Shown: one piece after another, positions 1-64,000 of the stretch | Numbering within the stretch: position 1 is the first letter of the stretch | Layout of the letters: each line of letters begins with the position of its first letter | Origin: Leisingera aquaemixtae | GTDB lineage: Bacteria > Pseudomonadota > Alphaproteobacteria > Rhodobacterales > Rhodobacteraceae | Assembly (NCBI RefSeq): GCF_001458395.1 | Contig: NZ_CYSR01000011.1 | Span: forward strand, 124,001 to 188,000 | Direction of reading: 5' to 3' | Length of the DNA stretch: 64,000 nt | Notes under the pieces: generated by a model | The model's input: only the letters and a program-made list of their open reading frames with translations | Told to the model about the DNA's origin: nothing | Database searches by the model: none | Program-made: the position numbers and the translations under genes

Positions 1-44
1 TTACCCCGGTTGAAGTGCTACGGCGTTTGAACCGGGGAAGTGAT

Positions 45-299
45 ATGAGTGACGAAACGGTGCTGCAGTCTTGGCAAAAACTGCATGATTGCATCCTGGC
101 AGCGCTGATTGCGCACGGATCTGATCGCGACGTCAAAGATTTTGAGAGTTGGTTTGCTCAGGAAACGAAGACGGCTCCTGCGCCTGCAATTCTTCACGCC
201 TCCGTTGGCCTGGACGGGCTTAAAGTTGGCTATCGAGGCGCTGACGATGTCGTCGATAGGTTGATTCGTGCAATGATGAATGTCAGTCGTGATGACTGA
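45..299 (+). CDS. Hypothetical protein, 84 aa
   Basis: This is a short acidic soluble protein with no signal peptide or membrane segment, and I do not recognise its family. The ATG at 45 is preferred over an upstream in-frame TTG at 15 because GGGGAAG lies just before it. The upstream stretch 4-37 holds an inverted repeat (CCCCGGTT ... AACCGGGG), which may be a regulatory hairpin or the terminator of a gene to the left. Codon use is less GC-biased than in the rest of the window, so the gene may be recently acquired. It ends in a run of overlapping TGAs. Confidence 0.5.
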   Translation: MSDETVLQSWQKLHDCILAALIAHGSDRDVKDFESWFAQETKTAPAPAILHASVGLDGLKVGYRGADDVVDRLIRAMMNVSRDD

Positions 300-303
300 C
301 TGA

Positions 304-621
304 CTGTGTGCAGGGGGCCGATCTGACGGATCTGATCTGGTTAATCGTGCAAGACTGGCCTTAGAAGCTCTTTCCCTTGCTTCATTGATGTATGGGAACT
401 CACCAGTAATCCCAGCCGCAGCAGATAGAACCGGTGAAACTTTGGGGTTGTCCAGTGCAGAATCTGATGCACTATATGTAGAGCTAGGAAGTGCTCGAGT
501 TGATTCTTGGCGACCCTTGCAACTTCATTGCGAGGTAGACGCAGCGAACGCGCAAACCTATGGGCAAAATGTGCAAAACTATGCGCTAGTGCCACGCAGA
601 ACTTTGGGCGCATATCTATGA
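304..621 (+). pseudogene. Possible gene remnant, unrecognised
   Basis: A frame open from 304 to the TGA at 619-621 encodes a coding-like mixture of residues with no obvious start; the first candidate is TTG-ATG at 385. It begins directly after the stop cluster of the preceding small gene. This may be the decayed 3' part of a longer gene, or chance. Base composition is clearly more AT-rich than in the nap genes downstream. No family is recognised and no domain is claimed. Confidence 0.2.
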
Positions 622-680
622 TTTTTGTCAATGAAACCAATGAGCGCGGCGCAACACTATGCGCGATCCTACAACCTCCC

Positions 681-707
681 TTGCAGCCCTTGCAGCCCTT
701 GCAGCCC
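681..707 (+). repeat. Tandem 9-bp repeat, three copies
   Basis: The unit TTGCAGCCC occurs three times head to tail and is followed by the near-copy TTGCCCCAC. The array runs into a GCCCCAC...GTGGGGC inverted repeat at about 709-735. It lies in non-coding DNA. Confidence 0.8.
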
Positions 708-1126
708 TTGCCCCACCGTCTGCGGCTGTGGGGCAAGGGCCGGCAAAGCGTGCGGGTGAGGACTGCCCGCCTCGGACCCGGCGGCGGCTTTGCGCCGCCG
801 TTACGGGTCTGCCCGTTTCTGTGATCGCGGCCGCCCGCAGGCTTCAGGCCGTTTGATCGGCCGCTGCGTTGCTACTTTTCGAAATTCTTAACAACCAGCA
901 GCGGAAGAGGTTGCGCTCGATCAACCAAATCTTACTTCTGATTATTTGAATGTTTTGAATTTCCAAATCAACCACTTAGAAAATGACTCAGATCAAGGTG
1001 CCGGGCGCTGGTCCTCCGCATTCTCCGGTCCAGCGAAGCGCGACCGACCTGGAAAAACAGCATCTGAGATGACCGTTTCCTGGCTGGCCTGCTCCGCTGA
1101 GAAAGTGAGAGCCAAGGAGGACACAT
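708..1126. other. Non-coding region upstream of nap operon
   Basis: This stretch has no convincing gene. It contains GC-rich hairpins at about 709-735 and 780-803 (GGCGGC...GCCGCC type), then an AT-rich part at about 870-990 that should hold the nap promoter. I looked for a canonical FNR-type TTGAT-N4-ATCAA box and did not find one. The closest sequence is an imperfect TTGA...TCAA pair with a 9-bp gap near 957-973. Confidence 0.4.
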
Positions 1127-1276
1127 ATGTCCGAACAGCCAACCAAAGCCGAAGAGCGGAACACTTTCCTGTTTCTCGCCGTTATTCTGGCGCCAGTTCT
1201 GGCGGTAGGGATTGTCGGCGGTTACGGCCTGATTATCTGGATCTCCCAGATCTTCCTGGGCCCGCCCGCAGGTTAA
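1127..1276 (+). CDS. napE: Periplasmic nitrate reductase accessory protein NapE
   Basis: This is a 49-residue single-pass membrane protein: a short hydrophilic N-terminus with several acidic residues, then one long hydrophobic helix (about residues 15-42). Length, topology and position as first gene of napEFDABC match NapE of Paracoccus and Rhodobacter. Its role is not settled in the literature. The start is fixed by AAGGAGG at 1114-1120, seven bases before the ATG. It ends 12 bp before napF, so the two are probably co-transcribed. Confidence 0.85.
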   Translation: MSEQPTKAEERNTFLFLAVILAPVLAVGIVGGYGLIIWISQIFLGPPAG

Positions 1277-1288
1277 GAGGCCAGGCCG

Positions 1289-1804
1289 ATGCCAGCCCAT
1301 GCCAGCACAGCCCCTTCCCGGCGCGCCTTCCTGACCGGACGGGTCGCCAGGCCCAAGCCGGAATTCCGCCCCCCCTGGACCGATGAGGCCCGGGTGCAGG
1401 CGCATTGCACCAGCTGCAATGCCTGCGTGGAGGCGTGCCCGGAAGAGGTTATCGAATGCGACAGCCGGGGCCGCCCGCGGATCAATTTCCGCGGCGGCGA
1501 GTGCACCTTTTGCGCGGCCTGCGCTGAGGCCTGCCCGGAGCCCGTGTTCGACCTTGCGCAGCCCGCCCCCTGGCCGGTGACCGTGGACATCGGCGGCAGC
1601 TGCCTGCTGGCCGCGGGAATCACCTGCCAGCTGTGCACCGACATCTGCGACGCGCGCGCCCTGCGGATGGATCTGTCGGTCCGCCCGGCGGGTGCCATCC
1701 AGGTTGATGCGGATGCCTGCACCGGCTGCGGCGCCTGCCTTGCCACCTGTCCCAACAACGCCATCGCGATCCGCGACCCCCGCCAGCAAAGGAGCCACGG
1801 GTGA
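1289..1804 (+). CDS. napF: Ferredoxin-type protein NapF
   Basis: NapF is a cytoplasmic iron-sulfur protein thought to help load or mature NapA before Tat export. The 171-residue protein has a first CxxCxxCxxxCP cluster at residues 40-50 (CTSCNACVEACP). A second follows (CTFCAACAEACP), and a third lies near the C-terminus (CTGCGACLATCP). A further cysteine-rich stretch, CQLCTDIC, lies between the second and third. This fits the usual three or four 4Fe-4S binding sites of NapF. The stop overlaps the GTG start of napD by 4 bp, which suggests coupled translation. Confidence 0.92.
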   Translation: MPAHASTAPSRRAFLTGRVARPKPEFRPPWTDEARVQAHCTSCNACVEACPEEVIECDSRGRPRINFRGGECTFCAACAEACPEPVFDLAQPAPWPVTVDIGGSCLLAAGITCQLCTDICDARALRMDLSVRPAGAIQVDADACTGCGACLATCPNNAIAIRDPRQQRSHG

Positions 1805-2079
1805 CAAAAGAGGTTCATATTTCCAGCCTGCTGGTGCGCAGCAACCCGGCCCGCATGGCCGCCGTGCTGGATACCATCAAAGCCATGCCGAACGCCGAGA
1901 TTTCGCAAACAGACCCCTCGGGCAAAATTGTCGTCTTGTTCGAAGCGGACAGTGACCGTGCCATTGGCGATGCCCTGGCCGAAATCCAGCTTCTCGACGG
2001 CGTCGCCAGCGCGGCGCTTGTCTTCCATCAGACCTGTGATGCCCAGGAACTCGCCCTTCAGGAAGGAACCCCCCAATGA
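1801..2079 (+). CDS. napD: NapA-specific chaperone NapD
   Basis: NapD is the small cytoplasmic proofreading chaperone that binds the twin-arginine signal peptide of NapA and delays export until the cofactor is in place. The 92-residue product has the NapD pattern: an initial HISSLLV strand, a PNAEI stretch in the middle and a GKIVVLFEA strand. It starts with GTG inside the napF stop (GTGA). Its own stop overlaps the napA ATG (ATGA), so napF, napD and napA form a tightly coupled series. Confidence 0.93.
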
Positions 2080-4574
2080 CCGGACTTACACGCCGTGACG
2101 CCATCAAGGCGCAGGCCGCTGCAGCCGCGGCCCTTGCCGCCGGGCTGCCGATCCCCGCGGCCGCGCAGAACCTTGTCACCGACGCCAATGTGACCGAGCT
2201 GAAATGGTCCAAGGCCGCCTGCCGCTTCTGCGGCACCGGCTGCTCGATCATGGTCGCCACCAAGGCGGGCCGGGTGGTCGCCACCCACGGCGACACCCAG
2301 GCAGAGGTCAACCGCGGCCTGAACTGCGTCAAGGGCTACTTCCTGTCCAAGATCATGTATGGCGCCGACCGCCTGACCCAGCCGCTGCTGCGGAAAACGG
2401 GCGGCGAATATGACAAGAACGGCGAGTTCACCCCGGTCTCCTGGGACGAGGCCTTCGACATCATGGCCGAGAAGTGGAAAAAGACCCTGGCCGAGAAAGG
2501 CCCCGAGGGCATTGGCATGTTCGGCTCCGGCCAGTGGACCGTCTGGGAAGGCTATGCAGCCTCCAAGCTGATGAAGGCGGGCTTCCGCTCCAACAACATC
2601 GACCCGAACGCGCGCCACTGCATGGCCTCTGCCGTGGGCGGCTTCATGCGCACCTTCGGCATCGACGAGCCGATGGGCTGCTATGATGACTTCGAGAACG
2701 CCGACGCCTTTGTGCTGTGGGGCTCGAACATGGCAGAGATGCACCCGATCCTGTGGACCCGCATCACCGACCGCCGCTTCAGCCATCCGCATGTCAAGGT
2801 GGCGGTGCTGTCGACCTTCACCCACCGCAGCTTCGACCTGGCGGACATTCCGGCGGTGTTCACACCGCACTCCGACCTGGTGATCCTGAACTACATCGCC
2901 AACTACATCATCCAGAACGAAGCAGTGCATAAGGACTTCGTCGCCAAGCACGTCAACTTCAAACGCGGCAACCAGGACATCGGCTATGGCCTGCGTCCGG
3001 AGCACCCGCTGGAGCAGGCGGCAGAGAATGCGGACAAGGCCGGCGGCGCCGAGCCGATGAGCTTTGAGGAATTCGCCGAATTCGTTTCCGAATACACGCT
3101 TGAAAAAGCGGCGGAAATGTCCGGTGTCCCGGCTGAGACGCTGGAGAAGATCGCCAAGCTCTACGCCGATCCCGACACCAAGGTGATGTCGCTCTGGACC
3201 ATGGGCGTGAACCAGCACACCCGCGGTGTCTGGGTGAACAACCTGCTCTACAACATCCACCTGCTGACCGGCAAAATCTCCACCCCCGGCAACTCGCCGT
3301 TCTCGCTGACCGGCCAGCCCTCCGCCTGCGGCACCGCGCGCGAGGTGGGCACCTTCTCGCACCGTCTGCCCGCCGACATGGTGGTCAAGAACCCGGAACA
3401 CCGCGCCTATGCCGAAAAGATCTGGAAACTGCCCGAAGGCACCATTCCGGGCTGGGTCGGCTCCCACGCGGTGAAGCAGAATCGCGACCTGAAGGACGGC
3501 AAGATCAACTGCTACTGGGTGCAGGTGAACAACAACATGCAGGCCGCCCCTAACATGATGGAGGAAGGGCTGCCGGGCTACCGCAACCCCGACAACTTTA
3601 TCGTGGTGTCGGACGCCTATCCGACAGTGACGGCAGAAGCCGCCGACCTGATCCTGCCCGCCGCCATGTGGGTGGAAAAGGAAGGCGCCTACGGCAACGC
3701 CGAACGCCGCACCCAGTTCTGGTACCAGCTGGTCAACGCGCCGGGTGAGTCGAAATCCGACCTGTGGCAGCTTGCGGAATTCTCCAAGCGCTTCACAACA
3801 GATGAGGTCTGGCCGGCCGAAATCCTGGACGCCAACCCCGAATACAAGGGCAAGACCCTGTTCGAGGTGCTGTTCGCCAACGGCAAGGTCGACAAATACG
3901 AGCTGTCCGAAAAGGCCCGCGAATACGGCAACCACGAATCCGAGGACTTCGGCTTTTACATCCAAAAGGGCCTGTTCGAGGAATACGCCGAATTCGGACG
4001 CGGCAAGGCGCATGATCTGGCACCATTTGACACCTACCACGAGGTGCGCGGCCTGCGCTGGCCGGTTGTGGACGGCAAGGAAACCCTCTGGCGCTTCAAG
4101 GAAGGCTCCGATCCCTACGTCAAACCCGGCGCGGACTATGAATTCTACGGCAAGCCCGACGGCAAGGCGGTGATCTTTGCGCTGCCCTATGAGCCGCCGG
4201 CGGAAAGCCCGGATGACGAATACCCGATGTGGCTGGCAACGGGGCGTGTGCTGGAGCACTGGCACTCCGGCTCGATGACCCAGCGGGTGCCGGAGCTTTA
4301 TCAGGCGGTGCCTGACGCGCTTTGCTACATGCACCCCGACGACGCCAAGGCGCAGGGCTTCCGGCGCGGCACCGAGGTGCGGATCATCTCGCGGCGCGGC
4401 GAAATCCGCACCCGGGTGGAAACCCGCGGCCGCAACAAGCCGCCCAAAGGCCTGGTCTTTGTGCCCTGGTTCGATGCGCGCCGGCTGATCAACAAGGTCA
4501 CGCTGGATGCCACCGACCCGATCTCGAAACAGACGGACTTCAAGAAATGCGCAGTCCGTATCGAAGCAGTGTGA
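2076..4574 (+). CDS. napA: Periplasmic nitrate reductase catalytic subunit NapA
   Basis: NapA is the Mo-bis-MGD nitrate reductase of the periplasm, reducing nitrate to nitrite with electrons from NapC through NapB. The 832-residue protein opens with a Tat signal (TRRDAIKAQ, then an Ala-rich hydrophobic stretch and an AAAQ cleavage site near residue 31). A 4Fe-4S site follows with cysteines at about 49, 52, 56 and 84. The Mo-ligand cysteine is C182 in ARHCMASAV, and the molybdopterin dinucleotide domain is C-terminal. All key residues are present and the length is normal. The Cys ligand separates NapA from Asp-ligated NarG. Confidence 0.98.
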
Positions 4575-4582
4575 GGCCCGTC

Positions 4583-5053
4583 ATGAAACATCTCCGTCTC
4601 GCCATCCTGGCCGCACCGATCCTGCTGGCCTCGGCCGCTTTCGCCCAGAACCAGGTCGCCACGCTGCGCAACAATGCGCCGCTGGCGGAAGAGGGCGAAG
4701 CCACCCAGATCCCCGGCATCGTCAACACCGACATCCGCCAGGTGCGCAACTACCCGGATCAGCCGCCGCTGATCCCGCACAAGACCGACAACTATCAGGT
4801 CGATCTGAACTCCAACAAATGCCTGACCTGCCACAGCCGCACCGCCGTGGAAGTCAGCCAGGCACCGATGATCTCGGTCACCCACTTCATGAACCGCGAG
4901 GGCCAGACCCTCGCCGCGGTCAGCCCGCGGCGCTATTTCTGCACCCAGTGCCACGTGGTGCAGACCAACGCCCGGCCGCTGGTCGAGAATGAGTTCGTCG
5001 ATGTCGACAAGGTGCTGGATTACGTCCACTCCAAACAGGGCGGGGCGGACTGA
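4583..5053 (+). CDS. napB: Diheme cytochrome c NapB
   Basis: NapB is the small electron-transfer subunit of the periplasmic nitrate reductase. The 156-residue precursor has a Sec signal peptide (residues 1-21, ending SAAFA). It has two CxxCH heme c sites, CLTCH at about residue 80 and CTQCH at about residue 120, and histidines that can serve as distal ligands. The ATG at 4583 is chosen because the signal peptide starts there; the frame is open further upstream inside napA. The stop shares its last base with the napC start (TGATG). Confidence 0.96.
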
Positions 5054-5721
5054 TGATTGCTTTCCTGAAAAGGCTCTGGTGGATCATCAGGCGACCCAGC
5101 GCCTATTTCTCGCTCGGCTTCCTGACCATGGGCGGCTTTGTGATGGGGATCATCTTCTGGGGCGGCTTCAACACCGCGCTTGAAGTCACCAACACCGAGG
5201 CGTTCTGCACCAGCTGCCACGAAATGCGCGACAACGTGTTCGAGGAGCTGAAGCCGACGATCCACTATTCCAACCGCTCCGGCGTGCGCGCGTCCTGCCC
5301 GGACTGCCACGTGCCGCATAACTGGACCAACAAGATCGCCCGCAAGATGCAGGCCTCCAAGGAGGTCTGGGGCAAGATCTTCGGCACCATCAACACCCGG
5401 GAGAAATTCCTGGAGCACCGGCTGGAGCTGGCGCAGCACGAATGGGCGCGGCTTGAGGCGAATGACAGCTTGGAATGCCGCAACTGCCACTCGGACGAAT
5501 CGATGGACATCACCCGCCAGTCCAAGCGGGCGGCGGACGCGCATGAGCGCTTCCTGTTCACCGGCGAGAAGACCTGCATCAGCTGCCACAAGGGCATTGC
5601 CCACCAGCTGCCCGACATGGCCGCTGCTGAGGGCGAGGATCACGCGGGCCTCTTGGCCCCGGCCCATGGCGAGGGCCTCTTGGCCAGCACCCGCAGCTAT
5701 CTGGGCCTGAACAGCAACTGA
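5053..5721 (+). CDS. napC: Membrane tetraheme cytochrome c NapC
   Basis: NapC is a NapC/NirT-family quinol dehydrogenase that passes electrons from membrane quinol to NapB. The 222-residue protein has one N-terminal membrane anchor (about residues 17-40). Four CxxCH heme sites face the periplasm: CTSCH, CPDCH, CRNCH and CISCH. The C-terminal tail contains a short duplicated stretch around residues 193-210 ([14 protein letters not shown]), probably harmless. It is the last gene of the operon and is followed by a terminator. napG and napH are absent, so quinol oxidation should depend on NapC. Confidence 0.96.
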
Positions 5722-5745
5722 CGCTGACTGCCCGTGACAAACATG

Positions 5746-5781
5746 AAAAGGCCGCTGCGCATCCGGGCAGCGGCCTTTTTT
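5746..5781 (+). terminator. Rho-independent terminator of nap operon
   Basis: A perfect GC-rich stem (GGCCGCTGC paired with GCAGCGGCC, about 8-base loop) flanked by AAAA and followed by six T residues begins 25 bp after napC. The A-run lets it work in reverse as well, but no gene ends from the right until trhO at 5920. Confidence 0.9.
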
Positions 5782-5919
5782 GTCAGGTTTGGCCGTTGCC
5801 ATTGGCCTGTCGCATAAGCGGCAGGCACGCGCCTGCCCGCCGGGGCAGCCGCTCACCGCAATGCGGCAAGGCGGCCGAACGGGTGCAGCACCATTGAATG
5901 TCTCTTTTCAGGCTCAGGC

Positions 5920-6831
5920 TTACAGCGGGATGCTGCCCAGATGATCCTCGCCGCGCTCCCGCGCCAGCTTCATCTGCTTCTGCCGCTCGCGGAACCGCGC
6001 CTTGTCCTCTTCCGAGGTCTGATCGATGCACAGGTGGCAGCTGACGCCCTGCTCGAATTCAGGCCGCGCCTTGTCTTCCGGCAGGATCGGGCGGCGGCAG
6101 CCGTGGCACAGCTCATGCGGGCCTTCCACCAGCCCGTGGCCGACCGACACCCGGTTGTCGAAGACAAAGCATTCGCCTTCCCAGGTGCTGTTTTCCGCAG
6201 GCATCTCCTCCAGATAGCGCAGGATGCCGCCCTTCAGGTGATAGACGTCTTCCACCCCCTGTCCCAGCAGGTAGTTGGTGGATTTCTCGCAGCGGATGCC
6301 GCCGGTGCAGAACATCGCAACCCGCTTGTTGTGGAACCGGTCCTTGTTCGCCTCCCACCAGGCGGGGAAATCGCGGAAGCTCTCGGTCTTGGGGTCGATC
6401 GCGCCTTCAAAGGTGCCGATCGCCACTTCGTAATCGTTGCGGGTGTCGATCAGCACCACATCGTCCTGCCGGATCAGGTCGTTCCACTCCTCCGGCTCGA
6501 CGTAATGCCCGACGGAGGCCTGCGGATCCACGTCCGGCTGGCCCATGGTGACGATCTCTTTCTTCAGCCGCACCTTCATCTTGCCGAACGGCGGCTCGGA
6601 CGCCGCCGCCTCTTTCCATTCCAGCCCCGCGCAGCCCGGCAGGGATTTGATATGGGCCAGCACCGCATCAATGCCAGCGCGCGGCCCGGCAATGGTGCCG
6701 TTGATTCCCTCCTGCGCCAGCAGCAGCGAGCCTTTGACGCCCTGCGCCTGGCACAGGTCCAAGAGCGCCGGGCGGATGGCGGCGGGATCAGGGAAACGGG
6801 TGAAGTGATAGAGGGCAGCAATCGTGTACAT
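5920..6831 (-). CDS. trhO: tRNA uridine(34) hydroxylase TrhO (rhodanese family)
   Basis: TrhO (formerly YceA) hydroxylates uridine 34 in the anticodon wobble position, using molecular oxygen, towards 5-methoxyuridine-type modifications. The 303-residue protein has an N-terminal acylphosphatase-like domain (about 1-95) with the LLAQEGINGT motif. A rhodanese domain follows (about 120-225) with active-site loop CTGGIRCEKS starting at C175. The cysteine-rich C-terminal tail (CHGCRRP ... CHLC) is typical of the family. Length is normal. It is a single gene, convergent with the nap operon. Confidence 0.93.
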   Translation of the reverse strand: MYTIAALYHFTRFPDPAAIRPALLDLCQAQGVKGSLLLAQEGINGTIAGPRAGIDAVLAHIKSLPGCAGLEWKEAAASEPPFGKMKVRLKKEIVTMGQPDVDPQASVGHYVEPEEWNDLIRQDDVVLIDTRNDYEVAIGTFEGAIDPKTESFRDFPAWWEANKDRFHNKRVAMFCTGGIRCEKSTNYLLGQGVEDVYHLKGGILRYLEEMPAENSTWEGECFVFDNRVSVGHGLVEGPHELCHGCRRPILPEDKARPEFEQGVSCHLCIDQTSEEDKARFRERQKQMKLARERGEDHLGSIPL

Positions 6832-7010
6832 GCCCCGGCCTTAGAACCATGGCGCGCGGTTTTCAAGACCCAGAACCGCCTGCGCGGAGCCAATAAAACA
6901 AGGGCTTTGCATGTATGTTTTTCCCCGCGCCAGCCCGCCGCCGGCCAGCAGGAGTTCCCAAGCGGCACTTGTCCCGTTACAAATTGTGCAAGCCAGCAAA
7001 GGAGTTGCCG

Positions 7011-7607
7011 ATGACCCAGGCCCTGATCGTTGTGGATGTGCAGAATGACTTCTGTCCGGGCGGGGCGCTGGCGGTGCCCGGCGGGGACGAGGTGGTGGCC
7101 CCCATCAACGCCATGATGGCGCAGTTCCAGACGGTGATTCTGACCCAGGACTGGCACCCGGCAGGCCATTCCTCCTTCGCCTCCGCGCATCCGGGCAAGG
7201 CCCCGTTCGAAACGGTGGAGATGCCCTATGGCACCCAGGTTCTGTGGCCCGATCACTGCGTGCAGGGCACCGGTGGGGCGGCCTTTCACAAGGATCTGCG
7301 CACCGATGGCGACCTGATCATCCGCAAGGGCTTCCGCCCCGGGATCGACAGCTATTCCGGCTTTTTCGAAAACGACAGGACCACGCCCACCGGACTGGAA
7401 GGATACCTGCGCAGCCGGGGCATCACGCGGCTGGCTCTGGCCGGGCTTGCCACCGACTTTTGCGTTGCCTTCACGGCGCTGGACGCGGCCCGGCTTGGGT
7501 TTGAGGTCACCGTTAATCTGGCCGCCTGCCGGGCGATTGATCTGGACGGCTCGCTGCAGGCGGCGCTGGATCAGATGAAAGAGGCGGGCATTGCGCTTCA
7601 ATCCTGA
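7011..7607 (+). CDS. pncA: Nicotinamidase PncA
   Basis: PncA hydrolyses nicotinamide to nicotinate and ammonia for NAD salvage. The 198-residue isochorismatase-fold protein has the catalytic Asp in VVDVQNDFCPGG (D9) and the metal site TQDWHPAGHSSF. The nucleophilic cysteine is C151 in ATDFCVAFTA. The ATG at 7011 is chosen for AAAGGAG at 6998-7004; the frame is open upstream without homology. pncB lies about 2.4 kb downstream on the same strand, with a histidine kinase between them. Confidence 0.95.
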   Translation: MTQALIVVDVQNDFCPGGALAVPGGDEVVAPINAMMAQFQTVILTQDWHPAGHSSFASAHPGKAPFETVEMPYGTQVLWPDHCVQGTGGAAFHKDLRTDGDLIIRKGFRPGIDSYSGFFENDRTTPTGLEGYLRSRGITRLALAGLATDFCVAFTALDAARLGFEVTVNLAACRAIDLDGSLQAALDQMKEAGIALQS

Positions 7608-7676
7608 GTTGATTTGCCGATTTATTAACAATTCCCGGCTTAAACTGGGCCGGCACACCGACGGCAAGGCGTTTTG

Positions 7677-9938
7677 ATGGATATTTCGGATGGGGCCGCC
7701 ACCGGCCCGCTGGCCAGCTACGACAAGCGGTACGGCTCGCTCGAGCTGCTGCTGCGCTACGCCCGCGGCCGCGTGCGGATGTTCTGGGGCCGCCAGCTGT
7801 ACATGGCGCTGGCCTTTCTTGTGCTGGGGCTGATCGTCCCCTTCCAGTATGCGCTGCTGGCCTATGCCGTGACCTGTGCCGGGGATGCGGCGGATTGCCT
7901 GCTGCTGCACCGGGCCGGATACCTGGCCAGCCGCGGGATGAGCGAGCGGGCCTTGCGGCTGCTGACAGCACTGACCGCCCTCCTGCACGCGCTGGCGCTC
8001 AGCGCGGCTGCCTCGCTTCCGTTCTGGGTTGAATTCCAGTCCCTGCAGCCGCAGGTCCATGCAGAGCCGCTGTTTACGGTCGGCCTGCTTCTGGGCTCGG
8101 CAATCAATGCCGGGCTGGTGCTGCCCTACCACCCGCAGGCCGTCGTCGCCAAACTGGTCACCTATGCGGCGATGCCGCTTGCCTTCCTGGCCTTCGAAAT
8201 CCTCCAGTCCCCGGAACTGGCGGCCTCCTATCAGCTGCACCTGGCAGGGCTGCTGGTGTTTTATACCTCGTATCTGTGGTTTCTGGGCTTTGTCAGGCGC
8301 AACTTCAGCCGGACGCGCAGCAATATGCTGGCCCAGGCCCAGCAGCAGCAGGAGCTGGAAGCCGCCTATGCTGAACTCTCTGATCAACAGATGGAGGCCA
8401 AGCGCCTGGCGCTGGTGGCGGAAAACGCCAATGACAGCGTGATGCTGATGGACCGCCAGGGGCGGATCACCTGGGTCAATGACAGTTTCACCCGCCTCAC
8501 CGGCTATTCCTTTGACGAGGCGCTGGGCCAGCTGCCCGGCGATCTGCTGAACAGCGGCCGGACCGACGCCGCAACCATAAGTTTGCTACGGGACAGCGTC
8601 CGCGAGGCCCGGCCGGTGCGGGTGGAAATCTGCAACCGGCGCAAGGACGGGCGACACATCTGGATCGAGACCAGCCAGGTGCCGATGCTGAACAGCGCCG
8701 GGGAGCTGGAAACCCTGATCGCGGTGGAACGCGACATTTCCGCCGCCAAGGAACATGCCCGGCAGCTGGAGCAGGCGCGGATCGCCGCTGAGGAAGGCGC
8801 CCGCGCCAAGGCGGACTTCCTGGCCACCATGAGCCACGAGATCCGCACCCCGATGAACGGGGTGATCGGCATGGCCCAGCTGCTGCGCGACAGCGGCCTG
8901 AACGAAGAGCAGGAGCTTTATGCCGGCGCCATTCTCAGCTCGGCGGATACCCTGCTGGCGCTGATCAATGATGTCCTGGACGTCTCCAAAATGGATGCCG
9001 AGGGGGTCAGCCTCAGCTGCACCGATTTCGACCCGCGCGCCTGCTTCGAAGACACCATGCGCCTGCTGACGGCCCAGGCGGAGGCCAAGGGGCTGGACCT
9101 CCTTCTGGACATCAAGGAGCGCGTGCCCGCGCAGCTGCACGGCGATGACCGGCGGATCCGCCAGATCCTGCTGAACCTTACCGGCAATGCGATCAAGTTC
9201 ACCGAACACGGCCAGGTGCAGGTGACGCTGGATGCCGAACCGGCGGGGCAGGGGACCGGCCTGGTCTTTTCGGTCACGGACACCGGGATCGGCATCCCCA
9301 GGGAAATGCTCTCCAAAGTGTTCGAACGGTTCTCCCAGGCGGATGCTGCAATCAGCCGCCGCTTTGGCGGCACCGGCCTCGGGCTCGCCATTTCCGGCCG
9401 CCTGGCGGAGGCGATGGGCGGCAGCATTTCGGTGACCTCCGACCTGGGGCTTGGGTCCTGCTTTACCGTGCGGCTTCACCTGGATCCGCCGCGGGCAGAG
9501 CCGGCAGCAGCCCCCGCCGCAACGCCGCAGGCTGGCAGTTCTGCCGCGCTGGAGGGGCTGCGGGTGCTGGTGGCGGAGGATAATGCCGTGAACCGCGTTC
9601 TGATGGAGAAGTTTCTGCTGCCCACCCCGGCGGAGGTGGCTTTTGCCCAGAACGGCCGCGAAGCAGTGGCGCAGTTTGAGGCGTTTGCGCCGGATATCAT
9701 CCTGATGGATATGTCGATGCCGGAGATGGACGGGTTGGACGCCACCCGCGCGATCCGCGCCCTGGCGCGGCCGCAGCCCGCCATTGTCGCGCTGACGGCA
9801 AACGCTTTCGACTCTGACCGCGAGGCCTGTCTTGCTGCTGGTATGGACGAATTCATGAGCAAACCCGTCAACCGCGGCAAGCTGCTGGACCTGCTGGCGC
9901 ATCTGGCGCCGCAGGCGCAGTCCCGCCGCGCGGGCTGA
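7677..9938 (+). CDS. Hybrid sensor histidine kinase/response regulator
   Basis: The 753-residue kinase has a hydrophobic N-terminal region (about residues 38-215) with five or six membrane helices. A short coiled coil follows, then a PAS domain (about 240-365) of the [15 protein letters not shown] type. The HisKA domain has phospho-acceptor H387 in [10 protein letters not shown], and the HATPase domain carries the N, G1 (DTGIGIP) and G2 (GTGLGL) boxes. The C-terminal receiver has acceptor D678 in [12 protein letters not shown]. All catalytic residues are present. The signal is unknown. A TTG lies directly before the chosen ATG. It sits between pncA and pncB, with no cognate regulator next to it. 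Confidence 0.93.
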
Positions 9939-10002
9939 TTTCCTTTGCCCCCGCAGGCGCGCTATCCTATCAATCAATGACCCCTTAAGCACGAGGCCGC
10001 CG

Positions 10003-11292
10003 GTGGATATTGCAACCCGCGTCTACAATCACAAATGGAAGATCGACCCGATCATCCGGTCGCTGATCGACACTGATTTCTACAAGCTGCTGATGTGCCA
10101 GTCGGTGTTCCGCAACAAGCCGGACACCACGGTGACCTTCTCGCTGATCAACCGCTCCACCCATGTGCCGCTGGCCCGGCTGATCGACGAGGGCGAGCTG
10201 CGCGAACAGCTGGACCACATCCGCTCGCTGTCACTCAGCCGCGGGGAAAGCACCTGGCTGCGCGGCAATACCTTCTATGGCAAGCGGCAGATGTTCCGCC
10301 CCGACTTCATGGAGTGGTTCGAGGGCCTGCGCCTGCCGCCCTACCATCTGGAGCGCAAGGGCGATCAGTATGAGCTGACGTTCGAGGGCAAATGGCACGA
10401 GGTCATGCTGTGGGAAATCCCGGCGCTGGCGGTGCTGATGGAGCTGCGCTCGCGCGCGGTTCTGGACAAGATGGGGCGGTTTGAGTTGCAGGTGCTGTAT
10501 GCCCGCGCCATGACCCGGGTCTGGGAAAAGATCGAGCGCCTGCGGGAAATCGACGGCCTGACAATTGCCGATTTCGGCACCCGCCGCCGCCACTCCTTCC
10601 TGTGGCAGGACTGGTGCGTGCAGGCAATGATCGAGGGGCTGGGGGAGAAGTTCACCGGCACCTCCAACTGCCTCATCGCCATGCGCCGCGAGGTGGAGGC
10701 GATCGGCACCAATGCCCATGAGCTGCCGATGGTCTATTCCGCCCTGGCGGACAGCGACGCGGAACTGGCCCAGGCCCCCTATGACGTGCTGTCCGACTGG
10801 CATGACGAGCATGAGGGCAACCTGCGCATCATCCTGCCCGACACCTACGGCACCCAAGGCTTCCTGGACCGGGCGCCGGACTGGCTGGCGGGCTGGACCG
10901 GCATCCGCATCGACAGCGGCGACCCGGCCAAGGGGGCCGAGGTGGCGATCAACTGGTGGAAGGACCGCGGCGAGGATCCGGCGGAAAAGCGGGTGATCTT
11001 CTCCGATGGCCTCGATGTGCCGCAGATCCAGGACCTGCACGCGCAGTTTGCTGGCCGCACGAAGGTCTCTTTCGGCTGGGGCACGCTGCTGACGAACGAC
11101 TTCCGCGGCCTGGTTCCGGACGATGCGCTGGCGCCGTTCTCGCTGGTTTGCAAGGCGGTTGCGGCCAACGGGCGGCCCACCGTGAAACTGTCCGACAACC
11201 CGGAGAAGGCGATGGGCCCGGCGGAGGAAATCGCGCGCTACAAGCGGGTTTTCGGCGTCGGCAAGCAGGAGCGGCAGGACGTTATCGTCTGA
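10003..11292 (+). CDS. pncB: Nicotinate phosphoribosyltransferase PncB
   Basis: PncB joins nicotinate and PRPP, with ATP, to give nicotinate mononucleotide, the entry to the Preiss-Handler NAD route. The 429-residue protein begins at a GTG. It shows family signatures: LIDTDFYKLLMCQSVF near residue 25, ADFGTRRRHS in the middle and the phosphate-binding RIDSGDPAKGAE. KLSDNPEKAMG follows near the C-terminus. Length is normal. Together with pncA it completes nicotinamide salvage to NaMN. Confidence 0.96.
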   Translation: MDIATRVYNHKWKIDPIIRSLIDTDFYKLLMCQSVFRNKPDTTVTFSLINRSTHVPLARLIDEGELREQLDHIRSLSLSRGESTWLRGNTFYGKRQMFRPDFMEWFEGLRLPPYHLERKGDQYELTFEGKWHEVMLWEIPALAVLMELRSRAVLDKMGRFELQVLYARAMTRVWEKIERLREIDGLTIADFGTRRRHSFLWQDWCVQAMIEGLGEKFTGTSNCLIAMRREVEAIGTNAHELPMVYSALADSDAELAQAPYDVLSDWHDEHEGNLRIILPDTYGTQGFLDRAPDWLAGWTGIRIDSGDPAKGAEVAINWWKDRGEDPAEKRVIFSDGLDVPQIQDLHAQFAGRTKVSFGWGTLLTNDFRGLVPDDALAPFSLVCKAVAANGRPTVKLSDNPEKAMGPAEEIARYKRVFGVGKQERQDVIV

Positions 11293-11332
11293 GGGCGCAC
11301 ATAGGGGGCGCCGCCCCCTCGGCCTGGCGGCC

Positions 11333-11361
11333 TCACCCCCGGAGTATTTTGGAAAGATGAA
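11333..11361 (+). repeat. Short conserved motif C, copy 1
   Basis: The sequence GGAGTATTT-t-GGAAAGATGAAA, preceded by CCTC and a C-run, lies between the convergent 3' ends of pncB and the aldehyde dehydrogenase gene. A near-identical copy occurs at 27174-27205. A GGGGGCG/CGCCCCC hairpin at about 11304-11319 lies just before it and may serve as a terminator. Confidence 0.6.
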
Positions 11362-11375
11362 AGCGGCGGGCGCCC

Positions 11376-12833
11376 TCAGCCGTGATGGGCCGCCACGGTC
11401 TTGAGCTGCGAAAACCCGTAGAGCGCCTCAAAGCCCTTTTCCCGCCCGTGACCGGATTTGCCGACCCCGCCAAATGGCAGTTCCACCCCGCCGCCGGCGC
11501 CGTAGTTGTTGAGGAACACCTGCCCCGCCCGCAGGCGTTTTGCCAGCCGCATCTGCCGCGCCCCGTCGCGGGTCCAGACGCTGGCCACCAGCCCGTACTC
11601 GGTCGCGTTGGCGATCCGCAGGGCGTCCTCCCCGGTCTCAAACGGGATCAGCACCTGCACCGGGCCGAAGATTTCCTCCCGCGCCAGCGCATGATCCTCC
11701 GGCACATCGGCAAACAGGGTGGGGGGCACGTATGCGCCGCTTTCCGGGGCATGGGGCACAATCGCCCCCTGCGCCGCAACCGGCAGGTCCGCCCCCTGTT
11801 TCAGATAGGCCTCGACAATCTGCTTCTGCCGGGCAGAGATCAGCGGCCCGACCCGCAGGTCCTCTGCCGCCGGTCCCACGGTCAGCGCGCCATAGGCCTC
11901 GGCCATCCGCGCCTTCACCTGTTCATACACTCCGCGCTGCACCAGAATGCGCGAGGAGGCCGAGCAGGTCTGGCCCGCGTTCTGGATGCCGGCGTTGACC
12001 AGAAACGGCAGGGCGGCATCCAGGTCGGCATCGTCGAACACCAGCTGCGGGGATTTGCCGCCCAGCTCCAGCGTCACCGGCACCACATTGGCGCCGGCGG
12101 CCTGCTGCACCAGCGCGCCGGTCCTGACCGACCCGGTGAAGGAGATGTGGTGCACGCCGGGATGCGCCGCCAGCGCCGCGCCGGCCTCAGCCCCCAGCCC
12201 CGGCACCACGTTCAGCGCACCCGCGGGCAGCCCGGCCTCCATCGCGATATGGGCGAAGGCCAGGGCCGTCAGGCAGGCTTCCTCCGCCGGTTTCAGCACA
12301 CAGGCGTTGCCCATCGCCAGTGCGGCGCCGACGGACCGCCCGATGATCTGCATCGGATAGTTCCAGGGCACGATATGCCCCGTGACCCCATGCGGCTCGC
12401 GCAGGGTATAGACGGTGTAGCCGTCGAGATACGGGATGGTTTCCCCCATCACCTTGTCCGCCGCGCCGCCATAGAACTCGCAGTAGCGCGCCAGCGCCAC
12501 CGCATCGGCACGCGCCTGGCTCAGCGGCTTGCCCACGTCCATCGCCTCGATCGCGGCCAGCAGCTCCACCCGCTCCAGCACGAACTGGCCTATCCGCGTC
12601 AGGATGCGGCCCCGCTCCAGCGCGGTCATGCGGCCCCAGCCGCCATCCAGCGCCGCTTCTGCTTCCAGTACCGCGGCCTCGATATCCGCCGCGCCGCCGC
12701 GGGCGATCTGGCAGATTTCGCTGCCGTCCGAGGGGTTCACCAGCGGCAGGGTGCCGCCGCTGGCCGCGGGCTGCCAGGTGCCGCCGATCAGGCAGAGCGC
12801 GGGGTCGAACCAAAGCGGGGAAGTGTCAGTCAT
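11376..12833 (-). CDS. NAD(P)+-dependent aldehyde dehydrogenase
   Basis: This 485-residue enzyme of the ALDH superfamily oxidises an aldehyde to its acid. It resembles betaine-aldehyde or gamma-aminobutyraldehyde dehydrogenases. The catalytic cysteine is C290 in NAGQTCSASS and the general base is E256 in LELGGKSPQ. The EEIFGPV motif and the C-terminal LPFGGVGKSG are present. The second of two adjacent ATGs is chosen, because AGGAG lies 6 bases upstream of it. The start lies inside the 3' end of the GNAT gene (8-bp overlap), so it is coupled to the ABC operon. The substrate cannot be told from sequence. Confidence 0.92.
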   Translation of the reverse strand: MTDTSPLWFDPALCLIGGTWQPAASGGTLPLVNPSDGSEICQIARGGAADIEAAVLEAEAALDGGWGRMTALERGRILTRIGQFVLERVELLAAIEAMDVGKPLSQARADAVALARYCEFYGGAADKVMGETIPYLDGYTVYTLREPHGVTGHIVPWNYPMQIIGRSVGAALAMGNACVLKPAEEACLTALAFAHIAMEAGLPAGALNVVPGLGAEAGAALAAHPGVHHISFTGSVRTGALVQQAAGANVVPVTLELGGKSPQLVFDDADLDAALPFLVNAGIQNAGQTCSASSRILVQRGVYEQVKARMAEAYGALTVGPAAEDLRVGPLISARQKQIVEAYLKQGADLPVAAQGAIVPHAPESGAYVPPTLFADVPEDHALAREEIFGPVQVLIPFETGEDALRIANATEYGLVASVWTRDGARQMRLAKRLRAGQVFLNNYGAGGGVELPFGGVGKSGHGREKGFEALYGFSQLKTVAAHHG

Positions 12834-13299
12834 CATGCGCTCCTGCGATCTCAAAGCTGTAGCTTTTGATTTGATGTTCGGTGAACGGCGCCCCCTGGCG
12901 CAAGTCCCGGATGCCGGGCATCGCGCTAAGGCAGGTGCCCCAAAAGGCCACCGCATCGGCTGAGGATTTCGAGAGCCCCATGCGCCAGCGGCCCGGAAAC
13001 TCGCGCAGGAGGGTCCGGGCGGCCTCTTGGCCCCAGCCCCGGCGGCGGTGCTGCGGCAGGATGCAGAACTCCGACAGCTCGCGCCGGTCATCGGGCAGGT
13101 TCAGCACGATGGCAAAGCCGATGCGCTGGGTGCCATTCCTGATCCAGAAGGCAGTCACGTCCTTGCGGTTCAGCATCTGGCCCGCACAGCGTGCCGGATC
13201 AATGGAAGCACGCGGCGCCACCTCGGCCAAGTAGGGCGCCAGCGCTGCTGCCAGCAGCGCCTGCTCCCGCGGCATGATCAGCGACAGCGTCAGGCTCAT
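12826..13299 (-). CDS. GNAT-family N-acetyltransferase
   Basis: The 157-residue protein has the GNAT fold. A central strand (IGFAIVLNLPDDRRELSEFCI) is followed by the acetyl-CoA pyrophosphate loop in HRRRGWGQEAARTL (about residues 84-97). The acceptor is unknown. It overlaps the upstream ABC ATPase gene by 4 bp (ATGA) and the downstream aldehyde dehydrogenase gene by 8 bp. It is therefore part of a five-gene operon of importer, acetyltransferase and dehydrogenase. Confidence 0.85.
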   Translation of the reverse strand: MSLTLSLIMPREQALLAAALAPYLAEVAPRASIDPARCAGQMLNRKDVTAFWIRNGTQRIGFAIVLNLPDDRRELSEFCILPQHRRRGWGQEAARTLLREFPGRWRMGLSKSSADAVAFWGTCLSAMPGIRDLRQGAPFTEHQIKSYSFEIAGAHDD

Positions 13300-14888
13300 G
13301 CGGCCCCCTGATCCAGATCGGGCAGCACCGGCGCCGCAGCGATCAGCTGCCGGGTGTAGGGGTGCTGCGGGTTGGAAAAGACCTCTTCGGTTTCGCCCTG
13401 CTCGACGATCTCGCCTTGCCTCATGACCAGGCAGCGGTCGGTGATCGTGCGCACCACGCTCAGGTCGTGGCTGATGAACAGATAGGTCAGCGAATAGGCT
13501 GCGCAGAGTTCCGCCAGCAGGTCCAGGATGCGGGCGCGGACCGAAACGTCGAGCGCTGAGACCGCCTCGTCAAAGATGATCAGCTCCGGCCTTGTGATCA
13601 GCGCGCGGGCAATGGCGATGCGCTGGCGCTGCCCGCCGGAGAACTGGTGGATGTACTTGCCGGCATCTTCCGGTTTCAGCCCGACAGCGGTGAGGGTTTC
13701 GGCGATCAGATCCCTGCGCGCGGCCCCAACGGGCGGATCCGGCAGCATATGGAAGGGTTCGGTGATCAGCCGCTCCACCCGGTGGCGCGGGTTGAAGCTG
13801 CCGTAAGGGTCCTGGAACACCACCTGCAGTTTGCGTCGGACCGCCGGTTTCAGATGGGTCGTCACCACCTCTCCACCGAGGAGAATCTCTCCGCCCTGTA
13901 GCGGTTCCAACCCCAGAATGGCCCGTGTCAGGGTCGATTTTCCGCAGCCCGACTCCCCCACCAGCCCCAGCCGCTCGCCGCGGTTCAGGGTGAAGGAGAC
14001 ATCCTTCACGGCGCGGAACCGGCCGGGTTTGGCAAACAGAGACTTGCGCGGGGTCTTGTAGTCGCGGACGGCGTTCCGGACTTCCAAGAGCGGCGCCGGC
14101 GCGGGCGGTTCCGGCAGTGCCACCCGGTGGCTGGAAGCCGCAAACAGCATCCGCGTATAGGGATGGCGCATGTTGCGCAACAACTGGCGCGTGCCGCCGG
14201 TCTCCACCACTTCGCCGTGGCGCATGACGACGATCCGGTCGGCCAGATCCGCCACCACCGCCAGATCGTGGGTGATGATCAGCAACCCCATGCCCGTGTC
14301 CTGCACCAGGTCCTTCAGCAGCTCCAGAATCTGCGCCTGTGTGGTCACGTCCAGCGCGGTGGTCGGCTCATCCGCGATCAAGAGTTTCGGGCGCAGGGCA
14401 ATCGCCATGGCAATCACCACCCGCTGGCGTTGGCCGCCCGACAGCTCATGCGGATACCGGCTGAGCGGGAAACGGTCCTCGGGCAGCCCGACCCGCTCCA
14501 GCACCTCGCGGGCGCGGGCCTCGGCCTGGCCGCGCGGCATCGCCTTGTGGATCAGGATCGTCTCCATCACCTGCGCGCCGATGGTCTTCACGGGGTTGAG
14601 CGCGGTCATCGGCTCTTGAAACACCATGCCGATGGACTGGCCGCGCAGGGCGCACATCTGCGCCTCGGACTGGTCCAGCAGCTGGGTGCCGTCCAGGGTG
14701 ATATACCCTTTGGCCTCAGCCTGTTCCGGCAGCAGCTGCATGACTGCCAATGCGGTCATCGACTTGCCGGAGCCGCTTTCGCCGGTCACCGCGACGATCT
14801 CGCCCGGCTCGATGTGAAAGGAGACGTCCTTCAGCACCGGGTAGCAGCCGATCTTGAGCGACAGGCGGGTCACATCCAGCAGCGTCAT
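13296..14888 (-). CDS. Dipeptide-type ABC transporter, fused double ATP-binding protein
   Basis: Two complete ABC ATPase domains are fused in one 530-residue chain, equivalent to DppD plus DppF. Domain 1 has Walker A GESGSGKS, signature LSGGQRQR and Walker B LLIADEP. Domain 2 (from about residue 270) has GESGCGKS, FSGGQRQR and LIIFDE. Each domain is followed by the oligopeptide-transporter C-terminal extension (HPYTRMLFAA, HPYTRQLIAA). The start is the ATG overlapping the dppC-like stop (ATGA); the frame is open far upstream but that part is a shadow. It powers import through the two permeases upstream. Confidence 0.93.
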   Translation of the reverse strand: MTLLDVTRLSLKIGCYPVLKDVSFHIEPGEIVAVTGESGSGKSMTALAVMQLLPEQAEAKGYITLDGTQLLDQSEAQMCALRGQSIGMVFQEPMTALNPVKTIGAQVMETILIHKAMPRGQAEARAREVLERVGLPEDRFPLSRYPHELSGGQRQRVVIAMAIALRPKLLIADEPTTALDVTTQAQILELLKDLVQDTGMGLLIITHDLAVVADLADRIVVMRHGEVVETGGTRQLLRNMRHPYTRMLFAASSHRVALPEPPAPAPLLEVRNAVRDYKTPRKSLFAKPGRFRAVKDVSFTLNRGERLGLVGESGCGKSTLTRAILGLEPLQGGEILLGGEVVTTHLKPAVRRKLQVVFQDPYGSFNPRHRVERLITEPFHMLPDPPVGAARRDLIAETLTAVGLKPEDAGKYIHQFSGGQRQRIAIARALITRPELIIFDEAVSALDVSVRARILDLLAELCAAYSLTYLFISHDLSVVRTITDRCLVMRQGEIVEQGETEEVFSNPQHPYTRQLIAAAPVLPDLDQGAA

Positions 14889-15700
14889 GTCCGCGCCATC
14901 CTCAGTTTCGGGTCCAGCCAGTCGCGCAAGCCGTCGCCCAGCAGGTTCAGCCCCAGCACCGTCAGGATGATGGCCGTGCCCGGCACCAGCGCCAGATGCG
15001 GCGCAAAGCTCACCATGGTCTGCGCATCGGCCAGCATCCGCCCCCAGCTGGGCGTGGGCGGCTGCGCGCCCAGGCCGACATAGGACAGGCCGGCCTCGGC
15101 CAGAATGCCAAGGGAGAATTGGATTGTGCCCTGCACGATCAGCAGGTTGGTGACGTTGGGCAGGATATGCTCCGCCGAGATCCGCGCCGCGTTTTTGCCG
15201 GCCACGCGGGCGGCCAGGATGAATTCCCGCTCCCAAAGGGACAGCGCCGCGCCGCGGGTGATGCGGGCAAAGACGGGGATGTTGAAAATGCCGATGGCGA
15301 TGATCGCGTTGATGGCGCCAGCCCCCAGAACGGCGGTGATCAGGATCGCAATCACCAGTGAGGGGAAGGCAAAGACCAGATCATTGCCGCGCATGATCAC
15401 CTCATCCAGCCAGGAGCCCTTGCGCGCCGCCGCCGTCAGCCCCAGCGGCACGCCTGCGCCCATGCCGATGCCAACCGCCACCAGCGCGACGGCGATGGAG
15501 GTGCGCGCGCCCACCATGATCATCGACATCAGGTCGCGCCCGAAATGATCGGTGCCCAGCCAGTGCTGCGCATTGGGGGTTTGCAGCTTGGCCGGGATGT
15601 TCATTGCAGTGTGGTCAAACGGCGTCCACAGGAACGACACCGCCGCCGCCAGCAGCACCAGCGAGGACAAAACGGCACCAAGGATCAGGTTGCGGGTCAT
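14885..15700 (-). CDS. ABC transporter permease, DppC/OppC type
   Basis: This 271-residue inner-membrane permease has about six hydrophobic helices and the N-terminal LGTDHFGRDLMSMI motif of DppC-type permeases. The EAA loop sits in the middle (EFILAARVAGKNAARISAEHILPN). It overlaps the downstream ATPase gene by 4 bp. The upstream DppB-like gene ends 136 bp away, and a family A repeat sits in that gap. Confidence 0.92.
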   Translation of the reverse strand: MTRNLILGAVLSSLVLLAAAVSFLWTPFDHTAMNIPAKLQTPNAQHWLGTDHFGRDLMSMIMVGARTSIAVALVAVGIGMGAGVPLGLTAAARKGSWLDEVIMRGNDLVFAFPSLVIAILITAVLGAGAINAIIAIGIFNIPVFARITRGAALSLWEREFILAARVAGKNAARISAEHILPNVTNLLIVQGTIQFSLGILAEAGLSYVGLGAQPPTPSWGRMLADAQTMVSFAPHLALVPGTAIILTVLGLNLLGDGLRDWLDPKLRMART

Positions 15701-15725
15701 GTCCGGCCGCCATTTCTGCTCGCCC

Positions 15726-15806
15726 GCCCGGCCGCAAGGCCGGGCCGCGCCCGACCCTCCCCACGGGAGGGCGCGTTGCGCCCCCCCAGGCTCGGGCGCG
15801 GCCCTT
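15726..15806 (+). repeat. Palindromic repeat family A, copy 1
   Basis: A first hairpin (CCCGGCC-GCAA-GGCCGGG) is followed by GCGCCCG, a CTCCCC-ACGG-GAGGG inner hairpin and a closing CGGGCGCGGCCCT. The layout matches the copies at 18085, 21588, 44994 and 62897. It lies within the ABC operon between the two permease genes, so it should be transcribed and could modulate mRNA stability. Confidence 0.7.
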
Positions 15807-15836
15807 GGCGGCAGATCTGCACCGCTGCGTCTTTAT

Positions 15837-16784
15837 TCATGCCCGGCTCCTCAGCCGCGGGTCGACCAGCGCATAGGCAAGATCGACTAGGAAATTCACC
15901 GTGATGACGGCGAAGACCAGCAGCATCACCACCGACTCCACCACGATCAGATCGCGCGCGGAAATCGCCTGGAACACCAGCCGCCCAAGGCCGGGCAGGT
16001 AAAACACCTGCTCGATGATGATGGCGCCCGCCAGCAGGAAGGAGAATTGCAGCCCGATGATGGTCAGCACCGGGATCAAGGCGTTCCTGACCCCGTGCCG
16101 CCACAGCGCCTGGCGCCGGGTCAGCCCCTTGGCGCGGGCGGTGCGCATGAAATCCTCGTCCAGAATGTCCAGCAGGGCTGAGCGCATCACCCGAGTCAGG
16201 ATCGCCGCCTGCGGCAGCGCCAGCGCAATCGCGGGCAGGGTAAGGGCATGAAGACCGGCCCAAATCCCCGCCTCCCAGCCCGGAAACCCGCCGGCGCCGA
16301 ACCAGCGCAGGTTGATGGCAAAGATCAGGACCAGCATCATCGCAAACCAGAAGTTCGGGACCGCCACGCCCAGCTGGGTCGCCCCCATCACCGCCATGTC
16401 GCCGGCCTTGCCGCGGCGGGCAGCGGCGTAGATGCCCGCCGGAAAGGCAATCAGCGTAGACAGCGTCAGCGCATAAAACGCCAGCGGCAGCGATACCCAC
16501 ATCCGGTCGGCAATCATCCCCGCCACCGGCGTGCGGTAGGTGTAGGAGGTGCCGAAATCGCCCCCAAGCATCCCCGCAACCCAACTGAGGTAGCGGGCGG
16601 TTTTGCTTTGATCCAGTCCCAGCTCTGCCTTCAGGGCCGCCACCGTGTCCGCCTGCGCATTGACCCCCAGCATGAATGACGCGGGGTCGCCCGGTGCCAC
16701 CTCCACCACGAGGAAGATCACCAGCGAGGCAACAGCCAGGCTGAGGATCAGCGACAGGAGGCGTTTGAGGGCATAGCGGAGCAT
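15837..16784 (-). CDS. ABC transporter permease, DppB/OppB type
   Basis: This 315-residue inner-membrane permease has N-terminal RLLSLILSLAVASLVIFLVV, the PGDPASFMLG stretch typical of DppB, and a cytoplasmic EAA loop (DFMRTARAKGLTRRQALWRHGVRN). About six transmembrane helices are visible. It is the first gene of the operon. The ATG at 16784 begins the conserved MLRYALKRLL; a longer frame upstream is not supported. It is transcribed divergently from the AcuC-like gene across 175 bp that should hold both promoters. Confidence 0.92.
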   Translation of the reverse strand: MLRYALKRLLSLILSLAVASLVIFLVVEVAPGDPASFMLGVNAQADTVAALKAELGLDQSKTARYLSWVAGMLGGDFGTSYTYRTPVAGMIADRMWVSLPLAFYALTLSTLIAFPAGIYAAARRGKAGDMAVMGATQLGVAVPNFWFAMMLVLIFAINLRWFGAGGFPGWEAGIWAGLHALTLPAIALALPQAAILTRVMRSALLDILDEDFMRTARAKGLTRRQALWRHGVRNALIPVLTIIGLQFSFLLAGAIIIEQVFYLPGLGRLVFQAISARDLIVVESVVMLLVFAVITVNFLVDLAYALVDPRLRSRA

Positions 16785-16959
16785 GGCTGCCACGTTAGGA
16801 GCCTGCGGGGAACGGGTCCAGAGGGAGCGCGGAGGGAAACGAACCGCAGGCGGCGAAAAATGCGCAGCGTCAAAAGGTTGTGCGCAATCCGGCCGGAAAC
16901 AGGCCAAGGGCGTCCGGCAGGCTCTTTGGCAGCGGGCGGAAACGGTCTATCACTCTGTC
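16785..16959. promoter_or_regulatory. Divergent promoter region, ABC operon / acuC-like gene
   Basis: This 175-bp gap separates two outward-reading start codons and must hold both promoters. A continuation of the acuC frame upstream to 16783 exists but shows no homology. I saw no convincing -35/-10 pair or operator. Confidence 0.4.
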
Positions 16960-18084
16960 ATGCTGTCCCGCCCCCTGTTCATCGGTTCGGAAATCTACCG
17001 CACCTCCTCTTATGGCCGCACCCATCCCTTGCGGGTGCCGCGGGTGTCTACCGTGATGGACCTCTCCCGCGCGCTGGGCTGGCTGCCGGATGCGGTCTAT
17101 GTGAATTCCCCCCGCGCCAAACCAGCGGCGCTGACCGTCTGGCACACGCCCGAATATGTCGCCGCGCTGCAGGCGGCGGAGACCGCGCAGGCGGTCAGCG
17201 CGGAAGTCCGCGCGCGCCATCACCTCGGCACCCTCTCCAACCCGGTGTTCCCGGAAATCTTCCGCCGCCCGGCCACCGCCGCGGGCGGCTCGATCCTGGC
17301 GGGGGAGCTGCTGGCGGATGGCGGCATCGTCTACAACCCGGCGGGCGGCACCCACCACGGGATGCCGGACCGGGCCAACGGGTTTTGCTATCTGAACGAT
17401 CCTGTCCTGGCGATGCTGTCGCTGCGCCACCACGGCGTGCGGCGGATCGCCTATGTCGACATCGACGCCCATCATTCTGATGGGGTGGAGCATGGCTTTG
17501 CCGGCGACCCTGACGTGCTGATGATCTCAGTGCATGAGGAAAACCTCTGGCCCAAGACCGGCACGCTGACGGAGGATGCCGGCGGTTCGGCCCTGAACCT
17601 GCCGGTGCCGCGCGGGTTCAATGATGACGAGATGGCGCTGGTGCGCGACGACCTGATCCTGCCCGCGGTGCAGGCGTTTCAGCCGGATGCTATCGTGCTG
17701 CAATGCGGGGCGGATGCGGTGTTGGAGGACCCGCTGCCGCATCTGGACCTGTCGAACAACGCTCATTGGGCGGTGGTGCGGGCGCTGATGGGCATGGCGC
17801 CGCGTTATCTGGTGCTGGGCGGGGGCGGCTATAACCCGTGGTCGGTCGGGCGGCTCTGGACCGGGGTCTGGGCGGCGCTGAACGGAATTGAGGTGCCAGA
17901 GCGTCTGCCTGCGGCGGGCGAAGAAGTGCTGCGGGGGCTGGGGTTCAACGGCAACCGCCTGGGCCGCAACCCGCCGGAGCATTGGTTCACCACGCTCAGG
18001 GATCAGCCGCGGGGAGGGGAGATCCGTCAGGAAATCCGGGGGCGCGTGCAGTTCTTGCGAAGAAGACGCAGGCTCCAAAGGTAG
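16960..18084 (+). CDS. AcuC-like histone deacetylase-family amidohydrolase
   Basis: The 374-residue protein belongs to the arginase/deacetylase superfamily: zinc-dependent removal of acetyl groups from acetylated amines or lysines (AcuC, acetylpolyamine aminohydrolase). Seen motifs are GGTHHGMPDRANGFCYLND (active-site histidine pair), YVDIDAHHSDGVE (zinc Asp/His), LQCGAD (zinc Asp) and LGGGGYNPWSV. The catalytic set looks complete. The ATG at 16960 begins the conserved region (LFIGSEIY). It lies head to head with the ABC importer operon and tail to tail with the binding-protein gene, hinting at an acetylated amine substrate. Confidence 0.88.
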   Translation: MLSRPLFIGSEIYRTSSYGRTHPLRVPRVSTVMDLSRALGWLPDAVYVNSPRAKPAALTVWHTPEYVAALQAAETAQAVSAEVRARHHLGTLSNPVFPEIFRRPATAAGGSILAGELLADGGIVYNPAGGTHHGMPDRANGFCYLNDPVLAMLSLRHHGVRRIAYVDIDAHHSDGVEHGFAGDPDVLMISVHEENLWPKTGTLTEDAGGSALNLPVPRGFNDDEMALVRDDLILPAVQAFQPDAIVLQCGADAVLEDPLPHLDLSNNAHWAVVRALMGMAPRYLVLGGGGYNPWSVGRLWTGVWAALNGIEVPERLPAAGEEVLRGLGFNGNRLGRNPPEHWFTTLRDQPRGGEIRQEIRGRVQFLRRRRRLQR

Positions 18085-18176
18085 CACCGCCTGGCCGCAG
18101 GCCGGGCAGCGCCCGTCCCGCCCCCCACGGGGCGGGCGCTTCGCTTCCCACCCCGCCGGGACGGGCGCCGCCCTTC
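18085..18176 (+). repeat. Palindromic repeat family A, copy 2
   Basis: The modules run in order: CTGGCCG/aggccGGGC hairpin, AGCGCCCGTCCCGCCCCCC, a short ACGGGG loop, GGGCGCTTCGCTTCC, and the closing GGGACGGGCGCCGCCCTT. It lies between the convergent acuC-like and binding-protein genes, where it can act as a bidirectional terminator. It is almost identical to the 62897 copy apart from the latter's longer central loop. Confidence 0.8.
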
Positions 18177-18193
18177 GTGAATAGGGGCGATCG

Positions 18194-19672
18194 CTACTCC
18201 GCCCAGCTGACCGCCGTCAGGTCGATGGCTGCCGTGGGCGCATTCTCCCACAGGCCCTGCAGCCCGGCCTTGGCCACCCCCAGCTTGGCCAGCTGGAACA
18301 GGTAGCCATTGACGTAATCCGCCGCGATCATCTCCTGCGCGTCCTGCAGCAGCGCGGTGCGGCTGTCCGGGCCGGTGGTCGCGGTCAGCCGGTTCATCAG
18401 CTCCTGAAGCGCCTTGCTGTCGTACTGGAAATAATACTCGGGCCGGGCATAGATGCCGATGTCCATCGGCTCGGTATGGCTGACGATGGTCAGGCCAAAG
18501 CTCTTGCCGTTGAACACGCTTTCCAGCCATTGCGCCCATTCGACGTTGATGATCTCGGCCTTGATGCCGACAGCGGCCAGCTGCGCCGCGATGATCTCGC
18601 CGCCGCGCCGCGCATAAGACGGCGGCGGCAGGTGCAGGGTGGTCTCAAACCCCTCCGGGAACCCGGCCTCCGCCAGCAGCGCCTTGGCCTGCTCCGGGTC
18701 ATGGGCGGACATGCCGGTCAGGTCCTTGTAGGCCGGGTGGTGCGGCGCAAAGTGCGTGCCGATCGGGGTGCCGTAGCCGAACATCGCGCCGTCGATGATC
18801 GCCTGCCGGTCGATGGCATGAGCAACCGCCTGGCGCACCCGGATATCGTCAAACGGCGGCAGCTTGTTGTTGATGGACAGAATCGTCTCGCCCTCGGTCG
18901 AGCCGACCAGCACCTGAAACCGCGGGTCGGCCTCGAACTGCGGCAGGTTCTCCGGCGCCGGGAAGTTGTCGAAGGCGTCGATATCCTCCGCCATCATCGC
19001 AGCGAAGGCGGCAGTCGGGTCGGAGATGAACTTGAAGGTGGCCGAGGCCAGCGCCGGCTGCTCGCCCCAGTAATCCGGGTTGCGCGCCAGCGTGATGCGG
19101 TCGCCTTGCACCCACTCCTGGAAGGTATAGGCGCCGGTGCCGACCGGATTGCTCTTGATGCCCTCAATGCTCTCCGGCGCCACGATCACCGCGTCGCCCC
19201 AGGCAAGGTTGAACAGCAGGCTGCCGTTCGGTGCCGCCAGGGTGATCCGCACGGTCTGCGGGTCCACCGCCTCGACCGAGGCGATCCCGTCAAACAGCGC
19301 CTTCTGCGCATTGGTGCTGTCCTCGGCGCGGGCGCGGTCGAGCGAGAATTTCACGTCCTCCGCATCCATTGCGCTGCCATCGTGAAAGGTGACGCCTTGG
19401 CGCAGCTTGAAGGTGTAGACGGTGCCGTCTTCTGAAATTTCCCAGCTCTCGGCGAGGCCGGGAACCACCGACCCATCGCCCATGAAACGGGTCAGCCCCT
19501 CGAAAATATTGGTGTAGACAACCGAGTCGATGGCCTGCGCGGCGGCGCTGGTCGGGTCCAGATGCGGCGGCTCCAGCTGCATGGCGATGGTGACGCTGTC
19601 CTTGGCCCAGGCGCCGCCGGCGGCCAGGGCCAGTGCGGAACCTGCCGCAAAAACAAATGATTTCAGTGCCAT
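18194..19672 (-). CDS. ABC transporter substrate-binding protein, family 5 (dipeptide type)
   Basis: The 492-residue protein is an exported binding protein of the SBP_bac_5 family that delivers peptides, or other small ligands such as opines and amines, to DppBCDF-type importers. It has a signal peptide (residues 1-21, AAGGAWA). Motifs include LDPTSAAAQAIDSVVYTNIFEGL and YTFKLRQGVTFHDGSAMDAEDV. The ATG at 19672 is supported by GGGGAG seven bases upstream. It is separated from its likely permease and ATPase genes by the opposite-strand acuC-like gene. Confidence 0.93.
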   Translation of the reverse strand: MALKSFVFAAGSALALAAGGAWAKDSVTIAMQLEPPHLDPTSAAAQAIDSVVYTNIFEGLTRFMGDGSVVPGLAESWEISEDGTVYTFKLRQGVTFHDGSAMDAEDVKFSLDRARAEDSTNAQKALFDGIASVEAVDPQTVRITLAAPNGSLLFNLAWGDAVIVAPESIEGIKSNPVGTGAYTFQEWVQGDRITLARNPDYWGEQPALASATFKFISDPTAAFAAMMAEDIDAFDNFPAPENLPQFEADPRFQVLVGSTEGETILSINNKLPPFDDIRVRQAVAHAIDRQAIIDGAMFGYGTPIGTHFAPHHPAYKDLTGMSAHDPEQAKALLAEAGFPEGFETTLHLPPPSYARRGGEIIAAQLAAVGIKAEIINVEWAQWLESVFNGKSFGLTIVSHTEPMDIGIYARPEYYFQYDSKALQELMNRLTATTGPDSRTALLQDAQEMIAADYVNGYLFQLAKLGVAKAGLQGLWENAPTAAIDLTAVSWAE

Positions 19673-19836
19673 TGAAGAACTCCCCGTGTACAATCTGCGG
19701 GCCGTGTGCGGCGCCTATTGGAAACGAGTTTCCCTGTTTCCCATGCGTAATCAAGGGCGGGGGACATTTCGCCCACTGGAAGCACGCGGCGTAAATTGAT
19801 AACCCGTGCCCACTTTTAAACCGCGGACAGGAAGCC

Positions 19837-20682
19837 ATGAGCGCAACAGCCAAGAAACAGGCGCCCAACGCCGAAGACATCCGGGCCCGCAAGGGCGGCA
19901 CCCCGCTGGTGAGCCTCACGGCCTATACCACGCCGATGGCGCGGCTGATGGACAAGCACTGCGACTTCGTGCTGGTCGGCGACAGCGTCGGCATGGTCCT
20001 GCACGGGCTGACCTCCACCCTGGGCGTCACCATGGAGATGATGATCCTGCACGGCCAGGCGGTCGCGCGCGGCCTCAGCCAGGCGATGCTGGTGATCGAC
20101 ATGCCCTTCGGCAGTTACGAGGAAGGCCCGCAGCAGGCGTTCCGCAACGCCGCCCGGCTGATGGCCGAGACCGGCTGCGCCGCGGTCAAGCTGGAAGGCG
20201 GCGTCGAGATGGCCGAGACCATCCGCTTCCTGGTCAAGCGCGGCATTCCGGTGATGGCCCACATCGGCCTGACGCCGCAGTCGATCAACACCCTGGGCGG
20301 CTACAAGGTGCAGGGCCGCGATGCGCAAGCCGACGCCGTGCTGGCCGACGCTCGCGCGGTGGCCGGGGCCGGCGCGTTCTCCGTGGTGCTGGAGAAGGTG
20401 CCGCAGAAACTGGCCGACAAGATCACCGCTGAGGTCGCGATTCCCACCATCGGCATCGGCGCCAGCGCGGGCTGCGACGGGCAGATCCTGGTGGTTGATG
20501 ACATGCTGGGCTTCTTCACCGCCTTCAAACCGAAATTCGTGAAACGCTACGCCGATCTTGGCCCGCTGGCAGAGGCAGGCATCGCCGAATACGCCGCCGA
20601 CGTGCGGGCGCGCGCCTTCCCCGGGGCGGAGCATGTCTTTGCCGACCAGGCCCCGGCGGCCAAGACCCCCTCCAAAGGATGA
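19837..20682 (+). CDS. panB: 3-methyl-2-oxobutanoate hydroxymethyltransferase PanB
   Basis: PanB makes ketopantoate from 2-oxoisovalerate and methylene-tetrahydrofolate, the first committed step of pantothenate synthesis. The 281-residue protein shows [36 protein letters not shown], the VKLEGG metal/substrate region, HIGLTPQS and IPTIGIGAS. Length is slightly longer than E. coli PanB owing to the C-terminus. Its stop overlaps an ATG at 20679, just ahead of panC, so the two are coupled. Confidence 0.97.
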
Positions 20683-20690
20683 CTGCTGAC

Positions 20691-21551
20691 ATGACTGCCC
20701 CGATCCTGCGCCGTCTGGCTGACCTGCGCGCCAAGACGGCTGAATGGCGCAGCAATGGCGAAACCATCGGCCTGGTGCCGACCATGGGGGCGCTGCACGC
20801 CGGCCACATGTCGCTGGTGGAGGCCGCCAATCAGGCCTGCGACCGGGTGATCGTGACCATTTTCGTGAACCCCAAGCAGTTCAACAACGCCGAGGATCTG
20901 GCGAATTACCCGCGCACCGAAACCGAAGACGCGGAAAAGCTCGCCCCCTACGGCGTCGATCTGATCTATGTCCCGGACCCGGACCAGATCTACCCCGGCG
21001 GCTATGCCACCAATGTCTCTGTCGGCGGCAGCATCACGGATGTGATGGAAGGCCCCTTCCGCCCCGGCCATTTCGACGGGGTGGCGACGGTGGTCGCCAA
21101 GCTGTTCCTGCAGACCGGCGCGGATCAGGCGTTCTTTGGCCAGAAGGATTACCAGCAGCTGATGGTGGTGACCCGCATGGCCCGCGATCTGGACATCCCG
21201 ATCACGGTCCACGGCTGCGAAACCGTGCGCGAGCCGTCGGGCCTTGCCATGTCCTCGCGTAATCTGCGCCTGTCGCCGGAGGCGCTGGCCAAGGCCGCCG
21301 CTCTGAATGCGGAGATGCGCAAGGCTGCCGCCGAAGCCTCCGCAGGCATGCCTTGGCCGCCGCTGGAAGCCGCCGCGCGCAAGGCGCTGGCACAGGCGGG
21401 TTTCGGCGATGTCGAATACTTCGACCTGCGCTGCGCCGAAACGCTGGAGGCGCTGGGGACCCCCTCCCGTCCCGCCCGCCTGCTGGCCGCCGCCTGGATG
21501 GACGGGATCCGGCTGATCGACAATATCGACGTGCCACAGAAGCAATCCTGA
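20691..21551 (+). CDS. panC: Pantothenate synthetase PanC
   Basis: PanC condenses pantoate and beta-alanine using ATP. The 286-residue protein has the nucleotide-binding VPTMGALHAGHMSLV, TIFVNPKQF, FGQKDYQQL and the MSSRN motif. The start could be ATG 20679, which overlaps the panB stop, or ATG 20691. The latter is preferred because AAAGGA lies just upstream and the conserved MTAPILR start follows. panD is not in the window. Confidence 0.96.
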   Translation: MTAPILRRLADLRAKTAEWRSNGETIGLVPTMGALHAGHMSLVEAANQACDRVIVTIFVNPKQFNNAEDLANYPRTETEDAEKLAPYGVDLIYVPDPDQIYPGGYATNVSVGGSITDVMEGPFRPGHFDGVATVVAKLFLQTGADQAFFGQKDYQQLMVVTRMARDLDIPITVHGCETVREPSGLAMSSRNLRLSPEALAKAAALNAEMRKAAAEASAGMPWPPLEAAARKALAQAGFGDVEYFDLRCAETLEALGTPSRPARLLAAAWMDGIRLIDNIDVPQKQS

Positions 21552-21587
21552 AGGCTCACGCGCAGCCAGGTCTGCATAGATTAACCA

Positions 21588-21668
21588 AGGGCGGCGCCTG
21601 ACCCTGGGCGGGTGCGAAGCGCCCTCCCGCGGGGAGGATCGGGCGCCGCCCGGCGGTGCCGCCGGGCG
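21588..21668 (-). repeat. Palindromic repeat family A, copy 3 (inverted)
   Basis: Read on the minus strand, this copy has the 20-bp palindrome GCCCGGCGG-ca-CCGCCGGGC (21648-21667), then GGCGCCCG, CTCCCC-GCGG-GAGGGCGCTTCGC and a closing GGCGCCGCCC. It lies 37 bp after panC and may terminate the panBC message. The first palindrome alone recurs at 33661-33680. Confidence 0.7.
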
Positions 21669-21777
21669 AAGGTGCCGATGTTTCCGGAAGTTCCTCAACT
21701 AAATTCTTAGTAGGGGCTGGCAGCGGTAACACGTTTGCGTTTATGCTCTCCGGTCAGAGGAGACTGGAGGGCAGCAG

Positions 21778-23268
21778 ATGACCTATATTCTGGCAATTGA
21801 TCAGGGCACCACGTCGACCCGGGCAATCCTGTTTGATGCGGGAATGCAGGTCGCGGGCACCGCCCAGCAGGAGTTTACCCAGCACTACCCGCAGGCGGGC
21901 TGGGTGGAGCATGACCCGGAGGAGATCTGGGGCACCACGGTCGCGGTCTGCCGCAAGGTGATGGCGGATCTGGATGTCTCCGCTGCGGATATTGCGGGCA
22001 TCGGCATCACCAATCAGCGCGAAACCACCGTGGTCTGGGACAAAACCAGCGGCAAGGCGGTTCACAACGCCATCGTCTGGCAGGACCGCCGCACCGCCGC
22101 CATCTGCGAGCAGCTGCGCCAGGCGGGCCACGCGGACATGGTGGCCGACCGCACCGGGCTGCTGCTGGACCCCTATTTCTCCGGCACCAAGGTGAAATGG
22201 ATCCTCGACACCGTGCCGGGCGCGCGCGACCGGGCGGCGGCGGGGGATCTCCTGTTCGGCACCGTCGACAGCTTCCTGATCTGGCGCCTGACCGGCGGCG
22301 CCTCCCACGTGACGGATGCAACCAATGCCGCGCGCACGCTGATGTATGACATCCGCAAGGGCCGCTGGAGCCGCACCATCAGCGATCTGCTGGACGTGCC
22401 GCAGCAGATGCTGCCGGAGGTGAAGGACAGCGCGGCAGATTTCGGCACCACCGATCCGGAAATCCTGGGCGGGCCGGTCCCGATCCTGGGGGTGGCGGGC
22501 GACCAGCAGGCGGCCACCATCGGCCAGGCCTGTTTCCAGCCGGGGATGATGAAATCCACCTACGGGACGGGCTGCTTTGCGCTCTTGAACACCGGGGATG
22601 AGCCGGTGGTGTCAAAGAACCGGATGCTGACCACCATCGCCTATCAGCTGGACGGCAAGCCGACCTATGCGCTGGAGGGCTCGATCTTCATCGCCGGCGC
22701 GGCGGTGCAATGGCTGCGCGACGGGCTGGGCATCATCGAACAGGCGTCGGATTCGGGCGAACTGGCCCTGCGCGCCGATCCGGGCCAGGATGTGATCCTG
22801 GTGCCCGCCTTCACTGGCCTCGGCGCACCCTATTGGGAGCCGGAGTGCCGCGGCGGCATGTTCGGCCTCACCCGCAACTCCGGCCCGGCAGAGCTTGCCC
22901 GCGCGGCGCTGCAAAGCGTCGCCTACCAGACCCGCGATCTCTATGAGGCGATGCGGGCGGACTGGGAGGACGACAGCCACCACACCGTGACCCTGCGCGT
23001 CGATGGCGGCATGAGCGCCAGCGACTGGACCATGCAGAGCCTGTCGGACATCCTGGGCGCCGCCGTCGACCGCCCGGTGATGCAGGAAACCACCGCGCTG
23101 GGCGCCGCCTGGCTGGCGGGGATGCGGGCCGGGATCTACCCGGACCAGACCGGCTTTGCCGACACCTGGAAGCTCGACCGCCAGTTCGCGCCGCTGATGC
23201 AGCCCGCCGCGCGCGAAGCCGCCTACGGGCGCTGGCAGCGCGCGGTGCAGGCCGTGATCGGCGTCTAA
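21778..23268 (+). CDS. glpK: Glycerol kinase GlpK
   Basis: GlpK phosphorylates glycerol to sn-glycerol 3-phosphate with ATP. The 496-residue FGGY kinase has [10 protein letters not shown] at the N-terminus, [13 protein letters not shown], the IVWQDRRTA glycerol-binding region, GVAGDQQAA (catalytic Asp) and [24 protein letters not shown] precedes the ATG. No glpF, glpD or glpR gene is adjacent, so it seems to stand alone here. It is followed by a family B repeat. Confidence 0.97.
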
Positions 23269-23280
23269 AGCAGCAGGCGG

Positions 23281-23354
23281 GCGGCTCCCGCCTGTTCTGC
23301 GGCATTCAAAGAATGCGCCTCACAGTTGGGCGTGGCGCCGCGCTTTGCGCGGCG
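23281..23354 (+). repeat. Palindromic repeat family B, copy 1
   Basis: The modules are GGCTCCCGCC, a CGGCATTC-aaa-GAATGCG hairpin, CAGTTGGGC, then a GCGCCGCGC-ttt-GCGCGGCG hairpin. Six copies of this layout are seen in the window. It begins 12 bp after the glpK stop. The rest of the gap to 23506 holds a second hairpin (TTTCAGGGCAG/CTGCCCTGAAA, about 23379-23401) and no gene. Confidence 0.75.
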
Positions 23355-23506
23355 TTCTCTTTTTGCTGAGAAGCGGTTTCAGGGCAGGGCTGCCCTGAAA
23401 CGCGCCTTGCCGAGGGTCCGTGCGCCCATCCGCGCCTCAAGGGTGAACCGTGCCTGCGGCACGGCGGCTGCGCCGCCCTTGACCCGCGGCCGGCCGCAGG
23501 CGTTCC

Positions 23507-24763
23507 CTAACCGACGCGGGCACCTGCCGGGATGGTAGCAGGGCGTGCATTCAGTTCCGCGATGGAGAAGCCCGCAATGGATTTGTACTTGGCGGCATGG
23601 GCGGCCAGCTCCGCCTGCGGGATCACCTCGCTGATGTCCCCGAAGTCTCCGCCGCAGAGGTCCTCGACCCGCTGCAGTACCCCGTCCGGCCCGCCGCCCG
23701 CGCGGTTGGCCAGGCCCACTGCCGTGGTCACCGGGCGCACGTCTGCCTCATAGGCCTCCAGCGCGGCGGCGCTGATGCCGTGCTCCAGCAGCTTGGCGCC
23801 GATCACCCGCGCGCCCACAATCGCCTGGCTGGCACCGTTTGACCCGACCGGATAGGTCGGATGCGCCGCGTCGCCCATAAGGGTGACGTTGCCATGCGTC
23901 CAGCGCGCCAGCGGGTCGCGGTCCACCATCGGATATTCATAAACCGCCTTCGCCCCGCGGATCAGGGCCGGGACGTCGATCCAATCAAACTGCCAATCCG
24001 CAAAATCCGGCAGGAACTCAGTGATATCCGCGGGCCGGTTCCAGTCCTCCCGCCGCCAGGGCGCGGAGGGGTCGAAACTCTTCTCCGCAATCCAGTTCAT
24101 CGTCACGCGGCCGTCCGCGTCCGGCGCTGAGATGGGATAGGCTACGAGGCGCAGATGGTCATGACCGATCATCGCCATCGCTGCGCCGCCCTTGAATGCG
24201 GGCGCTTTGGTGGTGGCGCGCCACAGGATGCGGCCGTTCCAGACCGGCGCGCCCTCATCCGGCACCATCTGCGCGCGCAGGGCAGAGTGGATGCCATCCG
24301 CCCCCACAACCAGCCCGCCGTCGATCCGCCGCCCGTCTGCCAGCAGCAGCGCCGCGCCGCCGTCCGTGTTCTCAAACCCCGCCGCCCGCGCGCCGGTTTC
24401 AATGCAATCCGCCCCCGCACGCTCCGCCAGCGCGCGGCAGAGCATCATCTGCAACGCCCCCCGGTGCACCGAATACTGCGGCCAGGCATAGCCCGCGCCG
24501 GTGCCGCGCGGCTCCTCCCAGATCGTCTTGCCCAGCTTGCTGTAAAACCCCAGCTGCCTTGTGCGGACGCCAATCGCGTCCAGCTCCGCCTCCAGCCCCA
24601 GATCGAACAGCTCGCGCACCGCATTGGGCTGCAGGTTGATGCCAGCCCCCATCGGCTTCAGCTCCCGCGCGGCCTCGAAGATGCGGAAGGGCACCCCGGC
24701 CTGCTGCAGGGTCAGCCCCAGGGTCAGCCCGGCAATGCCGCCGCCGGCGATGAGAATGGACAT
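23507..24763 (-). CDS. FAD-dependent aromatic hydroxylase-like monooxygenase
   Basis: This 418-residue flavoprotein belongs to the PHBH/salicylate-hydroxylase family. The Rossmann dinucleotide motif is at the N-terminus (GGGIAGLTLGLTLQQAG), the DG motif in the middle (VVGADGIHSALR) and the GD motif at about residue 290-310 (LMGDAAHPTYPVGSNGASQAI). The GSNGASQ variant recalls PhzS-like phenazine monooxygenases, though that is not enough to assign a substrate. The second ATG (24763) is chosen because GGGAG lies ten bases upstream. It is a single gene next to idi. Confidence 0.85.
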   Translation of the reverse strand: MSILIAGGGIAGLTLGLTLQQAGVPFRIFEAARELKPMGAGINLQPNAVRELFDLGLEAELDAIGVRTRQLGFYSKLGKTIWEEPRGTGAGYAWPQYSVHRGALQMMLCRALAERAGADCIETGARAAGFENTDGGAALLLADGRRIDGGLVVGADGIHSALRAQMVPDEGAPVWNGRILWRATTKAPAFKGGAAMAMIGHDHLRLVAYPISAPDADGRVTMNWIAEKSFDPSAPWRREDWNRPADITEFLPDFADWQFDWIDVPALIRGAKAVYEYPMVDRDPLARWTHGNVTLMGDAAHPTYPVGSNGASQAIVGARVIGAKLLEHGISAAALEAYEADVRPVTTAVGLANRAGGGPDGVLQRVEDLCGGDFGDISEVIPQAELAAHAAKYKSIAGFSIAELNARPATIPAGARVG

Positions 24764-24841
24764 GATAAGCATACTCCCTAATGGCGCGGGCAGATAACCA
24801 CGGCGCAGGCAGCAGGGCAAGCGGGCAGAGGCGGATTGAGG

Positions 24842-25384
24842 TCAGCGCCGTCCGGCGATGATCAGGTCGGGGCCAAAGATCACGTCGGCATAATTGTGCA
24901 GGTAGATCTTCAGCCAGGGGGTGAAGCGTTCAGGATGGCGGCTCACCTCTGCCAGCAGGTCGTGGTAGTCGACCCAGCGGGTCTCCATCACCTCATCCGG
25001 GTTGGGGGTGATCTTCAGCGGGCGGTGGGCGTGCGCCAGGAACACATCGACCGCTTCATGCTCCACCAGCCCGTTGCCGACATCGGCGCGGTATTCCAGG
25101 TGGTGGCGGAACTCCGGGTAAAGACCGGTGATCCCCAGCTCCTCCTGCATCCGCCGCACCGCGCAGGCCGAGGGCTGCTCCTCCCACATCGGGTGGGTGC
25201 AGCAGGTGTTCGCCCACAGGCCCGGAGTGTGGTATTTGCCCATCGCCCGGCGCTGCATCAGGATTTCCACGCCTTTCACCACAAAGACGGAAACCGCCTT
25301 GTGTTTCAGCCCGCGCTCATGTGCGGCGAGCTTGTCAACAGGTGTCAAATCGCCGTTCACCCAGGCGGGGATCATGTGGCTCAT
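24842..25384 (-). CDS. idi: Isopentenyl-diphosphate delta-isomerase, type 1
   Basis: Idi interconverts IPP and DMAPP for isoprenoid synthesis. The 180-residue Nudix-fold enzyme shows WANTCCTHP (active-site cysteine), MQEELGITG (Nudix-like metal-binding Glu) and a TRWVDYHDL stretch. It may start at the MSHM ATG (25384) or at the ATG three codons later. In related bacteria idi often lies with carotenoid or photosynthesis genes; none are seen here. Confidence 0.95.
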   Translation of the reverse strand: MSHMIPAWVNGDLTPVDKLAAHERGLKHKAVSVFVVKGVEILMQRRAMGKYHTPGLWANTCCTHPMWEEQPSACAVRRMQEELGITGLYPEFRHHLEYRADVGNGLVEHEAVDVFLAHAHRPLKITPNPDEVMETRWVDYHDLLAEVSRHPERFTPWLKIYLHNYADVIFGPDLIIAGRR

Positions 25385-25480
25385 ACTGTGTCCGTGACGT
25401 GGTTCCCTGGCCGGCCTGCCGCAAATGCGATGGCCTGGCTCTTACCGCTAACGCCTGCGGGTTGCGAAAGCAATTACGCG

Positions 25481-25510
25481 AAAAGCCGCGGCGAAAATGC
25501 CGCGGCTTTG
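25481..25510 (-). terminator. Terminator of the cytochrome c gene
   Basis: A perfect 11-bp stem (AAAGCCGCGGC / GCCGCGGCTTT) with a 6-base loop begins 28 bp after the cytochrome stop. Read on the minus strand it ends in CTTTTCG. It is nearly symmetric and might also serve a plus-strand transcript. Confidence 0.8.
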
Positions 25511-25537
25511 ATGCAATGCTTGCCGGAAATCCGGGCG

Positions 25538-25999
25538 TTATTCGGTGGCCGCTTCTGCGCTTTCCTCAGTTTCGGCACCCTCTGCCGGGGCCGGGCCGTG
25601 GCTGGCCAGGAAGGCATAGATGTCTTCGCCGCCCTTTTTCAAGCGGAAGGACATTTTCGACTTGGCTTTGGAATTGCCGGTTTCGGCCTGCAGGAACTTC
25701 TTGGGGTCGGTGGTGAAGCCAACGAATTTCTCTTCATCCCAGACCAGGCCCGCTTCGCCTGCGGCGGTCAGGTCATCGCTGTATTTGAAGTCTTCCACGC
25801 TGGCCGCGGCACGGCCGGCAACACCCCACAGGTTGGGGCCGGTCTTGCCGCCCTTGACGATCACGTCGCCGTCATCCGACACGACCATGTGGCAGGACTT
25901 GCATTTGTTGAACCCTTTCTCGCCAGCTTCGGGGTCGCCTTCGGCGAAGGCAGGGGCGGCGAGGAGGCCGAAAATGGCGGCTGTAACGAGAGGTTTCAT
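25538..25999 (-). CDS. Cytochrome c2-like monoheme protein
   Basis: This 153-residue exported class I cytochrome c has a signal peptide (1-19, AAPAFA). One heme site lies near the N-terminus of the mature protein (CKSCH). The GPNLWGVAGR region and an axial-ligand methionine candidate in KSKMSFRLKK follow. It resembles Rhodobacter cytochrome c2, the soluble electron carrier from the bc1 complex. The acidic C-terminal tail (PAEGAETEESAEAATE) is an extension. A terminator follows; the frame upstream of the ATG is not coding. Confidence 0.9.
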   Translation of the reverse strand: MKPLVTAAIFGLLAAPAFAEGDPEAGEKGFNKCKSCHMVVSDDGDVIVKGGKTGPNLWGVAGRAAASVEDFKYSDDLTAAGEAGLVWDEEKFVGFTTDPKKFLQAETGNSKAKSKMSFRLKKGGEDIYAFLASHGPAPAEGAETEESAEAATE

Positions 26000-26108
26000 A
26001 TTGCTTGCTCCGGTTATGAGTTGGCACGTGTGACTCATGATCCAATACCCGGCAGTGTCAACCGGCAGTTTGACGCGCATCAAAGTTCCGGCAGGAAACT
26101 GCGGCAAT

Positions 26109-27131
26109 TCAAGGCGCTGACCAGCAGGGCAGCAGATCTCCGGGTTCCGGGCGCGCGTGAAAGACCGCGCGGGCGATGGCCCGGCTGAGGCACAGGGCGG
26201 CGGCATGGCAGAGAGTGCCGAGTTCTGCGTCCGCAGCCTCCAGCACCCGCGCGCCGGTGCTGGCGGCAAACACCAGATCGCCATCGCCGGGGGAATGCGC
26301 CGGCACGATGGCGCGGCCGATGCCGTCATGGGCGGCGGTGGCCAGCCGCTGGCACTGCGCCTTGCTGAGCGCCGCATCGGTGGCGACGATGGCAATGGTG
26401 GTATTGGCGCGCTCCGGCGGCAGCGGCGCGCCGCCCAGGGTCTGGATCGCCTCGATCTTGCGGCTGTGCAGGCTGCGGCCCAGCCCGGCGGCCCGGTCCG
26501 GTCCGATCCCGCCGAATTCATCGCCGATCTCAAACGGGGCGGCCCAGAAATGCCGCTCGCCCGGCGTCGTGACGGCGCCCAGCGGATTGGCCGCCACCAG
26601 CGCGCCCACGGTAACGCCGCTCTCCAGCATTAGGGAGGCTGACCCCAGCCCGCCCTTCAGCATCGCAGTCAGCGCGCCGGTGCCGGCGCCGGCAGTGCCA
26701 AGGGTGAAGTCCTCTGCCGCCGCCTCAAACGCCGCCCGGCCCTGGGCGCGGTAGGGGTTCTGATCCCAGTCCTTGCTGCCGCCGTTCAGCAGATCAAACA
26801 GGATCGCGCCCGGCACCAGCGGCACCCGCGCAGGCCCGACCGGAAAGCCGCGGCCTTGGCCGTGCAGCGCATCCATCACGCCGGAACAGGCGTCGAGCCC
26901 GAAGGCAGAGCCGCCCGACAGCACCAGCGCGTCGATCCTGGCGACCGATTTGTCCGGCGCCAGCAGGTCCGTCTCCCGCGTGCCCGGCGCACCGCCCATC
27001 ACGTGGACTGAGGCGGTGAAGGGCGCGTCCGCGATCAGCACCGTGGTGCCCGACTTCAGCGCCGCGTCCTGGGCGTTGCCGACCAGGATGCCGGGCACGT
27101 CCGTGATCAGGTTCTTTGGGCCGGGGAGCAT
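26109..27131 (-). CDS. P1 (DmpA-type) peptidase family protein
   Basis: The 340-residue protein belongs to the DmpA/OAT Ntn-like family, whose members self-process into two chains before an internal serine or threonine and act as aminopeptidases. Seen motifs are LITDVPGILVGNAQD, ALVLSGGSAFGLDACSGVM and TLGTAGAGTGAL. GERANTTIAIVATDAALSKAQ contains the probable cleavage residue (NTTI). AAAGGA lies nine bases before the ATG at 27131. The true substrate is unknown. It is followed downstream by the cytochrome gene. Confidence 0.85.
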   Translation of the reverse strand: MLPGPKNLITDVPGILVGNAQDAALKSGTTVLIADAPFTASVHVMGGAPGTRETDLLAPDKSVARIDALVLSGGSAFGLDACSGVMDALHGQGRGFPVGPARVPLVPGAILFDLLNGGSKDWDQNPYRAQGRAAFEAAAEDFTLGTAGAGTGALTAMLKGGLGSASLMLESGVTVGALVAANPLGAVTTPGERHFWAAPFEIGDEFGGIGPDRAAGLGRSLHSRKIEAIQTLGGAPLPPERANTTIAIVATDAALSKAQCQRLATAAHDGIGRAIVPAHSPGDGDLVFAASTGARVLEAADAELGTLCHAAALCLSRAIARAVFHARPEPGDLLPCWSAP

Positions 27132-27173
27132 GGCGGGATGTCCTTTTGCTGAATGAAGCGCGCTGGCGCGCGC

Positions 27174-27205
27174 GGCCTCCGGCGGGAGTATTTCGGGAAA
27201 GATGA
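27174..27205 (+). repeat. Short conserved motif C, copy 2
   Basis: GGCCTCCGGC-GGGAGTATTTC-GGGAAAGATGAAA lies between the 3' end of the SDR gene and the 5' end of the P1 peptidase gene. It matches the copy at 11333-11361 apart from one or two bases. Confidence 0.6.
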
Positions 27206-27216
27206 AAACAGGGCCG

Positions 27217-27963
27217 CTAGATGCAGCGCCCGCCGTCCACTTCCATCGCGACACCGGTGACCATGCTGGCCTCATCGGAGCACAGGAAGCAGGCCGCGTT
27301 GCCCATGTCCTCCGGCGTTGAGAAGCGGCCGATCGGGATGGTGGACAGGAACTTGGCGCGCATTTCCGGGGTGTCCTCGCCCATGAAGGATTTCAGCAGC
27401 GGCGTTTCCCCGGCAACCGGGTTGATCGCATTCACCCGCACGCCATGCGGCGCCAGCTCCACCGCCATGGTCTTGGTGGCGGTGATCATCCAGCCCTTGG
27501 AGGCATTGTACCAGTTGAGGTTGGGGCGGGGCGACACGCCGGCGGTGGAGGCCACGTTCAGGATCGCGCCCGCCTTGTTGGCCTTCATATGCGGCACCAG
27601 CGCGCGGGCGGTCAGGTAGACCGATTTCATGTTGACACCCATCACCCGGTCAAAGTCGTCCTCGCTGATCTCCTCCAGCGGGGCGGGCAGATGGGTGACG
27701 CCGGCATTGTTCACCAGGATGTCGAGATGCCCGAAGTCCGCCAGCGCCGCCTCTGCCATCGCAGTGACCGAAGCGCCGTCCGAGACATCCACGGTCTGTG
27801 CGATGGCGCTGCTGCCCAGCTCTGCCGCCATCGCCTCTGCCGCGGCGCCGTTGATGTCGGCAATCATCACCTTTGCGCCTTCCGCCAGGAACTTGCGCAC
27901 GATGCCTGCGCCAAAGCCCGAGGCGCCGCCGGTCACAATGGCGGTCTTTCCGTCCAGCCGCAT
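27217..27963 (-). CDS. Short-chain dehydrogenase/reductase
   Basis: This 248-residue classical SDR has the NAD(P) motif TGGASGFGAGI at residue 12, NNAGV at about 87 and an active-site Ser in NVASTAG. YNASKG carries the catalytic Tyr-x3-Lys, and PVAGETPL follows. Asp at the end of the second strand (MIADINGA) suggests NAD(H) preference. The last residues (VDGGRCI) are typical of glucose dehydrogenase/FabG-like SDRs. The substrate is unknown. Confidence 0.9.
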   Translation of the reverse strand: MRLDGKTAIVTGGASGFGAGIVRKFLAEGAKVMIADINGAAAEAMAAELGSSAIAQTVDVSDGASVTAMAEAALADFGHLDILVNNAGVTHLPAPLEEISEDDFDRVMGVNMKSVYLTARALVPHMKANKAGAILNVASTAGVSPRPNLNWYNASKGWMITATKTMAVELAPHGVRVNAINPVAGETPLLKSFMGEDTPEMRAKFLSTIPIGRFSTPEDMGNAACFLCSDEASMVTGVAMEVDGGRCI

Positions 27964-28026
27964 GATTTCCCTCCCGAACTGTTTGGCGTCAGCATGCGGG
28001 GAGCGGGCGGCGGACGCAATCCCATG

Positions 28027-28446
28027 TCAATCCGGGTCGATTTTACCGCGCGTCGCTTTCAATTCGCCGCGCTGCTTCTTGGCGTCCAGCCGCCGCCTGA
28101 CCGAGCCGCGGGTGGGTTTGGTGGCAATCCGCCGCTTCGGTGCGACCAGCGCCTTGCGCACCAGCTCCGCCAGCCGCTCGCGCACGATGTCGCGGTTTCT
28201 TTGCTGCGAGCGCGTCTCGTCGCATTGCAGGATGATCGCGCCGTCCTTGGTCCAGCGGCGGCCTGCCAGCCGCTTCAGCCGCGATTTGACCGCAGGCGCC
28301 AGCGCGGGCGAACGGGCGGCCTCGAACCGCAGCTCCACGGCGGTCGCCACCTTGTTCACATTCTGCCCGCCCGGGCCCGAGGCGCGAATGAAGCTCTCGG
28401 TCATTTCCCAGTCCTGCAGGCTGATTTGGTCGTTGATGCGGATCAT
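28027..28446 (-). CDS. arfB: Alternative ribosome-rescue factor ArfB
   Basis: ArfB (YaeJ) releases peptides from stalled ribosomes without an A-site codon. The 139-residue protein has the catalytic GGQ loop in ASGPGGQNVNK (about residues 24-34), the RF-1 domain, and a basic C-terminal tail (KKQRGELKATRGKI) that enters the mRNA channel. Length matches ArfB. Its ribosome-binding site is weak (AAAGAG two bases before ATG). The upstream 28479-28697 stretch holds a strong terminator and a candidate regulatory leader, described separately. Confidence 0.93.
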   Translation of the reverse strand: MIRINDQISLQDWEMTESFIRASGPGGQNVNKVATAVELRFEAARSPALAPAVKSRLKRLAGRRWTKDGAIILQCDETRSQQRNRDIVRERLAELVRKALVAPKRRIATKPTRGSVRRRLDAKKQRGELKATRGKIDPD

Positions 28447-28478
28447 GGCTCTTTATGAAATAGCCACCGGAAAATCGA

Positions 28479-28510
28479 AAGGGCTGTTCCCACACGGGGG
28501 AACAGCCCTT
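28479..28510 (-). terminator. Strong terminator/attenuator upstream of arfB
   Basis: A perfect 13-bp stem (AAGGGCTGTTCCC / GGGAACAGCCCTT) with a 6-base loop is followed on the minus strand by TTTCGATTTT. It lies 32 bp before the arfB start, so it either ends a short transcript or attenuates arfB. Its upstream arm AAGGGCTG is complementary to CAGCCCTT further up the same RNA (28569-28576). Confidence 0.8.
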
Positions 28511-28697
28511 CGAGATGATAGGAGGTGCACCGGTTAGGTCAGCACCAATTCAGCGGGCTATTCGTGCCAAGGGCTGCCTCGGCCGCACTCCTTCTGAACT
28601 GTTCCGGCACTGCTCTCCATAGCTTCTCTAGACAATGGGCACCTCCTTTCTGATGTTTCGTGTAAGTCCAGCCTGCCACAGATTCGGTTAATGTCAA
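28511..28697 (-). promoter_or_regulatory. Candidate structured leader or small RNA
   Basis: Read on the minus strand, this starts with a TTGACA box (28697-28692), though no clear -10 follows. AAAGGAGGTGC (28649-28639) is next, and the exactly complementary GCACCTCCT lies at 28528-28520. The Shine-Dalgarno region can therefore pair with a downstream anti-Shine-Dalgarno across about 110 nt. A second complement (CAGCCCTT, 28576-28569) could pair with the terminator arm. It may be an attenuated arfB leader or an independent small RNA. It matches none of the well-known RNA families I checked by eye (SRP RNA, preQ1 riboswitch). Confidence 0.4.
28558..28635 (-). CDS. Possible 25-aa leader or small protein
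   Basis: A TTG start six bases after a perfect AGGAGG opens a 25-codon frame that includes an internal ATG at 28620 and ends ...GRGSPWHE before TAG. The strong ribosome-binding site is the only support. The peptide has no recognised family. Its stop lies between the putative leader's pairing arms, so its translation would affect which structure forms. It could equally be chance inside a small RNA. Confidence 0.3.
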   Translation of the reverse strand: MSREAMESSAGTVQKECGRGSPWHE

Positions 28698-28704
28698 AAC
28701 AAAA

Positions 28705-29340
28705 TCATGTGGTCTTTGCGGTGAGCTTACGCACGATGATGCGGAAGGGCACAAGGGCGACCACGGCCAGCGACAATTTCACCAGCCAATCGGCCAGGGC
28801 CAGCGAAACCCACAAGGGGGATTCGGGGCCAACGCCCAGCAGCGGCAGCATCTCTCCGGCCCAGGACACGTCATTGGCCGGTTCCAGCCAGCTGAGCGCG
28901 GCCGAAAACGCCAGGGTGAAGAAAATCGCGGTGTCGACGGAGGAGCCGATCAGGGTGGAGGCCAGCGGCGCGCGCCACCATTTTCCCTCGCGCAGGGCAG
29001 AGAACACGGCCACATCCAGCATCTGCGCTGTGAGGAAGGCAAGGCCGGAGCCAAGCGCGATCCGCAGGGTCACCGCCGGGTAGGTGAAGCCATCGCCCTG
29101 CAGCATTACCTGAGTGCCGATGAGCGAGCAGATCACCCCGGCGACAAAGCCGGCAGCCACGACTTTGCGCGCGGCGGCGGCGCCGTAGACCCGGTTCATC
29201 ACGTCGGTGACAAGAAAGGCGACCGGATAGGTGAAGGCGCCCCAGGTCAGCCACTGGCCGAACAGGAACTGCACCAGAATGTTGGAGGCCGCCACCACGG
29301 CGGCCATGGCAAGAATGCCGGGGATATGCGAGCGGGTCAT
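28705..29340 (-). CDS. Queuosine precursor transporter (YhhQ/VUT family)
   Basis: This 211-residue membrane protein has about six helices and belongs to the vitamin-uptake-like family (YhhQ/QueT, COG1738). Members import preQ0/preQ1 or queuine for tRNA queuosine synthesis. The family pattern is seen in YPVAFLVTDVMNRVYG near residue 38 and FLTAQMLDVAVFSALR in the middle. SSVDTAIFFTLAF follows near the C-terminus. No preQ1-type aptamer is visible in the 160 bp upstream, which instead hold a family B repeat. Confidence 0.9.
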   Translation of the reverse strand: MTRSHIPGILAMAAVVAASNILVQFLFGQWLTWGAFTYPVAFLVTDVMNRVYGAAAARKVVAAGFVAGVICSLIGTQVMLQGDGFTYPAVTLRIALGSGLAFLTAQMLDVAVFSALREGKWWRAPLASTLIGSSVDTAIFFTLAFSAALSWLEPANDVSWAGEMLPLLGVGPESPLWVSLALADWLVKLSLAVVALVPFRIIVRKLTAKTT

Positions 29341-29448
29341 GGATCGGATCCGTTTGTTTCGGGGCGCGGAAAATTTCTCCGCGGCAGCAAAAGACCGGCC
29401 CGTTTAAAATGCTCCGGCCCGCGGTGCAAGCCTCCCGGGTGCGGGCAG

Positions 29449-29494
29449 GGGCTCCCGCCCGCGGTTGGGCCGGGCGCCGCTGGCGCGGCGCAGG
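29449..29494 (+). repeat. Palindromic repeat family B, copy 4 (short)
   Basis: GGGGCTCCCGCCCGC is followed directly by GGTTGGGC, then the GGGCGCCGC-tgg-GCGGCGC hairpin. The first variable hairpin of the family is missing. It lies between the phytase-like esterase gene (3' side) and the transporter gene (5' side), both on the minus strand. Confidence 0.65.
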
Positions 29495-29501
29495 GCGCAG
29501 A

Positions 29502-30416
29502 TCAGCGGGGCAGAGCGTATTCCACCAGTTCCGTCCGCTGCAGCGGCAGGAAATTGTCGTCGGACACCATAGTGGCGCGCAGCCGCCCGGTGTCATCGGT
29601 CCAGACCGACAGGCCCTCAAGATTGTCGTGGGTGCCGGGGCCGGTCTGCAGCAGGACCGTCTCGTTCGCGGGGCCGCCAGCGGTCATGTCCCAGCGGCGC
29701 AGGCGGCTGCGGAAGCCCAGAAAGGTCAGGTCCCGCTCCAGCAGGTAAAAGCGCCCGTCAGGCCCGAAATCGGCATCCACCGGCAGGAAGCCGCCTGAGG
29801 GCGGCAGGCTGAAGGGGCGCGACCAGCGGCGGCCGTTCCAGCGCCAGACCGGGATCTGCCCGTTCTGGTCAAAGGCCTGTTCCGGCAGCGTGTAGAGATC
29901 GCCGCGGGCATCGATCGCCAGCGTTTCCAGCGACTTGTTGACCGGCAGCTTGCGGAACGCGGCGGGCCGCGGCAGCACCTTGGCGCGGCCTTGCGCGTGG
30001 CGGTAGCGGGCGACCCGCGCCGCGCCCTCAAAGGAGATGTAACGGCTGCCGTCCGCCGCGATGGCCAGGCCCTCGCTGTCGCCGGCAAAGCCGCTCAGCA
30101 TCTTGCCGGTGGAGGCGCGAAGCCCATGCGCGGTGCGGGCGGTCACGCCGGAGATCTGCCCCTTCTTGCGCCGGATGCTGGTTGTCACCAGCGTGGCCCG
30201 GTCGCTGAGCACCGTCATTTCGCGGCCGCCTGCGCTGATCTTCAGCGCGGAGAAGCCACCGAACCAGGGCTGTTTCAGGTTCCAGGTATAGCTGCCCAGA
30301 TACTGCGCCTTGGCGGTCACGGCAGCGGCAGGGCGGCTGGCCGCAAAAGCCGCCGCCGCCAGCCCGGCGGCGGCGGTAAATGCCAGGATCAGTTTGAGTG
30401 CAGAACGGCGGCGCAT
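29502..30416 (-). CDS. Exported esterase-like protein of the phytase family
   Basis: The 304-residue protein has a signal peptide (about 1-32, RRRSALKLILAFTAAAGLAAAAFAAS; the leading arginines are not a clear Tat motif). It carries the 'esterase-like activity of phytase' domain, a beta-propeller fold: GDSEGLAIAADGSRYISFE, NKSLETLAIDARGDLYTLPE and a late DNLEGLSVW. Enzymatic activity is inferred from the family name only. The first codons overlap the end of mepA by 28 bp, so it is translated from the same message. Confidence 0.85.
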   Translation of the reverse strand: MRRRSALKLILAFTAAAGLAAAAFAASRPAAAVTAKAQYLGSYTWNLKQPWFGGFSALKISAGGREMTVLSDRATLVTTSIRRKKGQISGVTARTAHGLRASTGKMLSGFAGDSEGLAIAADGSRYISFEGAARVARYRHAQGRAKVLPRPAAFRKLPVNKSLETLAIDARGDLYTLPEQAFDQNGQIPVWRWNGRRWSRPFSLPPSGGFLPVDADFGPDGRFYLLERDLTFLGFRSRLRRWDMTAGGPANETVLLQTGPGTHDNLEGLSVWTDDTGRLRATMVSDDNFLPLQRTELVEYALPR

Positions 30417-31258
30417 TGCTGAGGCAGGTCCGAAAGGGTGTAGTCCCGCCGAGGTTTAGGCTTTGGCGCGTTCGGGTCAACCGGTTTCGGCGGCTGCGGG
30501 TTCAGGATGTTGCTGACCCACTGCTGCGCATCGGCGCAGCCGTCGCCCTTGGGCGGAGCCGCCTGATCGACACAGCCGCGGGCGCCGCGGGGGCAGTTCA
30601 GCCGCACGTGAAAATGGTAATGGTGCCCCCACCAGGGCCGGATCTTGCGCAGCCAGCGGCGGTCGCCTTTCTCGTCGTTGCACATCTGCACCTTGGCGCC
30701 TGGAAAGACGAAAATCCGCGCCACCCGCTTGTCCTTGGCGGCCGCCTTCAGGATCTCGTGATGCGCCCGCGTCCAGCTGGCGTTCACATAGGCGCCATTG
30801 GCCCGGCGCATCGAGATCGAGGAGATGTTCTCGCGCGCGCTGCGGCTCAGGTTCAGCCGGTCGGGCGGGCGCATCCAGATGTCGATGTCCAGGCCGATCT
30901 GATGGCTGCGGTGGCCCGACAGCATCGGCCCGCCGCGCGGCTGGCTGATGTCGCCGATATAAAGCCCCTTCCAGCCGCGCTGCTTCGCAGCCACGCGGCT
31001 CAGGTCCTTGACGAAATCAATCGCTGCCGGGTGCCCCCAGTTGCGGTTACGGCTCAGCCGCATGGCCTGCCAGGTGGGGCCGGTTTCCGGCAGCTGCTCG
31101 GCGCCGGCGACACAGCCCTTGGCGTAAGAGCCGAAGGGGGCTGGACGGTGCGGGGAGGCAACGGGTTTGGCCCCGAAAAGAGCCTTGGCGGGGGTCTGCG
31201 CGCTTGCCGGACTGAGTAAACCAGCAACCGCTAAACATGTGGCAAATAACAGTCTCAA
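30389..31258 (-). CDS. mepA: Penicillin-insensitive murein endopeptidase MepA
   Basis: MepA is a periplasmic zinc LAS-peptidase that cuts D-Ala-mDAP cross-links in peptidoglycan. The 289-residue precursor has a signal peptide (1-20, SPASA). GHRSHQIGLDIDIWM supplies the His-x6-Asp zinc ligands and WWGHHYHFHVRL the C-terminal His ligands. Paired cysteines occur as in the family. It starts at a TTG, supported by GGAGAAGGAGA upstream, and the TTGA overlaps the stop of the upstream MFS gene. Confidence 0.95.
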   Translation of the reverse strand: MRLLFATCLAVAGLLSPASAQTPAKALFGAKPVASPHRPAPFGSYAKGCVAGAEQLPETGPTWQAMRLSRNRNWGHPAAIDFVKDLSRVAAKQRGWKGLYIGDISQPRGGPMLSGHRSHQIGLDIDIWMRPPDRLNLSRSARENISSISMRRANGAYVNASWTRAHHEILKAAAKDKRVARIFVFPGAKVQMCNDEKGDRRWLRKIRPWWGHHYHFHVRLNCPRGARGCVDQAAPPKGDGCADAQQWVSNILNPQPPKPVDPNAPKPKPRRDYTLSDLPQQCAAVLHSN

Positions 31259-32619
31259 CCCTGATCTCCTTCTCCATGAACCCAGAATAACAGTATCAAT
31301 CCGATCAGAAACAGCCCGATGACGGGGGTGATCCCCAGCCGGGCGCTGCCGGTCAGCGTGGTCGCCAAGCCGATCAGTGCGGGCGCCAGAAACGCGGTGG
31401 CCCGTCCCGACAGCCCGTAAAGGCCAAAGCTTTCAGTTGCGTCCCTGGGGCTGGTGTGGCGCACCATCAGGCTGCGGCTGGCGGCCTGCAGGATGCCGCC
31501 AAAGCCGCCGATCAGCACACCGCAGCCGAAGAACACCGTGTCCGGCAGGGTCGAGCCCTCCGCCAGCACGACGCCGAAAAACTGGGTGCGCGACATGCTG
31601 ACGATGATCAGGCAGACCAGCGACAGCACCAGGATCGCGGCGATGATCACCGGCTTCGGCCCGAACCGCCGGTCCGCCTTGCCGCCCAGCCAGCTGAACA
31701 GGGTGGCGGCGAGGGCGGCGACAATCCCGAAGATGCCGATCTGGGTGATCTCCCAGCCCAGCACCAGCTTGGCGTAGACGCCGCCAAAGCCATAAAGCCC
31801 GTTCAGCGCATCGCGGTACAGCATCGAAGACCCCAGATAGCTCGCCAGGCTCAGCCGCCGGCGCAGGCCAGAGACCAGCTTGACCACCATCTGCCAGGCC
31901 TTGCCCAGCGTCGCCTTGCGCCCGGTCGCGCCGCGGTCCTTCACCCACAGGACATAGGGGATCATGAAGACGGCAAACCAAATCGCGGTGAACGGCCCGG
32001 CGGCGCGGGTGCCTTCCCGCGCCCCGGCATCCAGGCCCAGGGCCGGGCTGAGGCCGATCAGGGTCTTGCCGCTGCCCTGTTCGACAAACAGCAAGAGCAT
32101 GATGAACAGCGAAATCACCCCGCCCAGATAGCCAAAGGCAAAGCCGGAGCCGGAAATATCCCCCACATCCTCGCGGCTGGCCAGCGTTGGCAGCTGGGCG
32201 TTGACAAAGATCAGGGCAAACTCGGCGCCGATGAAGCCAAAGCCGAAACTGACCAGCATCCACCACAGGTTGCTGCCCGCGGGATCCATGTGCCAAAGGC
32301 CCCAGGCGCCGATCAGATACATCAGCGAAAACACGGCGATCCAGGGCCGGCGCCGCCCGGTGATGTCGGCCAGCGCGCCCAGGAACGGCGCCCCGAAGCC
32401 GATGATCAGCCCGGTCACGGTCAGGCACATCGACCAGACGGTCTGCGCCTGCGCCTTGGCGGCCTCGCCGTCCAGGCCCTGGCCCATGAAGTGCTCGGCG
32501 GCCACGGCGGCAAAGAACGGGCTGAAGATGAAGGTGACCAGCAGTGTCTGGTACGGCTGGCTGGCCCAATCGAAGAACCACCATCCCCAGATCCGCTTGC
32601 GCGTGGACACCTGCTGCAT
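31255..32619 (-). CDS. MFS transporter, UMF1/Atg22-like family
   Basis: This 454-residue inner-membrane permease has about 12 helices, with the family N-terminus (RIWGWWFFDWASQPYQTLLVTFIFSP) and DITGRRRPWI as the loop 2-3 motif. The family is named after yeast Atg22, a vacuolar amino-acid exporter; the bacterial substrates are unknown. The ATG at 32619 begins the conserved start; the longer frame upstream is not coding. It is first in a coupled series with mepA and the phytase-like esterase. Confidence 0.88.
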   Translation of the reverse strand: MQQVSTRKRIWGWWFFDWASQPYQTLLVTFIFSPFFAAVAAEHFMGQGLDGEAAKAQAQTVWSMCLTVTGLIIGFGAPFLGALADITGRRRPWIAVFSLMYLIGAWGLWHMDPAGSNLWWMLVSFGFGFIGAEFALIFVNAQLPTLASREDVGDISGSGFAFGYLGGVISLFIMLLLFVEQGSGKTLIGLSPALGLDAGAREGTRAAGPFTAIWFAVFMIPYVLWVKDRGATGRKATLGKAWQMVVKLVSGLRRRLSLASYLGSSMLYRDALNGLYGFGGVYAKLVLGWEITQIGIFGIVAALAATLFSWLGGKADRRFGPKPVIIAAILVLSLVCLIIVSMSRTQFFGVVLAEGSTLPDTVFFGCGVLIGGFGGILQAASRSLMVRHTSPRDATESFGLYGLSGRATAFLAPALIGLATTLTGSARLGITPVIGLFLIGLILLFWVHGEGDQG

Positions 32620-32669
32620 ACCCGGCCTCTTTTTATTGTTGCCTTCAGGTATGACAGGCGGGCAGGGGC

Positions 32670-33218
32670 CTAGGCAAGCCCGTCCTGCATCGGCGGCCAG
32701 GGGCGTCCCGCATCCGCCTGGCACCAGCCCTTGATCCAGGCCGGCAGCTCGGGCGAGGTTTCTGCATTTTGCCCCAGCGCCGCCAGCACCTTGGCGGGCG
32801 GCACGATGCCGTTGCGGTCGGTCACCGCGGTGCGCAGCATCACGTGGCTGGCGCAGTCGCCGTATTTCTTCCACATGGATTGCTCGACATAGATGAATTT
32901 ATCATCCCAGCCCGCGGTGCGGCTGCGCATCTCGAACTTCTCAAAGCCGCGGATGCGGCGGCGGTAGCGCACCGAAGACCCGGCCACCGTCAGCCCCCAG
33001 CGGTTCTCGCGCAGGCAGCGGATCAGCCCGACCCGCTGCGCCAGCATGGTGCGGCCCAGATCGTACAGGGTCATGGTGCGGCCGTTGTTCAGCTCCATCC
33101 ACATGTCCAGATCCCAGGGCCAGCAGATATGGCTGGACACATGCAGGCCAGTGATCGGCAGCCGCTCCATCCGGCTGGCCAGAACGGTATCCTTGATCAG
33201 GCGGAAAATCGGGTACAT
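32670..33218 (-). CDS. Thioesterase-like (4HBT, hot-dog fold) protein
   Basis: This 182-residue protein resembles THEM6/4-hydroxybenzoyl-CoA thioesterase-like acyl-CoA thioesterases. It has the ICWPWDLDMWMELNNGR motif at about residue 33 (the Asp-x-NNGR active-site region) and VRYRRRIRGFEKFEMRSR in the second half. Substrate unknown. The start at MYPIFRLI (33218) is chosen for family similarity; a longer frame exists. It is divergent from yggT across 135 bp. Confidence 0.82.
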   Translation of the reverse strand: MYPIFRLIKDTVLASRMERLPITGLHVSSHICWPWDLDMWMELNNGRTMTLYDLGRTMLAQRVGLIRCLRENRWGLTVAGSSVRYRRRIRGFEKFEMRSRTAGWDDKFIYVEQSMWKKYGDCASHVMLRTAVTDRNGIVPPAKVLAALGQNAETSPELPAWIKGWCQADAGRPWPPMQDGLA

Positions 33219-33353
33219 CGCACGGCGCTCCTGTTTCGCATGTGCCCGTGATGCCACCCGTTTACAGCGCGTCAACCGCAACCTCGCGGAAGCCTTGCGT
33301 ATTTCCTGCCGGCTGCTTACCTGTGTGGCTGTTCGAAAGAGGAAAGATAACAG

Positions 33354-33641
33354 ATGGTCTCGCTGTTCCAAATCCTGATGCTGATCCTGGACATTGTCTG
33401 GTTCTTCATCATTGCCCATGTGATCATGAGCTGGCTGATCAACTTCCAGGTGCTGAACCTGCACCAGCAGCTGGTGGCGCAGATCTGGTACGGGCTGAAC
33501 CGGATTCTGGAACCGCTTTATACCCCGGTGCGCCGCGTGATCCCGAACATGGGCGGGCTGGATCTGGCGCCGCTGGTGGTGCTGGTCGCGGTCTACGCGC
33601 TGCGCATCATCCTGATGAACAACATGGCGGCGTTCTACTGA
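33354..33641 (+). CDS. YggT-family membrane protein
   Basis: This 95-residue integral membrane protein has two hydrophobic segments and the family's internal motif LNRILEPLYTPVRRVIPNMGGLDLAPL. YggT proteins are linked to osmotic tolerance and, in some bacteria, cell-division machinery; the exact role is unknown. GAAAGATAACAG precedes the ATG. A 9-bp-stem palindrome at 33661-33680 follows. Confidence 0.9.
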   Translation: MVSLFQILMLILDIVWFFIIAHVIMSWLINFQVLNLHQQLVAQIWYGLNRILEPLYTPVRRVIPNMGGLDLAPLVVLVAVYALRIILMNNMAAFY

Positions 33642-33660
33642 ACCAGCTTGAAAGTGTTTC

Positions 33661-33680
33661 GCCCGGCGGCACCGCCGGGC
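33661..33680 (+). terminator. 20-bp palindrome after yggT
   Basis: GCCCGGCGG and CCGCCGGGC flank a CA loop, 19 bp after the yggT stop. No T-run follows, so intrinsic termination is doubtful. The same 20-mer, inverted, is the first hairpin of the family A repeat at 21648-21667. Confidence 0.45.
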
Positions 33681-33781
33681 ATTCCCGCTGCTGGCCTAAG
33701 CCCCCCTTGCCGCCCCATGCCTCCTGTGGGATTGTGCCTGCCAAGTAAGAGCAGACCACCACAACAAGGCCCTTCGCCCCC

Positions 33782-35848
33782 ATGACAGCCCCGGCATCCC
33801 CGGCAGAACTCCCTGGCGCGTCCCCGATCCTGCGCGAGATCTTCGGCTTCGACGCCTTCCGCCCCGGCCAGGAAGAGATCGTCGACGCAGTAACCGCCGG
33901 GGAAAACGTGCTGGCGATCATGCCCACCGGCGGCGGCAAGTCGCTGTGCTACCAGCTACCCGCGCTGCTGCGCGACGGCATCACCGTGGTGATTTCCCCC
34001 CTCATTGCGCTGATGCGCGACCAGGTCCGCGCCCTGCAGGAGGCCGGCGTCACCGCCGGCGCCCTCACCTCCGGCAATACCGACGAAGAGACCGAGATGG
34101 TCTGGGAGGCGATCGAGGCCGGGCGGCTCAAGCTCCTCTACATGGCGCCCGAGCGTCTCGCTTCCGGCGCCGCCATGGGCATGCTGCGCCGTATCGGCGT
34201 CAGCCTGATCGCGGTGGACGAGGCCCATTGCGTCAGCCAGTGGGGCCATGATTTCCGCCCCGACTACCTGCGCATCGGCGAGCTGCGCCGTGCCCTGGAC
34301 GTGCCGCTGGCAGCCTTCACCGCCACCGCGGACCAGGAAACCCAGGAAGAAATCGTCCAGAAACTGTTCGACGGCGAGGCCCCCCGCAGTTTCCTGCGAG
34401 GCTTTGACCGGCCCAACATCCACCTTGCCTTTGGCGCCAAGGACAGCCCCCGCCGCCAGATCCTGGACTTCGCCGCCGCCCGCAAGGGGCAATCCGGCAT
34501 TGTCTACTGCGGCACCCGCGCCAAGACCGAAGCGCTGTCCGCCGCCCTGCGCGACGCAGGCCACAGCGCCTGTTTCTACCATGGCGGCATGGAGGCCGAG
34601 GACCGCCGCATCGTCGAAACCCGCTTCGCCCGCGAGGACGGGCTGATCGTGGTTGCCACCGTCGCCTTTGGCATGGGCATCGACAAGCCCGACATTCGCT
34701 GGGTCGCCCACGCCGACCTGCCGAAAAGCATCGAGGCCTATTACCAGGAAATCGGCCGAGCAGGGCGCGACGGCGCGCCTGCGGAAACCCTCACCCTGTT
34801 CGGCCCCGACGACATCCGCCTGCGCCGCTCGCAGATCGACGAGGGGCTGGCCCCGCCCGAACGCCGCGCCGCCGACCACGCCCGCCTGAACGCTCTCCTT
34901 GGCCTGGCCGAGGCGCTGCATTGCCGCCGCCAGAAACTGCTGGGCTATTTCGGCGAAGAGGCAGAGCCTTGCGGCAACTGCGACCTCTGCGACACGCCAG
35001 CGGATGTGTTCGACGGCACCACCGTGGTGAGGAAGGCGCTGTCAGCGGTGCTCAGGACCGAGGAATGGTTCGGCTCCGGCCATCTGATCGACATTCTGCT
35101 GGGGGCCGACAACGAGCGCATCCGCGCCAAGCGCCATGACGAGCTGTCGGTCTATGGCTGCGGCAAGGAATTCGGCAAGCGTCAGTGGCAGGCGGTGTTC
35201 CGGCAGATGATGGGCCACGACCTCTTGCGCCCCGACCCCGAACGCCACGGCGCCCTGCGCTTTACCGAATCCGCGCTGCCGATCCTGCGCGGCGAGCAAA
35301 CCATTGAGCTGCGCCGCGACACCATCACATCCGCCGACCGCCGCCCGGCAGTGAAGGCGCTGGTCTCCGAGGAGGACGCGCCGCTGCTGTCGGCCTTGAA
35401 GGCCAAGCGCCGCGCCCTGGCCGAGGCGCAGAAAGTGCCGGCCTATGTGATCTTCCCCGACCGCACCCTGATCGAGATGGCAGAGATGCGCCCGGAAACG
35501 CTGGACCAGATGGCCCGCATCAACGGCGTCGGCGCCAAGAAGCTGGAACGCTACGGCGATGACTTCCTGGGTGTGATCACCGGCGCGGCGGAGCAGCTGC
35601 ATCCCGCGCGGCGCAAGCTGGCGGGGCGGGAGTCCGGCTCCGTTTATGATTCGCTGCTGGAAGTGCAGGCGCAGCTGGCGCGCGGCGCGTGCGGCACGCT
35701 GAAACCGCTCACCTGTTCTGCGTCGCTCCTGGCCAAAGTGGCGCAGATGCGCCCGGAGGACGAGACCGGCGTCACCAGGCTGCTGGGGGAGCGCCGCGCC
35801 GAACGTTTCGCATCGGCGTTTCTGGACGTCTTGCGCGGCGCGGGCTAG
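33782..35848 (+). CDS. recQ: ATP-dependent DNA helicase RecQ
   Basis: RecQ unwinds DNA 3'-5' in recombination and repair. The 688-residue protein has Walker A MPTGGGKSLCYQLPALL near residue 50, the DEAH box in VDEAHCVSQWGHDFRP, and motif VI (YYQEIGRAGRDG). A zinc-binding region (CRRQKLLGYFGEEAEPCGNCDLC), a winged-helix RQC domain and an HRDC domain near 535-600 follow. The C-terminal ~90 residues extend past the HRDC domain. No LexA-type box is seen upstream. Confidence 0.96.
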   Translation: MTAPASPAELPGASPILREIFGFDAFRPGQEEIVDAVTAGENVLAIMPTGGGKSLCYQLPALLRDGITVVISPLIALMRDQVRALQEAGVTAGALTSGNTDEETEMVWEAIEAGRLKLLYMAPERLASGAAMGMLRRIGVSLIAVDEAHCVSQWGHDFRPDYLRIGELRRALDVPLAAFTATADQETQEEIVQKLFDGEAPRSFLRGFDRPNIHLAFGAKDSPRRQILDFAAARKGQSGIVYCGTRAKTEALSAALRDAGHSACFYHGGMEAEDRRIVETRFAREDGLIVVATVAFGMGIDKPDIRWVAHADLPKSIEAYYQEIGRAGRDGAPAETLTLFGPDDIRLRRSQIDEGLAPPERRAADHARLNALLGLAEALHCRRQKLLGYFGEEAEPCGNCDLCDTPADVFDGTTVVRKALSAVLRTEEWFGSGHLIDILLGADNERIRAKRHDELSVYGCGKEFGKRQWQAVFRQMMGHDLLRPDPERHGALRFTESALPILRGEQTIELRRDTITSADRRPAVKALVSEEDAPLLSALKAKRRALAEAQKVPAYVIFPDRTLIEMAEMRPETLDQMARINGVGAKKLERYGDDFLGVITGAAEQLHPARRKLAGRESGSVYDSLLEVQAQLARGACGTLKPLTCSASLLAKVAQMRPEDETGVTRLLGERRAERFASAFLDVLRGAG

Positions 35849-35890
35849 GGTCGCGCCGAGAAACCGGGCTAGGAAATTTTGGGGGCAGAT

Positions 35891-36655
35891 ATGCTGGTAG
35901 TGACCTCTCCGGCCAAGAAGCTGGACTGGGCGGAACGGGAGCAGGAGATGACCTGGCCCGCGCTGCATGACGATGCGGTGGCGCTGGCAGAGGTGGCCCG
36001 CGGGCAATCGGTGGCGGATCTGATGAAGCTGATGCACATCAGCGAGGATCTGGCCAAGCTGAATTATGCACGGTTCCAGGAGTTTGCCGCCGACCCCAAG
36101 ACAGACGCCACCCGCCCGGCGGCGCTGGCCTTTGCCGGTGACACCTATCAGGGGCTGGAGGCCGCCTCGCTGGAGCCTGAGGAAATGGCCTGGGCGCAGG
36201 AGCATTTCCGCATCCTGTCCGGCCTGTACGGCGTGCTGCGGCCCTTGGACGCGATGCAGCCGTACCGGCTGGAAATGGGCTCGCGCCTGAAGAACCCGCG
36301 CGGCAAGAACCTCTATGACTTCTGGGGCAGCCGGATTTCGGAAGCACTGAATGAACAGGCAGACGCGGTGGGCGCGCAGGTGCTGGTGAACTGCGCCAGC
36401 CAGGAATACTTCGGCGCGGTGGATCTGGCGGCGCTGAAGCTGCGGGTGGTCACGCCGGTCTTCATGGAAGACAAGAACGGCACCCCCAAGGTGGTGAGCT
36501 TCTACGCCAAACGCGCCCGCGGCGCGATGGCGCGGTATATCATCCAGAACCGGCTGACGGATAGCGAAAGCCTCAAGTACTTTGACGCCGGCGGCTACGC
36601 GTACCAGCCGCAGATGTCGGAGCCGGACAAGCCCGTCTTCCTGCGCAAGGCTTGA
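35891..36655 (+). CDS. yaaA: Peroxide stress protein YaaA (DUF328)
   Basis: YaaA family proteins lower intracellular iron-driven oxidative damage and bind DNA. The 254-residue protein starts MLVVTSPAKKLDW. It contains LYGVLRPLDAMQPYRLEMG, YDFWG, VNCASQEYF and PVFMEDKNG, and ends FYAKRARGAMARYII ... GYAYQPQMS. The ATG at 35891 fits the family start; an in-frame TTG four codons earlier is less likely. It lies 42 bp after recQ. Confidence 0.93.
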   Translation: MLVVTSPAKKLDWAEREQEMTWPALHDDAVALAEVARGQSVADLMKLMHISEDLAKLNYARFQEFAADPKTDATRPAALAFAGDTYQGLEAASLEPEEMAWAQEHFRILSGLYGVLRPLDAMQPYRLEMGSRLKNPRGKNLYDFWGSRISEALNEQADAVGAQVLVNCASQEYFGAVDLAALKLRVVTPVFMEDKNGTPKVVSFYAKRARGAMARYIIQNRLTDSESLKYFDAGGYAYQPQMSEPDKPVFLRKA

Positions 36656-36677
36656 CCTGAACTTGACATAAAAGAGG

Positions 36678-36764
36678 GCAGCTCCCGCCCGCTCCGGCAC
36701 ATTCAAAGAACGCACCGTCCCGGTTGGGCCCGGCAGCGCGCGGCACGCGCGCTGCCGGGCCCAA
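36678..36764 (+). repeat. Palindromic repeat family B, copy 2
   Basis: GCAGCTCCCGCCCGC, then a gCACATTC-aaa-GAACGC partial hairpin, CGGTTGGGC, and a long perfect hairpin GGGCCCGGCAGCGCGC / GCGCGCTGCCGGGCCC. It lies 22 bp after yaaA. The first hairpin is nearly identical to that of the 23281 copy. Confidence 0.7.
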
Positions 36765-36874
36765 GGCCGCACAGAGGGCGTTCCGGCGCAGCCGGTGCGC
36801 CCGCGGGCGCGGGAGGGCCTGGCAGCTGCAATCCTGCCCGGCGCAGGCTGCAGCCCGGGCTGAGCACCTTCAGC

Positions 36875-37009
36875 CTGAGCAGCCTCCGCCAGCGCGGTCT
36901 CCGTCTGACTGCCCGAAGCCTGACTGGCTTCTGCATATCTGGCCTGCGTCTGACCGGCCTCGGCATGACTGGCCTTCATCTCACCGGCTTCCGCCTGACC
37001 GGCTGGTCC
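36875..37009 (+). repeat. Degenerate 15-bp tandem repeat, nine units
   Basis: Units of 15 bp start at 36875 and repeat through 37009; the clearest are CTGACCGGCCTCGGC, ATGACTGGCCTTCAT and CTCACCGGCTTCCGC. In one plus-strand frame each unit reads as Leu-Thr-Gly-Leu/Phe-x, similar to a pentapeptide-repeat protein, but no start or full gene accompanies it. The rest of the 36656-37102 gap (family B copy at the left) has no gene. Confidence 0.7.
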
Positions 37010-37102
37010 GGCGGCCGGGTCAGGGCACGGCACTGCCGCGGCTCCCGAAGGCCGGTTATCCCAGCTGCGGGCGGCCCGGCGCAGACGCTCTCCGGCCGCG
37101 CG

Positions 37103-39373
37103 TCATCCCCCGGCGGCGGAGACGGCGGGCGGGCTGCCGGGGTCCAGCGGCCTTGTGCCGGCCGGGGCGAAATCGCGGATCTTCTCGTGGATCAGCGCCT
37201 TGCGCAGCGGCTTGGTCAGGTAATGATCCAGCCCGGCAGCCAGAATGCCCTCGGAATCGCCCGCCATGGCATGCGCCGTCAGCGCCACCACCGGCACGTG
37301 ACGGCCGGTTCCGGCCTCGATCTTGCGGATCTCGGCGGTGGCTTCCTTGCCGTCCATCTTGGGCATCGAGATGTCCATGAAGATCAGATCCGGCTCAAAG
37401 CTGCTGTAGGCGTCGATCGCCTCCAAGCCGTTGCCGGCGAATTTCAAGTCGATGTCCAGCTCCTTCACCATCTTGCGGAACACCAGCTGGTTGGTCTTGT
37501 TGTCCTCTGCCGCCAGCACCCGCATCCGCCGGGCTTCGGGGGAGGCCGGCGCCGCGGGCGGTTCCGGCGGCGCGGCCAGCGGAATGGCGGCGGCGGCAGG
37601 CTCCGGCTTCGCGACAGGGGCCGCCTGCACCGCGGCGGGCCTGCCGGGGCCGGCCAGGCGCGCCAGCTGGCGGAACAGCTCGCCGCGCGGCACCGGGTTC
37701 TGCAGCACGCCGTTCACCAGCTGGCGGATTTCCGGATCATTGGCCGCCTGCGGGCTGGAGTTCAGCAGCAGCACCGGCACCCCGCTCCACGGCCCGGACC
37801 TGAGGTTCCGGGCCAGCTGCACACCGTCCAGCACCGGCGGGTTGTGGCCGCTGATGACCAGGTCGATCCCGTCCTGCATCGCTGCCAGCGCAGCAGCGGC
37901 GGTGCCGGCGGTGGTGACCTGGATGCCCAGCATCAGCAGATGCTTCTGCAGGATCTCGCAGTTCAGCGGCATGTCATCCACCAGCAGCACGTGGCGCAGG
38001 GTGCTGGGCAGCGCCTGAACCGCCGCCTCGGGGCCGGCTTCCACCGGCAGCGGCAGGCGGAAGCCAAAGCAGGAGCCCTTGCCCTCCTCGCTGTCGACCC
38101 AGATCTCGCCGCCCATCATCTCGATCAGCCGCTTGGAGATCGCCAGCCCCAGGCCGGTGCCTTCGAACTGTCGGTTGCGCTCGTCCTCGACCTGGTTGAA
38201 CTCGCCGAAGATGTGGCTGATCTTCTCCTCCGGGATGCCGATGCCGGTGTCCTCGATATTGACATGCACCGCGCATTGCTTGTCGTCGGGAGAGGTGATG
38301 CCGGTCACCCGCAGCGTCACGTGCCCCTCCTTGGTGAACTTCACCGCATTGCCGGCCAGGTTGGTCAGCACCTGCCGGATCCGGCCCGGATCCCCGGTAA
38401 AGCGGGTCGGCAGGAACAGGTCGTAATCGACCAGCAGCGCAATCCCCTTGTCCCGGGCGGTGGGCTGCAGCAGCATCACCACCTCATGCAGGCTGCGCTC
38501 CAGGTCAAAGGGCTCGGGATGCAGCTCCAGCTTGTCGGCTTCGATCTTGGAGTAGTCGAGCACGTCATTGATGATGACCAGCAGCGCCTCGCCCGAATTC
38601 TTGATGGTGCTGGCATACAGCCGCTGCTCCTCGTTCAGCCCCGTGTCTGACAGCAGTTCCGCCATGCCCACCACCCCGTTCATCGGCGTGCGGATCTCAT
38701 GGCTCATATTGGCGAGGAAGGCGGATTTGGCGCGGTTGGCGGCCTCGGCCCGGGCGCGGGCGGCGCGCAGCTCCTCCTCATAGCGCACGGTCGACGTGAT
38801 ATCGAGCGCCAGCGTCACCATGTCGCCGTCATGGCCGCGCTGGTCGATCAGGCGCAGGTACCGCTCATCCCAAAGCTGGACCACCACCGGTTCCGGCGCG
38901 GGGGAGAGCCAGCGTTCGTTCATCATCGCCCGCCAGGCATCCGGGGCCATGCCGCCGGTGTTGATCAGCCCCTCGTCGGTCAGCAGCTGCAGGATGCGCA
39001 TGTAGGAGATGCCGGGCGCCACCTCCTCCAGACCGTCGAAGATGTTGAGATAGGCGGTGTTGGCGCCAATGAGGTTGCTGTCAGTGTCGAAAAAGGCAAA
39101 CCCGTCCTGAAACGCCTGGATCGAATGCCACAGGCGCCGCTCCGCGGTTTCGATTTTCTCGTTGGCGGTGTGGAGGTCGGATTTCACCTTGGCGTTTTCG
39201 TCGCGCACGGTGGCGACTTCCGCCTGGGTCTGGCCGATCTGCTTGGTCAATGCCAGCGCGTGGCGGCCGAGTTTGCGGTTGGCAGCAGACAGCTCCGCCT
39301 GCTTCAGCTCAAGCAGCCGCTCGGCGGCCAGCCGGGCCCGCCTTTCTTCCGATAATTTGTCGGCAAGGCTCAT
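37103..39373 (-). CDS. Hybrid histidine kinase with degenerate first receiver
   Basis: This 756-residue cytoplasmic kinase has no membrane segment. It has a coiled-coil N-terminus (about 1-85), a PAS-like sensor (about 90-205) and HisKA with H225 in NMSHEIRTP. HATPase boxes DTGIGIPEE and GTGLGLAIS follow. A first receiver (about 460-575) has Gly at the phospho-Asp position (G509 in [10 protein letters not shown]). A Pro/Ala linker leads to a second receiver with D667 in [14 protein letters not shown]. The first receiver is probably structural. The ATG at 39373 has GCAGGG upstream; a longer start at 39418 is possible. Confidence 0.92.
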
Positions 39374-39522
39374 CCCTGCAAACTCCGGCAATGCATCAAG
39401 ACAAACAACGCGCGGCAAATTCCCGCACAGGCGGCCGCAGGGCTGCCCCTCATGTGTTACGCGGAGGAATCTTGCTATGACGTTAAGCCCGTGCCAGCCT
39501 GTCCCCAGTATTGGAGGGTGCC

Positions 39523-42500
39523 ATGCCGCGTCTGTTAGCTTCTGCCTTATTTTACTTTATTGCTTTTATTACGGTTTTACCTTCGGCTTGGGCCGGACCG
39601 GAGGTGCCCGATTACCGTTACCGCTCTTATGCGGACACGGATTTCTTCGGCTCCGACCTGCAGCCTCTGTACGGCACCGACGTGCAGTCCTGCGCCCGCG
39701 CCTGCTCCGCGCAGGCGGATTGCGCAGGCTTTGTTTTCAACCAGCGCGCCAATGCCTGTTTCCCCAAATCGCAGCTGACGCAGTCCAGCCCCTACGCAGG
39801 CGCCCTCTCCGCCGTGAAACAGCCCGCCGCCCCGGGTCTGGCCGCAGCGGCCGCGGCGCGTGCGGCGCGGCTGGATTTCCTGCCCGCGCAGGAGCTGCAG
39901 GACGCCGCCGCCTTGGCGCGCACCCTGGGGCTGGACTATCCGCTGGCCGCAAATGCCCCGGCAGAGGCCCGCGCCGCCGCCCGCAGCCTGTTGCGGGACG
40001 GTGATTCCCCGGCTGCCCTGCGCTGGATGGCGCAAGCGGTGGTGCTGGGCGACGCGGCCGCGGACTGGACGCAGTTTTCCGCGTATCTGCTGCGCGCGGC
40101 CAAGTACAGCAGCAGCCGCAGCCAGCAGAACCGTTACCGCGCGCAGGCCTATCATGCCGCGCTGAACGGCTATCTGCGGGCCGCGGACCCGGCCGCGCAG
40201 GCCGAGGCGCTGGCGGCAGCAGCCGAGGCGCAGCAGCTGCAGGGCAGGGGCCGTGCCATGCTGCCGCTGTTGCGGCTGGCGCAGGACATCGCGCCGGATG
40301 AGGCCCGCGCCGCCCGGCTGGAGGATGCGATTGCCAAACACGGCTTCCGCGTGCTGGCCAGCACCGTCGAAAGCGACAGCGCCGCGCCGCGCATCTGCGC
40401 CGAATTCTCGGAGGATCTGGAACAGGCCGGAACCGATTACGAAAACTACGTCCGCATGGCCGAGGCCGGCCTGGCCGTCACCGTGCAGGGCCGCCAGCTG
40501 TGCCTCGACGGGGCGGAGCACGGCAAGCGCTACCGCCTGACCCTGCGCCGCGGCCTGCCCGCCGCCAGCGGCGAGCAGCTGTATAAGGACGTGGAGCTGA
40601 CCCACTACGTGCGCGACCGCGCCCCGCAGGTCCGCTTCCCGGGCCGCGCCTATGTGCTGCCCGCGGGCGGCGCGGCGGCGCTGCCGGTGGAAACCGTGAA
40701 CCTGACGGATCTGGACCTGCGCCTGCGCCGGGTCAGCAGCCGCAACGTGCTGCGCACCCTGCAGGAGGGCTATTTCGCCAAGCCGCTCTCGCAGTGGGAG
40801 GACAAGAACTTCGCGTCTGAAATTGCCGAGGAAATCTGGACCGGCAGCGCCGAGGTGGACACCGCGCTCAATCAGGCGATGACCAGCCGCCTGCCGCTGG
40901 AAGATGCGCTGACAGGGCAGAAGAAACCGGGCCTTTATGCCCTCACCGCCCGGGTGCCAGGGGCCGATCCTTATGAAGACGCCGGTGCCACCCAGTGGTT
41001 CGTGCTGACTTCCCTGGGCCTCTCCACCATGTCCGGCAGCGACGGCCTGCATGTGCAGGTGCAGGGCCTGGCGGACGCCAAGCCGCACGCCGGCGCCGAG
41101 GTCAGCCTGATCTCCTCAGCCAACGAGGTTCTGGCGACAGCAGCCAGCGACGCCAGCGGCTATGTGCATTTCGCCCCCGGCCTCAACCGCGGCACCGGCG
41201 GCGCGGCACCCGCGTTGATCACCGCGCGGGCGGGGGAGGGCGACTTCACCTTCCTGCCCCTGAACGATGCCGCCTTTGACCTTTCTGACCGCGGTGTGGC
41301 CGGCCGCCCCGCACCGGGGCCGGTGGATGTCTTCCTCGCCACCACCCGCGGCGCCTTCCGCGCAGGCGAAACCGTGCATGTGACCGCGCTGGCCCGCGAC
41401 AGCCAGGCGAAAGCCATCGACGGCCTGCCGCTGACTGCGATTCTCCTGCGCCCCGACGGGGTGGAATACACCCGCCAGACCTCCGCCGCAGGCCATCAGG
41501 GCGGCCATGTCTTTGCGCTTGCCACCGGCCCCGCCGCCCCGCGCGGCACCTGGCGGGTCGAGATCAAAAGCGACCTCAAGGCCCCCGCGCTCGCCAGCCG
41601 CCAGATCCTGGTTGAGGATTTTCTGCCGGAGCGCATCGACTTTGAACAGCAGGTAACGAATGCAGAAAGCCTCCAGCCCGGCGGTACAGCTCAGATCGCG
41701 CTGCAAGCCGACTACCTGTTCGGCGCGCCGGGCGCGGGCCTGAAGGTGGAGGGCAGCGTCCGCCTCACCGCCGCCAATACTCTGGAACAATGGCCGGGTT
41801 TTCGTTTTGGCCGCTATGATGAGGCGTCCTCGCCCCAGACCGAACACTTCGGCGGCCAGGAAACCGGCCCTGACGGTGCCGCGGCCTTCACCGTCAGCCT
41901 GCCAGCCGTCCCCCCGGCAGAAGGCAAGCCGCTGCTCGCCACCTTCACCACCCGCGTCGCGGATGGGTCCGCCCGGCCCGTGGAGCGCTCCCTGGACCTG
42001 CCCGTCCGCCCCGCGGGTCCGGTCCTCGGCATCAAGCCGCAATTTGAAGAGGCCGCGGCAGAAGGTTCTGAAGCAGGCTTTGAACTGATCGCCCTGTCGC
42101 CGGACCTGACGCCTATGCCGATGCGCGTCAAATGGACCCTGAACCGGGTCGAGACGCGCTATCAGTGGTACCAGCTCTACGGCAACTGGAACTGGGAGCC
42201 GGTGACCCGCCGCACCCGCATCGCCACCGGCGAGGCGCAGCTGGGCAGCGATCCCCTGCCATTGTCGCAGCCGGTCGACTGGGGCCGCTATGAACTGGTG
42301 GTGGAGCGCCTCGACGGCGAATATGCCTCCGCCGCCTTTGACTTCTATGCCGGCTGGTACGCGCCCGAGGGCAACACCGAGACACCCGCCCGTCTGGACC
42401 TGTCGCTGGACAGCGAAAGCTACACCCCCGGCAGCACCGCCCGCCTGCGCATCGTGCCGCAGGCCGCGGGCACCGCGCTGGTCTCGGTGGTCTCCAGCCA

Positions 42501-44973
42501 TCTGATCCACCGCATGGCGGTTGAGGTCCCTGCCGGCGAAACCGTGATCCCGCTGGAAGTCACGCAGGACTGGGGCAGCGGCGCCTATGTGACCGCCACG
42601 GTGATCCAGCCAGTGGCAGGCGACCGCGGCCGTACCCCGCTGCGCGCCCTGGGCCTCGCCCACGCCAGCGTCACCCAGCCCGGCCAGCAATTGCAGGTCG
42701 CGATTGACGTCCCCGAAGTGGCCCGCCCGCGCGGCACGCAAGTGGCCAAAATCCGTGTGGATGGCGCGGCGGAGGGCGAGGAGGTCTGGCTGACCGCCGC
42801 CGCCGTCGACCTCGGCATCCTCAATCTGACAGGGTTCCAAAGCCCCGATCCCAGCGCGCATTACTTCGGTCAGCGCCGTCTGGGGATGGAGCTGCGCGAC
42901 GTCTATGGCCGCCTGATCGACCCCGGCAATGGCGCCATGGGCCGCATCCGCTCCGGCGGCGATGCGGACGGCGGCATGAAGATGCAATCGCCGCCCCCTA
43001 CCCAGGATCTGGTGGCGCTGTTCTCCGGCCCGCTGCAGGTGGACGCCAATGGCGAGGCTGACTTTCCCCTGACGCTGCCCGCCTTCAACGGCACCGTGCG
43101 GCTGATGGCGGTGGCCTGGTCGGGCAAGGCCGTGGGCCAGGCCGAGGCCGACATGCTGGTGCGCGACCCGGTGGTGGTCACCGCCGCCCTGCCGCGCTTC
43201 CTGGCGCCGGGCGATCAAAGCCGCGCCCGCATCGAAATCGTCCACGCCGACGGCCCGGCAGGTGAGATGAAGCTGACAGCCAGCACCGCAGGCGGCCTGA
43301 CGCTCGGCAGCCTGCCGGCCTCCGTCACTCTGGCGGAGCAGGGCAAGACCGTGCTGGACCTGCCGGTCACGGCAGAAACCATCGGCGACCATGCGCTGAC
43401 CCTCACCCTCACCACACCCGACGGGCAGCAGCTGCGGCAGGACCTGCGGATGCCGGTCCGCGCCAATGATCCGGTGACGTCGGAAACCCGCCGCTTCACT
43501 CTCGCAGCAGGCGACACGTTCCTGTTCAGCAAGGACGTCTTCACCGGCCTGCGCCCCGGCACTGCGCGGGCCACCATCTCCTCCGGCCCGCTTGCCAAGT
43601 TCGACGTGCCGGGCCTTTTGGCGGAGCTGGACCAGTACCCCTACGGCTGCACCGAGCAGGTGACCTCCAAGGCGCTGCCGCTCCTCTACCTCAGCAGCGT
43701 CGCGCAGGCAGCTGGGCTGGGTAACGGCCCGGCGGTGGACGCGCGCATTAACGCCGCCATCCGCCAGGTGCTGACCCGCCAGGCCCCCAGCGGCGCCTTC
43801 GGGATGTGGCGCGCCGACAGCGGCGAATTCTGGCTGGATGCCTACGCCAGCGACTTCCTCAGCCGCGCCCGCGCGCAAGGGTATGAGGTGCCGCAGCAAG
43901 CCTTCGCCCAGGCGATGGATAACCTGCGCAACCGCATCAGCTACGCCGCCGATTTCGACACGGGCGGCGAGGAGATCGCCTATGCCCTCCTGGTGCTGGC
44001 GCGTGAAGGTGCGGCCCAGATGGGCGACCTGCGCTACTATGCGGATGTGAAGGGCGACGCCTTTGCCACCCCGCTCGCCGCCGCCCAGCTGGGCGCCGCG
44101 CTCGCGGCCTATGGCGACCAGCGCCGCGCGGACCGGATGTTTGCCCGCGCCGCCCGGATGACCGGTTCCGAGGCGCAGGGCGAAGCCCGCCTCTGGCGCG
44201 CCGACTTCGGCACCGCCTTGCGCGACACCGCAGGCGTTCTGGCGCTGGCGGCAGAGGCCGGATCGGACGCGGTGGACCGGACCCGCCTGTCGGCGCGGAT
44301 CTCGAACGCCAGCGGCCAACGCTCCACGCAAGAGGCGGCCTGGACCCTGATGGCCGCCCGCGCGCTGGCGCAGACCCCCGAGGCCTCTGGCCTGCTGGTC
44401 AACGGCCAGCCGGTTCAGGGCCCGTTTGTGCAGGCCGCAGACGGTCAGGACATGCCGGAACTTGCCCTGACCGCCGCCAATGGCCGCACGGCTGAGATCA
44501 CGCTCACCACCCTTGGCGTGCCGGAGGTCCCGCCTGCCGCGGGCGGCTTCGGCTACACCATCGAGCGCAGCTACTACACGCTGGAGGGCCAGCCGCTGGA
44601 CGCGCAGTCCGTGCAGACAGGCGCGCGGTTCGTGGCGGTTCTGCGGGTGATGCCGCATGAAGAGACCGGCGCCCGGCTGATGATCAACGACCCGCTGCCC
44701 GCGGGATTTGAGATCGACAACCCCAACCTGCTGCGCTCCGGCGATTTGCGCGATCTCGACTGGCTGAACCCGGCAGAGGCCGAACACGCTGAGTTCCGCA
44801 GCGACCGCTTCCTGGCGGCGGTGAATGCGCGCGATGCCGCGCCGGTGACGCTGGCCTATGTGGTCCGCGCGGTGACGCCCGGCACGTTCCACCACCCCGC
44901 CGCCTCGGTCGAGGACATGTACCGCCCCGCCTACCGCGCCCGCACCGGCACGGGGCGCGTGGAGGTCAGGTGA
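39523..44973 (+). CDS. Bacterial alpha-2-macroglobulin with PAN domain
   Basis: This 1816-residue exported protein is thought to trap proteases in the periplasm. The signal peptide is residues 1-26 (PSAWA). A PAN/apple-like domain follows (about 30-90) with cysteine pairs [19 protein letters not shown] domains and the alpha-2-macroglobulin core come next. The thioester motif is YPYGCTEQ with Cys at about residue 1376, so the covalent trap is intact. The toroid domain carries the thioester, and the receptor-like C-terminal domain is last. No lipobox is present. GGAGGG lies six bases before the ATG. pbpC overlaps its stop by 4 bp, the usual partner arrangement. Confidence 0.95.
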
Positions 44974-47144
44974 CACGCTGGCTGAACAGCTCAGAGGGCA
45001 GCGCCCGTCCGCGGGGGGGCGAGAATCGCCCGCCGTCGTGCTGCAAGCACGCCTCTGGCGTGACGGGGGCGGACGGGCGATGCCCGGCCTATCGGCCAGG
45101 CAGGAGGTGGAGGCGGAGCGCTTTGGCCTTGGCGCTGCTGGTTGCGGTGACGTTCTCTGCGTATCGCAGCTTCGACACTTGGATCGGCAACACAAACCTC
45201 CCCCTCACCCTCACTGAAACCTCGACCGAGGTCCTCGACCGCAACGGCAAGCTCTTGCGCGCCTACCCCGTCGGCACCGGCCTCTGGCGCCTCGCCGTGC
45301 AGCCCGCCGGCGTCGACCCGCGCTTTATCGCCATGCTTCTGCGCTACGAGGACAAGCGCTTCCGCTCCCACGCGGGCGTCGACCCCATCGCCCTCCTGCG
45401 CGCCGCAGGGCAGGCGCTGTGGAACGGCAGGACAGTCTCTGGCGGCTCCACCCTCACCATGCAGGTCGCGCGCCTCTTGGAGGACGGCACCACTGGCCGC
45501 TGGTCCGGCAAGCTGCGCCAGATGCGGGTGGCGCTGGCGCTGGAACGCCGCCTCAGCAAGGACGAAATCCTCACCCTCTACCTGACCCACGCCCCCTATG
45601 GCGGCGCGGCAGAGGGGATCCGCGCGGCGACCTACAGCTGGTTCGGCAAGGAGCCGAAACGCCTCACCCCGGCGGAGGCCGCTTTGCTGGTTGCCCTGCC
45701 GCAATCCCCCGAACGCCGCCGCCCCGACCGCTTCCCCGAGGCCGCCAGCGCTGCCCGCGACCGGGTCTTGGCGCGGATGCAGCGCGAGGGCCTCCTGAGC
45801 GGCGAACAGGCCGAGGCCGCCCGCCGCACCCCGCTTCCGCACCGCATGGCCGCCTTCCCGCGCCTTGCCCCGCACCTTGCCGACCGCATGGCGGCACAGC
45901 ACCCCGGCCAGCGCCAGCTGCGCCTGACCGTCGACGGCGCGGTGCAAGCGCGGATGGAGACGCTGCTGGCAGAGGCCGTGCGCACGGGCGGGAACCGGCT
46001 CTCCGCCGCCCTTATCGCCGCCGACCACCAGACCGGCGAGGTGCTGGCGCTGGCCGGCTCCCCGGGCTATTCGGATGCGCAACGGCGCGGCTTTGTCGAC
46101 ATGACCCAGGCCATCCGTTCCCCCGGCTCGACCCTGAAGCCGCTGATCTACGGCCTCGCCTTCGACCAGGGCCTGGCGCACCCGGAAACCCTGATCCACG
46201 ACGGGCCTGTGAATTTCGCAGGCTACGCGCCGCAGAATTTCGACGGCGAATTCCGCGGCGACATCCGCCTGCGCGAGGCGCTGCAGCTGTCTCTCAACAT
46301 CCCCGTGGTGAAGCTGACGCAGGAACTGGGACCGGCGCGGGTGCTGGCCTCGCTGAGGGCAAGCGGCGCCAGCCCGGAACTGCCCGGCGGCGCGCCGGGC
46401 CTGGCCCTGTCGCTCGGCGGCCTCGGCATCAGCCTGCAGGATATGGTGCAGCTCTATGCCGGGCTGGCCGCAGGCGGGCAGGGGCCGCGCCTGCGCGTGA
46501 TGCAGGGCGACGCCCCCCAGCCTGCAGGCCGCCTGGTCTCGCCCGAGGCCGCCTGGCAGGTTGCCGACATCCTGCGCGGCCTGCCGGTTCCTGCCGGCGC
46601 GCGCGCAGGCAGCATCGCCTATAAGACCGGCACGTCTTACGGCCACCGCGACGCCTGGGCGATCGGCTGGGACGGGCGCCACGCGGTCGGCGTCTGGATG
46701 GGCCGGGCCGACGGCACCCCGGTGCCGGGCATCTTCGGCGGCGATCTGGCCGCCCCGGTGCTGTTCGAGGCCTTCGGCAGGCTGAAACCCGCGCTCGACC
46801 CGCCGCCGCCGCCGCCGCCCGCCACGCTGATCGTCAGCTCCGCCGAGCTGCCCCAGCCGCTGCAGCGCTTCCGCCCCCGCGACGCGGCCTTCTCTGAACC
46901 GGCAGACGCGCCGGAACTGATCTTCCCGCCCGACGGCGCCCGGCTGGCGCTGGAGGGCGCGGAGCTCACGCTCAAACTCCGCGGCGGCACTGTGCCCTTC
47001 CTGGTGCTGGCAAACGGCCAGCCGGTGCTGTCCGGCCAGCGCCGCCGCGAGTTCTCCCTGCCCAGCCCCGGCCCCGGCTTTTCATCCCTGGTGATTGTCG
47101 ATGGCGCGGGGCGCTCCGACCGGGTTAACCTGCGGATCGACTGA
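44970..47144 (+). CDS. pbpC: Penicillin-binding protein 1C PbpC
   Basis: PbpC is a bifunctional glycosyltransferase/transpeptidase-type PBP that rebuilds peptidoglycan alongside bacterial alpha-2-macroglobulin. The 724-residue protein has an N-terminal membrane anchor (about 51-67). The GT51 domain carries YEDKRFRSHAGVDP and GGSTLTMQVARLL. The transpeptidase has S387 in SPGSTLKP, SLN in the SxN role and KTGTSYG. A C-terminal BiPBP domain is present. The GTG start overlaps the A2M stop (GTGA). Residues about 9-45 are encoded by an in-frame family A repeat. A second possible start, TTG at 45123, lies just after the repeat with GGAGGTGGAGG upstream. Confidence 0.93.
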   Translation: MTRWLNSSEGSARPRGGENRPPSCCKHASGVTGADGRCPAYRPGRRWRRSALALALLVAVTFSAYRSFDTWIGNTNLPLTLTETSTEVLDRNGKLLRAYPVGTGLWRLAVQPAGVDPRFIAMLLRYEDKRFRSHAGVDPIALLRAAGQALWNGRTVSGGSTLTMQVARLLEDGTTGRWSGKLRQMRVALALERRLSKDEILTLYLTHAPYGGAAEGIRAATYSWFGKEPKRLTPAEAALLVALPQSPERRRPDRFPEAASAARDRVLARMQREGLLSGEQAEAARRTPLPHRMAAFPRLAPHLADRMAAQHPGQRQLRLTVDGAVQARMETLLAEAVRTGGNRLSAALIAADHQTGEVLALAGSPGYSDAQRRGFVDMTQAIRSPGSTLKPLIYGLAFDQGLAHPETLIHDGPVNFAGYAPQNFDGEFRGDIRLREALQLSLNIPVVKLTQELGPARVLASLRASGASPELPGGAPGLALSLGGLGISLQDMVQLYAGLAAGGQGPRLRVMQGDAPQPAGRLVSPEAAWQVADILRGLPVPAGARAGSIAYKTGTSYGHRDAWAIGWDGRHAVGVWMGRADGTPVPGIFGGDLAAPVLFEAFGRLKPALDPPPPPPPATLIVSSAELPQPLQRFRPRDAAFSEPADAPELIFPPDGARLALEGAELTLKLRGGTVPFLVLANGQPVLSGQRRREFSLPSPGPGFSSLVIVDGAGRSDRVNLRID
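44994..45102 (-). repeat. Palindromic repeat family A, copy 4, inside pbpC
   Basis: Read on the minus strand it matches the 62897 copy almost throughout: the CCTGGCCGATAGGCCGGGC hairpin, CGCCCGTCCGCC, the same long central part (GTCACGCCAGAGGCGTGCTT, then GCACGACGG) and the closing GGACGGGCGCTGCCCT. It lies wholly inside the pbpC reading frame, adds about 37 codons without a stop, and is missing the TTCGCTTCC module. Confidence 0.85.
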
Positions 47145-47169
47145 CCCCCGTCTTGATCGAGGCCTTTCC

Positions 47170-48018
47170 ATGCTGAAACCCCTCCTTGCCGCCTGCATAA
47201 TCACCCTCACGGCCCCCGCCGCCCTGGCCGCCTGCGCCACAGACGCTGAAGTCGCCGCCTTCATGGACAGCTATCTGGCCAAGACCCCGGCCCAGGCGCT
47301 GTCGCCCGGCGGCAGCATGGAGGATGCGCTGTGTTCCCAAGCCAAACTCGCGGCCGCGCTGGAGCCGCATATGGGGCCGGTGATCGGCTACAAGGCGGGC
47401 CTCACCAGCAAACCCGCGCAGGAGCGTTTCAGCGCAACCGAGCCGGTGCGGGGCCTGCTGTTCCAAAACATGATGCTGGAGGACGGCGCCGCGCTGGACG
47501 AGCCCTGGGGCGCGATCCCGATGGTGGAGGCCGACCTGGTTCTGGTGGTCGCGGACGCAGGGATCAACAGCGCTGCAACGCCTGAGGAGGCCCTGGCCCA
47601 TACCTCCGCCATCCGCCCCTTCATCGAACTGCCCGACCTGACGCTTGCCAAGGGTCAGCCGTTCACGGCTGAGACGATCACCGCCATGGGCGTCGGCACC
47701 CGCCTCGGCGTCCTCGGCGCCCCGGTGCCGGTGGAGGACCCGGCAGAAATGGCCCGGATGCTGGAAGAGATGTCCGTCACGATGCGCGACGCAGCGGGCG
47801 GTGTGCTGGTGCAGGCGCCGGGCCGCGCGGTGCTGGGCAACCCGGTCAACGCCGCCCTGTGGCTGCGTTCCAAGGGCGTCGAGTTCAAAGCGGGCGACCT
47901 GATTTCCGTCGGCTCCTTCGGCCCGCTGTTCCCGCCGCAGGCGGGCAAGGGGGGCGTCAGTGTCATCTATGAGGGGCTGCCGGGCGACCCGGTGGTGCAG
48001 GTGACATTCAAGGACTAA
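47170..48018 (+). CDS. Exported 2-keto-4-pentenoate hydratase-like protein
   Basis: The 282-residue protein has the fold of the MhpD/fumarylacetoacetate-hydrolase superfamily: VIGYKAGLTSKPAQERF, VEADLVLVV (metal-binding Glu/Asp pair) and GVLGAPVPVEDP. Unlike cytosolic MhpD it has a clear Sec signal peptide (1-21, APAALA) followed by a cysteine, LAAC, that could also be a lipobox. The substrate in the periplasm is unknown. It lies 25 bp after pbpC and may be co-transcribed. The ATG at 47170 begins the signal peptide. Confidence 0.8.
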   Translation: MLKPLLAACIITLTAPAALAACATDAEVAAFMDSYLAKTPAQALSPGGSMEDALCSQAKLAAALEPHMGPVIGYKAGLTSKPAQERFSATEPVRGLLFQNMMLEDGAALDEPWGAIPMVEADLVLVVADAGINSAATPEEALAHTSAIRPFIELPDLTLAKGQPFTAETITAMGVGTRLGVLGAPVPVEDPAEMARMLEEMSVTMRDAAGGVLVQAPGRAVLGNPVNAALWLRSKGVEFKAGDLISVGSFGPLFPPQAGKGGVSVIYEGLPGDPVVQVTFKD

Positions 48019-48046
48019 CCGGCAGGCCGCTGGTTATGAGGTGTGT

Positions 48047-48148
48047 CGCTTCGGGCTGTGCCCGAAGCGACCCGCGCCGCGCCTTCGGCGCGGCGCTTGG
48101 CCCAACTCTCGCGGGTTTTCGTCAGAAAACCTGCGGCAGGCGGGAGAC
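48047..48148 (-). repeat. Palindromic repeat family B, copy 6 (inverted)
   Basis: Read on the minus strand: GGTCTCCCGCCTGC, then a GGTTTTCTGAC-GAAAACC hairpin, GAGTTGGGCC, the GCGCCGCGCC-gaa-GGCGCGGCGC hairpin, and a last GCTTCGGG-ca-CCCGAAGC type hairpin. It lies between the convergent hydratase-like gene and the MoxR operon. Confidence 0.7.
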
Positions 48149-48167
48149 CCCCGGTTGCGAGAGCCGC

Positions 48168-50210
48168 CTAGCGCCGCCCCTCGCGCAGCCAGCCTGCAAC
48201 GATGAAGAAAGACGCCATCAACAGCGCCAGCCAGCCGGGCAGCAGAGGGCCTTGGGAAACCGACAGCGTCTCATAGGCCTCCCGCGGGGTCAGGCCGATC
48301 CAGCCGCGCCCCGAGGCCGGCCGCCCGGCCCGCACGCTGCGCAGGGCGGGCATTCCATCCTCCAGCCGCAGAACACCGCCGCGCAACGGTTCCAGCACCG
48401 GCGCCAGCACAGAACCTGTGGCAATGGTTTCCTCAAACTCCTTCGGCGCGGCAGGCCCAAGCCCCACAACCGCGCTCTCCTCGCCCTCCTGCAGCCGGTA
48501 CAACCCCGGCTCCGGCCCCTCATAGCGGGTTTCCCACTGCCCCGGCGCGCTCGGACGCAGCTCAAGGTCCACCGCCGAGCCATCCGGCGCGGTCACCGTC
48601 ACCGGCCCCGCCTGCTCCGCCAGCGTGCGGCGCAGGATGCGCATCCGCTGCCCCGTCACCTCGGCCCACAGCGCCTCTTCCTCCAGCTCCGGCTCCTTCA
48701 TCATCCAATGCGCCAGCCGCCGCAGCAGCTCCAGCTGCGGCCCGCCGCCCTCATATCCGCGGCTCCACAGCCAGGCATGATCCGACGCCAACAGCGCCAC
48801 CCGGCCCTCGCCCACCCGGTTCAGCACCAGCAGGGGCCGTTCGCCCGCGCCGCTCATCAGCACATGGCCCTCCGGTGCGCGCAGCTCGATCTGGCGCAGC
48901 CAGCGGCCCCAGTCCTCCGCCCCCTCCAAACCGGAAGTCACGGGATGCTGCTTGCCGAGATCCGTCACCGCGGGGCGGAAGGCCTCCTCCAGCACCCGCG
49001 CCGAGGGTTCGGCGGGCAGGATCAGCGACAGGGGCGAGCGGTAGATACTGTCGGCACTGGCGAAATCCGGCCCCGCCGCCACCAGCACCGCGCCGCCGCC
49101 CATCGCGTAATTTGCCACATTGTCGAGGTACACCGCCGGCAGGATGCCGCGCCGCTTGTAGCGGTCAAAGATGATCAGGTCGAAATCCTCGATCTTCTCC
49201 AGGAACAGCTCGCGGGTGGGGAAGGCGATCAGCGACAGTTCCTCCACCGGCACGCCGTCCTGCTTCTCCGGCGGGCGCAGGATGGTGAAATGCACCAGGT
49301 CCACCGCGCTGTCGGACTTCAAAAGGTTGCGCCAGGTGCGCCCGCCCGCATGCGGCTCGCCCGACACCAGCAGAACCCGCAGCCGGTCGCGCACCCCGTT
49401 GATCTGCACCAGCGCCTGATTGTTGCGCGCGGTCAGCTCGCCCGGCTCTTCCGGCACGCTGAACTGGATCACGTTGCGCCCGCCGTGCTGCAGCACCATC
49501 GGCAGCTCGAAATCCACCCCGACGGGCAGGGTGAATCGCTGCGGCGCATCGCCCCCGACCGAGATGTCGAGATCGGCAAAGCCGCCCTCAACCGGCGCCG
49601 CGCCCTGATCCTCGATCCTGAGCGTCAGCGTCACCGGCTCGCCGATGATGGCAAAGCCGGGGGCGTTGCGGACAATCAGGCGGCGGTCCCAGTCGTCCTC
49701 GCGCCCGCTCAGCAGCAGGTGCATTGGCGCGGGCAGGTTGACCGCCTGATCGGTGTCATGCACCTGCCCGTCGCTGAGGGCGATGATCCCTGCCACCCGC
49801 GCCCGCGGCTCATCCGCCAGCGCCTGGGCAATGGCGGCCATCAGCCTTGTGCCCTCGTCGCCCTCGCCGTCCGGCACGGTGACCCAGCGCACATCGGTGC
49901 CGGGCCGGTTGTCCAGCGCTGCCCTCAGCTGGCTGCGGGCGCGCTCCATCTGCTCCGGCCGGTCGCGCAGCTGCTGGCTGGCGGTCTGGTCCTCGGCCAC
50001 GATTACGATGTCATCCAGGGGCGCGCGGTCCTCGCTCTGATGCACCGGACCTGACAGGGCGGCCAGCAAGACCAGCGCCGCCAGCGCCCGCAAGGCCCAG
50101 CCGGACAGGCCCTTCCACAGCCCCAGCAGCAGCGCCGCCAGGGTCACAGCCCCCGCGGCCCAGATCACGGGCCAGGGCACCAGCGGGTCGAACAGGATCG
50201 TCTGTGTCAT
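48168..50210 (-). CDS. Membrane protein of MoxR operon, glutamine-amidotransferase-like
   Basis: This 680-residue protein has two N-terminal membrane helices (about 14-55), a large periplasmic region and one C-terminal helix (about 655-675). The mid-region (DRLRVLLVSGEPHAGGRTWRN ... LIIFDRYKRRGILP ... LVAAGPDF) resembles the glutamine-amidotransferase-like fold found in membrane proteins encoded beside MoxR and DUF4159. A nearby cysteine/His catalytic pair is not seen, so it is probably non-enzymatic. It lies 10 bp after the DUF4159 gene. Confidence 0.8.
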   Translation of the reverse strand: MTQTILFDPLVPWPVIWAAGAVTLAALLLGLWKGLSGWALRALAALVLLAALSGPVHQSEDRAPLDDIVIVAEDQTASQQLRDRPEQMERARSQLRAALDNRPGTDVRWVTVPDGEGDEGTRLMAAIAQALADEPRARVAGIIALSDGQVHDTDQAVNLPAPMHLLLSGREDDWDRRLIVRNAPGFAIIGEPVTLTLRIEDQGAAPVEGGFADLDISVGGDAPQRFTLPVGVDFELPMVLQHGGRNVIQFSVPEEPGELTARNNQALVQINGVRDRLRVLLVSGEPHAGGRTWRNLLKSDSAVDLVHFTILRPPEKQDGVPVEELSLIAFPTRELFLEKIEDFDLIIFDRYKRRGILPAVYLDNVANYAMGGGAVLVAAGPDFASADSIYRSPLSLILPAEPSARVLEEAFRPAVTDLGKQHPVTSGLEGAEDWGRWLRQIELRAPEGHVLMSGAGERPLLVLNRVGEGRVALLASDHAWLWSRGYEGGGPQLELLRRLAHWMMKEPELEEEALWAEVTGQRMRILRRTLAEQAGPVTVTAPDGSAVDLELRPSAPGQWETRYEGPEPGLYRLQEGEESAVVGLGPAAPKEFEETIATGSVLAPVLEPLRGGVLRLEDGMPALRSVRAGRPASGRGWIGLTPREAYETLSVSQGPLLPGWLALLMASFFIVAGWLREGRR

Positions 50211-50220
50211 GCCGCCACCC

Positions 50221-53016
50221 TCATTGCCCCAGCCGGTCCAGCAAGGCCGGCACATGCACTTGGTCGGATTTGTAATTGCCGGTCAGCACATGCATCACCA
50301 GGTTGACGCCGAACCGGAACGCCAGTTCCCGCTGCCGCTCGCCGGCATAGCCGCGCCCGACCGGCAGCAAGGGCCGCCCGTTTTCATCCACCGCCCAGGC
50401 CGCCGCCCAGTCGTTGCCGCCGATCACCACCGGCGTCACCCCGTCATTGAGGTTGCGGAAGGGGATGCCCTCGGCCTGCTCCGCATCCGGCGGCGCCGCC
50501 TCGACCCAGACCGGGCCGCGGGCATGGCGGCCGGGGAAGTCCTGCAGCAGGTAGAAGGCCCGCGTCAGCACATGGTCCTCCGGCACCACCTCCAGCGGCG
50601 GAATGTCCAAGGGCAGCGCAATCTGCTGCAGCCGCCGCGCCGCCGGGCTGGTGGCGCCGGCAGAGGCGAGATCGGCGTCGCGGGTGTCAAACAGGATCAT
50701 CCCGCCCGCCCGCAGATATGTGTTCAGCTTGCCGTAAGCCTCGGAGGAGGGCAGCGGCTGATCCCGCGTGACCGGCCAGTACAGCAGCGGGAAAAACGCC
50801 AGCTCATCCTGCTCCAGATCGACGCCTGCCGGGTTGGCCGGCTCCACCGAGGTGCGGAAGAACAGCGTGTCCGACAGCCCGCGCAGGCCCGCCTCGGCAA
50901 TCCGGTCGACCTCCGCGTCGCCGGTCAGCACATGCGCCAGCACCAGTTCCGAGGCCAGCTCCGCCGCCCGGAAATCCGCCTGTGCCTGCTGCTGCGGCGG
51001 ACCCTCCTGCGCGCGCGCCTCTTGCGCTGGAACCAGCGCCGCCAGCCCCAGCGCCGCCGCCAGCGCGGCAGTGCGGGCCCGGCCCAAGAGGCCGGACACC
51101 AGAAGCGTGCCCAGCACATCCAGCGCCAGCAGCATCAGCGCCCCCGTCAGCAAGGCCCCGCCCAGCGGCATCTCCTGCGGCGCGTCATAGCCGCTGACCT
51201 CCACCGAGGCAGGCCAGCGCGCCGCCAGCAGCTCATCCTCCGGGCGCAGCACATTGCGCGCCAGCATCCGCCGCCCGCCGTCATAGACCCCGGGCCGCAG
51301 CTCCGGCCCCGCGGGCGCGGCCACCAGATCCGGCCCCTTGACCCCCGGCAGCGTCTCTGCCGCCTCCAGCCGGCCAAAGCCGTCCAGCACCTCCACCGGC
51401 GTCCAGGTGGTGCCTTCCAGGTCTTCGGCCTTGGGCGCGGCGGCAGAGGAAGACACCGCCAGCCGCTCCAGCATCGACACGAACAGGCCCGACAGCGGCA
51501 GGCTGCTCCACTCCGCATTCGCCGTCACGTGAAACAATACCACCTGGCCCTGTCCCAGCGTCTTGCGGGTCACCAAGGGCGTGCCGTCGGCCAGTTCCGC
51601 GATGACGCGGTCCGCCAGCTGCGGATCGGGCTGCGCCACCACTTGCGAGCTGATCGCCACCTCCTGCGGCACCTCCAGCCCGTAAAAGGGCGAGCCTTCG
51701 GCAAAGGGCGCCAGCGTCTTCGGCTCGCCCCAGCTCATCGCGCCGCCGATGCTGCGCCCGCCAATGCGCAGGCGCACCGGCATCAGGGGTTCCTCGCCGC
51801 TGCGCGCGGTGTCGCTGGCCGCCAGCCGCGGCCCGGCAAAGCGCAGCAGAAGGCCGCCGTTTTCCACCCATTCGATCACCGCCTCTTCCTGCGCGGGCGC
51901 CAGCCGCGCCACGTCGGCCAGCACGATCACATCCGGGTTGGCGGGCAGCAGATCCCGCAGCGCGCCCTCCAGCAGTTCCGCCGAGGGCGCCAGCGCCTGG
52001 CGCAGGTAGTGCAGCGGCGACAAGAGCGCCAATCCTTCATCGGCGCTTTCGGAGGACACCAGCGCCACCTCGCGCCGCCGCAAGCTGTCATCGGTCAGCG
52101 CCACTGCGCCCGCCGATGCCTCGCCGCGGATTTCAAACCGCGACAGCCGCGCCCTCAGCTCCGCCGGCAGCGACAGCTCAGCCGAGGCCGCGCGGGCGCC
52201 ATCGGCAAACCGCAGGGAGAGCGACGCCAGGCTGCGTTCGGTGCCGCCAGGATCCTTGCCCTGCGCCACCACCGCAACCTCCTGCGCGGGACCGGCATGG
52301 CTGCGCAGCGCCGTCAGTTCGATGGCGCCGCCGGTATAGCTGGCGGGCAGCAGCCCCAGAACCGGCGCGGGCTGTTCGAACACCTCGATCCCGCCGCGGC
52401 GGCTCAGCGCTTCGATCAGCCCTTCGCGGCCCGGGTATTCCAGCCCGTCGCTGAACCAGAGGCTGTCAAAACCGCCCTCCGCGCCGGTAATCGCCGCCAA
52501 AGCCTGTTCCAGCTGCTCCGGCCCCGGCTGCCAGGGCAGCGGCGCCAGCCCGGCCAGCTGCCGCTGCCAGTCGCTGGCGGCGCGGAACTGCAACGCCTCC
52601 GGCGCGCTCAGGCGCAAGACCGCCACCGGGCGTCCGGCGCGGCCCGCTTCCTCCAGCTGCACTTCGGCCTGCGCGCTGGCCTGTTCCCAGCCCGCCGCGC
52701 CGCCCCAGCTGGCGTCCATCACGATCAAGAGCGGCCCGCTGCCGCCCGCCTCCTCGGTTGCGGGGTTCAGCACCGGCCCCGCCAAGCCGATGATCGCCGC
52801 CGCCACTGCCAAAAGCCGCAGCAGCAGCAGCCACCACGGCGTGCGGTCCGACAGGCTTTCGTCGTCCTTCAGCCCCAAAAGCAGCGTCACCGCCGGAAAC
52901 GGCTGGCGCTTGGGCGCGGGCGGGATCGCCCGCAGCAAGAGCCACAGCACCGGCAGGGCCAGCAGCCCCAGCAAAAGCCAGGGCGCGGTAAAGCCGATGC
53001 CTGCAATCATGGTCAT
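50221..53016 (-). CDS. BatA/DUF4159-domain membrane protein
   Basis: This 931-residue protein starts with a BatA-type N-terminal region (two helices, FTAPWLLLGLLALPVLWLLL and WWLLLLRLLAVAAAIIGLAGPVL) and a degenerate von Willebrand-like strand (LLIVMDASWGG). Periplasmic domains follow, then one or more helices near residues 630-690. The C-terminal DUF4159 domain contains FFPLLYWPVTRDQPLPS, MILFDTRDAD and GVNLVMHVLTGNYKSDQVH. The start at 53016 overlaps the DUF58 stop (ATGA). It is a probable partner of the MoxR ATPase in assembly or stress functions. Confidence 0.87.
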   Translation of the reverse strand: MTMIAGIGFTAPWLLLGLLALPVLWLLLRAIPPAPKRQPFPAVTLLLGLKDDESLSDRTPWWLLLLRLLAVAAAIIGLAGPVLNPATEEAGGSGPLLIVMDASWGGAAGWEQASAQAEVQLEEAGRAGRPVAVLRLSAPEALQFRAASDWQRQLAGLAPLPWQPGPEQLEQALAAITGAEGGFDSLWFSDGLEYPGREGLIEALSRRGGIEVFEQPAPVLGLLPASYTGGAIELTALRSHAGPAQEVAVVAQGKDPGGTERSLASLSLRFADGARAASAELSLPAELRARLSRFEIRGEASAGAVALTDDSLRRREVALVSSESADEGLALLSPLHYLRQALAPSAELLEGALRDLLPANPDVIVLADVARLAPAQEEAVIEWVENGGLLLRFAGPRLAASDTARSGEEPLMPVRLRIGGRSIGGAMSWGEPKTLAPFAEGSPFYGLEVPQEVAISSQVVAQPDPQLADRVIAELADGTPLVTRKTLGQGQVVLFHVTANAEWSSLPLSGLFVSMLERLAVSSSAAAPKAEDLEGTTWTPVEVLDGFGRLEAAETLPGVKGPDLVAAPAGPELRPGVYDGGRRMLARNVLRPEDELLAARWPASVEVSGYDAPQEMPLGGALLTGALMLLALDVLGTLLVSGLLGRARTAALAAALGLAALVPAQEARAQEGPPQQQAQADFRAAELASELVLAHVLTGDAEVDRIAEAGLRGLSDTLFFRTSVEPANPAGVDLEQDELAFFPLLYWPVTRDQPLPSSEAYGKLNTYLRAGGMILFDTRDADLASAGATSPAARRLQQIALPLDIPPLEVVPEDHVLTRAFYLLQDFPGRHARGPVWVEAAPPDAEQAEGIPFRNLNDGVTPVVIGGNDWAAAWAVDENGRPLLPVGRGYAGERQRELAFRFGVNLVMHVLTGNYKSDQVHVPALLDRLGQ

Positions 53017-53906
53017 GGCGCGGTCCGCTCCAGTGCGTGGTAAAGCCACATCAGCGCCGCCTGCGCCGGGTCGCCGGTGTGATGCTGACCGAACCGCCAG
53101 CCGGCCGCGCGGCACAGCCGCTCCAGCGCGTCCCGCCGTTCCGCCAGCCGGTCCAGATAGCGCTCCTGCAGGGCAGAGGCCTTCAGTGTTTCATGTGTGA
53201 CACCGCCTGCGATGCTTTGAAACAGGGTGCGGCCGGTGAAGGGAAAGGCTTCCTCCGCCGGGTCCAGCACCTGCAGCAGCACGCCACGGACGCCGCGCGC
53301 GGCGGCTTTGGACAGCGCCTGCTCCACCGGCTCAAACGGTCCCAGAAAATCCGAGATGAACAGCGCCCGCGCGTGCGGGATCAGGGCGCGGTGGCCGGGC
53401 GGGGCGTAATCCTCCGCCTCATCCGCCGACAGCGCCTCGGCCAGCCGCAGGATCTGCACGTTGCCGCGCCGGGGCGGCAGGCCGCCGCCGGTCAGGCCCA
53501 CCCGCTCGCCGCCCTGCACCATCAGCACCGCTGCGGCGAGGCCCAGCAGCCGGGCCTGATCCACCTTCTGCGGCAGTTTGGGGGAGGAGGCAAACCGCAT
53601 CGAGGCGCCGGTATCCACCCACAGATGCACGGTCTGCGCGATATGCCATTCCCGCTCGCGCACATATTGCACGTCGCCCATGGCAGAGCGGCGGTGGTCG
53701 ATCATCCGGCGGCTGTCACCGGCCTGCGCCGGGCGGTACTGCCAGAAATCATCCCCCGTGCCGGCCCTGCGGCGGCCATGCTCGCCCATCAGGACAGAGC
53801 CCGCCAAATGCCGCGCCTGCACCAGCAAGGGCGGCAGGGCGCTGGCCTCTGCCTCCGCCCGGTGCCGCAATCCGGTTGCAGCATCAGAGGCTGCAGGCCT
53901 GGTCAC
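53013..53906 (-). CDS. DUF58 domain protein
   Basis: The 297-residue soluble protein has the DUF58 core GEHGRRRAGTGDDFWQYRPAQAGDSRRMIDHRRSA near residues 40-75, followed by VHLWVDTGASMRF, a von Willebrand-type strand. DUF58 proteins work with MoxR AAA ATPases as co-chaperone-like partners. It overlaps its upstream neighbour moxR by 4 bp and its downstream neighbour by 4 bp. Confidence 0.92.
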   Translation of the reverse strand: MTRPAASDAATGLRHRAEAEASALPPLLVQARHLAGSVLMGEHGRRRAGTGDDFWQYRPAQAGDSRRMIDHRRSAMGDVQYVREREWHIAQTVHLWVDTGASMRFASSPKLPQKVDQARLLGLAAAVLMVQGGERVGLTGGGLPPRRGNVQILRLAEALSADEAEDYAPPGHRALIPHARALFISDFLGPFEPVEQALSKAAARGVRGVLLQVLDPAEEAFPFTGRTLFQSIAGGVTHETLKASALQERYLDRLAERRDALERLCRAAGWRFGQHHTGDPAQAALMWLYHALERTAP

Positions 53907-54910
53907 GCGGCGGCCCCGGTCCGGGCCAGTTCGCTCGCGGTTTCCTCAATCAGCGCCGCCAGGCTCTCCCCGCGCGCCCGCGCGGCAAAGTTCAGCTGCA
54001 TCCGGTGGCTCAGCACCGGTTTCGCCATGTCCAGCACGTCCTCTGCGTTGGGCGCCAGCCGCCCCTGCAACAGCGCCCGCGCCCGCACCGCCAGCATCAA
54101 GGCCTGCGCCGCCCGCGGCCCCGGCCCCCAGGCGACGGTCTGCGCCACGTGGTCAGAGACGCCGGGTTCTTCGGGGCGGAAGGCGCGCACCAGATCCAGG
54201 ATCATCTCCACCACCGACTCGCCCACCGGCATCCGCCGCAGCAGGGCCTGCGCCGCGATCAGCTCTGCGGCGGTAAACACCTGATAGGCCTGCTCTTCCT
54301 CGGCCCCGGTGGTGGCCAGCAGAATATCCCGCTCGGTCGCGCGGTCCGGGTAATTCACGTCGATCTGCAACAGGAACCGGTCCAGCTGCGCCTCCGGCAG
54401 CGGATAGGTGCCTTCCTGCTCGATCGGGTTCTGGGTCGCCAGCACATGGAACGGCGCCCCCAGCGAACGGTCCTCGCCCGCCACCGTCACCATCCGCTCC
54501 TGCATCGCCTGCAGCAGCGCCGACTGGGTGCGCGGGCTGGCGCGGTTGATCTCATCCGCCATCAAAAGCTGGCAGAACACCGGCCCCGGCACAAACCGGA
54601 ACGAACGGTGCCCGTCGGCGGCGGTGTCCAGCACCTCGGAGCCCAGAATGTCGGCGGGCATCAGATCGGGCGTGAACTGGATCCGGTTGCCATCCAGCCC
54701 CATCACCGTGCTCAGCGTCTCCACCAGCCGGGTCTTGCCGAGGCCGGGCAAACCGATCAGCAGCCCGTGGCCGCCGCAGAGCAGCACCGAGAGCGTGAGG
54801 TCCACCACCCGCTCCTGTCCGATAAAGCGCCTGGTGATCGACGCGCGCGCCTCTTGCAGCTTGGCTTCCAGCGCTTCGATACCGGCCAGCAGATCGTCCG
54901 TTTCAGGCAT
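53903..54910 (-). CDS. MoxR-family AAA ATPase
   Basis: This 335-residue AAA+ chaperone has Walker A GLPGLGKTRLVETLS at about residue 54, Walker B LLMADEINRASPRTQ, sensor-1 LATQNPIEQEGTYPLPEAQLDRF, and the MoxR C-terminal lid. It is first in a four-gene operon (moxR, DUF58, DUF4159, large membrane protein). The ATG at 54910 begins the MPETDDLLAG start; the longer upstream frame is not coding. It is divergent from the DUF1285 gene over 52 bp. Confidence 0.95.
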   Translation of the reverse strand: MPETDDLLAGIEALEAKLQEARASITRRFIGQERVVDLTLSVLLCGGHGLLIGLPGLGKTRLVETLSTVMGLDGNRIQFTPDLMPADILGSEVLDTAADGHRSFRFVPGPVFCQLLMADEINRASPRTQSALLQAMQERMVTVAGEDRSLGAPFHVLATQNPIEQEGTYPLPEAQLDRFLLQIDVNYPDRATERDILLATTGAEEEQAYQVFTAAELIAAQALLRRMPVGESVVEMILDLVRAFRPEEPGVSDHVAQTVAWGPGPRAAQALMLAVRARALLQGRLAPNAEDVLDMAKPVLSHRMQLNFAARARGESLAALIEETASELARTGAAA

Positions 54911-54962
54911 GACATTCCTCGTTTCCCGGATGTATGCTGTTACTCTATCGTGCTGACAGGAA

Positions 54963-55559
54963 ATGGCAAAAGCAATGAGCGGACAAAAACCTGTGACACC
55001 CGATGCCGAAGGCCTTGCCGCGGCGGCAAAAGCGGCCGGCAAGGGCAGGGGATTGCCGCCTGTCCACCTGTGGAACCCGCCGTTCTGCGGCGATCTGGAC
55101 ATCCGCATCGCCCGCGACGGCAGCTGGCATTACCTCGGCACCCCGTTCACCCGGTTCGAACTGGTCAAGCTGTTTGCCTCCATCCTCAAACTGGAGGACG
55201 GCAAGTACTACCTTGTAACGCCTGTCGAAAAGGTCGGTATCACCGTCGAGGACGCGCCCTTTGTGGCGGTGGATTTCGATGCGGCCGGGCAGGGGCGCGC
55301 GCAGGTGATCACCTTCACCACCAATATCGGCGACACCGCGGCGGCGGGGCCGGAGCATCCGGTCCGGGTGGCGCGCAATGGCGATAGCGGCGAACCTGCG
55401 CCTTATGTGATGATCCGCGCAGGCCTTGAGGCGCTGATCGACCGCAAGAGCTTCTACCGGCTGGCGGAGCTGGGCGAACACCACGATGACTGGTTCGGCG
55501 TCTGGTCCGGCGGGGAATTCTTCCCGCTGATTCCGTCTGCCGAGCTGGACGAAAGCTGA
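54963..55559 (+). CDS. DUF1285 family protein
   Basis: This 198-residue cytosolic protein of the DUF1285 family is common in alphaproteobacteria and of unknown function. The conserved part is PPVHLWNPPFCGDLDIRIARDGSWHYLGTPFTR, then KYYLVTPVEKVGI and a late RASFYRLAELG-like stretch (DRKSFYRLAELG). The start may be ATG 54963 or ATG 54975 (MSGQKPV); the former is used here. It is divergent from moxR. Confidence 0.9.
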   Translation: MAKAMSGQKPVTPDAEGLAAAAKAAGKGRGLPPVHLWNPPFCGDLDIRIARDGSWHYLGTPFTRFELVKLFASILKLEDGKYYLVTPVEKVGITVEDAPFVAVDFDAAGQGRAQVITFTTNIGDTAAAGPEHPVRVARNGDSGEPAPYVMIRAGLEALIDRKSFYRLAELGEHHDDWFGVWSGGEFFPLIPSAELDES

Positions 55560-55769
55560 CAACCCCCGGCACTTTGCCAGCCTGCCTTCCACCCGAAAGG
55601 CCGGGCGCTGCCCGCTGCGGTCTGCCGCTGGCAGCTGAAGCCTGGCAGACAGGCGGCGGAAACCGGCCAACCCGCGGTTAACGAAAGTTTAACATGAAAA
55701 TTCTGCTCTTTTGACGCCTTGGCTGGCCCGCCCTGCGGCGCTAGACCAACAGTCAACAAGGAGAATCCT
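55560..55769. other. Intergenic region before hydroxypyruvate isomerase
   Basis: This 210-bp gap has no gene. It includes an imperfect hairpin of the TCTGCC/GGCAGA type at about 55619-55655 and an AT-rich stretch (GTTAACGAAAGTTTAACATG, 55676-55695) likely to hold the promoter of the next gene. Confidence 0.4.
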
Positions 55770-56522
55770 ATGCCCCGCTTCGCGGCCAACATTTCGATGC
55801 TGTTTGCCGAGCTGCCCTATCTCGACCGGTTCCAGGCCGCCGCCGCCGCCGGGTTCGAGGCGGTAGAGATCCTCTATCCCTATGAGCTGGCCGCCAAGGA
55901 AACCCAGCGCGCGCTGCTGGCCAACGGGCTGCAGCTGTTGCTGATCAACGCGCCGCCGCCGAATTACACCGGCGGCATGCCCGGCTATGCAGCAGTGCCG
56001 GAGGGCATCGACCGCTTCCAGCGCGACATCCGCCGGGTGCTGCGCTACGCCGAGGCGCTGAAGGCGGGCAAGATCCACGTGATGGCGGGCTATGCCAAGG
56101 GCGCCGCGGCGCAGCAGACCTTTGTCGAAAACCTGCAATGGGCCGCCGACCGGGCGCCGGAACAGCAGTTCACCATCGAGCCTTTGAACAGCGGCGACCA
56201 GCCTGGCTATTTCCTCGATGACTACAGCCTGGCGGTAGAGGTGCTGGACGCGGTGGACCGGCCCAATGTCGGCTTGCAGTATGACGCCTACCACGCCCAG
56301 CTGATCCACGGCGACGCGGCCAAGGTGTGGGAGACCTTCGGCAGCCGCGCGGTGCATGTGCAGATCGGCGCCGCGCCGGGCCGCTGCGAGCCGGGCACCG
56401 GGCCGGTGGACTTCCAAAGGCTGTTCGCGGCCATCGACGCCAGCGGCTACGACGGCTGGGTCAGCGCCGAATACACCCCCTCCACCCGGCGCACCGAAGA
56501 CAGCCTGGGCTGGATGCGCTGA
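55770..56522 (+). CDS. Hydroxypyruvate isomerase family protein
   Basis: This 250-residue TIM-barrel protein of the Hyi/OtnI family interconverts hydroxypyruvate and tartronate semialdehyde, or acts on 2-oxo-tetronate. Motifs are NISMLFAELPYLDRF at the start, FEAVEILYPYE, MAGYAKGA, FTIEPLNSGDQPGYFLDD (metal Glu) and QYDAYHAQLIHGD. The ATG at 55770 is preceded by AAGGAG; a longer frame upstream is not coding. No glyoxylate-carboligase gene is adjacent, so the exact substrate is open. Confidence 0.88.
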   Translation: MPRFAANISMLFAELPYLDRFQAAAAAGFEAVEILYPYELAAKETQRALLANGLQLLLINAPPPNYTGGMPGYAAVPEGIDRFQRDIRRVLRYAEALKAGKIHVMAGYAKGAAAQQTFVENLQWAADRAPEQQFTIEPLNSGDQPGYFLDDYSLAVEVLDAVDRPNVGLQYDAYHAQLIHGDAAKVWETFGSRAVHVQIGAAPGRCEPGTGPVDFQRLFAAIDASGYDGWVSAEYTPSTRRTEDSLGWMR

Positions 56523-56611
56523 GCCGCCGCAGGGCGGGAACACATTCGTGAATTGAAATGTGATGCGGCGGGCGTCATAAGGCAGGGGTGAGTCGACCAA
56601 GGAGGCCGCCG

Positions 56612-56848
56612 ATGCTGCCCGCCCGTTTTGCACCTGTATTGTTCAGCCTGATCCTGTCGGGGCTGATGTCCTGCATCGTGACCTGCGTCGCGACCTGGAA
56701 GGCGCTGGGGTTCACCGCCGGATTGACCGCGGCTTGGATGCAGGCCTGGTCGCTCAGCTGGCCCATTGCCTTTGCCGTCGCCTTTACCGCCGCGCCGCTG
56801 GTGCGCCGGCTGGTGGCGAAATTGGTCAAACAGCCGCTGCCGGGCTGA
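56612..56848 (+). CDS. DUF2798 membrane protein
   Basis: This 78-residue protein has two hydrophobic helices (about 8-27 and 45-62) and a C-terminal RRLVAKLV pattern typical of DUF2798. Function unknown. The ATG at 56612 is supported by AAGGAGG six bases upstream; a start eight codons earlier is possible. A family B repeat follows. Confidence 0.82.
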   Translation: MLPARFAPVLFSLILSGLMSCIVTCVATWKALGFTAGLTAAWMQAWSLSWPIAFAVAFTAAPLVRRLVAKLVKQPLPG

Positions 56849-56861
56849 GCGCCGCAGCGGC

Positions 56862-56938
56862 GGCTCCCTCCCGCCCGCTGCCCGCTGCATCGCAGATGCA
56901 GCAGCAGCCGTTGGGCCGCGCGCCGCTGGCGCGGCGCA
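56862..56938 (+). repeat. Palindromic repeat family B, copy 5
   Basis: GCTCCCTCCCGCCCGC, then a perfect CTGCATC-g-CAGATGCAG-type hairpin, CCGTTGGGCC, and the GCGCGCCGC-tgg-GCGGCGC hairpin. It lies just after the DUF2798 stop and before the convergent lipoprotein gene. Confidence 0.7.
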
Positions 56939-56957
56939 GATGCGCCCGGTGCCGCTG

Positions 56958-57221
56958 TCAGTTCAGGCAGAGAAACAGGTCGTAATTCGTTCTGGCCGCT
57001 GAATCCTTGCGCGCGGAGGCATGTTCGGCCTGCTTCCCATGCCCCTTGCGGCAGATCCGGTCCGCCTCCTGCGCCGCCGCTTTCAGCGCCCAATGCCGCG
57101 GGTGATGCTGCGGCGTGGCGATGGTCACGCTGTCGCCATTATACTCCGTAACCGCGGGGCGGATGTGATGCGCGCAGCCGCCCGCCGCAGCGAGCGCGCT
57201 GATAAAAAACAGTGTTTTCAA
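56958..57221 (-). CDS. Small putative lipoprotein
   Basis: This 87-residue protein has a short signal peptide (MKTLFFISALAAAGGC) ending in a lipobox-like AGGC, so it is probably acylated and anchored in a membrane. The mature part has two cysteines, in ADRICRKGHGK and at the very C-terminus (LFLC). No family is named with confidence. It ends just before a family B repeat and starts 94 bp from the polA 3' end, on the same strand as polA. Confidence 0.7.
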   Translation of the reverse strand: MKTLFFISALAAAGGCAHHIRPAVTEYNGDSVTIATPQHHPRHWALKAAAQEADRICRKGHGKQAEHASARKDSAARTNYDLFLCLN

Positions 57222-57315
57222 TGGTCCGTCCTGAAATATCCGGTCTCAATCCCGGGGCCTCAGCCGCGTGCGGCGGCGGCCCCGGGCACAGGCATTCCAG
57301 CCCGGCTGCGCTGTG

Positions 57316-60126
57316 TCAATGCGCCTCGGCCCAGTTCCGGCCGCGGCCGGCATCCACCACCAGTTTCACGTCCAGATGCACCGCCGGATCGGCGGCATTC
57401 TCCATCACCTCGCGGGCGGCGGCGATGGTCTCCTCCACGGCCGCCTCCGGCACTTCGAACAAAAGTTCGTCATGCACCTGCAGCAGCATCCGCGCGGGCA
57501 GATGGGCAATCGCCTCCGGCATCCGGATCATCGCCCGGCGGATCACATCCGCTGCGGTGCCCTGGATCGGCGCGTTGATCGCCGCGCGCTTGGCAAAGCC
57601 CGCCTTCGGCCCCTTGGCGTTGATCTCCGCGGTGTGGATCTTGCGCCCGAACAGGGTCTGCACATAGCCATGCTCCTTGGCGAATTCCACCGTCGAATCC
57701 ATATACTTGCGGATGCCGGGGAAGCGCTCGAAATAGCGGTCGATGAAGCCTTGGGCGTCTTTGCGCGGAATGCGCAGGTTGCGCGCCAGGCCAAAGCCGG
57801 AAATGCCGTAGATCACACCGAAGTTGATCGCCTTCGCCTGACGGCGGATCTCCGGCGTCATCTCCTCCAGCGGCACCCCGAACATCTCTGAGGCGGTCAG
57901 GGCGTGAATGTCCTGACCCTCGGCAAAGGCCTGCTGCAGCGTCTCGATCCCGGCCATATGGGCCAGGATGCGCAGTTCGATCTGGCTGTAGTCGAGCGAC
58001 AGCAGCACATTGCCCTCTTCCGCCACAAACGCCTCGCGGATGCGCCGCCCCTCTTCGGTGCGGACGGGGATATTCTGCAGGTTCGGATCGGTCGAGGCCA
58101 TGCGCCCGGTGCTCGCCCCGGTCTGGGCATAGGATGTATGCACCCGCCCGGTGTCCGGATTGATATGGTCCTGCAGCGCATCCGTGTAGGTCGACTTCAG
58201 CTTGCTGAGCTGCCGCCAGTCCAAGACCCGCCGGGGCAGGTCATGTTCGGTCGCCAGATCCTCCAGGATATCGGCGCCGGTGGAGTACTTGCCGTTCTTG
58301 CCGCGCTTGCCGCCTTCCAGCCCCATCTTGTCGAACAGGATCTCGCCCAGCTGCGCAGGCGAGCCGACGTTGAAGGTCTCGCCCGCGAGTTCATGGATCT
58401 CCGCTTCCAGACCGGCCATCTTCTGGGCAAAGGCATTGGACATGCGGGAAAGCGTATCGCGGTCCACCTTGATGCCGTTGCGCTCCATCTCCGCCAGAAC
58501 CGGCACCAGCGGCCGCTCCAGCGTTTCATAGACCGTCGTCACCCGCTCCTGATGCAGCTGCGGCTTGAAGGCCTGCCACAGCCGCAACGTGATGTCGGCG
58601 TCCTCGGCGGCATAAGGCACCGCGTCCTCAATCGGCACCCGGTCAAAGGTGATCGCCGATTTGCCGGTCCCCAGCAGCGGCTTGATCGGGATCGGCGTGT
58701 GATCCAGATAGCGCTCCGACAGCGCATCCATGCCATGCCCGTGCAGGCCCGCGTGCAGCGCATAGGACATCAGCATGGTGTCGTCGATCGGCGCCACATC
58801 CACCCCGTAGCGGTGCAGGATCTTGGCGTCGTATTTCATGTTCTGGCCGATCTTCAGGATCGCCGGATCCTCCAGAACGTCTTTCAGCATCGCGACCGCT
58901 TCTTCCAGCGGCATCTGCCCCTCCGACAGGCCTTCGCCGCCGAACAGGTCATCGCCCCCGGCCTTATGCGCCAAGGGGATATAGCAGGCCTCGCCCGCCT
59001 CCACGCACAGCGAGATGCCGACCAGATCGACGACCATCTCATCCAGACCCGTGGTCTCGGTGTCCACCGCCACCCAGCCGCGCTCGCGGATGCGGTCCAC
59101 CCAGACCTGCAGGGCGGCAGCGTCGCGGACGCATTCGTATTTGTCCTTGTCAAAGGGCACCGCTTCCGGCGCCTCTGCCGCCGCGGAAACCGGCGCTGCG
59201 GCGGGCGCCTCCGGGATTGCCGGCGCCGCAACGCCCAGCCGGTCGGCCATGCGCTTGGACAGGGTGCGGAACTCCATCTCGGTCAGGAAGGTCATCAGAG
59301 TGTCCGCGTCCGGCTCCATCACCTCCAGATCATCCAGGGTGAAGTCCAGCTCCATATCGCAGTCCAGTTGCACCAGCTTCTTCGACAGCTCGATCTGATC
59401 CCGCATCTCGATCAGCGTCTGGCGGCGCTTGGGCTGCTTGATCTCCTCGGCCCGGTCCAGCAATTCCTCAAGCGAGCCGAACTCGTTGATCAGCAGCGCG
59501 GCGGTCTTGATCCCGATCCCCGGCGCGCCGGGCACGTTGTCAACGCTGTCGCCTGCCAGCGCCTGCACATCCACCACCCGGTCGGGGCCGACGCCGAATT
59601 TCTCCACCACGCCGTCGCTGTCGATGCGTTTGTTCTTCATCGCATCCAGCATCTCGACGCCGCCGCCAACCAGCTGCATCAGGTCCTTGTCCGACGAGAT
59701 GATCGTCACCCGCCCGCCGGCCTCGCGCGCCTGGCAGGCCAGCGTGGCGATGATGTCATCGGCCTCGAAACCTTCGACTTCCTTGCAGGCGATGTTGAAG
59801 GCCTTGGTCGCCTCGCGGGTCAGGGGGAACTGCGGCACCAGATCCTCCGGCGCGGGCGGGCGGTTGGCCTTGTACTGATCATACATCTCGTTGCGGAAGG
59901 ACATGCCGGAATGGTCAAAGATCACCGCCACATGGGTCGGCGCATCCGGGCCCTTGTTGTCCTCCACCTGCTTGAACAGCATGTTGCAAAAGCCGGCGAC
60001 GGCCCCGATCGGCAGCCCGTCGGATTTGCGAGTCAAGGGCGGCAGCGCGTGATAGGCGCGGAAGATGAAGGCCGAGCCGTCGATCAGATGCAGATGGCAG
60101 CCCTTGCCGAATGTTGTCCCGCTCAT
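57316..60126 (-). CDS. polA: DNA polymerase I
   Basis: PolA fills gaps and replaces RNA primers. The 936-residue protein has the 5'-3' exonuclease domain (about 10-300, LIDGSAFIFRAYHA, DDIIATLA and GDSVDNVPGAPGIG). The 3'-5' exonuclease domain is intact, with the VDTETTGLDEM acidic pair at about residue 365. Polymerase motifs are TGRMASTDPNLQNIP, LDYSQIELR and VHDELLFE. The ATG at 60126 begins the MSGTTFGKG start. Proofreading residues are present, unlike in some bacteria. A LexA-like box may lie upstream. Confidence 0.97.
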   Translation of the reverse strand: MSGTTFGKGCHLHLIDGSAFIFRAYHALPPLTRKSDGLPIGAVAGFCNMLFKQVEDNKGPDAPTHVAVIFDHSGMSFRNEMYDQYKANRPPAPEDLVPQFPLTREATKAFNIACKEVEGFEADDIIATLACQAREAGGRVTIISSDKDLMQLVGGGVEMLDAMKNKRIDSDGVVEKFGVGPDRVVDVQALAGDSVDNVPGAPGIGIKTAALLINEFGSLEELLDRAEEIKQPKRRQTLIEMRDQIELSKKLVQLDCDMELDFTLDDLEVMEPDADTLMTFLTEMEFRTLSKRMADRLGVAAPAIPEAPAAAPVSAAAEAPEAVPFDKDKYECVRDAAALQVWVDRIRERGWVAVDTETTGLDEMVVDLVGISLCVEAGEACYIPLAHKAGGDDLFGGEGLSEGQMPLEEAVAMLKDVLEDPAILKIGQNMKYDAKILHRYGVDVAPIDDTMLMSYALHAGLHGHGMDALSERYLDHTPIPIKPLLGTGKSAITFDRVPIEDAVPYAAEDADITLRLWQAFKPQLHQERVTTVYETLERPLVPVLAEMERNGIKVDRDTLSRMSNAFAQKMAGLEAEIHELAGETFNVGSPAQLGEILFDKMGLEGGKRGKNGKYSTGADILEDLATEHDLPRRVLDWRQLSKLKSTYTDALQDHINPDTGRVHTSYAQTGASTGRMASTDPNLQNIPVRTEEGRRIREAFVAEEGNVLLSLDYSQIELRILAHMAGIETLQQAFAEGQDIHALTASEMFGVPLEEMTPEIRRQAKAINFGVIYGISGFGLARNLRIPRKDAQGFIDRYFERFPGIRKYMDSTVEFAKEHGYVQTLFGRKIHTAEINAKGPKAGFAKRAAINAPIQGTAADVIRRAMIRMPEAIAHLPARMLLQVHDELLFEVPEAAVEETIAAAREVMENAADPAVHLDVKLVVDAGRGRNWAEAH

Positions 60127-60152
60127 GTGCGCCGCGCTCCCGTTGGAAATCC

Positions 60153-60167
60153 GTTCGTGTTCTGTTT
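60153..60167 (-). promoter_or_regulatory. Weak LexA-like box upstream of polA
   Basis: On the plus strand GTTC-N7-GTTT lies 27 bp before the polA start. It matches the alphaproteobacterial LexA consensus GTTC-N7-GTTC at seven of eight conserved positions. It lies in the polA/SDR divergent gap. PolA is not usually SOS-regulated, so it may be chance. Confidence 0.2.
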
Positions 60168-60331
60168 CCCGGTTATCGGTGATCCTGCGGGGAAGGGCAA
60201 TTGCCGTTTGCCGCCGGCGGCGGGAACCGGCAGCGGCGGTCCGGCGCCGTCTCGCGCCGCCCATGTTCCAGCCGCGGCCCGCCTGTGATAGACCTGCGGC
60301 CTCCCTTCATTGCACAGCAGGATCGAACCCC

Positions 60332-61039
60332 ATGCAGCTCAACGGAAAAACGGTCATTGTCACGGGCGGCAGCGATGGCATCGGCAAGCACATCTGCCTG
60401 AAACTGGCGGCCGAGGGCTGCAAGCTGGCCATTCTGGGCCGCAACCAGGCGCGGCTGGACCAGGCGGCAGGGGAGGCCCGCAGCCTCGGCGCCCCTGAGG
60501 CGCGCAGCTACGGGGCGGACATGACCGATCCGGCGGCGATTGCGGCTGCCGCGGCAGACATCCTGCGGGACTTCGGCAGCGTCGATATCCTGATCAACAA
60601 TGCGGGCATCTGGCACAAGGCGGGGCCGCTCGACAGCATTCCGGAGGACATGCTGATGGCCACAGTGCAGACCAACCTGACCGGCCTGATGCAACTGACC
60701 CGCCACCTGCTGCCCGCCCTGCGCACCCGTGATGAGGCCGCGATTCTGAACGTCGCCTCCAAATCCGGGGTGGCCGCCCAGGCGGGGCAGTCGGTCTACA
60801 CCGCCACCAAATACGGCGTGCGCGGCTTTACCGATGTGCTAAAGCTGGATGAGGCGGAGACCGGCGTGCGCGTCGCGGGCCTGTATCAAAGCGGCACCAA
60901 CACCGGCATGTTCGCCAAGGCAGGCGAAGACGTCCCCAACCACATCTTCACAGAGCCGGAGGATCTGGCCGATGTGGTGGTTTTCATGCTGTCGCGCCCG
61001 CCGAAACTGTGGATGCACGAGGTGCGGGTCGAGCTGTAA
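60332..61039 (+). CDS. Short-chain dehydrogenase/reductase
   Basis: This 235-residue classical SDR has the cofactor loop TGGSDGIGKHI, NNAGIW, catalytic Ser in NVASKSG and YTATKYG (Tyr-x3-Lys). The second-strand residue after AILGRN is arginine, suggesting NADP(H). The substrate is unknown. The ATG at 60332 begins MQLNGKTVIVTGG. It is divergent from polA. Confidence 0.88.
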   Translation: MQLNGKTVIVTGGSDGIGKHICLKLAAEGCKLAILGRNQARLDQAAGEARSLGAPEARSYGADMTDPAAIAAAAADILRDFGSVDILINNAGIWHKAGPLDSIPEDMLMATVQTNLTGLMQLTRHLLPALRTRDEAAILNVASKSGVAAQAGQSVYTATKYGVRGFTDVLKLDEAETGVRVAGLYQSGTNTGMFAKAGEDVPNHIFTEPEDLADVVVFMLSRPPKLWMHEVRVEL

Positions 61040-61082
61040 GCGCAGCACAGCCTGCTGCCGGGGGGCGCCGCGGGGCAGGGGC

Positions 61083-61568
61083 CTAGAACACCCCCATGCT
61101 GAGGCCCGCCCCCAAGGCCAGCCCCAGGTCGCTGCAGGCCTCCAGCTGATCCTCGGGGATCACCTTTTCTGCCAAAATGGCCTCCGGCGTCTGCGCATGG
61201 GTGCAAATAATCAGCGGCGCCTGCACCTCTTTCAAGCGCCATCCGGTGGCAATGCGGGCGGTCTGGCGGGCGGCGTTTTCCCCGTCCGATCCGGCGCAGA
61301 CCATCTGCGCATAGGGCCGCCCCTCGATCTCTCCCAGCACCGGGTAATAGCAGCGGTCGAAGAAGTCCTTCATCGGGCCGGACAGCGCCGCCAGGTTCTC
61401 CGGCGCGCAGAAGATATAGCCGCTTGCGGCCAGCAGATCCTCCGGCCCGGCGTCTTCGGCCCGTTTCAGGACGGTCCCGATCTCCTCCCGCGCCGCCGCT
61501 GCCGCAGCCTCCGCCATCTGGCGGCTGCCACCGGTGCGTGTGTGGTAAACGATCAAGAGCTGTGCCAT
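61083..61568 (-). CDS. Flavodoxin/NADPH-dependent FMN reductase-like protein
   Basis: This 161-residue flavodoxin-fold protein begins MAQLLIVYHTRTGGSRQMAEA, with the FMN phosphate loop HTRTGGSRQ. It continues with FCAPENLAALSGPMKDFFDRCYY, the family's second FMN contact. An electron-transfer or quinone-reductase role is likely, but the partner is unknown. The ATG at 61568 is chosen for the loop-adjacent start. It is followed upstream (to 61699) by a pair of AT-rich palindromes. Confidence 0.85.
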   Translation of the reverse strand: MAQLLIVYHTRTGGSRQMAEAAAAAAREEIGTVLKRAEDAGPEDLLAASGYIFCAPENLAALSGPMKDFFDRCYYPVLGEIEGRPYAQMVCAGSDGENAARQTARIATGWRLKEVQAPLIICTHAQTPEAILAEKVIPEDQLEACSDLGLALGAGLSMGVF

Positions 61569-61616
61569 CGCTGCCGCCCGCCTGTTCCGCTCCCGCGGCA
61601 GCTTACCGGGCGCCTG

Positions 61617-61661
61617 CAAATTTCTTCAAAGAAATTTGGCCGGAAAATTCGAATTTTCCGG
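61617..61661. repeat. Two tandem AT-rich palindromes
   Basis: CAAATTTCTT-ca-AAGAAATTTG (61617-61638) is followed after one base by the perfect 22-bp palindrome with half-site CCGGAAAATTC (61640-61661). Both are AT-rich islands in a GC-rich genome and may act as terminators for the gene at 61700 or as binding sites. I saw no other copy in the window. Confidence 0.8.
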
Positions 61662-61699
61662 GACCCGGCCTCCGCCTGAACGGTGTCACGCTGCCCGGG

Positions 61700-61882
61700 T
61701 CACTCCGCCGCCTTGGCCGTGTCCCGGTAGACGTATTTGCAGTCGCAATAGGGGCATTCCACGAAATTCTCGTCCTCGGGGATCAGCAGATACACCCGCG
61801 GATGCCCCAGCGCGCCTTCGCTGCCGTCACAGGCCACCTTGCGGCTGTCCACGATCTTGGTTTCCGGCGCTTCGATGCTCAT
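61700..61882 (-). CDS. Zinc-finger domain protein (zf-CHCC)
   Basis: This 60-residue protein has the zf-CHCC pattern: a Cys in [17 protein letters not shown] plus [12 protein letters not shown] at the C-terminus. It is the bacterial relative of the complex I subunit NDUFS6, which binds zinc. The ATG at 61882 fits the family start ([11 protein letters not shown]). It lies before the divergent ABC ATPase gene, with about 70 bp between their starts. Confidence 0.85.
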
Positions 61883-61953
61883 GGCTGGCAGTCCTTTCGG
61901 TTTTCGGCTAGGCGCATTTATGAGCCAAGCAAATACCGGGGGCAAGAGCGGCG

Positions 61954-62886
61954 ATGAGCGCAGATGCAATCCAACTCAAAGCTTTGCGCAAAATCTATGG
62001 CGGCTATAAAGGCCAGCCCGAGAAACACGCGCTGAAGGGGGTCGATCTGACGGTGCCGCGCGGCTCCGTCTTTGGCCTCTTGGGGCCCAATGGTGCGGGC
62101 AAGTCGACGCTGATCAACATCCTGGCGGGGCTGGTGCGCAAGACTTCCGGCAAGGTGACGATCTGGGGCTTTGACCAGGACGAAAACCCGCGCCAGAGCC
62201 GCGCCGCCATCGGGGTGATGCCGCAGGAGCTGAACCTGGACCCGTTCTTCACCCCGCGCGGCGCGCTGGAGGTGCAGGCAGGGCTTTACGGCGTGCCCAA
62301 GCACGAGCGCCACAGCGACGAGATCCTGCGCATGGTGGGGCTGGAGGACAAGGCGGAGGCCTATGCCCGCACGCTGTCCGGCGGCATGCGGCGGCGGCTC
62401 TTGCTGGGCAAGGCGCTGGTCCACCGCCCGAGCGTGCTGGTGCTGGATGAGCCGACGGCGGGCGTCGACATCGAGCTGCGCCAGATGCTGTGGGAGAACA
62501 TCCGCAAACTGAACGCGCAAGGCATGACCATCATCCTCACCACCCACTATCTGGAGGAGGCGGAGGAGATGTGCGACGAGATCGCCATCATCAACCAGGG
62601 CGAGGTGGTGGCGCGCGACAGCAAGGCCAGCCTGCTGGGCCGGCTGGATGCCAAGACCATGGTGGTGCAGCCGGCAGAGCCCGCCGCGGCGCTGCCGCAG
62701 GGCGAGGGGATAGAGGCCAGCCTGCGCGAAGACGGTGCCGTGGTGCTGCGCTACCGCAGCCAGGCGACCAGCGCCGAGGACGTGCTGTCCGCGGTCCGCG
62801 CCGCCGGGATCAGCATCCGCGATGTGAAAACCGAAGAGGCGGACCTAGAGGATGTGTTCCTGTCGCTGACGAAGTCGGTGTCATAA
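61954..62886 (+). CDS. ABC transporter ATP-binding protein, DrrA/CcmA type
   Basis: This 310-residue ATPase has Walker [12 protein letters not shown] near residue 46, Q-loop [13 protein letters not shown], signature [10 protein letters not shown] and Walker [14 protein letters not shown]-loop [12 protein letters not shown] and the DrrA-type C-terminal domain follow. Such ATPases usually sit beside an ABC-2 permease (YadG/YadH-type), but none follows here: a family A repeat and then an unrelated gene come next. The permease may lie elsewhere. Confidence 0.92.
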
Positions 62887-62896
62887 TTTCCATTTG

Positions 62897-63016
62897 CACC
62901 GCCTGGCCGATAGGCCGGGCAGCGCCCGTCCCGCCCCCCGTCATGCCGGAGGCGCGCTTCCAGCACGACGCGGGCGCTTCGCTTCCACCCCGCCGGGACG
63001 GGCGCTGCCCTCAGAG
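62897..63016 (+). repeat. Palindromic repeat family A, copy 5
   Basis: CACCGCCTGGCCGATAGGCC, then GGGCAGCGCCCGTCCCGCCCCCC and a longer central loop (CATGCCGGAGGCGCGCTTCC around AGCACGACG). GGGCGCTTCGCTTCC and the closing GGGACGGGCGCTGCCCT follow. It is the reverse-oriented twin of the element inside pbpC at 44994. It lies between the ABC ATPase gene and the DUF1203 gene. Confidence 0.85.
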
Positions 63017-63055
63017 TCCTGAGGCCAACGTGGAGTTCTGCACACCAACTCCTCC

Positions 63056-63520
63056 TCACCCCCGGTCGATCCGCGCCTGATAGCAGTTGTTGCGCGATGA
63101 CCGGATGTGGATGTAGGCGACCCGCTCATCCGCGAAAATTTTCTTGGCCCGCCCCATCATCTCCGCCTGCGGGATGACACTGCCGGTGCCATAGACGATC
63201 CGGTGATCCGCGCTGTAGCCCTTGATCAGGTAATCGGGGGAGCCCTCCAGAACCTCCGGCACCTGCTCGCCCTCATGCCGCGCGCAAGGATCGGCACACA
63301 GAAAGATCGGCCCGGTCTCGGCATAGGGCTGCGCCTCTGGAAACGGCCGGTGGGCCAGAATCAGCATTTCTGCGCCTTCGGGGATGTATTTCAGGCAATG
63401 GCGGCAGGGGGTGGCGCCGCCGTCCGATACCGTGCGCTCCGGCATCTGGCCATGTGCGTCTGGCCCGCCTTCCTGCAGGGCACGGGCAATCTTTGTGGGC
63501 AGGGCAGTGATTCTGGGCAT
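63056..63520 (-). CDS. DUF1203 family protein
   Basis: This 154-residue protein has CRHCLKYIPEGAEMLILAHRPFP near residues 37-60, and the late YIHIRSSRNNCYQARIDRG typical of DUF1203. Function unknown. The ATG at 63520 (MPRITALPT) is chosen; a longer upstream frame is a shadow. Confidence 0.88.
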   Translation of the reverse strand: MPRITALPTKIARALQEGGPDAHGQMPERTVSDGGATPCRHCLKYIPEGAEMLILAHRPFPEAQPYAETGPIFLCADPCARHEGEQVPEVLEGSPDYLIKGYSADHRIVYGTGSVIPQAEMMGRAKKIFADERVAYIHIRSSRNNCYQARIDRG

Positions 63521-63606
63521 GGTCTGTCTCCTTTTGCTGCCGGGATCCTGCCGCATCCGCCGCGCGGCAATCGACCCGGATCCTGCGCATCCCGCAGGCC
63601 GCCGGG

Positions 63607-63682
63607 GCGCTCCCGCCCGCCGGGCGGGCATTGGAAATGCCCTGCGGCGGTTGGGCCGGGCGCCGCGCTGGCGCGCGGCGCG
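63607..63682 (+). repeat. Palindromic repeat family B, copy 3
   Basis: GCGCTCCCGCCCGC, then a GGGCATT-ggaa-ATGCCC hairpin, GCGGTTGGGCC, and the GGCGCCGCGC-tgg-CGCGCGGCGC hairpin. It lies in the divergent gap between DUF1203 and dnaE2, so here it is in neither gene's 3' end. Confidence 0.7.
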
Positions 63683-63723
63683 GGGCACGTCGCGGCAGGT
63701 GCGTCCGGTGCGACTCCACATAA

Positions 63724-63738
63724 GAACAAAACGGGAAT
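63724..63738 (+). promoter_or_regulatory. LexA box before dnaE2
   Basis: GAAC-AAAACGG-GAAT matches the alphaproteobacterial LexA operator GAAC-N7-GAAC at seven of eight conserved positions. It ends 3 bp before the dnaE2 ATG. The gene's expected SOS role supports it. Confidence 0.6.
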
Positions 63739-63741
63739 ATC

Positions 63742-64000
63742 ATGCGGGCCATGTTTGCCGAATTCGCCTGCCTGTCCAACTTCACCTTCCTCACCGGGGC
63801 CTCCCACCCCGAGGAGTATGCGGCCCGCGCGCTGGAGCTGGGCATCGCGGCCCTCGCCATTGCCGACGAAAACTCGGTGGCGGGCATCGTGCGCGCCCAT
63901 GCGGAGTGCCGCAGCATCGCCCGGAGGGTGCGCGAGCGGCAGGCCTGGGACCGCCGCAACCCCCCCATCGGCCCGCCGCGCCCCGCGGGCATCCCGCAGC
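63742..64000 (+). CDS. dnaE2: Error-prone DNA polymerase DnaE2 (5' end only)
   Basis: The visible 86 codons run off the window. MFAEFACLSNFTFLTGASHPEEYAARALELGIAALAIADENSVAG is the PHP-domain start of DnaE2/ImuC, the SOS-induced translesion polymerase. The ATG could be 63742 or 63751 (the MFAEF start). imuA and imuB, normally upstream of dnaE2, are not present here: the neighbouring DUF1203 gene is divergent. A LexA-like site directly precedes the gene. Confidence 0.93.
   Translation, partial: MRAMFAEFACLSNFTFLTGASHPEEYAARALELGIAALAIADENSVAGIVRAHAECRSIARRVRERQAWDRRNPPIGPPRPAGIPQ

Follow-up and report, generated by a model that had tools for sequence, protein, structure and literature searches.

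The pbpC gene of Leisingera aquaemixtae carries, inside its reading frame, a palindromic element with relatives elsewhere in the same genome. In our judgment it is very likely that the element belongs to a family of palindromes that is mobile, or was so recently, and that the member in pbpC has been tolerated in frame, translated, and exchanged in place. The family, the position of its pbpC member, the reading frame in the 21 Leisingera genomes, the lack of a match in the pbpC loci examined from other genera, the presence or absence of copies at individual sites, and the relation of element subtype to the gene tree are all evident directly in the nucleotide sequences compared here.

The palindromic element of pbpC and its family

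The product of pbpC has the Pfam domains Transgly, Transpeptidase, and BiPBP_C (the PbpC C-terminal domain). The gene lies downstream of a bacterial alpha-2-macroglobulin gene, whose open reading frame spans 39511-44973 and whose Pfam bMG and A2M domains cover 39577-44973. The two genes are coupled by a GTGA at 44970, in which the pbpC start overlaps the alpha-2-macroglobulin stop (ORF end, 44973). Covariance model R1, which supplies the scores given below, was built from 21 copies of the element in the L. aquaemixtae genome, the pbpC copy at 44995-45103 itself being one of the 21. The features of the locus within the window (the whole 64,000-nt stretch of DNA analyzed) are as follows.

39577..44973 (start uncertain), + strand: bacterial alpha-2-macroglobulin gene upstream of pbpC, with Pfam bMG and A2M domains
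44961..44965, + strand: GGAGG, possibly the ribosome-binding site of the GTG start at 44970, proposed from the sequence
44970..47144, + strand: pbpC (penicillin-binding protein 1C) ORF, GTG start, 724 codons
44995..45103, + strand: in-frame palindromic element in pbpC, long form, 109 nt (R1, 67.5 bits, E 3.1e-10)
44996..45010, + strand: left arm of the main palindrome (folding; covariation)
45035..45061, + strand: 27-nt central insert, found in long forms only and in 3/21 pbpC copies (alignment)
45071..45085, + strand: right arm of the main palindrome (folding; covariation)
45086..45097, + strand: small terminal hairpin, GGCC-TATC-GGCC (folding; covariation alignment)

Folding of the pbpC palindrome was better than that of 200 shuffles on both strands (z -3.88 and -3.98; 0/200 as good). 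The earlier note had placed a palindromic repeat in the pbpC frame at 44994-45102, one base off the core delimited by R1, and had given its reverse-oriented twin as 62897-63016, which R1 places at 62899-63011 on the minus strand. Its estimate of about 37 added residues agrees with our measurement, 109 nt being equivalent to 36-37 codons; the palindrome encodes residues 9-45.

The family has a core of ~82 nt in which arms of 15 nt, GGGCAGCGCCCGnCC and its complement, are accompanied by two hairpins, one inner and one terminal (GGCC). In the pbpC copies of 3 of the 21 species, column pair 99/104 of the terminal hairpin is G-C instead of C-G. Long forms have ~27-30 nt extra in the middle of the element. 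In the pbpC copy, this central insert is flanked by CGTC (45034-45037) and GACG (45062-45065), and the resulting 32-nt centre (45034-45065) has an inward-reading CGTC at each end and two short hairpins, with stems of ~5 bp by eye versus the 8-9 bp published for CGTC REPs (PMC3733652). On these grounds the insert and its flanks look like a nested head-to-head dimer of CGTC-type REPs. An arm-less unit related to the central insert is located at G000:C21:468616-468647. The dimer-like centre, and the disagreement between subtype and gene tree discussed below, are points beyond the earlier note.

A blastn search of the L. aquaemixtae genome with positions 44985-45115 as query recovered related pieces elsewhere in the genome, 64 in all at E<=10 and 31 at E<0.01 (query counted). 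R1 gave 52 matches at E<=0.01 which, after subtraction of three antisense readings, correspond to at least 49 places, a lower bound with 150 of 8757 first-look candidates scored. The model was then applied to 81 genomes with stricter filters and at most 48 candidates scored per genome, for which reason these counts are also lower bounds. Matches were found in at least 37/81 genomes, comprising 21/21 Leisingera (at least 11-41 matches each at E<=0.001, in genomes of 3.9-5.5 Mb) and at least 16/28 genomes of other genera in the same family; none of the 32 genomes from other families (0/32) had a match. A search for plasmid records found two, both of Leisingera. Rfam 15 had no match in the window at gathering score, and when seven loci were searched permissively, the Rfam matches overlapping element copies all stayed below threshold (CC0196, 18.6 bits versus 35).

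When the 21 L. aquaemixtae copies were read in all six frames, 104/126 frames (0.83) were open, compared to 0.74-0.80 for shuffled copies and 0.67 for random 82-mers from the window. Two antisense frames were open in all 21 copies, and two other frames were open less often than in shuffles. Since the frames are only somewhat more open than those of shuffles, the translatability of the element seems to come largely from its GC-rich composition; frame openness was unconvincing as evidence of design. For the intergenic copies, element length modulo 3 (23, 8, and 4 of the 35 non-gene copies in the three classes) was set aside as a control, the ends of R1 matches wobbling by one base.

Copies between genes and within other genes

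Besides the pbpC element, the window contains four intergenic copies, and every one of them differs in presence between Leisingera species.

15724..15805, - strand: intergenic copy (R1, 65.8 bits)
18087..18174, - strand: intergenic copy just 3' of the minus-strand ORF 18194-19714 (R1, 54 bits)
21588..21669, + strand: intergenic copy (R1, 73.4 bits)
62899..63011, - strand: intergenic twin of the pbpC element, long form (R1, 61.8 bits)

The twin is 85% identical to the pbpC element by blastn. Its left flank could be located in 18 congener regions, of which 2 gave an R1 match at E<=0.01 at this site, and some congeners hold related sequence below the R1 threshold. At site 21588, one of 18 congener regions had an R1 match, 15 had an identical, shorter junction, and two were ambiguous, while at site 18087 an R1 match at E<=0.01 was found in 9/17 regions. 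In three regions (L111, L114, and L116) the flanks of site 18087 are ~1.17 kb apart, and something larger has been inserted there. Site 15724 has the same empty junction in 15/17 congener regions and an oppositely oriented element in 2/17 (L112 and L120). In the latter two, the element is at the same stop/start overlap as in the window, with TCAT on both sides; its opposite orientation would be due either to two insertions at one site or to an inversion. The TCAT at 15724, which is also the stop/start overlap, was the one exception to the lack of a clear target-site duplication at the sites inspected.

A RAYT transposase was considered as the mover of the family. PF01797 (Y1_Tnp, RAYT) was found in 6/21 Leisingera genomes, and R1 detected no element in four RAYT loci (L061-L064, of 16 places listed). 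No PF01797 match was obtained in the L. aquaemixtae genome, and RAYT was rejected as the mover for this reason.

Frames running through the element were checked at 48 of the 49 L. aquaemixtae places (the copy at 18087, which lies beyond the end of an ORF, was left out) and five were read closely. Four more in-gene copies are in frame, in xdhC (TIGR02964), pabB (NF005698), a DUF2064/TIGR04282 glycosyltransferase-like gene that scores just below the NCBIfam cut-off, and a TIGR02219-family gene (NlpC/P60). Including pbpC, at least 5/49 places are within genes. The earlier note had called the repeat mobile-looking and had suggested a genome search for further in-frame copies; the search was productive, and the appearance of mobility is borne out by the intergenic copies with empty sites in congeners and by these four genes.

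Orthologues of the four genes were taken from 21 genomes each. The xdhC insert occurs in 2/21 (L. aquaemixtae and G004), and the other 19 genes are exactly 114 nt shorter. R1 matched the TIGR04282 gene in 2/21 genomes, the NlpC/P60 gene in 12/21, and pabB in 15/21 (one of them truncated at the end of a contig); some other pabB genes have a shortened stretch. All scorable spans (83/83, four of them the L. aquaemixtae rows; 1/84 was not scorable) differ from the L. aquaemixtae span by multiples of 3. Since any conserved gene would be expected to vary in this way, the count indicates that frame is kept without indicating the cause. Six of the 20 NlpC/P60 orthologues from other genomes have one or two stop codons within the match and none in the stretch around the insert; judging from these stops, some NlpC/P60 genes may be damaged. 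Species differ in the frame in which they read the element at the NlpC/P60 site, which means that what is conserved there is not the peptide as such. At another place (L072; G000:C21:383404-383484), the element adjoins the 3' end of a gene named by eye as cytochrome c oxidase subunit II-like, and the first A of the element completes the TGA stop of that gene.

The pbpC site across Leisingera

The element is at the same place in pbpC in 21/21 Leisingera genomes (L. aquaemixtae and 20 others), its arm starting in every case 26 nt downstream of the first base of the coupled GTG. R1 matched all 21 elements (E 1.1e-13 to 9.4e-4) in five length classes of 58, 64-65, 82, 88, and 109 nt. The distance from the GTG to the FDxWI motif is 50, 52, 58, 60, or 67 residues, and when the R1 match is subtracted from this length, 91-92 nt are left in all 21; the length variation of the PbpC N-terminus thus resides in the element. 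The frame through the element is open in 21/21 genomes, every length class is in frame, and the GTGA start/stop overlap is kept in 21/21. The inserted residues vary widely between species, and the 27-nt central insert is missing from 18/21 copies.

Outside the genus, R1 gave nothing at E<=1 in nine pbpC loci (L052-L060) drawn from the pbpC-like matches in 30 genomes. Of 79 named pbpC loci, 71 were examined at E<=0.1; 58 had no match (among them L270, which is without its upstream part), and the other 13, which matched, all belong to Leisingera congeners (13/20). Many of these pbpC loci from outside Leisingera encode a short basic N-terminus directly ahead of the anchor. The presence of the element at the pbpC site in all 21 Leisingera genomes indicates that it entered pbpC before the genus arose, although the time of insertion is uncertain because of possible remnants in sister lineages. 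Three loci of these lineages (L247, L250, and L300) encode longer PbpC N-termini with stretches, such as SPSYRSLKKWKRW in L250, that recall the right end of the translated element; from such likeness, these N-termini might be decayed remnants of the element. The expectation in the earlier note that some close relatives would lack residues ~9-45 was not realized in the genus, where a version of the element is present in every pbpC. Its proposed alignment of pbpC stands in part, given that pbpC of other genera gave no match and that the residues vary, and fails in that there is no Leisingera pbpC without the element. The description of the element as a cytosolic N-terminal extension comparable with Rickettsia palindromic elements is supported.

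We surveyed ATG, GTG, and TTG codons in the 21 pbpC genes. Seven species (L032, L033, L041, L043, L045, L046, and L047) have none in frame downstream of the element as far as FDxWI, and hence none before the membrane anchor ends. Four of the seven carry an in-frame GTG within the element, and in L043, L046, and L047 there is none up to FDxWI besides the coupled GTG. These absences make it very probable that the element is translated as part of the protein. Were translation to begin after it, for example at TTG 45123, which the earlier note had put forward as a second start, the element would be only a 5' leader. A GGAGG-like run and the TTG are indeed present in the L. aquaemixtae gene, the remaining 14/21 species have at least one in-frame ATG, GTG, or TTG after the element, and many N-terminal REPs in other bacteria may be untranslated according to PMC3733652. 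However, the TTG has no conserved counterpart, the seven species above lack any such codon, the frame and the GTGA are kept throughout the genus, and a start at 45123 would lose basic residues ahead of the anchor. Use of the TTG as a start is therefore unsupported, and a start after the element is to our minds very improbable. A different role for the element would be that of an mRNA hairpin, co-opted to tune the translational coupling of alpha-2-macroglobulin and pbpC and kept by selection. Its constant position 26 nt from the start in all 21 genomes fits such a role, as does the covariation of the arms, in which 94.3% of cells are paired, 9/29 pairs are changed on both sides, and 0/500 shuffles were as high on any of five measures; moreover, pabB is without an R1 match in 6/21 genomes, and more variation is seen at the window's four intergenic sites than at pbpC. 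Nonetheless, intergenic copies of the family exist, as do copies midway along unrelated genes, and the pbpC element varies almost two-fold in length. Covariation, for its part, is no proof of RNA function, since it is equally expected if one family member supplants another or if the template is switched between the arms; template switching at quasipalindromes is a known process. We consider the mRNA hairpin a rather unlikely explanation, while noting that retention in 21/21 pbpC genes as against loss elsewhere could reflect function rather than mere tolerance. Likewise doubtful, though conceivable, is the combined reading in which the pbpC site is a slot where interchangeable peptide-coding palindromes of the family succeed one another in frame and the hairpin is in addition selected to set the level of PbpC relative to the coupled alpha-2-macroglobulin.

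The 21 pbpC elements were sorted by eye, on arm sequence and length, into type A (n=10, three of them long), type B (n=5), and type C (n=6, in three lengths), making six groups in all. When these groups were mapped onto a tree built from the remainder of pbpC, 12 changes were required, where the minimum is 5 and shuffled groups gave a mean of 12.6 (84/200 as low); the tree itself has full support on just 7/20 inner branches. As subtype does not follow the pbpC tree, the element appears to have been replaced in place by other subtypes. An alternative is that ordinary homologous recombination swapped the N-terminal region between Leisingera species without exchange of the element itself. Interspecies recombination does occur in bacteria, and identity of the right flank is somewhat higher within subtypes than between them (0.59 versus 0.49), a weak difference measured without gap alignment. 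Identity of the 23-nt left flank, which touches the element, is however unlinked to subtype (0.68 within and 0.68 between), and L044 and L045 have both flank types in common and different element subtypes. Recombination of whole N-terminal regions is for us the most credible of the alternatives, albeit an unlikely one; recombination within the arms is possible and forms part of the explanation that we prefer. That the element is simply a conserved linker of the ordinary kind, or a GC-rich palindrome due to chance, might be suggested by the GC-rich genome, in which open frames are common, as the random 82-mers showed. This idea is refuted by the dispersed copies (at least 49 places in the genome and model matches in at least 37/81 genomes), the covariation, and the empty sites, and we give it practically no weight.

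Under the preferred explanation, exchange of a tolerated palindrome in place, a member of the family would have entered pbpC before the radiation of Leisingera, in the cytosolic stretch between the coupled GTG and the membrane anchor, with an inserted length that kept the pbpC frame. The element would be translated as an Arg/Gly/Pro-rich tail, and the insertion would have been tolerated because the sequence of this stretch is of little importance. Only frame-keeping changes would pass selection. Time and again, therefore, one subtype would have taken the place of another, or the element would have lost length on the spot, in steps that are always multiples of three; recombination at the arms, or a switch of template there, is the probable route. 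Comparable events would have occurred in xdhC, pabB, the TIGR04282 glycosyltransferase-like gene, and the NlpC/P60 gene. What we infer in this account is that the element is translated in the cell, how it moves and is exchanged, and that it is neutral for PbpC.

Comparison with known palindromic repeats

Rickettsia supplies the best-known coding palindromes, for which the weak selection acting on small intracellular genomes is a natural explanation. Across the 21 Leisingera genomes, sites are found empty, filled, shortened, changed in subtype, and read in different frames, and the gain by proteins of peptides from mobile DNA thereby becomes testable both by comparison and in the laboratory. 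A caution also follows for annotation, as N-terminal extensions annotated in this bacterial group can be repeat DNA.

Like the Leisingera family, Rickettsia palindromic elements (RPEs) are dispersed palindromes that occur between genes and in frame in unrelated conserved genes, as described in PMC2229807 and PMC3733652. Elements of this general kind are palindromes dispersed both between and inside genes, and so is the Leisingera family; moreover, conserved genes whose counterparts in relatives are free of the element stay in frame across its copies, with the reservation that six NlpC/P60 orthologues have stops. The likeness is one of description. In contrast to RPEs, the host here is a marine genus of the Rhodobacteraceae, and subtype changes at one coding site are documented across that genus.

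A second group for comparison consists of the CGTC- and GTAG-tagged REPs, small palindromes that, like the Leisingera element, are located mainly between genes or near 3' ends and in some cases within genes (PMC3733652). According to that source, CGTC REPs are found mostly in alphaproteobacteria, mostly as head-to-head dimers and with no dedicated transposase; intragenic REP dimers encode 20-30 residues and clusters 43-82; and RPE-4 and RPE-6 are equated with CGTC repeats. The main text of PMC3733652 does not mention Ruegeria, Roseobacter, or Rhodobacter. Compared to CGTC REPs, the Leisingera core is larger, with both a terminal and an inner hairpin and no terminal CGTC tag, and likeness to a CGTC dimer is confined to the 32-nt centre of long forms. 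Classification of the core as a CGTC-tagged REP (20-40 bp, with an unpaired CGTC at the end) was rejected on its ~82-nt length, its 15-nt arms, and the missing terminal CGTC. Classification as a GTAG REP with its RAYT was likewise rejected, on the lack of PF01797 in the L. aquaemixtae genome and of R1 matches in the four RAYT loci.

The Correia/NEMIS, ERIC/RU-1, RU-2, and RU-3 elements are similar in being stem-loop sequences of ~100-200 bp with open frames that can be fused in frame to genes (PMC2229807). Target-site duplications are listed in PMC2229807 for several of them, whereas the Leisingera element has none that is clear apart from the single TCAT. Among the papers listed by literature searches, titles and the openings of abstracts revealed no description of this element. 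In-frame palindromes in Rickettsia and other organisms, and intragenic REPs in many bacteria, are already known from the accounts in PMC2229807 and PMC3733652; new here are the element itself, the group of bacteria that hosts it, and the finding that its subtype at a given site and its reading frame change across one genus.
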